Part shown: one piece after another, positions 1 to 34,073 of the stretch
How the letters are laid out: every line of letters starts with the position of its first letter
Position numbering within the stretch: position 1 is the stretch's first letter
Assembly: GCA_022759145.1 (NCBI GenBank)
Contig: JAEMPV010000050.1
Span: 15,619 to 49,691 of the forward strand
DNA: 34,073 bases
Direction: 5' to 3'
Origin: Caldisericum sp.
Lineage (GTDB): Bacteria > Caldisericota > Caldisericia > Caldisericales > Caldisericaceae
Notes under the pieces: model-generated
What the model was told of the DNA's origin: nothing
What the model saw: only the letters and a program-made list of their open reading frames with translations
Databases searched by the model: none
Translations under genes and position numbers: made by a program

Positions 1-1
1 A

Positions 2-352
2 GATAGACTTGTCCTCGTAACCGATGCAATTGAAGCAACAAACCTCAAAGATGGTATTTACAAACTCGGGAACTACGATGTATTTGTAAGCGATGGAACT
101 GCAAGGTTAAAAGACGGAACACTTGCGGGCTCTATTCTGACTATGGATAGAGGATTCAAGAACTTAGTTAAATTTGGTGATTTTTCTTTTGGTGATGCGG
201 TAGTATCTTCATCTCTACTTCCTTCAAGAAGCATTGGTGAAAAAATGCTTGGTGATATAAAAGTAGGCAAGTTTGCAAGTTTTGTATGTATGGATGAATC
301 GTTAAATGTTAAGAAAACAATTGTAAAAGGTAAAATTGTTTACGAGGGATAA
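2..352 (+). CDS. nagA: N-acetylglucosamine-6-phosphate deacetylase, C-terminal part
   Basis: The window opens inside this gene; only about 116 C-terminal codons are present, in the frame starting at base 2. The residues LVLVTDAIEATNLKDG and later AGSILTMDRGFKNLV match the end of the NagA amidohydrolase barrel: the Asp of the VTDA stretch is the family's catalytic acid, and the AGS-LTMD segment is a standard NagA signature. NagA removes acetate from GlcNAc-6-P to give glucosamine-6-P in the cytoplasm. The metal-binding N-terminal part lies outside the window. The stop is one base before the next ATG (354), and three peptidoglycan-peptide enzymes follow in the same direction, so the natural substrate is probably recycled murein sugar. 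The family assignment is firm; the recycling role is inferred from the neighbours. Confidence 0.88.
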   Translation, partial: DRLVLVTDAIEATNLKDGIYKLGNYDVFVSDGTARLKDGTLAGSILTMDRGFKNLVKFGDFSFGDAVVSSSLLPSRSIGEKMLGDIKVGKFASFVCMDESLNVKKTIVKGKIVYEG

Positions 353-353
353 T

Positions 354-1130
354 ATGTTTTTTGTGAATAAGCCTTACTCAAATATGTATTCAAAGCCATT
401 TGAAGGTGAGGTTATCTCTCAGGTTATAATGGGAGAAAAAGTTGAAGTTCTTGAGACGATTAATTCATTTGTAAAGATCCAGGCGTCCGATGGATATGTG
501 GGATATGTGAATGATGATGCAATAATAGAGGCAGAAGATGTTAAGGATATAGTTATTATAAAAGAACCGCTTGTTAATGCTTATTTTGAGCCATCAGTTA
601 AGTCTAAACTTGTTTATACACTCCCCATAGGAAGCATACTTATAAATGGTATGCGAAGAGAAAACGGCTACCATCTTGTAAAAAATTTTTCAGGAGATAA
701 TTTTTACATCCAGGAAAACACATTTATTGAAACACAATTTCCCTTTAGATACCAAAAACAAAATTGTAAAAATATTTTAAAAACTGCTCTACAATTTCTA
801 AATGTGCCATATTTTTGGGGTGGAAAAACTCCCTTTGGTTTTGACTGTTCTGGATTTGTTCAGACAGTTTTTGCTCTTAATGGTTATAATTTGAAAAGAG
901 ATGCCTATATGCAGGCTGAGATGGATATTTTTGGAACAGTTGATATAACTGATTTAAAGCCATGCGATTTAATTTTCTTTGGGAAGGATCGTATTAATCA
1001 TGTTGCTATATTCATAGGGGCAGATAGATTCATTCATGCAACAACCACTTATGTTCCAAAGGTGCAGATAAGTAAGTTGGATGAATTCTGGATCTCAAAA
1101 ATTGCTCTTATAAGGAGGCTCAATTGGTAA
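354..1130 (+). CDS. NlpC/P60 cysteine endopeptidase with two SH3-like domains (YkfC-like)
   Basis: 258 residues starting at ATG 354, one base after the nagA stop, with a GAGG site six bases upstream; an in-frame TTG at 336 lacks such a site. Residues about 9-57 and 64-127 look like two bacterial SH3 domains. Residues 138-258 form an NlpC/P60 domain with Cys165 in DCSG, His216 in NHVAIF and His228 in FIHA as the likely catalytic triad. There is no signal peptide or membrane segment, so the protein should be cytoplasmic, unlike secreted lytic NlpC/P60 enzymes. This layout matches YkfC-type gamma-D-glutamyl-L-diamino-acid endopeptidases, which cut L-Ala-gamma-D-Glu away from diaminopimelate in recycled tripeptides. 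Its position between nagA and an LD-carboxypeptidase supports that role. The family is certain; the exact substrate is inferred. Confidence 0.85.
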   Translation: MFFVNKPYSNMYSKPFEGEVISQVIMGEKVEVLETINSFVKIQASDGYVGYVNDDAIIEAEDVKDIVIIKEPLVNAYFEPSVKSKLVYTLPIGSILINGMRRENGYHLVKNFSGDNFYIQENTFIETQFPFRYQKQNCKNILKTALQFLNVPYFWGGKTPFGFDCSGFVQTVFALNGYNLKRDAYMQAEMDIFGTVDITDLKPCDLIFFGKDRINHVAIFIGADRFIHATTTYVPKVQISKLDEFWISKIALIRRLNW

Positions 1131-2038
1131 AAGCAGAGCATTTAAAGAGCGGCGACAGGGTTGCTGTTGTCTCTCTTGCAAGCACACCTTTTAAAGAAAA
1201 ATTTGATAGAGGGATTAAGTTTTTAAAGGATTACGGATTAGATGTTGTTATCGATGAACATATTTTCGATGAATATGGATATCTTGCAGGAAGTGACAAA
1301 ACAAGAGCAGATATTTTAAATGAATATTTCGGGGATAAATCTATCAAGGCAATTTTTTCTACCTGTGGCGGGTATGGGAGTGGACGAATTCTACCCTATC
1401 TTGATTTTGATATAATTTGTAAAAATCCAAAAATCTTTGTCGGATATTCAGATATAACTTCTCTACATCTTGCGCTTAATAAGAAATGCGGACTTATCAC
1501 TTTTTATGGACAGATGGTTGCAGTTGATCTTGGTAAAGACGAAAACTCTCATACGCTTATGCGCTATCTTATGGATAAGACTTTTACACCTATGTTTAAA
1601 TTCGATGCAATGAGACCTCTGAATAAGGGTATTGCAAGAGGAAAACTTTTTGGCGGTTGCCTTACGCTTGTAGATGCACTTATTGGAACTGAATTTGAAA
1701 TTGAAAGTAAAGATTCTATATTCTTTTTCGAAGAAGTTGAAGAGCATTTTCATGATATTGATAGAATGCTTTTACACCTGAAATTATCAAAAAAATTGGA
1801 AGAATTTAATGGATTTCTTGCAGGCGATATGGTTGATATAACTCAAAAGGATAAAAAAAGAGCAACGCTTACACTTGACGAGATTTATAAAGACTATTTA
1901 ATTGAAACAAACAAACCGGTTATTTCTAATTTTCCCTCAGGTCATGGCGAGGTTTTTGTTCCGCTTCCTTTGGGTGTATCAGTTGAACTAAATGCAGATG
2001 AGAATTATGTTAAGATTATCGAAGGGAGTGTCTCATAA
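1124..2038 (+). CDS. ldcA: Muramoyltetrapeptide LD-carboxypeptidase (peptidase S66)
   Basis: 304 residues. The start is a TTG at 1124 preceded at five bases by AAGGAGG (1112-1118), and it overlaps the previous gene by 7 bases, which implies translational coupling. S66 landmarks are FSTCGGYGSGRILPYLDFD (residues about 78-96), the nucleophile Ser109 in VGYSDITSL, an acidic stretch FFFEEVEEHFHDIDRML that should supply the catalytic Glu, and PSGHGE near residue 275 that supplies the His of the Ser-Glu-His triad. No signal peptide is seen, consistent with a cytoplasmic recycling enzyme. The reaction removes the terminal D-Ala from L-Ala-D-Glu-mDAP-D-Ala and leaves the tripeptide that the preceding endopeptidase can split. 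Microcin-immunity MccF proteins are in the same family, but the context favours LdcA. Confidence 0.9.
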   Translation: MVKAEHLKSGDRVAVVSLASTPFKEKFDRGIKFLKDYGLDVVIDEHIFDEYGYLAGSDKTRADILNEYFGDKSIKAIFSTCGGYGSGRILPYLDFDIICKNPKIFVGYSDITSLHLALNKKCGLITFYGQMVAVDLGKDENSHTLMRYLMDKTFTPMFKFDAMRPLNKGIARGKLFGGCLTLVDALIGTEFEIESKDSIFFFEEVEEHFHDIDRMLLHLKLSKKLEEFNGFLAGDMVDITQKDKKRATLTLDEIYKDYLIETNKPVISNFPSGHGEVFVPLPLGVSVELNADENYVKIIEGSVS

Positions 2039-3319
2039 ATGGGCTTAGAAAATGAATATTTTGAAATACTTAATGGAAAATACTTTTTTTCAAAGGTTGA
2101 CCTATTAGAACTTGCAGAAACATATGGAACGCCTCTTTATGTGATATCAAAAGAGAAAATAGAGAAAAATATTGATGAGTTTACGATTGCACTAAAGAAT
2201 AATTTTAAAGAAGCGCACATTGCATATGCAAGTAAAGCGTTTTCAACAAAGGAAATTTACCGCATTCTTCTTGAGAATGGTCTTTATGCTGATACTGTAT
2301 CGATGGGTGAAATCTTGACTGCAAAGTCTGTTGATTTTCCGTTTGAGAAGCTCTTTTTCCATGGTAATGCAAAAACTGACGAAGACCTCGAATTTGCAAT
2401 AGTTAATGGAGTTAATATTGTCGTTGATAATGAGAGTGAGTTCAATTCAATTATAAGAATTGCTGAAAAAACTAATAAAATCGCAAAAATTCTCTTCAGG
2501 ATTAAGCCAGAGGTCGAGGCTCAAACACACTCCTATATCATAACAGGTCATAAACTTTCTAAGTTTGGTTTGGATTTGTTAAAAGCTTATAACCTTGTAG
2601 AAGTTGCTTTAAAAACAAAAAGAATAAACTTTTTAGGGTTCCATTATCATATTGGTTCTCAGATTTTTGATATTAACGCCTTTAAGGCTTCATCAGAGGT
2701 CGTTTCATCATTTTTAAGGACATTTAAGGAAAAATTTGGCTTTCTTCCCTCGTATTTAAGTGCTGGTGGTGGTTTTGCAGTTAGATATACTGAAAATGAC
2801 CCTGTTGTTGACAAAAACGCATACATCTCTTCTATAAGAGATGGACTACAGAGGTACTTAACTAAGTCTGAAATTGATTCTATGGTTATTTTTATTGAAC
2901 CAGGGAGGGCTATTGTTGGCGATGCAGGTATAATTCTCTATCGAGTTGTAAGGAAAAAGAATGTCGAGGGAAATAAATATCTTTTTGTTGATGGCGGAAT
3001 GGGTGATAATATAAGACCTCCACTATACGATGCAAAATACACAGTTACAAATGTATCTAAGTTAGCTGGAGAAAGAGAAATTTATTCTGTTTTCGGGAAA
3101 TATTGCGAGTCTGGTGATATTGTTGCAACATCAGTAGAACTGCCAAATACAGAAGAAGGGGATATCCTTGCAGTCCTTACTGCTGGAGCTTATACATACT
3201 CGATGGCAAGTAATTACAATAGATTCCCCCGACCAGGAGTTGTTATGGTCGAGAGAGGCTCGCACAAACCTATTGTAAGAAGGGAATCTTATGAGGATGT
3301 TTTGAAATTTGATTTATAA
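2039..3319 (+). CDS. lysA: Diaminopimelate decarboxylase
   Basis: 426 residues, the normal length for LysA. The ATG directly follows the ldcA stop, with GGGAG just upstream. Fold type III PLP enzyme: Lys66 in YASKAF is the internal aldimine lysine, HYHIGSQ (202-208) and GGGFAVRY (243-250) shape the PLP phosphate site, EPGR (287-290) is the C-terminal PLP-domain motif, and CESGD (356-360) carries the inter-subunit cysteine of the active site. It decarboxylates meso-diaminopimelate to L-lysine. LysA is usually biosynthetic, but here it is the last gene of a muropeptide-degradation operon, so it may also use DAP released from recycled peptide. No lysine riboswitch is possible at this internal position, so control should follow the operon. 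Its stop lies three bases from the convergent epimerase gene. Confidence 0.93.
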   Translation: MGLENEYFEILNGKYFFSKVDLLELAETYGTPLYVISKEKIEKNIDEFTIALKNNFKEAHIAYASKAFSTKEIYRILLENGLYADTVSMGEILTAKSVDFPFEKLFFHGNAKTDEDLEFAIVNGVNIVVDNESEFNSIIRIAEKTNKIAKILFRIKPEVEAQTHSYIITGHKLSKFGLDLLKAYNLVEVALKTKRINFLGFHYHIGSQIFDINAFKASSEVVSSFLRTFKEKFGFLPSYLSAGGGFAVRYTENDPVVDKNAYISSIRDGLQRYLTKSEIDSMVIFIEPGRAIVGDAGIILYRVVRKKNVEGNKYLFVDGGMGDNIRPPLYDAKYTVTNVSKLAGEREIYSVFGKYCESGDIVATSVELPNTEEGDILAVLTAGAYTYSMASNYNRFPRPGVVMVERGSHKPIVRRESYEDVLKFDL

Positions 3320-3322
3320 TTT

Positions 3323-4354
3323 TTATTCAACTCTGTAAAATGGTTTCTCTATAATAAAGTCTCCTTTAAATTCTTTTTCATCTAAAAGAAATATTGTATC
3401 AAGGTCAAAGTATTTAAAACCTCCCAGTCCCAATGCAAGGTGAACGCTCTGTGTAATGCCTGTGCTTGTTTCAGCCATTGCACCTATCATAAGCCCTATA
3501 TTTTTTGCCTTTGCTATCTCTGAAATTGTGATTGCGTGAGATATGCCAGATTTCATGATTTTAATATTGAAAAAATCAACAGCCTCTTCCTTTATTAATC
3601 TCAGAGCATCGTAAGGAGTTTTTATGCTTTCATCTGCCGCAACTGGAAAATCTGAATGAAATCTCACATATTTTAGGCCCTCGAAGTCATCAAATCTAAC
3701 GGGTTGTTCAAAAATTGCAACATCTATCCCCTGCTTATACATCTCTTTAATGAAAAACACAGCTTCTTTTGGTGTATAACCCATATTTGCATCGATTATG
3801 AAGCGCATTCCACTTTTTAGTTTTGCTATTTCAGTCATTGCTTTGATATCTTCTTTAAGATTTTCTCCAACCTTTACCTTCATTATTCTAAAGCCTTCAT
3901 CTATAATTTCTTTTGCCTCTTCAAGGCGCTCTTCAAGGCTTCCAATACTTACAGTTTTGTCTGTTTCAAGTTTTGTTTCGCTACCTCCAAGAAGTTTGTA
4001 AGGTTTTATCCCTAATTCTTTTGAATATGCGTCTAAAATTGCAAATTCAATGCCTGCCCTTAAACTTGGGGTGCTTAAAAGTTTTGATGTTTTTTCAAAA
4101 ATTGCCCTATACCTTGATACATCAAGTCCTTTTAAAAAATCATTTAAAAAACCTTCCATTGCAAGCAATGAATTTACAACCTCGCCATTAACTCGAAAGG
4201 AAGGAGAAGCCTCTCCCAAGCCAACAATTCCGTTGTCGAGTGTTATTTTGCAGGTTATGTTCGTTGCAACTGTTTGAACACTATTTGTGACATGAAATGG
4301 CCTTTTAAAAGGCGTTTCGGTTTTTTCAAGTTTTATGTTTGCTATTTTTCCCAT
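3323..4354 (-). CDS. Dipeptide epimerase (L-Ala-D/L-Glu epimerase type, enolase superfamily)
   Basis: 343 residues on the minus strand, with GGAGG six bases before the ATG. Muconate-lactonizing subgroup residues are all present: Lys159 and Lys161 in KVKVG, metal ligands Asp188 (DANMGY), Glu216 (EQP) and Asp241 (ADES), and the opposite base Lys265 in NIKIMKSG. Spacing agrees with characterised Ala-Glu epimerases. The enzyme interconverts L-Ala-D-Glu and L-Ala-L-Glu, so ordinary peptidases can then release L-Glu. It would complete the pathway encoded by the facing operon but is the last gene after argH (19-base gap) on the arginine strand. Some thermophile relatives prefer other dipeptides, so substrate preference is not proven by sequence. 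The 3' end is 3 bases from lysA, with no visible terminator. Confidence 0.85.
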   Translation of the reverse strand: MGKIANIKLEKTETPFKRPFHVTNSVQTVATNITCKITLDNGIVGLGEASPSFRVNGEVVNSLLAMEGFLNDFLKGLDVSRYRAIFEKTSKLLSTPSLRAGIEFAILDAYSKELGIKPYKLLGGSETKLETDKTVSIGSLEERLEEAKEIIDEGFRIMKVKVGENLKEDIKAMTEIAKLKSGMRFIIDANMGYTPKEAVFFIKEMYKQGIDVAIFEQPVRFDDFEGLKYVRFHSDFPVAADESIKTPYDALRLIKEEAVDFFNIKIMKSGISHAITISEIAKAKNIGLMIGAMAETSTGITQSVHLALGLGGFKYFDLDTIFLLDEKEFKGDFIIEKPFYRVE

Positions 4355-4373
4355 TTTCTACCTCCATAACTAA

Positions 4374-5558
4374 TTATAACTGTTTTTCAATTTTTCTTTT
4401 CTCGTTTTTATAAGCTTCTCTAAAAGGAATACCACTTTTAATAGATTCATTAACTCTTTCAACTGCCCTCATTTCATCTGTAATGAGTTTTTGAGCCCTA
4501 TTCTTATCTATGCTAATGTGCTTTAAGGCATAGGAAAAGGTGTCTATTGTCGATTCCGCTGTGTCGATTATTTCTAAGATAGCCTCTTTTGTAAGCTGGA
4601 GATCCCTGTGGTATCCAGAAATGAGGTTTGAAGGTAACATTCTGAGCATTAACTCTAATGAAATTACTTTGTTGTAATTTGCTCTTGCAATTTCGAATAC
4701 ATCTGGATTAAACTTGTTTGGCATCATTGAACTTCCGGTTGTTATCTGTTTATCCAATTTTACGAAACCAAAATCTTCTTCCGAAAATAAAATTATGTCG
4801 CTTGAGAGTTTGTTTATGTCAAAAAGGATCATAGAAAGAGCGAATGCAATTGCACTTTCAAACTTTCCTCTGCTATTCTGGACATAAAGTGGATTTTCCT
4901 GAATCCTTTTGAATTTGAGTTCTTTTTGTGTAATAGTTCTATCTACTTTAATATTGGGAACACCATATCCTGCGCCACTTCCAAGAGGGTTTTGGTCGAT
5001 TAGATACTCTATGCTTTTAAATACCTTTAAATCGTCCTCTAAACTTTCTATAAAGCTCCCAAGCCATACATCCACTGTTGTTGGAGTTGCTTTTCTGTAA
5101 TGTGTAAAACCGGGAATCTCTACATCTCCATACTCTTTTCTAAGTGTTTTAAGAGTTTTTATGAGTTTTCTTGCTTGTAATTTTATTCTTTTAAGTGAGT
5201 CTTTGTAATAGAGCCTCAAAGCAGTTACAACCTGATCATTTCTTGACCTTGCTGTGTGAACTTTTTTACCGATGTCTCCCAATTTTCTTACAAGGTAATT
5301 TTCAATTTTTGTATGGCTGTCCTCCTCGCTTTTCGATATTTTTATCTGTTTTTTAGATAAGAGTTCGTTAAGTGCTTTAATTATTTTTTCCTTTTCATCT
5401 TCATTGAGTATTCCAATTTCTTTTAGCATTTTTACATGCGCAATTGTTCCGATAATGTCGTATTTTATGAGTCGTTCATCAAGTTTGTTGTCTTTTCCAA
5501 CGGTAAAATTAAGGATTTTTTTCGAAATATCTTTATTTGTTTCCCAGAGTCTTCCCAT
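4374..5558 (-). CDS. argH: Argininosuccinate lyase (short form)
   Basis: 394 residues, noticeably shorter than the roughly 450-470 usual for ArgH. Fumarase/aspartase superfamily landmarks are EEDSHTKIE (79-87), HTARSRNDQ (101-109), [11 protein letters not shown] (150-160, with the conserved His153) and the signature [11 protein letters not shown] (275-285) holding the catalytic serine loop. The protein ends about 15 residues after GIPFREAY, so most of the small C-terminal helical domain is absent. The ordinary stop at 4374-4376, with the next gene starting 19 bases later, gives no sign of a frameshift. It cleaves argininosuccinate to arginine and fumarate. The proposed ATG lies 26 bases inside the 3' end of argG; its Shine-Dalgarno (GGAG about 12 bases away) is weak, so coupling to argG translation is likely. 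Confidence 0.9.
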
Positions 5559-6804
5559 AGAGTTTCTTTCTCCAATCGTATGGATTATTTTTTCTCAAAA
5601 CAACTGCGTGTGCCTTTAGCCTAATTGCGTTTATGTTAATGAAGCCTTTTGAATCTTCTGGGCTAAAGTTTTCTATTGAGTCCATACTTGCAATTTCTTT
5701 ATCATACAACGAGGTTTTTGATTCTCTTGCAATTGGAATTACATTGCCCTTGTAGATGCTCAATGTTACTTTTCCATCAATTGCTTCTTGAGATTTTTTG
5801 ATGGCAGCAAATATGAAGTCCATTTCTGGAGAAAACCAAAAGCCATTATAAATGAGTTCAGAGAACTTGACAGAAAGCATATCTCTCAGGTGCATCACCT
5901 CTTTATCCATTGCTATACCTTCGAGATCTCGATGTGCAGTCCATAGAATTGTCGCTCCTGGTGTCTCGTAAACACCTCTTGACTTAATTCCTATGAATCT
6001 ATTTTCTACCATATCAACCCTTCCAACGCCATTTTCCTTTCCAATTTCGTTTAAATACATAAAGAGTTCGAGTGGATCTTTCTTCACAGTCCCATCATTT
6101 TTGTTTACGACTTTTGTTGGTAATCCATCTTTAAAATGGATTTCAAGAATTGTTTCTTCGTCTTTTGCATCTTTAATTGATTTAGTTTTTGAAAATACAT
6201 ATTCTGGAGGAGGTGTTTCTGGATCTTCAAGAATTCCTGCTTCGTGACTTATATGCATAAGATTTTCATCCTCCGAGAATGGCTTTTCTTGAGAGGCTTT
6301 TATGGGGATTCCATGTTCTTTTGCAAATTTAATTAAATCAGACCTTCCTTTGAATTGTTTTAGAAATTCTGGGTCTTTCCATGGTGATATTACCTTAATA
6401 GATGGATTTAACGCATAATATGTCAACTCAAAACGGACTTGGTCGTTTCCCTTGCCCGTCGCCCCATGCGCTACATATGGTGCATTTTCTAACTCTGCAA
6501 TTTCAATTTGTTTTTGTGCTATAAGAGGACGTGCAAGAGAAGTGCCCAAAAGGTATCTTCCTTCATAAATTGCATTTCCCATTAGTGCAGGGAATATGAA
6601 CTCCGTTACAAATCTTCTCTTCAAATCTTCAACATAAACTTTTGATGCGCCTGTTTTCAGTGCCTTTTCCTTTACTTCCTCAAAGTTTTCTTCTTGTCCA
6701 ACATCAGCAACATAGGCAATAACTTCAAAACCATTCATTGAAAGATACTTTAAAATTACCGAGGTGTCAAGCCCTCCACTGTAGGCTAAAACTACCTTTT
6801 CCAT
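5533..6804 (-). CDS. argG: Argininosuccinate synthase
   Basis: 423 residues. The N-terminal ATP-pyrophosphatase P-loop [10 protein letters not shown] (residues 8-17) and the [19 protein letters not shown] signature identify ArgG. Slightly longer than the typical 400 residues because of a tail after the core, part of which overlaps argH by 26 bases. The enzyme condenses citrulline with aspartate using ATP, and the product is cleaved by ArgH next door. The start ATG at 6804 has a strong AAGGAGG (6811-6817) six bases upstream, and that Shine-Dalgarno overlaps the argR stop codon, so argR and argG are surely one transcript. No other arginine biosynthesis genes are in the window, so carbamoyl-phosphate and ornithine steps must lie elsewhere or be absent. 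Confidence 0.95.
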
Positions 6805-6815
6805 TTTTTGCCTCC

Positions 6816-7262
6816 TTAAATGTATGATTTGAATTTTTCAATAACTTCCTGTGTTTTCTCTTTTCTTGTTACTACAAGAATTGTGTCGTCACCTGCTACT
6901 GTTCCCACAACTCCTTCAATATGCATGCTGTCGATGATGTTTGCAACACCACTTGCATTACCTGGAGAAGTAAAAATTAGAATCAAATTTTCTTCTGAGT
7001 CAATTCCCTTCACGAAGTTCTTAAATGCAATTTTTAGGCTACTCCCCAGATTTTCCTTTTCTTCTTTAAGAATTGTGTAATAAAATCCATTTTCATCTCT
7101 AACCTTTACAACATTTAGTTTTTTGAAATCTCTTGCAATTGTTGCTTGTGTTACTTTTATGTGATTTCTTAAAAGTAGTTCCTGGAGTTCTTTTTCACTT
7201 TTTACTTTTTCTCTCTGTAAAATTTCCCGTATAAGCCTTAATCTTTTTTCATAATTTTTCAT
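6816..7262 (-). CDS. argR: Arginine repressor ArgR
   Basis: 148 residues from ATG 7262, which has AAGGAGA (7268-7274) five bases upstream; a longer reading frame to 7346 would place the start upstream of the promoter and is rejected. Residues 1-70 form the winged-helix DNA-binding domain ([18 protein letters not shown]). Residues 75-148 form the arginine-binding oligomerisation domain with [11 protein letters not shown] and [12 protein letters not shown], where the GDD acids contact arginine in known ArgR hexamers. It is the first gene of argR-argG-argH-epimerase, so it probably represses its own operon when arginine is plentiful. The candidate operator covers its -10 element (separate entry). 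Confidence 0.94.
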
Positions 7263-7639
7263 TTTAGTCTCCTTATATGCATAATTATACATTTTTATTT
7301 TGAAAGTCAATACCTTTTTATGCAGTATTTTAAGGTTTAATAGCAAACAATATTTATGTATGCTGTTTTATATCGTAATTTGTGAAACTTTATTAACAAA
7401 TTTGCTTTATGTTTCAAGAATGACTTAAATACTTACTTCGAACCACCCATTTTCTTGTGTTTTAAGGGTCATCTAAATAAATTTTTGGGGTAAAGTACTA
7501 TAGAACAAAATTTCGCTTAACTATGCGTAATTTTATGCAAGTTTTTTAAAGCCCTCATTCTAACTTCGTTTTATGGCAATAAAATAAATATTTATGCTTT
7601 TAATTTTTTTGTGATAAAATATCCATGGAAGGAGGTAGG
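7263..7639. other. Intergenic region between divergent argR and pckG
   Basis: About 377 bases without a credible gene. The left end holds the argR promoter/operator. An imperfect palindrome TGCGTAATTTTATGCA (7524-7539) resembles the argR operator, but its half-site spacing differs by two bases. Near the right end, TTTATG (7591-7596) with TAAAAT (7615-7620) at 18 bases could be the pckG promoter, giving a very short leader. The central part (about 7340-7500) is AT-rich; I see no hairpin, riboswitch or small ORF with a ribosome site there. Confidence 0.4.
7277..7310 (-). promoter_or_regulatory. argR operon promoter with candidate ArgR operator on the -10 box
   Basis: Read on the minus strand: TTGACT (7310-7305), 15-base spacer, TATAAT (7289-7284). 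The near-palindrome ATGCATAATTATACAT (7277-7292; 7 of 8 base pairs symmetric) covers the -10 box and resembles the AT-rich ARG boxes of other bacteria (a TGnATA half-site and its mirror). Transcription would begin near 7277, just before the Shine-Dalgarno. The spacer is shorter than the ideal 17 bases, which may mark a weak or regulated promoter. The promoter is seen; the operator is inferred from palindrome and position. Confidence 0.5.
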
Positions 7640-9517
7640 ATGGAAAACATTTTAAAAGAAAAATTGGATGAAAAGAGTCTTGAGAAGTTAGAGAAAATTA
7701 ACAATCCTAAAGTTTTTGAGTTTATTACTAAGTATGCTTTGCACTGTAATCCAAAAAACATCTTTGTATCTGATGGGAGCCCTGAGGACATCGATTTTAT
7801 AAGAAAAAAGGCGCTCGGTGATGGTGAAGAGATGCCTTTAAAAATTAAGGGGCACACAGTTCATTTTGATTCTTACTACGACCAGGGAAGGGACAAGAAA
7901 AATACAAAGATTCTTGTTGATGAGGGTGAATACCTTGACCCTGTTATAGAGACTGGCCCAAGAGGTCCTCTTACGGAAGAAGTTCACGAAATTATGAAAA
8001 ACATAATGGATGGAAGGACTATGTACATACTTTTTTATGTCCTTGGTCCTGAGAATTCCCCTTTTACAATTCCTGCAGTTCAACTTACAGATTCTCCCTA
8101 TGTTGCTCACTCTGAAAACATTCTCTACAGGCAGGGTTATAATGAGTTTGTAAGGCAAGGCGAAAAACTTACAAGATTTTTCAAATTTGTCCACTCCGAA
8201 GGTGAACTTGATGAGAGAAAAACTTCAAAGAATCTCGACAAGAGAAGAGTGTATATTGACTTAAAAGATGAGATTGTTTATTCCTGCAATACACAATACG
8301 GAGGGAACACTATTGGCTTGAAGAAGTTAGCCATGCGCCTTGCTATAAAAAGGGCCTCAACTGAGGGATGGCTTACAGAACATATGCTCCTTATGGGAGT
8401 TACAGGTCCGAACGATAGGGTTTCATATTTTACTGGTGCATTCCCTTCAATGTGTGGTAAGACTTCAACTGCGATGCTTAAAGGAGAGAAAATTGTTGGC
8501 GATGATATTTCTTATATAAGGGAAATTGGTGGCGTTGCAAGGGCTGTTAATGTTGAAAAGGGGATGTTTGGAATTATCGAGGGCATAAATTCAAAGGATG
8601 ACCCGATTCAGTGGAAAGCGCTTCACAGCGAAAATGAAATTATATTCTCAAATGTTTTAGTGCTTGAAGATGGATCTGTTTATTGGAACGGTCACGATGG
8701 ACCAGTTCCTGAAAAAGGAATAAACCACTCAGGTGTATGGTACAAAGGCAAAAAAGATGAAAACGGAAAAGAAATTCCGCCGTCACATCCAAATGCTCGA
8801 TTTACCTTGCACCTTGAAGTTTTGGAAAATGTTGATGAGAACCTGCATAATCCCGCAGGAGTTGAAGTTTCAGGGATAATTTATGGTGGAAGAGATTCTG
8901 ATACCTGGAATCCTGTTTGCGAAGCGTTCAACTGGGAGCATGGAATTGTCCTTAAAGGGGCTTCAATTGAATCAGAGACAACTGCAGCAACGCTTGGCAA
9001 AGTTGGCGTAAGAGCATTTAACCCTATGTCTAACCTTGATTTCCTTTCAATCCCAATTGGCAAGTATATTGAGATTAACCTCGAATTTGGGAAGAAACTA
9101 AAAAAGACTCCCAAGATTTTTGGTGTGAACTACTTCCTCAAGGATGCTAATGGTCGTTTCCTTAATGAGAAAAATGACAAGAAGGTGTGGCTCAAGTGGA
9201 TGGAAAGAAGAGTCCATGATGAAGTAATGGCTCTCAAGACACCTGTTGGTTTGATGCCGCTATATGAAGACCTGAAGATGCTTTTTAAACAATATCTTAG
9301 CAAGGACTATTCTTATGAGGATTATGTTAAGCAATTCACACTTCGAGTAAATGAAAACCTTGCAAAAATCGAAAGATTAAGAAATATCTACTCAGAATTG
9401 AAGTTTGTCCCTACTCGTGTATTCGAACTATACAGCGAAGAAGAGGAAAGGCTTAAAGAAGCAAAGGCAAAGTTTGGAGATTACATAGCACCTGATAAGT
9501 TTGAGGTAGTTGAGTGA
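7640..9517 (+). CDS. pckG: Phosphoenolpyruvate carboxykinase (GTP)
   Basis: 625 residues, typical of the GTP-dependent class and longer than ATP-type PEPCK. ATG 7640 is preceded by GGAAGGAGG (7627-7635); the upstream in-frame ATG 7625 would put this Shine-Dalgarno inside the gene and is rejected. The kinase P-loop AFPSMCGKTSTAM carries the hyper-reactive cysteine characteristic of GTP-PEPCK, and is followed by VGDDISYIR and WNGHDGP. The reaction links oxaloacetate and PEP: GTP-driven gluconeogenesis, or the reverse anaplerotic direction in some anaerobes. With pyruvate kinase and pyruvate:ferredoxin oxidoreductase in the same window it defines the PEP-pyruvate node. It is a single-gene unit, closed by a terminator. 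Confidence 0.95.
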   Translation: MENILKEKLDEKSLEKLEKINNPKVFEFITKYALHCNPKNIFVSDGSPEDIDFIRKKALGDGEEMPLKIKGHTVHFDSYYDQGRDKKNTKILVDEGEYLDPVIETGPRGPLTEEVHEIMKNIMDGRTMYILFYVLGPENSPFTIPAVQLTDSPYVAHSENILYRQGYNEFVRQGEKLTRFFKFVHSEGELDERKTSKNLDKRRVYIDLKDEIVYSCNTQYGGNTIGLKKLAMRLAIKRASTEGWLTEHMLLMGVTGPNDRVSYFTGAFPSMCGKTSTAMLKGEKIVGDDISYIREIGGVARAVNVEKGMFGIIEGINSKDDPIQWKALHSENEIIFSNVLVLEDGSVYWNGHDGPVPEKGINHSGVWYKGKKDENGKEIPPSHPNARFTLHLEVLENVDENLHNPAGVEVSGIIYGGRDSDTWNPVCEAFNWEHGIVLKGASIESETTAATLGKVGVRAFNPMSNLDFLSIPIGKYIEINLEFGKKLKKTPKIFGVNYFLKDANGRFLNEKNDKKVWLKWMERRVHDEVMALKTPVGLMPLYEDLKMLFKQYLSKDYSYEDYVKQFTLRVNENLAKIERLRNIYSELKFVPTRVFELYSEEEERLKEAKAKFGDYIAPDKFEVVE

Positions 9518-9550
9518 TTAAGGGGGGGCGGGAAGCCCCCTAATTTTTAT
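9518..9550 (+). terminator. Rho-independent terminator after pckG
   Basis: Directly after the pckG stop: a G-rich arm (AGGGGG inside 9521-9528) pairs with CCCCCT (9536-9541), flanked by TTA/TAA that extends the stem around one bulged A, then TTTTTATTT. It lies between convergent genes, but the T-run is only on the plus side. Confidence 0.8.
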
Positions 9551-11275
9551 TTAATAGTCAATTGTTAGCGTGATCTTTCCGTTCTTTATTTGCTCTTTTA
9601 TTACATCGCTTGACTTGTTTGCAAGATCGTTAAGAAAGTTAATTCTATCGTTTTCTTTCATAAGTTTTGGTTGCGATTCTGTTAATGAAACGGGCTCTAT
9701 GGTAAATTCAAATGATTTTCCGTATTTTGTTACAAAAACGATCAAGCCTTCCTGTGTTTCTTTTGAAAAATACTGGTCGAAAACGAAATTCCCAAGCGAA
9801 TAAAATATAAGGGTTTTGATGTTTCGTTTTTTTGATTCATACAATTCGATATCTTTCACAACATGGGGATGGCTTCCTATAATGAGGTCTGCACCGGCAT
9901 CAATAAGTGTATGCGCAAGATACCTATCACTATAAGTGCTTTTTCCAATATACTCTTCTCCAAAATGCATGACCATGATAACAAAACTATTTTCGTGGCT
10001 TTCTTTTATATCTCTTATCCATTCCGAAACTTCATCGAGATTAAAGGGATATGTTGCGTTAAATCCCACTAAAACAACACCGTTTTTCTCTATAATGCGT
10101 GAATTTTTAAAGTTAGTTGGTTCACCAAAAAAGTCAATGCCACCTTTTTGTAGAATTTCCTTAGTTTGGGAGATGCCGTTTAAACCCATATTATCGGTGT
10201 GGTTGTTTGCAAGAGAAAGTGCATTGAAGTGAGCGTACTGTAGCGTTTGAATAACATCTTTATCGAAGCAGAATCTCAAAGAGCCTCTTTCGAAATTTAC
10301 TTTTTTATAGGCAATTGGTCCTTCAAGGTTTCCGACTGCTAAGTCAATGCCTCTAAACGCCTGTTCAATATAGTAAAATGGGTAGAAATATGAATTTGAT
10401 AAAATTTTTTGATATACACCCCTATCAAGCATAATATCACCTACAAAAGAAAGAGTAGTGGGTTCATTGTTTTGATGAGATAATTTGCCTTTCTTGAAAA
10501 TACAGCTCACATAGGATGTTGAACTTGTGAGGTATTCTTTTGAATAGTCCTGGGCGTTTTTGTGCGCAAGGATTTCGTAATCGCCATAGCCTCTTAGGAT
10601 TGAAATGTATCTTAAGATGTACAAACTTTGCCACGAGTCAACATCGATTGTTGGAAATTCGTTTTCTACAAAATTTGTAAGTACTCTTATGCTTTTCTTA
10701 TCGTGGACATCCTCAATTTCTTTGGGAAGATAGTGCGAAAAATCTACACTTGCAATAACAAAAGTGTCAACAGGAAGTGTGCTATTCAAAAGTGATGCAA
10801 AATTTTTTGCTTCATCCATTGTAACCTTAGGACTTACAAGAATTGGTAGTATTAGGCTTTCGCCAAAATATTCTTTAATGAATGGAAGATGATTTGCAAT
10901 CCCATGGTCTAAATAAATCGCAGTATTATCCTCTTTAATGTTAAATTGCTTTTTAAGGATATTAATTTCATCGGTTGCAACTTTAAAATCGAGAAATTGC
11001 GATTCTGAAGTGATGAATGAAACGCCTTCGGAAGTGCATTTCCCAAAGTGGTCAGGTGAAAGGATGACGACAATTTTCGGCTTTGCAACTTCACTTGAAA
11101 TGCGCTTGTAAAAGTCTTCAATTACATCCTTTGCTACAAGATGGTGTGGAACAACGCCGCCTAATATCTTCGGCTCAACAATTTCAGGAGCCGATATATA
11201 AGCAGGCTTTAAAATTAGTATTGTTGAAATTGCAATAAGAGCAAAGATTATTAATTTGAAAAATTGCTTATCCAT
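9551..11275 (-). CDS. Membrane-anchored MEMO-family / CapA-like metallophosphatase fusion protein
   Basis: 574 residues from ATG 11275; an in-frame ATG at 11320 would add 15 basic residues and lengthen the overlap with the upstream gene from 25 to 70 bases. Neither start has a clear Shine-Dalgarno. Residues 5-23 are a signal anchor. Residues about 36-265 are a MEMO-family domain (AmmeMemoRadiSam protein B type): His44/45 in VVPHH, His76 in SPDHF, DHGIANHLPF (123-132), and Asp178/His181 in SVDFSH are the expected metal-site residues. Residues about 275-510 are a CapA/PgsA-type calcineurin-like phosphoesterase: FVGDIMLDRG, NLEGP, NNHTDN, MHFGEEY, GSHPHV and YSLGNFVFDQ. The active domains should be outside the membrane. 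Both folds are recognised; no function is known for the combination. Confidence 0.82.
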   Translation of the reverse strand: MDKQFFKLIIFALIAISTILILKPAYISAPEIVEPKILGGVVPHHLVAKDVIEDFYKRISSEVAKPKIVVILSPDHFGKCTSEGVSFITSESQFLDFKVATDEINILKKQFNIKEDNTAIYLDHGIANHLPFIKEYFGESLILPILVSPKVTMDEAKNFASLLNSTLPVDTFVIASVDFSHYLPKEIEDVHDKKSIRVLTNFVENEFPTIDVDSWQSLYILRYISILRGYGDYEILAHKNAQDYSKEYLTSSTSYVSCIFKKGKLSHQNNEPTTLSFVGDIMLDRGVYQKILSNSYFYPFYYIEQAFRGIDLAVGNLEGPIAYKKVNFERGSLRFCFDKDVIQTLQYAHFNALSLANNHTDNMGLNGISQTKEILQKGGIDFFGEPTNFKNSRIIEKNGVVLVGFNATYPFNLDEVSEWIRDIKESHENSFVIMVMHFGEEYIGKSTYSDRYLAHTLIDAGADLIIGSHPHVVKDIELYESKKRNIKTLIFYSLGNFVFDQYFSKETQEGLIVFVTKYGKSFEFTIEPVSLTESQPKLMKENDRINFLNDLANKSSDVIKEQIKNGKITLTIDY

Positions 11276-13827
11276 TTTGGTTTCGGAGGAATTTTCCCTT
11301 CTTTTAACATACTTCGCCATTGTTCATCAGTAAGCCTATTTTCCATAGGATACTTAAACTCATAGTAAGAAAACACAGGACCAACCGCAAGATGTATGTT
11401 TCCTTTTTCATCAGGGCATGCAACAAGAATTGTATTTATATAGCCCAATCCTTCTTCAAGAACGATCTTTGTATTCCCATCCGTATGAACATCCGTTACG
11501 AGCGTTGGCTTTATAAGGTCAATATCAGTTTCTCCTGAGAATAACATCTGAGTCGCTGTATCAAAATATTCACCGATGCCTTTAACTGTATAATAGTCAG
11601 TGTCATCAAGAGGGGCATTCTCAAGTTCCTTTTTTACAATGTTAAGGAGCTTTTGAAGCAAGGTATCAATGTCATCAAGTGCATACATTTTCCACTGTAG
11701 CGTGTCCTTAATTTTTCCATCTGTTGTTTTATCTTCTATCTTTTGAAGCCCATCTTTTGTGAGGCGTGTTAATTCAATGAGTTTTATGTAGAATTCAGGG
11801 ACTGGTTCAACATAGCCTGGGTAGGGTTTTTCTTCAGGACCGCCTTCGCCTTTTTCTGCCATTACATAACTCTGCTTTACATAAAGGACTGTATCGTGCC
11901 TTAATTCAGTCCACGATGACAGAGCCGTTTGAAGAAGTTTATCAGCATATGCATTTGTTTTCATAAAAGTTGGGAGCCCTTGCACTTCCTTCAAGAAAAG
12001 TGATGTAAGGACATCAAGCCACTTGTTGTAGAGGGTTTTATTCCACTCGTCTTTCGGTAAATTATCTATATAACTTTTAAGTTCGTTAAAGACTTTATCA
12101 TAGTCTGAGTAGTTTGTGTCCCCCTCGGCCTTCAGTAATTCAAATGCTCTATCAGAGCCAAGTAATGCCATAAGGTCGAGCCCTCTTGGGAATCCTCTTA
12201 CTTCTCGTCCCTTACATCCCTCTACAGATGTTTTTACCCAGGTAAACGGTCTGTTTTCTTCTGAGTCTTTATACTTGTCATACCAGGTGTAAGTAAAAGG
12301 AAGGTTAGTTATGGGAAGAGGAGTTTTCTCCCCTGTGTATTCGCCCGAAAAGGGCGAGACAATCCTTGAGAAAAGATAAGAATCGATTGTGAATCTTTGT
12401 CCAAGTAGTCTCATACCTTTTGTCTCTTTAAGAAGTTTTAGATTTGTTTCTTTAAGATGTTCGATGTCTTCCTTGCTTAATGGAGGGCAAGGCATTGGCA
12501 TCTCACAGGCGCCTAAACCGCTATAGATTTGAGGATCCCTTAGTTTTTGAAGTTCAGCTTTTATTGTATCAAATTGCGATATTATATCCTTTTCACTTGA
12601 ATTGTCTTTAAGAAATCCATTTAAGATACGAGCATATTCGTAAGGCGTTATGTCGTCTGAGAATCCTACAAGAAAAGATGTGATTTCGTAAATTGTTGAC
12701 CACTTATTCTGTGCATCTTCAGATTTAAGAAAATCGTATGATATGAATAACCCCTGTAAAGTTTGAATTTTTGCATCATAAATAGAAATGATTCCATCAT
12801 AAAAGCCGCATTCTGATTCCCCCTCTTGTATTTGTGAAGAGCCATTAAGTAGGAAAGTCATCCTTCCATACCACATAAGAGTTTTGAAGTATGATTTTAG
12901 AGTTTCTGACTCCGTGTAATGCCCCCGTGGTATATATTGAGAGTAATCTTCCTTATAGAGGAATATTTTTGAGTTCTCGAAACCATTATGTTTATTGATG
13001 AGCGCTAATTCTTGTTCTACAAGGTCTTTTACGCTTGCATCGACACGGAAATTTGGATCTTGAAGTAACTCCGCTACTCCAAAGAATGCAAGGTTTCTTT
13101 TTGCAACTTCTTTTATAATAGGGTCATCCGTATTCTTGTATCTTTTGAGGTTTTCATTGTAGAAATAATCCGTGAGGTCTTTTATATACTGAGCAAAGAC
13201 ATTCTTCTCAAAATCGATAAGTGTCCTCTCAAAAAAGATATGGTAGAAGTGGAGAATGGAGTCAGTAGTTATGTAAACTGGGATTTCCTTTTCCTGAAGC
13301 GCAAGGTAGTATGAAAAGAAATCTTCCTTTGGAGAAATTGTTTCAGGATACTGAACATACCTTGTCGAGATCTTCATATCTCCTATTTCCTTTGGCGTTT
13401 CTATTACAACAAAGCCGTTCTTCTTAAGGATATTAAGTGCAGTTGCTCCAACAGTTATTTTCCCTTGAATTGTTTTGAGATTGAGGATATTGGAAAGGCT
13501 TAGAGGAAGTGCATATTGTTTTGCGTGTGGATTTATTGTAAATTCAATTGGTGTTGTCTTTGCTTCAAAAGATTTGCTCATCACAAACTCAATTTTTTGT
13601 TGTGTGTTCGTTCCACCCCCTTGGTTTTCACCTTGCCCGGGCTGTTCCTGTGTGATCGTTCCGTTCTGTGAGTTTCCGCCGTTTCCCTGTTGTCCATTTG
13701 AGGGATTTTGGGTATTTCCATTGTTTGCAACCTCATTAGCATTTTTGTGTAAAGCAAAATAGACTGATACACCCACAAGTGACACAACAAGCGCCAAAAT
13801 GATTGCATACAAAATTACTTTTTTCAT
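11251..13827 (-). CDS. DUF3160 family protein, membrane-anchored
   Basis: 858 residues from ATG 13827, which has GGAGGAGG five bases upstream; the earlier ATG 13842 lies upstream of this site. Residues 4-26 are a hydrophobic anchor without a lipobox. Residues about 29-78 are a low-complexity linker rich in Asn, Gln and Gly, typical of a flexible stalk outside the membrane. The rest, from about residue 85, is a large globular region with DUF3160 hallmarks: TTDSILHFYH (188-197), ELRHDTVLYVKQSYV (641-655) and GYVEPVPEFY (671-680). DUF3160 proteins occur in various thermophiles and anaerobes and have no known activity. The gene overlaps the MEMO-CapA gene by 25 bases, so the two are co-expressed and probably act together on the cell surface. 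Many conserved His/Asp/Glu suggest an enzyme, but this is a guess. Confidence 0.85.
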   Translation of the reverse strand: MKKVILYAIILALVVSLVGVSVYFALHKNANEVANNGNTQNPSNGQQGNGGNSQNGTITQEQPGQGENQGGGTNTQQKIEFVMSKSFEAKTTPIEFTINPHAKQYALPLSLSNILNLKTIQGKITVGATALNILKKNGFVVIETPKEIGDMKISTRYVQYPETISPKEDFFSYYLALQEKEIPVYITTDSILHFYHIFFERTLIDFEKNVFAQYIKDLTDYFYNENLKRYKNTDDPIIKEVAKRNLAFFGVAELLQDPNFRVDASVKDLVEQELALINKHNGFENSKIFLYKEDYSQYIPRGHYTESETLKSYFKTLMWYGRMTFLLNGSSQIQEGESECGFYDGIISIYDAKIQTLQGLFISYDFLKSEDAQNKWSTIYEITSFLVGFSDDITPYEYARILNGFLKDNSSEKDIISQFDTIKAELQKLRDPQIYSGLGACEMPMPCPPLSKEDIEHLKETNLKLLKETKGMRLLGQRFTIDSYLFSRIVSPFSGEYTGEKTPLPITNLPFTYTWYDKYKDSEENRPFTWVKTSVEGCKGREVRGFPRGLDLMALLGSDRAFELLKAEGDTNYSDYDKVFNELKSYIDNLPKDEWNKTLYNKWLDVLTSLFLKEVQGLPTFMKTNAYADKLLQTALSSWTELRHDTVLYVKQSYVMAEKGEGGPEEKPYPGYVEPVPEFYIKLIELTRLTKDGLQKIEDKTTDGKIKDTLQWKMYALDDIDTLLQKLLNIVKKELENAPLDDTDYYTVKGIGEYFDTATQMLFSGETDIDLIKPTLVTDVHTDGNTKIVLEEGLGYINTILVACPDEKGNIHLAVGPVFSYYEFKYPMENRLTDEQWRSMLKEGKIPPKPKWISNFSN

Positions 13828-13884
13828 AAATACCTCCTCCAAAAATATTTTAATACTTTACTCCAAATATTAGATAACTGATCT

Positions 13885-13913
13885 TTGAAATTTGTTCCAG
13901 GTTTTCATATAAT
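13885..13913 (+). promoter_or_regulatory. Promoter of arsC
   Basis: TTGAAA (13885-13890), 17-base spacer, TATAAT (13908-13913). Transcription would start near 13920, at the Shine-Dalgarno of arsC, giving a very short leader. No ArsR-type operator is obvious. Confidence 0.6.
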
Positions 13914-13931
13914 TGGGTGGGAGGTTTATCG

Positions 13932-14345
13932 ATGAAGAAAAAGGTTTTGTTTGTTTGCACGCACAATTCAGCAAGGTCACAAATGGCAGAAGCATTTCTA
14001 AATGCCCTTTATGGAGAGCGATTTGAAGCTTACTCTGCAGGAACTCATCCAGGTAAGTTGAACCCTTATGTAGTAAGGGCGATACAGGAAATTGGAATTG
14101 ACATCTCGAATAACAGGACAAAGTCAGTTCAGGAATTCAAAGGAACAAGATTTGATTATGTTGTTACTGTTTGCGATCAGGCAAAAGAAGAGTGCCCATA
14201 TTTCCCTGGTGCGCTTCAATACATTCACCAGGGTTTTGAGGACCCATCTACATTTACAGGAACAGAAGAGGAAATAATGGGGAGAGTTAGAAAAGTTAGG
14301 GACGAGATAGAGCAGTGGGTTATGCAGACATTTAAGAATCTATAA
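13932..14345 (+). CDS. arsC: Arsenate reductase, thioredoxin-coupled (LMW-phosphatase fold)
   Basis: 137 residues from ATG 13932, with GGGAGG seven bases upstream; a GTG at 13917 lies within that site. The CX5R anion loop is Cys9-THNSA-Arg15, and the two additional redox cysteines Cys81 and Cys88 are in [10 protein letters not shown]. This three-cysteine layout is that of Bacillus-type ArsC (10/82/89), distinguishing it from plain low-molecular-weight tyrosine phosphatases. It reduces arsenate to arsenite through a cysteine relay finishing on thioredoxin. There is no arsR, arsB or acr3 beside it; it stands alone between promoter and terminator. The reading is firm on catalytic residues; lack of an efflux gene here means the export partner, if any, is elsewhere. 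Confidence 0.92.
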
Positions 14346-14350
14346 AAATG

Positions 14351-14373
14351 AGGGGGCAAAAGCCCCCTTTTTA
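14351..14373. terminator. Bidirectional terminator between arsC and the Mo-hydroxylase operon
   Basis: GGGGGC (14352-14357), loop AAAA, GCCCCC (14362-14367), then TTTTT. An A-run (AAAAA, 14344-14348) on the other side gives a U-run on the minus strand, so it can end both convergent transcripts. Confidence 0.85.
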
Positions 14374-14389
14374 AAATATTTCTTTGTCC

Positions 14390-16699
14390 TTATTTTCTTT
14401 TTTCTTTTAATGCCTTTAGAACCTTATCAGGTGTGTATGGTGAACTTCCGAGCCTTATTCCGAGTGCATCATAAAGTGCGTTACCAATTGCAGGGATTGG
14501 ACCATTTATATTAATCTCTGAAACTGATTTTGCGCCGAGTGGACCTGTAGGCTCGTATGTTTCAACAAGTATTGGAACAATCTCAGGAATATCTCTTGAG
14601 GATGGGATCCTATACTCCATAAAGTTAGGATTGAGAACCTTGCCATTTTCTCCGAACTTGTACTCTTCAGTCAGTGCATATCCAATACCATTTACAATTG
14701 CACCTATTATCTGTCCTTTTGTAAGTTCGGGGTTTATAACAACACCGCAATCAACCGCTGCTACATATTTAATTGGTGTGATAACGCCGGTTTCCTCATC
14801 AACCTCAATTTCTACAAAGTGAGCTGCAAATGGTGGTGGTGAAGATTCAGATACAAATGAACCAACAGCCATTATCTGTTTTTGTTTCTTTACATAGAAT
14901 GTATCGTATGCAATTTCTGAAAGGCTTACACGTTTTCCACTCCTTGGCGAGATAACAAATCCATCTTTAAGTATGTAATCTTTGCTATCCTGTTCCCCAA
15001 ACATATCTTTTGCAACTTCTAGGATCTGGTCTCTTAATTTGAGAGCGGTATTATAGACTGCACTTCCAGAGATGAATGTGCCCGAGGATGCGTAAGCGCC
15101 TTTATCAAAAGGAGTGATATCTGTATCTGAGGGATAGACGATGACCTTCTTAGGATCAATTCCAAGTACTTCGCCCACGATTTGTGCAACAACAGTGTCA
15201 AGTCCTGTTCCAATATCAGTTCCACCGTAAAGGACATTAACAGAACCATCCTCATTCAACTTGATTGATGCAGAGCCCATATCGATTTTTGGAATACCAG
15301 AGCCCTGCATATGCAGCGACATGCCCACACCTCTAACTTTTGAGCCATTTCTCACTTTTTTGCCCCATTTTTCATAGAAGCCAATTTCCTTTGCGCCTAA
15401 CTCGAGAAGTTTATCAACCGCTTCGCTTTCAATGTACTGGACGACACCTTCCCTTCCCTCTCCAAGTGCCTCAAATATTGGGGAAGTTTCGCCTTTTCTT
15501 ATGTGGTTTATTTTTCTTATTGCAATTGGATCTAATCCAAGTTTTTCTGCAACCATATCAACCGTTTGTTCAAGGCATGCATAACCCTGTGTTGCACCAT
15601 ACCCTCTGTATGCGCCTGGCACCGGGAGGTTCGTATAGACGACATCTGCTACAAATTCAACATTTGGTGCTTTATTATAAAGTGGTAGTGTTTTTGAGCC
15701 AGTGTTCGAAGCAACAGTAAGCCCGTGTGTGCCGTATGCGCCTGTATTGCTTAATGCATACATCTTTATAGCAGTAAATCTTCCATCCTTCTTTGCACCA
15801 ATTTTTACTGTTATTTTCATTGGGTGTCTTGTCCTTGATGAAATAAACTCTTCTTCTCTTGTATATACTGCTCTTGCTGGTCTTCCAGTTTTCATTGTTA
15901 CAAATGCGCAGACTTCTTCGAGGATTATCTCTTGTTTGCTTCCAAATCCTCCGCCAATCCTTGGCTTAATTACTCTTATTTGCGATACCGGGATTCCTAA
16001 AACCTGTGCAACGATTCTTCTTACATGGAATGGTACCTGTGTGGAAGACCTTATAACTATTCTTCCATTCTCATCAAGATAAGATATTGTTGCGTGAGTT
16101 TCTATGGGGCAGTGCTGAGCAAATTGCGTTTCAAATGTGTGCTCAACAACAACATCTGCTTCTTCGAAACCTTTCTCAACATCGCCTGCTTTGACTTCGA
16201 TATGAGCAACCAGGTTCCTTTTTGCATCGTAAGTGCCTTGAGGGTTTTCCTCGTGAATTATCGGTGCTCCTTCTTTCATCGCTTCTTCTGGATCAAACAC
16301 TGCAGGAAGCACATTATATTTAACCTTTATGAGTTTGAGTGCCTCTAACGCAATCTCCTCTGATTCTGCAGCAACAGCTGCAACTCTATCACCAACAAAC
16401 CTTACATGTTGATTGAACATACAGGTATCGTATGGAGATGGTTCTGGCCATCCCTGTCCTGCTGTAGTGTGGTAAACCTGCGGAGTGTTCTTGTATGTTA
16501 AAACCATATGAACGCCAGGAAGTTTTTCTGCTTCCGTTGTGTCAATGTCTTCAATAATTGCATTTGCGTGAGGTGAATAAAGGAATTTTATGTGAAGCGT
16601 ATTTGGAAGTTTTATATCGTCAGCATAAACTGGTTGTCCTGTTGCAAGAGCAAGAGCATCAATTTTTTCAACATTTTTCCCAATTACTTGCTTTTCCAT
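14390..16699 (-). CDS. Xanthine dehydrogenase family, molybdopterin-binding large subunit
   Basis: 769 residues with AAGGAGGGG before the ATG. Large subunit of a three-protein molybdenum hydroxylase. Seen: GRPVYADDIKLP-type N-terminus (TGQPVYADDIKLPN), FVGDRVAAVAAES, the Moco-contacting IGGGFGSKQE, VPGAYRGYGATQGY, GGTDIGTGLDTVV and the terminal GAKSVSE with the catalytic Glu728. The AYRGYGATQ loop is not the AYxCSFR loop of aerobic CO dehydrogenase, so it is not a CO oxidiser. The substrate may be a purine, another N-heterocycle or an aldehyde; sequence does not decide. Its start overlaps the stop of the iron-sulfur subunit by one base (TAATG). No maturation factor (XdhC or MocA-like) is adjacent. 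Confidence 0.88.
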   Translation of the reverse strand: MEKQVIGKNVEKIDALALATGQPVYADDIKLPNTLHIKFLYSPHANAIIEDIDTTEAEKLPGVHMVLTYKNTPQVYHTTAGQGWPEPSPYDTCMFNQHVRFVGDRVAAVAAESEEIALEALKLIKVKYNVLPAVFDPEEAMKEGAPIIHEENPQGTYDAKRNLVAHIEVKAGDVEKGFEEADVVVEHTFETQFAQHCPIETHATISYLDENGRIVIRSSTQVPFHVRRIVAQVLGIPVSQIRVIKPRIGGGFGSKQEIILEEVCAFVTMKTGRPARAVYTREEEFISSRTRHPMKITVKIGAKKDGRFTAIKMYALSNTGAYGTHGLTVASNTGSKTLPLYNKAPNVEFVADVVYTNLPVPGAYRGYGATQGYACLEQTVDMVAEKLGLDPIAIRKINHIRKGETSPIFEALGEGREGVVQYIESEAVDKLLELGAKEIGFYEKWGKKVRNGSKVRGVGMSLHMQGSGIPKIDMGSASIKLNEDGSVNVLYGGTDIGTGLDTVVAQIVGEVLGIDPKKVIVYPSDTDITPFDKGAYASSGTFISGSAVYNTALKLRDQILEVAKDMFGEQDSKDYILKDGFVISPRSGKRVSLSEIAYDTFYVKKQKQIMAVGSFVSESSPPPFAAHFVEIEVDEETGVITPIKYVAAVDCGVVINPELTKGQIIGAIVNGIGYALTEEYKFGENGKVLNPNFMEYRIPSSRDIPEIVPILVETYEPTGPLGAKSVSEININGPIPAIGNALYDALGIRLGSSPYTPDKVLKALKEKRK

Positions 16700-17166
16700 T
16701 ATTTCCCCTCCTTAAGAAGTGTTATCGCATACTTAATTGCCTCAACCTGCTGAACATATCCTGTGCATCTACAGAGATTCCCATCAATTGCTTTCTTTAT
16801 ATCCTCATCAGTTGGATTTGGATTCTCCTTTAGCAGTGCATATGCTGCAAGAATTGTCCCGGGAGTGCAGTAACCACACTGGACTGCTCCTTTCTCAACA
16901 AATGCTTTTTGAAGTGGATGCGGATTTAAAATATCTCCCAAGCCTTTTACTGTTGTAATTTCTGCACCGTTTATCTGAGCTGCAAGTACAGTGCAACTTG
17001 TTTTAGGAGTGCCATTTATAAGTACCGTACATGCACCACATGTCCCCATGTAGCAATTCCCTTTTACCTCAGTAAAGCCATTTTCTCTTAGGACATCTAA
17101 AAGGACTTTACCAGGATGGATGTCAAATTCGTAATCCTTGCCGTTAATTTTGTAGTGAACTTTCAT
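16699..17166 (-). CDS. Xanthine dehydrogenase family, 2Fe-2S subunit
   Basis: 155 residues. The N-terminal plant-type 2Fe-2S domain has CYMGTCGACTVLINGTPKTSC (about 38-58), and the C-terminal helical domain has CGYCTPG and LCRCTGY, which together ligate two 2Fe-2S clusters. It carries electrons from the Moco subunit to the FAD subunit. The usual CREGECGAC is CYMGTCGAC here, but all ligand cysteines are kept. It starts 2 bases after the FAD-subunit gene ends and runs with a one-base overlap into the large-subunit gene, so the three are one operon in the order FAD, Fe-S, Moco. Confidence 0.93.
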   Translation of the reverse strand: MKVHYKINGKDYEFDIHPGKVLLDVLRENGFTEVKGNCYMGTCGACTVLINGTPKTSCTVLAAQINGAEITTVKGLGDILNPHPLQKAFVEKGAVQCGYCTPGTILAAYALLKENPNPTDEDIKKAIDGNLCRCTGYVQQVEAIKYAITLLKEGK

Positions 17167-17168
17167 CT

Positions 17169-18011
17169 CTACCTCCCAAATGATTCAAGCAATCTTTTAG
17201 CAAATACGCCTGTAAGTTCTCTTCTATATTGCTCGTCTCTTCTTATATCGCCTTTCACATCAGCGTTTTCTTTTGCAAAATTATAGACTTCTTTCACTGC
17301 CTCGTTTAAGTCTTTCCCTTTTAGGAAATCTTCAAGGGCTTTAAACCTTATAGCAGGCATTGGCCTTGAACCATAACTTACAATAATATCTTTTATCTTG
17401 TTCTCTTCAATTTGAGCAAGCATAGCCATATTAAGAAGGGTAATGTCAGTTGCATTCCTTACATGCCTTTCCATTCCGAATTTGTAGGAGGAATCAAACT
17501 TCTTGAATCTTACTTCTTTGATGATAGCATCTTTGAGTTTTGCCCTGAAGTCAGTTTCGAAAAATTCATCTATCTTCTCTGTGTGTTCACTTCCATCAAA
17601 GTAAACTACCTCTGCATCGAGAGCAAGAAGTATTGTTGAAATGTCTGAATAGGGTTCCCTTTGAGCAACAGATCCTCCGAAAGTAATCTGATTTCTTAAT
17701 AGTTCCGATGCAATTAAAGACAAAGCACTGGATAAGTTGCCACTAAAAAGTCCCTTAATTAAATCTGATTTTGCGGCGTTATTTATTGTTACTGTTGCGC
17801 CAATTGAAACTGTACCGTTTTCCTCCCTAATGTAGTTTAAACCAAGGTTATCAAGGAAGATAAAGTACTCGACCTGGGGGTTTGGGAATACAGTTAGATG
17901 TAATCCACCACCAACCACCTTTGCTTTATCACCTTTTTCTCTTAAAATTGCAATTGCTTCTTCAAGCGTTTTAGGATAAAAGCATTCTTCAACATTTTTT
18001 AATTTTAACAT
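17169..18011 (-). CDS. Xanthine dehydrogenase family, FAD-binding subunit
   Basis: 280 residues, the standard size of the CoxM/XdhB family. FAD-binding landmarks: AKVVGGGLHL (about 31-40), VSIGATVTINNAAKS, and LRNQITFGGSVAQREPYSDIST, corresponding to the family's RN-GTIGGN-A-P-SD region; the first glycine there is replaced (QITFGG). It passes electrons from the 2Fe-2S subunit to an acceptor, likely NAD or a ferredoxin in an anaerobe. First gene of the operon, with AAGGAGGT (18025-18018) upstream of its ATG and a divergent promoter shared with the lipoprotein gene. Confidence 0.88.
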   Translation of the reverse strand: MLKLKNVEECFYPKTLEEAIAILREKGDKAKVVGGGLHLTVFPNPQVEYFIFLDNLGLNYIREENGTVSIGATVTINNAAKSDLIKGLFSGNLSSALSLIASELLRNQITFGGSVAQREPYSDISTILLALDAEVVYFDGSEHTEKIDEFFETDFRAKLKDAIIKEVRFKKFDSSYKFGMERHVRNATDITLLNMAMLAQIEENKIKDIIVSYGSRPMPAIRFKALEDFLKGKDLNEAVKEVYNFAKENADVKGDIRRDEQYRRELTGVFAKRLLESFGR

Positions 18012-18032
18012 TTCTTAACCTCCTTCATTTGC

Positions 18033-18049
18033 GATATAATTATTATATC
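18033..18049. promoter_or_regulatory. Divergent -10 elements in one perfect palindrome
   Basis: GATATAAT, T, ATTATATC is a perfect 17-base inverted repeat holding TATAAT on both strands (plus 18035-18040, minus 18047-18042). It lies exactly where both the solute-binding lipoprotein gene and the Mo-hydroxylase operon need their -10 boxes; -35 boxes are poor on both sides. This can be two overlapping promoters, which would exclude each other, or an operator for a shared regulator. Confidence 0.55.
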
Positions 18050-18070
18050 AAAAAAAGGAGACGATTGGAA

Positions 18071-19213
18071 ATGAGGAAAAAAATTAAAAAACTTTTACCG
18101 ATTGTGTTAATAGGCGTCTTGCTCGTTCTCATTGTTTTTACTCTTACTTCATGTATAGGTTATGTTAAAGTATTGGTTGTTGCTCCCATTAGTTCTAATG
18201 CCCCTGAATTTGGTATTTCAACTGTTAATGGGATTGAAATGAAACTCGAGGAAGTGAATAAAAGTGGTGGAGTTTTAGGGAAGAAGATTCGTATAGTCAC
18301 TTTTGATGACAAAGGTAGTCCTGATTATGTTTCTGATAAATTAAGAGAGGTTTTATCACGCAATAGTTACATTGCTGTAGTTGGCGCGCCGTTTAGCAGG
18401 ATTGCAATTCCTGTAAGTAACATTTGTGAGGAGCTTAATATTCCTTTCATAGCATCAGTTGCAACGAATCCCGAGGTAACAAAAGGCAAGGAGTATGTCT
18501 TTCGTGCTTGCTTTACAGATGAAATACAGGGGAGAGCTTCCGCTCATTTTGTTTATGAAAAACTTGGGCTCAAAGAGGGTGGAGTTTTTTACGATATAGA
18601 AGACCCTTATTCAAATTACCTTGCAAAATCATTTAGAGATGAGTTTGAAAAGTTAGGTGGAAAGATCGTTGCGTTTTATCCCCATCCACACGAACCAGTT
18701 ACAGTCGAATACCCACTTCAAAAGATGCTTGAGCAGGGAGTTCAATTTGTATTTAACCCAGACTTATATGTTGATGGATCTGAAGTCTATAAAGAGTTAA
18801 GGAAGCAAGGTTTTGAAGGACCTATTATTTTCGGAGACGGAGTTGACGCACCTCAATTACTTTCAAGGGTAAACAAGCCTTACAATGTTTTTTATGTAAG
18901 TCATTATTCGATGGATAATCCAAAATGGGTAGAGTTTGTAAATAAATATAAAGAAAAGTATAAGACAGAGCCAAATATTGAGGCATATCTTGCATATGAT
19001 GCTATGGGGCTTTTGGTAGAGGCAATTAAAAAGGCAAATACATTCGAAAGACCTGAAATAAAGGACGCACTCAAAAACATTACTTATGAGGGAATAACTG
19101 GAAAAATAGAATTTAAAAATTCAAATGACCCGGTAAAACCTGTTTATGTATATGGCTTTAAAAACTTTGTGCCCATAAAGGTGTGGGAATATGTTCCTAA
19201 CTTATCTCATTAA
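18071..19213 (+). CDS. Lipoprotein solute-binding protein, LivK-like (ABC transporter)
   Basis: 380 residues from ATG 18071, with AAGGAGA nine bases upstream (an in-frame TTG at 18065 is too close). Signal peptide KKIKKLLP plus a long hydrophobic run ends in the lipobox LTSC, with Cys28 as the lipidated residue. The mature part is a type I periplasmic-binding fold: VNGIEMKLEEVNKSGGVLGKKI, DDKG, AVVGAPFSRIAIPVS and PFIASVATNPEVT are typical of branched-chain amino acid/amide receptors. No permease or ATPase genes adjoin, so it is an orphan receptor or works with a distant transporter. Divergent arrangement with the Mo-hydroxylase hints that it binds that enzyme's substrate; this is inference only. 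There is no clear terminator before the convergent tRNA. Confidence 0.87.
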   Translation: MRKKIKKLLPIVLIGVLLVLIVFTLTSCIGYVKVLVVAPISSNAPEFGISTVNGIEMKLEEVNKSGGVLGKKIRIVTFDDKGSPDYVSDKLREVLSRNSYIAVVGAPFSRIAIPVSNICEELNIPFIASVATNPEVTKGKEYVFRACFTDEIQGRASAHFVYEKLGLKEGGVFYDIEDPYSNYLAKSFRDEFEKLGGKIVAFYPHPHEPVTVEYPLQKMLEQGVQFVFNPDLYVDGSEVYKELRKQGFEGPIIFGDGVDAPQLLSRVNKPYNVFYVSHYSMDNPKWVEFVNKYKEKYKTEPNIEAYLAYDAMGLLVEAIKKANTFERPEIKDALKNITYEGITGKIEFKNSNDPVKPVYVYGFKNFVPIKVWEYVPNLSH

Positions 19214-19244
19214 TGGGTTTGGGACCTAAGGAAAGTTTTGAATT

Positions 19245-19320
19245 TGGTGGCGGCGGGGGGATTCGAACCCTCGACACTCCGGGTATGAGCCGGATGCTCT
19301 AACCACTGGGCTACGCCGCC
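19245..19320 (-). tRNA. tRNA-Met (CAU), elongator type
   Basis: 76 bases including encoded CCA (19247-19245). The acceptor stem GGCGGCG/CGCCGCC and anticodon stem TCCGG/CCGGA are perfect; the loop CTCATAC gives anticodon CAU; the T-loop is TTCGAAT. The G1-C72 pair and the lack of three consecutive G-C pairs at the loop side of the anticodon stem argue against initiator tRNA; acceptor sequence resembles elongator Met rather than tRNA-Ile2. Two A-C mismatches are seen, C12-A23 in the D-stem and A50-C64 in the T-stem. The first 10 bases overlap the end of the S1-domain gene, whose stop codon is bases 8-10 of the tRNA. Confidence 0.93.
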
Positions 19321-19667
19321 TCTCCTCTATGTCTTTTTATACGTCTCTTTTGAGCAACAAGCGAATCTTGCGACTCCTTGAGGAACTTCTTTAATAACTG
19401 TTCAAAAGACTCTTTCTGCTGTTCCTCTTTTTTTGCTTGCTCGCTAACTTTTCTTACAAAAATCAAATTTAACTTACCGCTCTTGTCCTTGCCGTTTATT
19501 TTCACAAGGACTCTGTCTCCCTCTTTTATTGGATCGTCGAGGTTAACAGCTCCTAATTCTGTAAGTTGAGAAACATGAATTAAACCAACCTTGCCTTCAT
19601 CGAGTTTTACGAAGGCACCATAGGGCATAACTTTTATTACCCTACCAGTTGCTTCCGTGTTTCCCAT
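19311..19667 (-). CDS. S1 domain RNA-binding protein (YabR / GSP13-like)
   Basis: 118 residues. Residues about 5-72 form one S1 RNA-binding domain (GRVIKVMPYGAFVKLDEG, GLIHVSQL, GDRVLVKING). The rest is a charged Lys/Glu/Gln tail. Same architecture as Bacillus YabR, which is also next to divIC, so synteny supports the call. The gene has no Shine-Dalgarno; a good promoter places transcription start 3-4 bases from the ATG (separate entry). The last codons GCG GCG TAG are also the 5' acceptor strand of tRNA-Met, so processing of the tRNA must cut this mRNA. Probable role: ribosome or RNA binding; exact function unknown. Confidence 0.85.
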   Translation of the reverse strand: MGNTEATGRVIKVMPYGAFVKLDEGKVGLIHVSQLTELGAVNLDDPIKEGDRVLVKINGKDKSGKLNLIFVRKVSEQAKKEEQQKESFEQLLKKFLKESQDSLVAQKRRIKRHRGEAA

Positions 19668-19677
19668 ACGCTTATAT

Positions 19678-19705
19678 ATAATATCTAATTTTTAAAAAGA
19701 TTCAA
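19678..19705 (-). promoter_or_regulatory. Promoter of the S1 gene and tRNA, near-leaderless
   Basis: Minus strand: TTGAAT (19705-19700), 16-base spacer, TATTAT (19683-19678), then 10 bases to the ATG. It lies across the 3' end of the DivIC-like gene. With start of transcription 6-8 bases after the -10, the mRNA leader is only a few bases. Confidence 0.5.
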
Positions 19706-20026
19706 GAGGTTTTTGAGGAAATTTTCTGAATTTTTTTGTGAATATTGAGATTCATCGTTTATTTTGAAATAGATTACTGTTTCATTTTCTTTTCCTAAAC
19801 CAAGGTTTTCCCGTGCGTACTTCTCAACAAACTCGTCGCTTTTTGCATACTCTATTTTTTGAAGAAGCGTTTGCTGTTCCTGTTTTAGCCTTTCAAGTTC
19901 CTGTCTTTTCTTTTGGAGTGTAAAATAATTGCTTACAAGGTAAAAAGCGTTAAAAATGCTTTCAAGGAAAAAATATAACACCAGAAAGAAAATTGCAATT
20001 TTTACAACATTTATTTTTTTCTTCAT
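19685..20026 (-). CDS. Septum formation initiator family protein (DivIC/FtsB-like)
   Basis: 113 residues. Short basic cytoplasmic start (MKKKINVVK), one membrane helix (about 10-30), then a coiled coil (about 36-60, LQKKRQELERLKQEQQTLLQKIEYAK) and a segment DEFVEKYARENLGLGKENETVIYF that is the diagnostic FtsB/DivIC C-terminal motif (ARE-LG-V--GE). It is a bitopic divisome protein that would form the FtsQ-FtsL-FtsB-type complex. Followed by the S1 gene as in Bacillus. No Shine-Dalgarno precedes the ATG; the strong promoter just upstream suggests a leaderless mRNA. Confidence 0.88.
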   Translation of the reverse strand: MKKKINVVKIAIFFLVLYFFLESIFNAFYLVSNYFTLQKKRQELERLKQEQQTLLQKIEYAKSDEFVEKYARENLGLGKENETVIYFKINDESQYSQKNSENFLKNLLNLFKN

Positions 20027-20034
20027 TTGATTAA

Positions 20035-20062
20035 ATTATATATTGTTTTTAGACTATGTCAA
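20035..20062 (-). promoter_or_regulatory. Strong promoter of the DivIC-like gene, apparently leaderless
   Basis: Minus strand: TTGACA (20062-20057), 16-base spacer, TATAAT (20040-20035). Only 8 bases separate the -10 from the ATG at 20026, so transcription should start at or within two bases of the start codon. No ribosome-binding site is present. Confidence 0.75.
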
Positions 20063-20112
20063 AACTATTTTTAAATTTTCTTAAATTAGTCAAATTGTTC
20101 ACAAAAATATAG

Positions 20113-20138
20113 TTGTTTTTTGTAATTCATACTATAAT
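20113..20138 (+). promoter_or_regulatory. Candidate ferredoxin / por promoter
   Basis: TATAAT at 20133-20138, 19 bases before the ferredoxin ATG, leaves room for the GGAGGTGA site. The -35 is uncertain: TTGTTT (20113-20118) is at only 14 bases, TAGTTG (20110-20115) at 17. Confidence 0.4.
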
Positions 20139-20156
20139 TAAGAGTGGAGGTGAAAA

Positions 20157-20354
20157 ATGGCAAAATATAAAGTTGCAATTAACAAAGACACCTGCATTGG
20201 TTGTGGCGTTTGTGCATCCATTTGTCCTGAGAACTGGAAAATGGATGACGATGGAAAGGCAAATTTCATCTCTGAGATTTCCGATGCAGATTGCAACAAG
20301 GATGCTGCTGAAAACTGCCCCACTCAGAGCATCACTGTTGAGGAGGTAGGTTAG
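20157..20354 (+). CDS. 4Fe-4S ferredoxin
   Basis: 65 residues. One cluster: CIGCGVC, a fourth ligand in ENCP, with the extra CP after the first motif (ASICPENW). Cys of DADCNKDAAENCP resembles the disulfide cysteine of Thermotoga-type single-cluster ferredoxins. A strong GGAGGTGA site precedes the ATG. Encoded immediately ahead of porGDAB, so it is the likely electron acceptor of pyruvate oxidation. A hairpin separates it from porG, which may allow more ferredoxin than enzyme. Confidence 0.95.
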   Translation: MAKYKVAINKDTCIGCGVCASICPENWKMDDDGKANFISEISDADCNKDAAENCPTQSITVEEVG

Positions 20355-20360
20355 GGCTGA

Positions 20361-20378
20361 GGGTGGCTGAAGCCACCC
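20361..20378 (+). terminator. Hairpin between ferredoxin and porG (leaky terminator or processing site)
   Basis: GGGTGGC (20361-20367), loop TGAA, GCCACCC (20372-20378). No proper U-run follows (CTTACACTTATT), so it is more likely a partial terminator or an mRNA-stabilising stem than a full stop. Confidence 0.5.
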
Positions 20379-20403
20379 CTTACACTTATTAAGGAGGTTT
20401 AAA

Positions 20404-20991
20404 ATGGCGGTTCAAACAAAAAAAGGTGTTTATGAGGTAAGATTCCATGGTAGGGCAGGTCAAGGTGCAAAGTCAGGTTCGCAAATGCTTGCACTTGCTG
20501 CCTTTGAAGAAGGAAAGTCAATACAGGCATTCCCTGAGTATGGTTCTGAAAGAAGAGGTGCGCCAACAGTTGCCTACACAAGAATTTCTGATAAGGAGAT
20601 TCGAACTCATGAACCAATCGTAAATCCTGATGCAGTGCTTGTATTTGATTTCGGTCTTGCAAAGAACATTCCTGTAACTGCAGGACTCGATGAGGAGAAC
20701 GGAGTTCTTATTGTTAACACTACGAAAACTCCGGAAGAAATAAGGCAAATTACTGGGTTTAAAGGTAAAATTTTTACAGTTGATGCAACAGGTATTTCAC
20801 TTGAACTCTTAAAGATGGATGCACCTAATGTTCCTATGCTTGGTGCGCTCGTAAGAGCTACTGGTGTTGTTAAGTTAGAAACACTTGAAGATGTCATAAG
20901 AGAAGAGTTCCTTGACAAAATTGGTGAAGAGAAAGTCCAGAAAAACATCATTGGTCTTAAAAGAGGCTACGAGGAGGCAAAAAATGGCTGA
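20404..20991 (+). CDS. porG: Pyruvate:ferredoxin oxidoreductase, gamma subunit
   Basis: 195 residues with AAGGAGG seven bases before the ATG. The pyruvate/ketoisovalerate oxidoreductase gamma domain is seen in VRFHGRAGQGAKSGSQMLALAAFEEGKSIQAFPEYGSERRGAPTVAY (split here only as a positional landmark, residues about 12-58: key parts HGRAGQGA and PEYGSERRGAP). First of four por genes in the order gamma, delta, alpha, beta found in thermophiles such as Thermotoga and Pyrococcus. The complex converts pyruvate and CoA to acetyl-CoA and CO2 and reduces ferredoxin. Its stop overlaps the delta start by 8 bases. A related 2-oxoacid specificity cannot be fully excluded. Confidence 0.92.
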   Translation: MAVQTKKGVYEVRFHGRAGQGAKSGSQMLALAAFEEGKSIQAFPEYGSERRGAPTVAYTRISDKEIRTHEPIVNPDAVLVFDFGLAKNIPVTAGLDEENGVLIVNTTKTPEEIRQITGFKGKIFTVDATGISLELLKMDAPNVPMLGALVRATGVVKLETLEDVIREEFLDKIGEEKVQKNIIGLKRGYEEAKNG

Positions 20992-21307
20992 GAAAAAAGG
21001 CTGGAAAGACTTAATGCGTGGAGCAGATTTACCTCCCGCAACAGCGCTTGAGAATAAAACAGGTTCATGGAGAAGCCTTCGTCCTGTTTGGGATCCCTCA
21101 AATTGTATACATTGTATGATTTGTGTTTCATATTGTCCTGATATGGCAATTCCAATTACCAAAAGCGAGGAAGGCGTTGTAGGAAAAAATGGCAGAGTCT
21201 ATAAAGGAACGATAAGGTTAGAAACAAACTTTGATTACTGCAAGGGTTGTGGTATCTGCGCAGTTGAGTGTCCTACCAAGTGCATTACTATGGTAAGAGA
21301 AGAGTAG
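20984..21307 (+). CDS. porD: Pyruvate:ferredoxin oxidoreductase, delta subunit (2x 4Fe-4S)
   Basis: 107 residues from ATG 20984, with GAGGAGG seven bases upstream; an open frame runs further upstream but would lie within porG. Two ferredoxin motifs, CIHCMICVSYCP (about 44-55) and CKGCGICAVECP (about 86-97), hold two 4Fe-4S clusters that relay electrons from the TPP site to the soluble ferredoxin. The segment GSWRSLRPVWDPSNC is typical of PorD. Confidence 0.94.
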   Translation: MAEKKGWKDLMRGADLPPATALENKTGSWRSLRPVWDPSNCIHCMICVSYCPDMAIPITKSEEGVVGKNGRVYKGTIRLETNFDYCKGCGICAVECPTKCITMVREE

Positions 21308-21316
21308 GAGGGTGCT

Positions 21317-22486
21317 ATGGCAAAACTTAAACCATTAACAGGAGCTCAGGCGACAGCCGAGGCAATGAGACAGATAAATCCAGATGTAGTAGTTGCATAT
21401 CCAATAACACCCCAAACCCCAATAGTTGAATTCTTTGCACAGTTTGTTGCAGATGGCGTTGTTGATACAGAGATGGTTCCAATTGAATCAGAACATTCTG
21501 CACTTTCTGCAGTAGTTGGAGCTTCTGCTGCCGGTGCAAGGGCAATGTGTGCAACATCATCACAAGGTCTTGCACTTATGTGGGAAATTGTAGCAGCAGC
21601 GCCTGGATTAAGGCTCCCTATTGTTATGCCTGTTGTAAACAGAGCACTTTCAGCTCCAATTAACATCCATTGCGATCACTCGGATACAATGGGAACATTG
21701 ACTTTGGGCTGGGTTCAAATTTACTCTGAAAATGCGCAAGAAGCATATGAAAATACACTACTTGCTTTAAGAATTGCAGAACATCCAAAAGTGTTACTTC
21801 CAGTTATGGTCATGCAGGATGGCTTTATAACAAGCCACGGTGTTGAAGTAGTAAAAGTCCTTGAAGATGAAGAGGTTAAAAAATTTATTGGTGAAAGAAA
21901 GCCAGATAGGTATCTTTTAAATGTTAAAAATCCTTATACAGTTGGTCCTCTTGCACTTCCTGATTACTACTTTGAGGTTAAGAGACAACAGGAAGAGGCA
22001 ATATGGAACGCAAAAGATGTATATCTTGAGGTTGGCGAAGAACTTTCTAAACTAACAGGGAAGAAGTACCCATTCTTTGAAGAATACAGAACTGACGATG
22101 CTGAAGCAGTTATTATTGCATTAAATTCTACTGCAGGAACAGCAAAAGACGTAGTTGATGAAATGCGAGAACAGGGTTATAAGGTTGGTCTAATAAAGCC
22201 TAAACTCTTTAGACCTTTCCCATACAAAGAGATGAGGCAGGCTCTCGAGAAGTTTAAGGTTGTAGGTGTTCTTGATAGGGCAATTGCCTTTGGCGCATAT
22301 GCACCGCTTTATACTGAAATTAGAAATGCACTATTTGAGGCAGAAAATAAGCCAAAACTTCAGAGTTATGTATATGGTCTTGGTGGTAGGGATATTTTCA
22401 AGAGCGATATTAAGAAGGTGTTTGAGGAACTTCTTTCTGGAAATGTTGATTCTCAAACCCAGAAGTACATAGGTTTAAGGGAATAA
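21317..22486 (+). CDS. porA: Pyruvate:ferredoxin oxidoreductase, alpha subunit
   Basis: 389 residues. The N-terminal pyrimidine-binding domain shows VVAYPITPQTPIVEFFA and IESEHSALSAVVGASAAGARAMCATSSQGLALMWE in order (family key parts YPITPQTP, ESEHSA, ATSSQGL), then the C-terminal transketolase-like domain with VGVLDRAIAFG. It supplies half of the TPP site together with PorB. Ten bases separate it from both neighbours, and all four subunits read as one transcript ended by the terminator at 23449. Confidence 0.95.
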   Translation: MAKLKPLTGAQATAEAMRQINPDVVVAYPITPQTPIVEFFAQFVADGVVDTEMVPIESEHSALSAVVGASAAGARAMCATSSQGLALMWEIVAAAPGLRLPIVMPVVNRALSAPINIHCDHSDTMGTLTLGWVQIYSENAQEAYENTLLALRIAEHPKVLLPVMVMQDGFITSHGVEVVKVLEDEEVKKFIGERKPDRYLLNVKNPYTVGPLALPDYYFEVKRQQEEAIWNAKDVYLEVGEELSKLTGKKYPFFEEYRTDDAEAVIIALNSTAGTAKDVVDEMREQGYKVGLIKPKLFRPFPYKEMRQALEKFKVVGVLDRAIAFGAYAPLYTEIRNALFEAENKPKLQSYVYGLGGRDIFKSDIKKVFEELLSGNVDSQTQKYIGLRE

Positions 22487-22496
22487 GGGGGTAAAT

Positions 22497-23429
22497 ATGG
22501 CAACGATTCAAGAAATTGTATCCAAAGAAAAGCCCTTAGTTTCAGGGCATCGAATGTGTGCTGGATGTGGAATTCCGCCGATTGTGAACACGATAGTTGC
22601 AGCCTCTGATAAGCCTGTTATTATTGCAAACGCAACAGGATGTCTTGAGGTAACATCGACAATATATCCTTTTAATGCATGGAATGTTCCATGGATTCAC
22701 CTCACGTTTGAAAATGCTGCAGCGGTTGCAGCAGGCATTGAAACAGCATTGAGGGCATTTAAGAAGAAAGGTAAAATTGATACCGATGTAAACATAATTG
22801 CTATTGGTGGAGATGGTGGAACCTACGATATAGGTTTTCAGGCTCTATCCGGTGCACTTGAAAGAAGACATAAATTCATGTATGTTGTTTATGATAACCA
22901 GGGATATATGAATACAGGAAACCAGAGAAGTGGTGCAACTCCTTTTGGTGCAAGCACTACAACAGTCCCTGCAGGAAAAGTTAGTTACGGCAAACCTCAG
23001 TGGAGGAAGAATATTGTTGAAATTACTGCAGCACACAGGATTCCCTATGCAGCACAGGCAGCAGTTCATAACTTGCTTGACCTTTACAACAAAGCAAAGA
23101 AAGGTTTCGAAGCAGATGGTCCTGCCTTCCTTGCTGTTTTCCAGCCCTGCACTACAAACTGGCACTATGACCCATCATTGACAATTCAGTATTCCAAACT
23201 TGCAACTGAGACAAACTTCTGGCCTCTCTATGAAATTGAGAATGGTAAAGTTAAGATTAACTACAAACCGAAAGAAAGAAAACCAATCGAGGAGTTCTTA
23301 AAAGGTCAGGGAAGGTTTAAACATCTCTTCAAGCCTGAAAATAAACATATAATTGAAGAGATGCAAAAGATGATAGACGAAGAGTGGGAAAGACTCTTAA
23401 AACTTGAGGAATCAGGAGTCCAGTTATAA
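22497..23429 (+). CDS. porB: Pyruvate:ferredoxin oxidoreductase, beta subunit
   Basis: 310 residues. The TPP pyrophosphate motif starts at GDGG (105-108) and ends near Asn134 in VYDNQGYMNTG. Cys21 and Cys24 in MCAGCG, Cys49 in ATGCLEV and a later Cys in FQPC match the ligands of the proximal 4Fe-4S cluster. SGATPFGASTTTVPAGK is a hallmark of pyruvate-specific beta subunits rather than 2-oxoglutarate enzymes. Last gene of the por operon. Confidence 0.95.
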   Translation: MATIQEIVSKEKPLVSGHRMCAGCGIPPIVNTIVAASDKPVIIANATGCLEVTSTIYPFNAWNVPWIHLTFENAAAVAAGIETALRAFKKKGKIDTDVNIIAIGGDGGTYDIGFQALSGALERRHKFMYVVYDNQGYMNTGNQRSGATPFGASTTTVPAGKVSYGKPQWRKNIVEITAAHRIPYAAQAAVHNLLDLYNKAKKGFEADGPAFLAVFQPCTTNWHYDPSLTIQYSKLATETNFWPLYEIENGKVKINYKPKERKPIEEFLKGQGRFKHLFKPENKHIIEEMQKMIDEEWERLLKLEESGVQL

Positions 23430-23448
23430 TTAAGAGAAATATTTTAAT

Positions 23449-23471
23449 AGCCCCCGTTTGGGGGCTTTTTT
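23449..23471 (+). terminator. Terminator of the por operon
   Basis: AGCCCCC (23449-23455), loop GTTT, GGGGGCT (23460-23466), followed by T-rich sequence. A textbook intrinsic terminator 20 bases after porB. Confidence 0.93.
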
Positions 23472-23530
23472 AATTTTACAAAGTTACTATAATAAATATA
23501 GAATTTCATTTATTTGCTAAAGGAGGTAAA

Positions 23531-24340
23531 ATGGGAAAATACACAGCAGAATTTGGAGTTTTTGGTGGGTCGGGCTTTTATTCTTTTCTTGAGAATGTTT
23601 CAGAAGTTAAGATTGAAACTCCATATGGAGCGCCTTCTGATGTTATAGCAATAGGCGAGTATAAGGGCAGAAGTGTTGCATTTTTGCCAAGACATGGAAA
23701 ACTTCACCAGTATCCACCTCACAAGATTCCTTACAGGGCCAATTTATGGGCTTTTAAAGAACTTGGTGTCAAAAGAATTATAGCACCAACAGCAGTAGGA
23801 AGCCTCCAACCAGAATACAAAGTGGGAGACTTTGTTGTAACTGATCAATTTGTCGATTTTACAAGTGGCAGGGAATGTACTTTTTATGAAGGACCAATAA
23901 CAACCCATATAAGTATGGCTGAACCGTATTGTCCTGAATTACGCGGAATTGCAATTGAAGCGTTGGAAAAACTCGGAGTAAGGTTTCACAGAACCGGAAC
24001 AGTTGTAGTGATACAGGGTCCTCGATTTTCAACTAAGGCAGAGAGCATATTCTTTACTCGAATGGGTTTTCATATCATCAATATGACTCAATATCCTGAG
24101 GTAGTGCTCGCAAGAGAACTTGAAATGTGCTATGTGAATGTTGCAGTTGTTACCGATTACGATGTCGGAATTGTTGCGGAAGGTAATGTTGAACCTGTAA
24201 CTCAGGAAATGGTTATAAAGAAATTTAATGAAAATATTGGTACCTTGAAGGAAGTTGTTAAATACATTATTGAACACACGCCTGCGGAAAGGCACTGCAA
24301 ATGCGGTGAAGCCTTAAAGGATGCAAGAGTAGGAGAATAA
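23531..24340 (+). CDS. mtnP: S-methyl-5'-thioadenosine phosphorylase
   Basis: 269 residues, AAGGAGG before the ATG and a TATAAT at 23488-23493 upstream. PNP-family type II: FGGSGFY near the start, PRHGKLHQYPPHKIPYRAN (key parts RHG and PHKIPYRAN), GPRFSTKAES, and NMTQYPEVVLARELEMCY (NMTxxPE replaces the purine-enzyme motif and marks MTA specificity), followed by TDYD. It splits methylthioadenosine with phosphate into adenine and methylthioribose-1-phosphate for methionine salvage. The C-terminus has Cys256-Lys-Cys258, the CxC tail known from hyperthermophile homologues, where it forms a disulfide. The rhomboid gene starts three bases after the stop, so they share a transcript. Confidence 0.92.
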   Translation: MGKYTAEFGVFGGSGFYSFLENVSEVKIETPYGAPSDVIAIGEYKGRSVAFLPRHGKLHQYPPHKIPYRANLWAFKELGVKRIIAPTAVGSLQPEYKVGDFVVTDQFVDFTSGRECTFYEGPITTHISMAEPYCPELRGIAIEALEKLGVRFHRTGTVVVIQGPRFSTKAESIFFTRMGFHIINMTQYPEVVLARELEMCYVNVAVVTDYDVGIVAEGNVEPVTQEMVIKKFNENIGTLKEVVKYIIEHTPAERHCKCGEALKDARVGE

Positions 24341-24343
24341 CAA

Positions 24344-25042
24344 GTGATTCCACTTCGAGACACTGAAGAAATAGAAACATTTCCTTTTATTACAATACTT
24401 TTAATTATCGTAAATAGTTTTATCTTTATGTATATTTACTTTACTGCAGCTTCAGCACCTGTGCCAGAGCAATATCTTGCAAATGTTTACTTAACATATG
24501 GACTTGTGCCTAAAAATATTCTAAATGCGCCACTATTTAGCGCTCCTTATCTTACATTTATAACTTCAATTTTCCTTCACGGAAGTTGGTCTCACCTTAT
24601 TTTTAACATGCTTTTCCTGTGGATATTTGGTAATAATGTTGAAGATTACTTTGGGCACTTCCATTTTCTTTTGTTCTATCTTCTTGCAGGGATTTTTGCA
24701 TCTCTTATACAACTTTTGACTATGGGTGCTTCAACTGTCCCTGTGATTGGTGCAAGTGGTGCAATAGCAGGAACAATGGGAGCATATTTTCTTCTGTTTC
24801 CACGCTCAAGGATCAGAACGCTTGTTTTTATTTTCTTTTTTGTAACGATTATAGAAATTCCTGCACCTGTTTATCTTCTTATCTGGTTTATGTCTCAACT
24901 GTTTGAGGGGCTTTCGAATTTTGGAGTTGCTTCGGGTATCGCATTTTTTGCACACGTCGGAGGTTTCATTTTTGGGGTACTTTACGCAGCCCTTATAGGA
25001 AGACATGCAGGGAGAAAAAGAAGATATCTCTACTATATTTGA
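24344..25042 (+). CDS. Rhomboid family intramembrane serine protease
   Basis: 232 residues from GTG 24344, with AGGAG eight bases upstream. Six predicted membrane helices. Catalytic Ser138 in GASGAIAG and His204 in AHVGGF form the dyad; HGSWSHLIFNM (79-89) carries the conserved His/Asn oxyanion region and WR-loop equivalents. LVPKN near residue 55 is typical of bacterial rhomboids. It would cut single-span proteins within the membrane. Substrates are unknown. It follows mtnP by three bases and overlaps the next gene by 38 bases. Confidence 0.9.
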   Translation: MIPLRDTEEIETFPFITILLIIVNSFIFMYIYFTAASAPVPEQYLANVYLTYGLVPKNILNAPLFSAPYLTFITSIFLHGSWSHLIFNMLFLWIFGNNVEDYFGHFHFLLFYLLAGIFASLIQLLTMGASTVPVIGASGAIAGTMGAYFLLFPRSRIRTLVFIFFFVTIIEIPAPVYLLIWFMSQLFEGLSNFGVASGIAFFAHVGGFIFGVLYAALIGRHAGRKRRYLYYI

Positions 25043-25799
25043 GAAAGTTGAAATTCTTGAGAGAAAATTTAAACTTTTAGAGAGGGTAACTAATTTTGAA
25101 AAAGTAGGCTTTGAGGAACTTCTTTCTGTTCGTGGATTTAAAAGTTTTAATTTCAAGGAGCCGCAAGATTTAAGCGGCTCCAATTTTTTTAGGGAAATCT
25201 CAAAGTATTATGTAAGAAGGCTTTTAAGTGATTTATCTCTTTACAAGGCTCTAAGCGAAGAAGCGGTTTTATTTTTGTTTTCAAAGTGGAAAGTTGAGCG
25301 ACAATTTTTAGAGCAACTTGTCGAGTCCGGACTCATCAAAAGAGACGGTAAAGTTTACTTTATATCATATGATTTTGATCTGCTTATTGAAGCTTTCATT
25401 GCAGATTTTATAAAAGAAAGATTTGGAATAGAATCGATTTTGAATGTAAAAGTTAAGGAACTCGATAAAGGAGGCGATATTGATATTCTTGGAAAGTGGA
25501 AATTGGAATTGATTATGATCGAGTTGAAGGAAAGCCCACCAAACAATATATCATTAAATGACTTGAAATTGGCTTTTGAGAGATTTAAAAATGTCAAACC
25601 AGATCTTTTTATTTTCTTGATTGATACAACACTTTCGATTAAAAGAAACATCCTTGATAATCTTGTAGCTATTTATGGTTTAGAACCCGTTAGATTAAGA
25701 GAAGGTGTTTATAGGGTTTTGGGGAATGCGTTTGTTGTAACTGCTAAAAGAGAAATACTGTCGAATCTTGGGTTCGTAATTGAAAGGGAACTTTTTTGA
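25005..25799 (+). CDS. Unrecognised protein with a PD-(D/E)XK nuclease-like motif
   Basis: 264 residues; the ATG lies 38 bases inside the rhomboid gene with AGGAAG just upstream, and no later ATG is near the N-terminus. I do not recognise a named family. Residues about 60-120 are helical and may include a winged helix (EEAVLFLFSKWKVERQFLEQLVESGLIK: pattern of a recognition domain with a key GLIKRDGKVYFI hairpin). Residues 127-210 fit a PD-(D/E)XK core: Glu130 in a helix, GGDID (156-160), beta strand, then Glu173-Leu-Lys175 as ExK, followed by alternating hydrophobic strands. No membrane segments or signal. It could be a DNA-repair or restriction-type nuclease, or an inactive relative. Codon use matches its neighbours. 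Confidence 0.6.
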   Translation: MQGEKEDISTIFEKVEILERKFKLLERVTNFEKVGFEELLSVRGFKSFNFKEPQDLSGSNFFREISKYYVRRLLSDLSLYKALSEEAVLFLFSKWKVERQFLEQLVESGLIKRDGKVYFISYDFDLLIEAFIADFIKERFGIESILNVKVKELDKGGDIDILGKWKLELIMIELKESPPNNISLNDLKLAFERFKNVKPDLFIFLIDTTLSIKRNILDNLVAIYGLEPVRLREGVYRVLGNAFVVTAKREILSNLGFVIERELF

Positions 25800-25830
25800 A
25801 AAAAAATTTAATTTTTATACGGTTAACCTC

Positions 25831-25858
25831 TTGACTAAAATTAAATTTTTGGTAAATT
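25831..25858 (+). promoter_or_regulatory. Promoter of grpE-dnaK
   Basis: TTGACT (25831-25836), 16-base spacer, TAAATT (25853-25858). Transcription would start near 25865, inside the CIRCE-like repeat, the usual position for heat-shock repression. Confidence 0.6.
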
Positions 25859-25859
25859 A

Positions 25860-25886
25860 TTAGCAGATGGACAATGTATTTGCTAA
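25860..25886 (+). promoter_or_regulatory. CIRCE-like inverted repeat (HrcA operator candidate)
   Basis: Left arm TTAGCAGAT (25860-25868), 9-base spacer, right arm ATTTGCTAA (25878-25886). Arms match at 8 of 9 positions. Total length 27 and spacer 9 equal those of canonical CIRCE (TTAGCACTC-N9-GAGTGCTAA), and the outer TTAGCA/TGCTAA are identical; only the inner three bases differ. It lies between promoter and ribosome site of grpE. Confidence 0.72.
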
Positions 25887-25900
25887 ATAGGAGGTAAGCA

Positions 25901-26506
25901 GTGGCTAATAATGAGGAAGAAAAGAAAAATAACCATAACGATGAAAATACCGAAACTCCACACGTTGAAAACAGTGAAAATACCGAAAACCAATTAGAGG
26001 AGAAGATTAAGGAAATGGAAAACGAACTTAAGAAAAAAGAAAATGAAATTTTCGACCTTAAAATGGAAAATATAAAGTTAAAAGAAAGACTCCGTCAGGA
26101 GTCTGATATTTATGAAAGGGAATTAAAGAGATTAGTCCTCAAGGAAAAGATTAATATTTTCAAAGAATTTCTTGAAGTCCTTGATAACATTGAAAGGGCT
26201 CTTGAATCTCTAAACGGAGATTCTGAGCACTCAAAGGGACTGATGCTTATAAAAGACCAGTTATTTAAATTCTTATCTTCTTATGGAATTAAAGAGATGG
26301 ATTTGATAAATAAGCCGTATGACCCTAATATTGCTGATATTGGTGAGGTGGTAGAGACAAAGGATTACCCACAAGGAACTGTTGTGAAAGTTCTTCGAAA
26401 AGGTTACTATATTGGTGATAATGTCCTCAGAACGGCAGTTGTTGCCGTTTCTAAGGAGCCGAGCGAAAATAAAAATGAAAATTCTTCAAATAACTCAAAT
26501 AATTAG
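25901..26506 (+). CDS. grpE: Nucleotide exchange factor GrpE
   Basis: 201 residues from GTG 25901 with AGGAGGTA upstream. An Asn/Glu-rich disordered N-terminus (1-35) is followed by a long coiled coil (about 36-100) and the C-terminal beta domain ([35 protein letters not shown]; key part [11 protein letters not shown] and LRTA-V-VS). It releases ADP from DnaK. First gene of grpE-dnaK-dnaJ; no hrcA precedes it, although a CIRCE-like operator does. The C-terminal tail is again Asn/Ser-rich. Confidence 0.93.
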
Positions 26507-26517
26507 GAGGTGAAACT

Positions 26518-28296
26518 ATGGGAAGAATTATTGGAATTGACCTTGGAACAAGCAATTCTGCGGCAGCTGTTATGATTGGGGGCAAACCCACTATCATACC
26601 TGCAGCAGAAGGACCAAGTGTAGCAGGTAAAACTGTACCCTCTGTAGTTGCTTTTACAAAGGATGGTCAAATACTTGTTGGAGAGCCTGCAAGGAGACAG
26701 GCAACTATTAACCCTGAAGGTACCGTTACAGGTATTAAAAGGAAAATGGGAACAAAAGAAAAAATAGTGATTTATGGAAAAGAGTATACCCCAGAGCAAA
26801 TATCTGCTTTCATTTTGCAGAAAATTAAAAAAGATGCCGAAGCATTTTTAGGCGAGAAAGTCGAAAAGGCAGTTATTACTGTTCCTGCCTACTTTAACGA
26901 TGACCAGCGACAGGCAACCAAAAACGCAGGAGAAATTGCAGGGCTTGAAGTTGTGCGTCTTGTAAATGAACCGACAGCAGCAGCATTTGCATACGGTCTT
27001 GATAGATCCGACAAAGAGTTAAAAATTCTTGTATTCGATTTTGGTGGTGGTACGCTTGATGTAACCATTATGGATTTTGGTGGAGGCGTTTTCCAGGTTA
27101 AGGCAACCGCTGGAGACACCCAACTCGGTGGCCGCGATATGGATGAAGCCCTTGTGAATTATATTGTTGAAGAATTTAAGAAAGATACCGGAATTGATTT
27201 AAGAAATGACAAAATGGCAATGGTAAGGATAAGGGAAGCTGCTGAAAAAGCAAAAATTGAACTTTCCTCTGTTCTTGAAACACAAATAAACTTACCGTTC
27301 ATTACGGCAGATGCAACAGGCCCCAAACATCTTGTAATGAATATAACTCGCGCAAAACTTGAGTCACTTGTTGAACCTATAGTTAAGAGATGTGCAGGAC
27401 CATTGGAACAGGCTATAAAAGATGCAGGACTTACTCCTCAACAAATTGATAAGATCATTCTTGTAGGTGGACCAACAAAGATGCCCATTGTTCAGAAGTT
27501 TGTTGCAGATTACATTGGAAAGCAACCAGAGCGAGGAATTGACCCAATGGAATGTGTAGCAATGGGTGCTGCAATACAGGCAGGTATTATCGAGGGAGAA
27601 GTCAAGAATGTAGTTCTTGTTGATGTTGTGCCTATTTCTCTTGGAATTGAGACCCTTGGTGGAATATTTACAAAGATGATTGATAGAAATACACCAATTC
27701 CTACATCAAAAACACAGATATTTACGACTGCTGCCGATAACCAGACAAGCGTAGAAATTCATATCTTGCAGGGTGAACGTCCTCTTGCAAAGGATAACCT
27801 ATCGCTTGGTAGATTTATCCTTGATGGCATTCCACCTGCGCCAAGAGGAGTTCCTCAGATTGAGGTTACTTATGCAGTTGATGAAAATGGAATTCTTCAT
27901 GTAACTGCAAAAGACCTTGCTACAGGAAAAGAACAAAAAATAACAGTAACTAACTCGAATAAACTTTCTAAAGAAGAAATTGAAAGGCTTAAGAGAGAAG
28001 CTGAGATGTATGCTGAAGCAGACAAGAAAAAGGCAGAAGAAATTCAAATCAAAAACGATGGTGATGCACTCGTTTATTCTGGAAGAAAATTCTTGAAAGA
28101 CTATGGCGATAAGATAAATCCTTCTGATAAGGCAGCGCTCGAGAACGAGATTAACGAACTTGAAAAATATGTTAAAGAAGGTAATATAGAAATGATTAAG
28201 GCAAAAATTGAGCAAGTTAATCAATTGATGTCGAAAATTGGACAGGATATGTACAAGCAGGGTGGAGGAACAACTGAAGGACAGAATCCAAGTTAA
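26518..28296 (+). CDS. dnaK: Chaperone DnaK (Hsp70)
   Basis: 592 residues with AGGAGGTGA before the ATG. ATPase domain: [11 protein letters not shown] (4-14), [44 protein letters not shown] and [10 protein letters not shown]. The substrate-binding domain begins near residue 385 ([13 protein letters not shown]). The C-terminal lid is short and ends in Gly/Thr-rich residues without a cytosolic EEVD, as expected in bacteria. It is slightly shorter than E. coli DnaK and, like many thermophile or Gram-positive DnaKs, lacks the extra loop in the ATPase domain. Works with GrpE and DnaJ from the same operon. Confidence 0.97.
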
Positions 28297-28298
28297 TG

Positions 28299-28307
28299 TG
28301 GTATAAT
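28299..28307 (+). promoter_or_regulatory. Extended -10 promoter of dnaJ, apparently leaderless
   Basis: TGGTATAAT, a perfect extended -10 (TGnTATAAT), ends 6 bases before the dnaJ ATG. Transcription would start at the ATG itself. No -35 is visible and there is no Shine-Dalgarno between dnaK and dnaJ, so this may give dnaJ a second, leaderless transcript independent of CIRCE. Confidence 0.55.
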
Positions 28308-28313
28308 TAGACT

Positions 28314-29405
28314 ATGGCAAATAAAGACTATTATGAGATCCTCGGGGTCCCAAGAAACGCAACCCAGGAAGAAATAAAGAAGAAATATAGGGAACTTGTA
28401 ATGAAGTATCATCCTGATTTGCATAAGGATGACCCTGAGGCTGCCAAAAAGATGGCAGAAATAAATGAAGCATACGAAGTTTTAAGTGATCCAGAGAAAA
28501 GAGCACAGTACGATAAATTTGGGGCAGTAGGACCGAATGTTGGGGCTGAATCGGCCTACGGCCCCTCCTATGACTTTTCGGGTGACATTTTTTCAGATTT
28601 AGGCGACATTTTAAGAGATTTTGGCTTTGGTGGTTTTGGTTTTGGGACAGGAAGTCGTGAGCGAGTAGAACGTGGCGAAGACATTGAAGTTGAGGTAACT
28701 ATACCCTTTAAAGATGCTGTGCTTGGAGTTGATAAGGAAGTAACAGTAAGAAAAAAAGAGACTTGTCCTGTTTGTAAAGGAACTGGTGCAGAACCTGGAA
28801 CCGGTACAACAAGCTGTCCCACTTGTAACGGGACCGGTTTTGTAACAAAGAGGCAAAGAACTCCGTTTGGTGAGTTTGTGGTTCAAACTACCTGTCCTAC
28901 TTGTCATGGAACAGGAAAAGTTATAAAGGAAAAGTGTCATAACTGTGGAGGTAGCGGAGTAGTTGAAAATATTTCAAGAATAAAAGTTACAATACCGCCA
29001 GGTGTTGAAGATGGCACTGTTATAAGAGTAAGAGGTCAGGGGAATGCTGCCCCTCATGGAGGAATTGCAGGCGATCTCTATGTTAGGGTAAGAGTTGAAA
29101 AAGACCCAAGGTTTATCAAAGAAGGGAACAAAATATACTACATTGCGCATATTTCAGTCCCTGAAGCAGTACTTGGAACAGAGATAAAAGTTCCTCTAAT
29201 CGAAGGTGGCGAAGAAATTGTAAAAATACCGCCAGGAACCCAGCACGGCACTGAGATAAAATTGAGAAGGAAATTTGGCTCAAGAAGACCATATGATTAC
29301 ATAGTAAAGGTAATTGTAGATATTCCTACAGACCTTACAAGTGAAGAGGCATTCTACTATGAGAAGTTGAGGGAAATCTATGAAGCAAAGAATAGAAAAG
29401 GGTAA
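28314..29405 (+). CDS. dnaJ: Chaperone DnaJ (Hsp40, type I)
   Basis: 363 residues. J domain (1-70) with the HPD tripeptide in KYHPDLHK; Gly/Phe-rich linker (about 75-110, [11 protein letters not shown]); four zinc-binding CxxCxGxG repeats ([32 protein letters not shown]); then the C-terminal substrate domains with IPPG and [14 protein letters not shown]. It stimulates DnaK ATPase and delivers clients. Starts 17 bases after the dnaK stop with no Shine-Dalgarno. Its last 26 bases overlap the start of pyruvate kinase. Confidence 0.96.
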
Positions 29406-30813
29406 AACAAAAGTCGTTGTAACGATAGGACCCGCAAGCGAAAGTGAAGAAACCTTGCGGGAGTTTTTTAATTTGGGTGTGGATGTCTTCAGATTGAACT
29501 TCTCCCATGGCACCCACGATGACCATTTAAGACGGATTAACTTAATAAGAAAAATTGAACAAGAATTCGGATATCATCCGGCAATTCTTCAAGACCTTCA
29601 AGGACCAAAAATACGGCTTGGGACCTTTAAGAATAAAGAGGTTTTCTTAAAAGAGGGTGACACCTTTACACTAACAAAAGAAGATGTCTTAGGCGATGAA
29701 CATATTTCAACAATTACATACAAGGAAGTAATAGATGAGGTTAATGTTGGAGATGATATTTATATAAACGACGGTCTTGTCAAATTGAAGGTTGTAGATA
29801 AAACTTCTAATGAATTAAAAACTGAAGTTATACAGGGAGGTCCTGTATCCGACCACAAAGGTGTTAATTTTCCTTCAACGGTTCTTTCCATCGACCCTTT
29901 AACAGAAAAGGACATTGATGACTTAAAATTTGGACTTGAAAGCGGCGTTGATATGGTTGCACTCTCATTTGTTAAAAGAAGCGATGATATTTTGAAGCTT
30001 CGCTCATTAATGGATGGTTTTGGAAGGGTTGTGCCTGTAATTTCTAAAATTGAGAAATGGGAGGCGGTTAACAACCTCGAATCCATAATAGATGCTTCTA
30101 CAGGAGTAATGGTTGCAAGAGGTGATCTCGGTGTAGAACTTCCAGTTGAGAAAGTTCCTTTAATTCAGAAGGAGATAATAAAGATTGCAAACGAGAAAGG
30201 AAAGCCTGTAATAACTGCAACTCAAATGCTTGGCTCTATGGTAGAAGAACAATTTCCGACTAGAGCCGAAGTAACGGATGTTGCTAATGCAATTTTTGAT
30301 GGAAGCGATGCGTTAATGCTTTCAAATGAAACTGCCTCCGGAAAGTATCCTGTGCTTTCTTTAAAGGTTATGCGAAGTATTATAAAGGAAGTTGAAGAAA
30401 GTGAATTATTTAAGACAACTTTGAGCAAACTTAATTCGCAAGTAATTGAAATAAATGTTCCCGAAGTTCTTTCCAAGTCTATAAAAGATATTTCTGATTT
30501 GCTCAATGTCAAATTAATAATTGTTGCAACAGAAAGCGGAAAAACTGCTACACTCGTTTCTAAGTACAAACCACAGGTACCTATTTTAGCAATTACTCCA
30601 AAAGAGGAAACAATGAGGTTCTTAAACTTGAAATGGGGTGTTTTTGCGTATAAGGTAAGGAGTTATTCAACTGTAGATGAGATATTAGATGAGGCTCCAA
30701 AAGTTGCAATCGCCTTAAATCTTCTCACAGCAGGTGATAGGTATATTATTGTCTGTGGAACCCATACAGGAGTTTCTGGAACTACAAATTTAATTAAAGT
30801 AGATGTAGCATAG
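29380..30813 (+). CDS. pyk: Pyruvate kinase
   Basis: 477 residues. ATG 29380 has GAGGG six bases upstream and overlaps dnaJ by 26 bases. Core motifs: [35 protein letters not shown], the catalytic lysine in [38 protein letters not shown] and the effector-region [13 protein letters not shown] domain (about 70-170) is intact; there is no extra C-terminal PEP-utiliser domain. It makes ATP and pyruvate from PEP at the end of glycolysis. Placement at the end of a heat-shock operon is unusual and would put part of its expression under chaperone control. The stop lies within a 14-base tandem repeat and a strong terminator follows. Confidence 0.96.
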
Positions 30814-30833
30814 AAAAGTTAGCATAGAAAAGT
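30806..30833 (+). repeat. 14-base tandem duplication over the pyk stop codon
   Basis: TAGCATAGAAAAGT occurs twice back to back (30806-30819 and 30820-30833). The first copy contains the pyk stop codon TAG (30811-30813). Probably a replication-slippage duplication. Confidence 0.9.
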
Positions 30834-30846
30834 TTTTTGTCTTTTT

Positions 30847-30875
30847 GGGGCTACACAAAGTAGCCCCTTTTAATT
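30847..30875 (+). terminator. Terminator after pyk
   Basis: GGGGCTAC (30847-30854), loop ACAAA, GTAGCCCC (30860-30867), then TTTTAATTTT. It ends the grpE-dnaK-dnaJ-pyk unit. Confidence 0.92.
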
Positions 30876-30909
30876 TTAAGAATATTTCTTAATTTTATTT
30901 AATTAACTC

Positions 30910-30937
30910 TTGACAAAATTAAAAATGATATTAAAAT
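30910..30937 (+). promoter_or_regulatory. Promoter of the DUF2089 operon
   Basis: Consensus TTGACA (30910-30915), 16-base spacer, TAAAAT (30932-30937), then GAGGTGA and ATG 30957. Leader of about a dozen bases. Confidence 0.7.
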
Positions 30938-30956
30938 TATTTAGAGGTGAAATTAA

Positions 30957-31334
30957 ATGAAAAAGAAAATTGTAAGTATTTGTCCAGTTTGCGGCGGTCC
31001 TCTTACTATTACTGAATTAAAATGCAGTAATTGCGGCACAACAATTCAGGGTTCTTTTGAGTTTGATAGGTTTATGCTTCTTGATGATGAAGATAGAGAA
31101 TTTCTCATTGAGTTTTTGAGGTCGAGAGGCAATATAAAAGAACTTCAGGCAAGGCTTGATATCTCCTATCCAACTGCAAAGGCACGATTGGACAAACTTC
31201 TAAAAAATCTGAATTTGTACGAGGAAGAGAACGATGATAGATTAACTAAGAGCGAAGTTCTTTCAAAGCTTGAAAAGGGAGAAATTACAGTTGATGAAGC
31301 GATAGAACTTCTAAAGGAGGCAAAAGATGAGTGA
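30957..31334 (+). CDS. DUF2089 family zinc-ribbon / HTH protein
   Basis: 125 residues. N-terminal zinc ribbon with CPVC (9-12) and CSNC (23-26); then a helix-turn-helix (about 42-90) with ELQARLDISYPTAKARLDKLL, which reads as a DNA-recognition unit; C-terminal 30-residue helical module SEVLSKLEKGEITVDEAIELLKEA. DUF2089 proteins are presumed transcription regulators, with no characterised target that I know. It is the first gene of an operon and overlaps the next gene by 8 bases, so it may control itself and the membrane-related genes behind it. Confidence 0.83.
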   Translation: MKKKIVSICPVCGGPLTITELKCSNCGTTIQGSFEFDRFMLLDDEDREFLIEFLRSRGNIKELQARLDISYPTAKARLDKLLKNLNLYEEENDDRLTKSEVLSKLEKGEITVDEAIELLKEAKDE

Positions 31335-32142
31335 AAACCTTTTTAAAAAGGTAGAGGAACTCTATGCCTCAGGAAAGATAACAGAAGAACAAAAGAAAGA
31401 ACTACTTAAAGCGCTTGGATATGACAGTGAAAGACAACAAACCATTTCGCAGATTCATGTTAATCTAAGATCAATTGACATAGAAATTGTTGGAGTGGAG
31501 AATATAGATTTCCCTAAAGTTGAACAAGGTTCACTTAGAATAAGGAAAGACGAAAGTGCTTTAATTGTCGATGAACCAATTGGGGTATCAACTTTTGCAA
31601 AGTTGGTAGTTCCATATAAGAGTAACCTAATCATAAAGTCTGTAAGTTCAAATATAAGTGTCTCTTCGATTCTGGGATTTTTACAGATTCAGTCTGTGAG
31701 TTCTGATGTTCTTGTAAAAAATGTTTCAGACAGGATAGTAATTTCAGTAATTTCAGGTGATGTGGAACTTGAAAATATTTTTGGGACCATTAATGTTAAT
31801 ACTAAGTCAGGCGATATAAAAGCAAATGGAGGGAAAGTTAATGCTCTCATAAAGACATACTCGGGAGATATTGATATAAATAATATTGAATTTAAAGACT
31901 CAAGACTAAACACATTTAATGGTGATATTTCTCTTAAATCAGTAAAATTTTTCGGTAAGAGTTTTTTAAATACATATTTTGGAGATGCTACACTAAGCTT
32001 ACTAAACAGTGTATTAGTGAAAGCAACTTCTACGCTTGGCTCTGTGCATAACAAGTTGTCCCATGAAGTAACAGAAAGTAGGAGCGAGGTTGAGATTGTT
32101 ACAAAGTTTGGAGATATAGTGGTGGAGGGAGTAGTTGAATAG
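31327..32142 (+). CDS. DUF4097 beta-repeat protein with N-terminal SHOCT-like module
   Basis: 271 residues; AAAGGAGG six bases before ATG 31327. Residues 1-33 are a short helical module (LFKKVEELYASGKITEEQKKELLKALG, key part SGKITEEQ) like that of its neighbours. The rest (about 60-271) is a run of short beta strands with repeats such as SVSSNISVS, SVSSDVLVKNV, SVISGDVELENI, TKSGDIKANG and TYSGDIDINNI: the DUF4097 right-handed beta-solenoid type. No signal peptide or membrane helix, so it is probably cytoplasmic or peripheral. Function of DUF4097 is not known; such proteins are often beside membrane-stress regulators. Confidence 0.78.
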   Translation: MSENLFKKVEELYASGKITEEQKKELLKALGYDSERQQTISQIHVNLRSIDIEIVGVENIDFPKVEQGSLRIRKDESALIVDEPIGVSTFAKLVVPYKSNLIIKSVSSNISVSSILGFLQIQSVSSDVLVKNVSDRIVISVISGDVELENIFGTINVNTKSGDIKANGGKVNALIKTYSGDIDINNIEFKDSRLNTFNGDISLKSVKFFGKSFLNTYFGDATLSLLNSVLVKATSTLGSVHNKLSHEVTESRSEVEIVTKFGDIVVEGVVE

Positions 32143-32263
32143 ACCAAAGGGATTTAAAGCTTTTACTCTTCTTACACTTGGGCAAATTCTCAGTTTTGTC
32201 GGCTCTTTAATGAATGTAGAGAGCTTATCTCGAAAGGAAGAATTAAAGGAGGCGCTTGAATGA
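32135..32263 (+). pseudogene. 42-codon ORF, likely remnant of an MFS transporter gene
   Basis: A small ORF with a TTG start (32135-32137), GGAGGG five bases upstream, and a stop that overlaps the next ATG (ATGA at 32260). Its N-terminal residues NRPKGFKAFTLLTLGQILSF, followed by VGSL, read like the start of major facilitator transporters (cytoplasmic tail, then the GQ-S--GS of helix 1), but the helix breaks off and the last 16 residues (VESLSRKEELKEALE) are charged. I infer an internal deletion that joined the first 25 codons of a transporter gene to its own or another gene's final codons. It could also be translated as a coupling peptide for the next gene. Confidence 0.5.
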
Positions 32264-32643
32264 AAGAATTAGAGAAGATTCTTGATTTATTTCAAGAAGG
32301 CAAAATTGGTAAAGTTGAGGCAATAAAGTTAATTGAAGCACTTTATGAAACAAAAGCAAATGGCACTCAGGAAAGAGGAAGAAAAGTTAGAATCGAAGTT
32401 TTGGAGAATGGTGCAAAGAGAGTTTCGGTCAATTTACCGCTGAGTTTGTTGAGGTTCTTTACTAAAACTGCTAAATTACTGAACAAAAATTACATTGAAG
32501 TCGAAGGAGAAACGATACCGATCGATATAGAAGAGTTAGAGAATGTTTTGAATGATCCTGACTTTAAAGGTCCCATATTGAATGTGGATTCTGAGATGGA
32601 CCAAGATGGTAAAAATGTTAAGGTTATGATTGAAGTTTTATAA
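32260..32643 (+). CDS. SHOCT-like domain protein, function unknown
   Basis: 127 residues; AAAGGAGG before the ATG, which overlaps the preceding small ORF by four bases. Residues 1-30 (MKELEKILDLFQEGKIGKVE, then AIKLIEALYE) repeat the helical module of the two genes upstream. The remainder predicts beta strands and short helices (KVRIEVLENGAKRVSVNLPL, then LLRFFTKTAKLL) with a repeated V-I-V-L pattern and ends in KNVKVMIEVL. No signal peptide or zinc ligands. I recognise the layout of SHOCT-like proteins seen with DUF2089/DUF4097 genes, but no activity is known. Confidence 0.65.
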   Translation: MKELEKILDLFQEGKIGKVEAIKLIEALYETKANGTQERGRKVRIEVLENGAKRVSVNLPLSLLRFFTKTAKLLNKNYIEVEGETIPIDIEELENVLNDPDFKGPILNVDSEMDQDGKNVKVMIEVL

Positions 32644-32658
32644 ATTACGAGGTGAACA

Positions 32659-34073
32659 ATGCGAAAAGTTTCAAGAGAAGAAATTTTAACCGGTAACCCT
32701 GTAAAAATAATGTTCCAACTGGGTTTGCCGCTGATGATTTCACAAATACTTTTTACTTTTTACAATATGGCTGATACCTTCTGGCTTGGACACCTACCTC
32801 CAGCAGAGTCTGGAAGTGCAGTTGCAGGACTTCAGGTTGCATTCCCGATTGTGTGGTTTATTATATCATTTACTTTAGGTTTTGGATTTGCAGGCGTTGC
32901 GCTGGTTTCTCAGTATACCGGTGCTAATGACCACAAAAACGCAAACCATGCAGCATCGCAAGTTTTATCCTTCCTTACGCTTGCAGGTATTATTGTTGCA
33001 ATTGTAGGGTTTTTTGTTATGCCTTTAGTTGCAAAATTTATTACAAATGCTGAAAGCGTATCAAGTACTGCAATTAAGTATATGAAAGTGTATGTTTTGG
33101 GGATTCCTTTTCTATTTGTAAGTGCTGCATTTCAGAATATTCTCTCTGCAAAAGGAGATAATGTTACGCCAATGCAAATTTCACTTGTAACAAATATTCT
33201 TAATATAGTGCTCGACCCGTTTCTTATTTTTGGCTGGTGGATATTTCCAAGGCTTACTGTGGTTGGTGCAGCGATTGCAACTGTTATTACAGAAGCACTT
33301 GCTGGACTTATAGCGATTTATTTCCTGTTTAAGGGAACAAAAGGAGTGAAAATATCTTTATCTCACTTAAAGATAGACTTAGAGTGGTTTTCAAGGATTT
33401 TTAAAATTGGTTTTCCTGCAGCGGTCGGAAATTCTGCAACCTCTTTAGGTTTTGTTGTTCTAACAGCCCTTATTGGTCGGCTTCCCAACGCAGAGGTTGC
33501 GTTATCCGCTTATGGAATTGGCGACAGGGCTATACATATCATTTTTGTAGTTGTTGATGGAATTGGTGCCGCGCTTGTCACGATGATTGGGCAGAATCTT
33601 GGTGCGGGTCTTATAGAAAGGGCAGAACAGATTGCAAAGGCAGGTATAAAACTTGAATTTATGATCACACTTATTGAAAGCGCTGTTATTTTTGCTATTC
33701 GAGACACAATCTTCGAGGTATTTATCCCTGGTAACACTGCAGTAATTCAGGAAGGTAGCAAATTTTTGACGATCTTCATCCTTGGGCTTCCTTTCTTTGG
33801 GCTTTTTTCGGCTGTTTCAGGTGTATTTAGGGGATCAGGACATAATGTTGAACCAATGGTTGGAGATTTGCTAAGATTATGGGGGCTGAGACTACCTTTG
33901 TCATATATTCTTGCAAAATTTTGGGGCTCTACAGGCATTTGGTGGGGAATGACGCTCAGCAATATAATTGCAGCAATAGTAATTTATATCTTGTTTACTT
34001 TTGGTAAGTGGAAAGTCCCTATTATTAAAAAAGAAGAAGCCTTAGTTGAGGAAAGCGTTGTTCTTTCGGAGCA
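32659..34073 (+). CDS. MATE family efflux transporter (3' end outside window)
   Basis: 471 codons are present; the frame is still open at the window edge, though the tail (KKEEALVEESVV) is already hydrophilic, so few residues are missing. ATG 32659 has GAGGTGA upstream, 15 bases after the previous gene. Starts with ILTGNPVKIMFQLGLPLMISQ and MADTFWLGHL, then repeats the pattern in the second half (FKIGFPAAVGN, AYGIGDRAIHI, MIGQNLGAG): two 6-helix bundles of a NorM/DinF-type polysaccharide-lipid/drug exporter family. Uses a Na+ or H+ gradient. Co-transcription with the DUF2089 regulator suggests regulated efflux. Confidence 0.93.
   Translation, partial: MRKVSREEILTGNPVKIMFQLGLPLMISQILFTFYNMADTFWLGHLPPAESGSAVAGLQVAFPIVWFIISFTLGFGFAGVALVSQYTGANDHKNANHAASQVLSFLTLAGIIVAIVGFFVMPLVAKFITNAESVSSTAIKYMKVYVLGIPFLFVSAAFQNILSAKGDNVTPMQISLVTNILNIVLDPFLIFGWWIFPRLTVVGAAIATVITEALAGLIAIYFLFKGTKGVKISLSHLKIDLEWFSRIFKIGFPAAVGNSATSLGFVVLTALIGRLPNAEVALSAYGIGDRAIHIIFVVVDGIGAALVTMIGQNLGAGLIERAEQIAKAGIKLEFMITLIESAVIFAIRDTIFEVFIPGNTAVIQEGSKFLTIFILGLPFFGLFSAVSGVFRGSGHNVEPMVGDLLRLWGLRLPLSYILAKFWGSTGIWWGMTLSNIIAAIVIYILFTFGKWKVPIIKKEEALVEESVVLSE

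Follow-up and report, generated by a model that had tools for sequence, protein, structure and literature searches.

A predicted exported MEMO–CapA fusion protein of Caldisericum and the apparent pairing of exported MEMO proteins with three unrelated families of large surface proteins

The window analyzed here is a 34,073-nucleotide stretch of DNA from Caldisericum sp., a heat-loving, oxygen-avoiding bacterium. On its minus strand lies a gene for a predicted exported protein in which a MEMO domain is followed by a CapA-type metallophosphoesterase domain. The reading frame begins at an ATG at position 11275 and encodes 574 amino acids; an alternative in-frame ATG upstream, at 11320, would give a protein of 589 amino acids. 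Residue numbers throughout refer to the 574-residue form, except for the Pfam Memo match, which is numbered on the 589-residue form. A gene for an exported DUF3160 protein lies upstream in the same direction, the two reading frames sharing about 25 bases. The features of the two genes are as follows.

9551..11275, minus strand: MEMO–CapA fusion gene, 574 aa, predicted exported (open reading frame, Pfam, NCBIfam, AlphaFold, Foldseek)
11210..11275, minus strand: predicted transmembrane anchor, N-terminal helix, residues 2-21 (AlphaFold helix; Kyte-Doolittle 2.71 over 18 residues)
10481..11170, minus strand: MEMO domain, residues 36-265 (Pfam PF01875; hhalign E 1.6e-30; Foldseek to MEMO1)
11144..11146, minus strand: H44, equivalent of MEMO1 ligand H49 (His in 77/77 members covering the position)
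11048..11050, minus strand: H76, equivalent of MEMO1 ligand H81 (His in 77/77 members covering the position)
10733..10744, minus strand: D178-F-S-H181, counterpart of D189/H192, which lie near the metal in MEMO1 (profile alignment, residue counts)
10637..10639, minus strand: D213, at the place of MEMO1 ligand C244 (Asp in 80/80 members)
9773..10456, minus strand: CapA/PGA_cap metallophosphoesterase domain, residues 274-501 (Pfam PF09587 E 9e-53; residue counts; MslH fold match)
11251..13842, minus strand: partner gene, exported DUF3160 protein, 863 aa (Pfam PF11369 E 3e-184)

The initial annotation of this gene had proposed one membrane-anchored protein joining MEMO to a CapA-like metallophosphatase, and had named a profile search of residues 36-265 as a test for MEMO. 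The search found it: Pfam Memo (PF01875) matched residues 62-222 of the 589-residue form (E 9.2e-13; 48.4 bits against a cut-off of 27), and the NCBIfam model AmmeMemoSam_B also matched the protein (E 4e-15). In a profile–profile comparison with hhalign, the MEMO half of the family aligned over the whole domain with 25 canonical MEMO proteins (probability 99.85, E 1.6e-30). A sequence-profile search of the Protein Data Bank (PDB) with the MEMO half alone returned nothing real, and the link to MEMO1 emerged solely from the profile–profile and fold comparisons. PGA_cap (PF09587) matched above its curated cut-off (E 9e-53) over profile positions 1-255 of 255, indicating a complete domain. The AlphaFold model, for which 49 fusion proteins served as alignment input, had a pLDDT of 94.9 and a pTM of 0.90 and comprised helix 2-21, a short linker of low confidence and then the two domains. 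When this model was compared with the PDB using Foldseek, the CapA-fold enzyme MslH (E 3e-17) and human MEMO1 (E 2e-10; 7m8h/7kq8) were retrieved, followed by LigB-type dioxygenases, confirming both halves of the fusion independently of Pfam. A hydrophobic N-terminal segment precedes the MEMO domain in 91 of 97 family members. The architecture first proposed is thus borne out: the protein is membrane-anchored and extracytoplasmic with two metal-site domains, the anchor being predicted.

Human MEMO1 binds iron or copper via H49, H81 and C244, with D189 and H192 close by; the C244S mutation abolishes iron binding, and dioxygenase assays on the protein were negative (PMC11081632). Transferring the MEMO1 numbering to the profile alignment, with the PHAGY, P-x-H and CG motifs as conserved anchor points, showed that the equivalents of H49, H81, D189 and H192 are kept in the fusion, and that C244 is replaced by D213 in all 80 members. 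The domain is therefore homologous to MEMO1 but lacks the MEMO1-type metal site. Alignment counts further showed that D178, H181, D192 and D213 are invariant across the 80 members. Two peptide patterns had been used in the genome scan, one holding D178/H181 and the other D213; because the first was itself a search pattern, the conservation of D178/H181 arises partly by selection. The D213 pattern, by contrast, was unmatched by 64 of the 80 members, so that the conservation of D213 is no product of the search. Judging from the alignment to the MEMO1 ligands, replacement of Cys244 by Asp213 would restore a His-His-carboxylate set (H44, H76, D213), as in the two-His-one-carboxylate site of LigB-type enzymes. 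The near-invariance of H44, H76, D178, H181, D192 and D213 is what an active site would be expected to show.

The CapA half retains its site. For D280, E318, N358, H359, H437, H469 and H471, 46-49 of the 49 fusions have the same residue; for the CapA ligand residues among them (E318, N358, H359, H437, H471), the count is 47-49. The earlier statement that metal-site residues are preserved consequently holds for the CapA residues and for H44 and H76 of MEMO, but not for the third MEMO ligand, Cys244. We infer from these patterns that metal is bound and catalysis takes place at the conserved sites of the fusion. The nearest solved structure to the CapA half, in both fold and sequence, is the lasso-peptide epimerase MslH (PDB 8gq9), whose Ca ligands are E44, N87, H259 and H261 and whose catalytic dyads are H88/D91 and H295/D11 (PMC10406935). 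Counterparts of E44, N87, H88, H259, D11 and H295 were all found in the fusion. However, the Ca ligand H261 corresponds to G439, with Gly in 46 of the 49 fusions, and Asp91 corresponds to N362 here and to Asn in 10 other fusions (Asp in 38/49). On these two changes, an MslH-type peptide epimerase was rejected. Conversely, the fusion has a His (H469), part of the two-metal GHxH motif, at a position occupied by Gly in MslH, and on residue comparison the site looks more like that of an ordinary two-metal phosphoesterase than that of the epimerase.

The fusion recurs in Caldisericota and in one Coprothermobacterota genome at 42-68% identity. The MEMO half alone was scanned against ~85,000 species genomes (E-values refer to candidate stretches only), yielding 191 relatives, of which the best 80 were analyzed as loci. 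Among these 80 and a later sample, most members consist of MEMO and a full CapA domain; in the remainder CapA is shortened, its C-terminal part is unrecognizable, or MEMO stands alone. Carriers belong to Caldisericota, Atribacterota, many Patescibacteria, Spirochaetota, Myxococcota and Bacillota. In 29 of 192 genomes drawn evenly from one Patescibacteria group, and in 8 of 120 from a Bacillota group, the match was strong (E < 1e-20). This spread across genomes and phyla excludes a lone curiosity or an assembly artefact. An origin as a viral or phage gene was also rejected, as viral contigs held no relative and the best phage matches covered CapA only. No match to a known anti-phage defence system was given by PADLOC for MEMO–CapA, DUF3160 or the other two partner families described below. 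The initial annotation had presented the fusion as a departure from what is normal for the two families; it is in fact common, although no description of it was found in the open-access literature.

In a quick tree, the canonical MEMO proteins fell on one side of a branch with an SH-aLRT of 100, so that the exported MEMO proteins form a separate clade. The genome of the window also encodes a canonical MEMO, on another contig (G000:C32), adjoining the only AMMECR1 gene of the genome; the fusion is therefore an additional, different protein. It shares fold and whole-domain homology with MEMO1 and AmmeMemoRadiSam protein B (PF01875, TIGR04336), but differs from them in being exported, anchored, fused to CapA, changed from Cys244 to Asp and encoded away from AMMECR1. 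Its neighbours are DUF3160 and PEPCK, with no AMMECR1 or radical SAM gene, and it does not belong to an AmmeMemoRadiSam system.

The most informative feature of the locus, missed by the initial annotation, is its conserved DUF3160 neighbour, together with the two alternative partners found in other genomes. DUF3160 adjoins the fusion in every Caldisericota genome with a visible flank, even where all other neighbours differ. Across the 80 loci, with partner families assigned by profiles built in this analysis and some neighbours hidden by contig ends, one of three partner families was present at position +/-1 or +/-2 on the same strand in 72; the counts were 20 for DUF3160, 41 for a family termed X and 11 for alpha-2-macroglobulin. 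Spacing in these 72 loci was usually below 50 bases or overlapping, and no other neighbour family occurred in more than 5 of the 80. As the first 80 loci had been picked by sequence pattern, a second sample was drawn by profile search; a partner accompanied the gene in 18 of the 20 Patescibacteria loci that it contained and in all 7 of its strong Bacillota loci. No copy of a partner lay nearby at L062, L074, L234 or the remote Rhizobium fusion L263. Profile comparison detected no mutual relation among DUF3160, X and alpha-2-macroglobulin, which eliminates a single partner family in disguise. Since the partners are unrelated and the tree requires about 6 partner changes, the link between MEMO and partner appears to have been remade repeatedly.

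The partner also tracks domain composition: alpha-2-macroglobulin pairs with MEMO alone (14/14), DUF3160 with full CapA (22/23) and X with all forms. At L075 and L100, CapA has a gene of its own next to those for MEMO and partner. At L183:201-4658, DUF3160 adjoins a CapA protein that has an FG-GAP-like repeat but no MEMO domain, possibly a MEMO-free version of the pair. The separate CapA genes and this CapA–DUF3160 pair speak for a genuine functional connection between the parts.

Family X proteins are exported, about 330-740 aa in length, and share a conserved C-terminal region 'GKPVIYLYP...EWGG' (GKPVIYLYPEKTT ... EWGG). They had no Pfam, NCBIfam or PDB match and are a candidate new protein family; X genes were observed at +/-1 of exported MEMO at L056-L112 and L221-L240. 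The alpha-2-macroglobulins are of the bacterial type, about 1650 aa, and in Bacillota lie directly beside exported single-domain MEMO (L085, L092, L102-L106, L108, L110, L256-L262). Their thioester CxEQ motif was seen in 2 of the 8 examined, only the Patescibacteria ones (L080, L103). For DUF3160, a sequence search of the PDB gave no relatives, and a model of moderate confidence (pLDDT 75) matched no solved fold.

Taken together, these data lead us to propose, at a probability of roughly 0.4, that the fusion is a membrane-tethered metalloenzyme, with a His-His-Asp MEMO site and a CapA site, that processes or services the co-encoded surface protein by a non-oxidative reaction. MEMO would be the constant part, a metal-dependent hydrolase or modifying enzyme that works jointly with CapA in the members that have one. 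Its target would be the large exported protein encoded alongside, which might be processed or matured, or whose ligand might be handled, at the cell surface. We infer from their adjacency that the partner is a substrate or co-factor of the MEMO protein; gene neighbourhood itself has no direction, and it leaves unspecified which of MEMO–CapA and partner acts on the other. To our knowledge, no enzyme activity is established for MEMO1 or for MEMO–AMMECR1 systems. SCOP groups the LigB-like fold with zinc exopeptidases and other hydrolases, so that MEMO could plausibly be a hydrolase itself. Most member lineages are generally held to be anaerobic. Because Caldisericum exile and an isolate of Atribacterota have both been described as anaerobes, a reaction using oxygen is unlikely, and that at MEMO–CapA would run without it, although the remote fusion in Rhizobium demonstrates that a version can occur in aerobes. 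Anaerobic hosts and a plausible hydrolase role for MEMO therefore favour a non-oxidative, metal-dependent role.

Three other explanations were weighed. The two-step chemistry first suggested for this protein, in which an extradiol-type dioxygenase and a phosphatase would act successively on a small molecule, draws on the Foldseek matches of the MEMO domain to LigB-type dioxygenases, which rank after MEMO1, and on D213, which would complete a His-His-carboxylate set like that of LigB, DesB and aminophenol dioxygenase. The MEMO domain thus appears to have both fold and ligand set in common with class III extradiol dioxygenases of the LigB type. In contrast to those enzymes, however, MEMO–CapA proteins are exported, occur mainly in anaerobic hosts and have no aromatic pathway context, such families not recurring nearby (none in more than 5 of the 80 loci). 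A complete CapA domain is missing from many members, and the Pfam LigB profile, run on the relatives, gave two matches only, both below its cut-off. Unproven and a poor fit with anaerobic Caldisericum and its mainly anaerobic relatives, this idea is very improbable. Metal handling at the surface, with MEMO as a non-catalytic iron/copper binding module and the partner as scaffold or receptor, would agree with human MEMO1, which binds both metals through H49, H81 and C244 and for which no activity was found (PMC11081632). An equivalent triad is present in the fusion, but with Asp instead of Cys, and since MEMO1 C244S loses iron binding (PMC11081632), the substitution alters the site. With no other family, hence no metal transport family, in more than 5 of 80 loci, and with the CapA domain and the alpha-2-macroglobulin partner left unexplained, we consider it unlikely.

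The protein might instead perform the usual CapA task in envelope polymer assembly, with MEMO as an accessory. It shares with the CapA/PgsA family (PF09587) the full-length domain, the metal-site residues and a membrane anchor, and is the sole PGA_cap protein of the window's genome. Unlike that family, however, its CapA domain sits C-terminal to MEMO, in a genome where a profile search did not find CapC (PF14102), the partner in poly-gamma-glutamate synthesis; a role in a poly-gamma-glutamate capsule was rejected on this ground. In Bacillota, CapA is altogether missing from the MEMO protein, and polymer synthesis families do not recur nearby either (again, none in more than 5 of 80 loci), which makes an assembly role quite improbable. 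A metalloenzyme servicing its co-encoded surface protein thus remains the reading we prefer. A broader version of it, in which uncultivated and anaerobic bacteria have an unrecognized surface system with exported MEMO as its constant enzyme, interchangeable giant partners and, optionally, CapA as a second catalytic domain, is possible, if somewhat doubtful.

Although MEMO proteins range from archaea and bacteria to humans and are relevant to cancer, the basic reaction that they carry out is not established. With its altered metal site, its export and its fixed set of partners, the bacterial branch described here offers a testable handle on the function of the fold. It also ties together DUF3160 and family X, neither of which has an assigned function, and the Bacillota alpha-2-macroglobulins. 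Were exported MEMO indeed the constant enzyme of a surface system, a MEMO-fold protein and DUF3160 would for the first time be placed in a concrete biochemical context. In the open-access literature, we found no paper on the fusion, the exported MEMO branch, the Cys-to-Asp change or the partner genes, and no functional study of DUF3160. Both domains are already known; the conserved gene association appears to be new, and a widespread exported MEMO family, nearly always beside one of three unrelated large surface proteins, has apparently gone undescribed.

Several further observations were made at individual loci. The remote MEMO–CapA fusion lies on plasmid pRL31b3 of the aerobic Rhizobium leguminosarum (L263:5761-7521); it is publicly annotated as 'AmmeMemoRadiSam system protein B', and none of the three partners adjoins it. 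The MEMO–CapA proteins of L044 (46-2952) and L046 are about 970-1020 aa long, that of L044 carrying an extra C-terminal beta-propeller. In the window, a three-subunit molybdenum hydroxylase operon (xanthine dehydrogenase-like; 14390-18011, minus strand) lies beside the fusion/DUF3160 pair, an order kept in two relatives (G003, G006) and not in other carriers of the pair.
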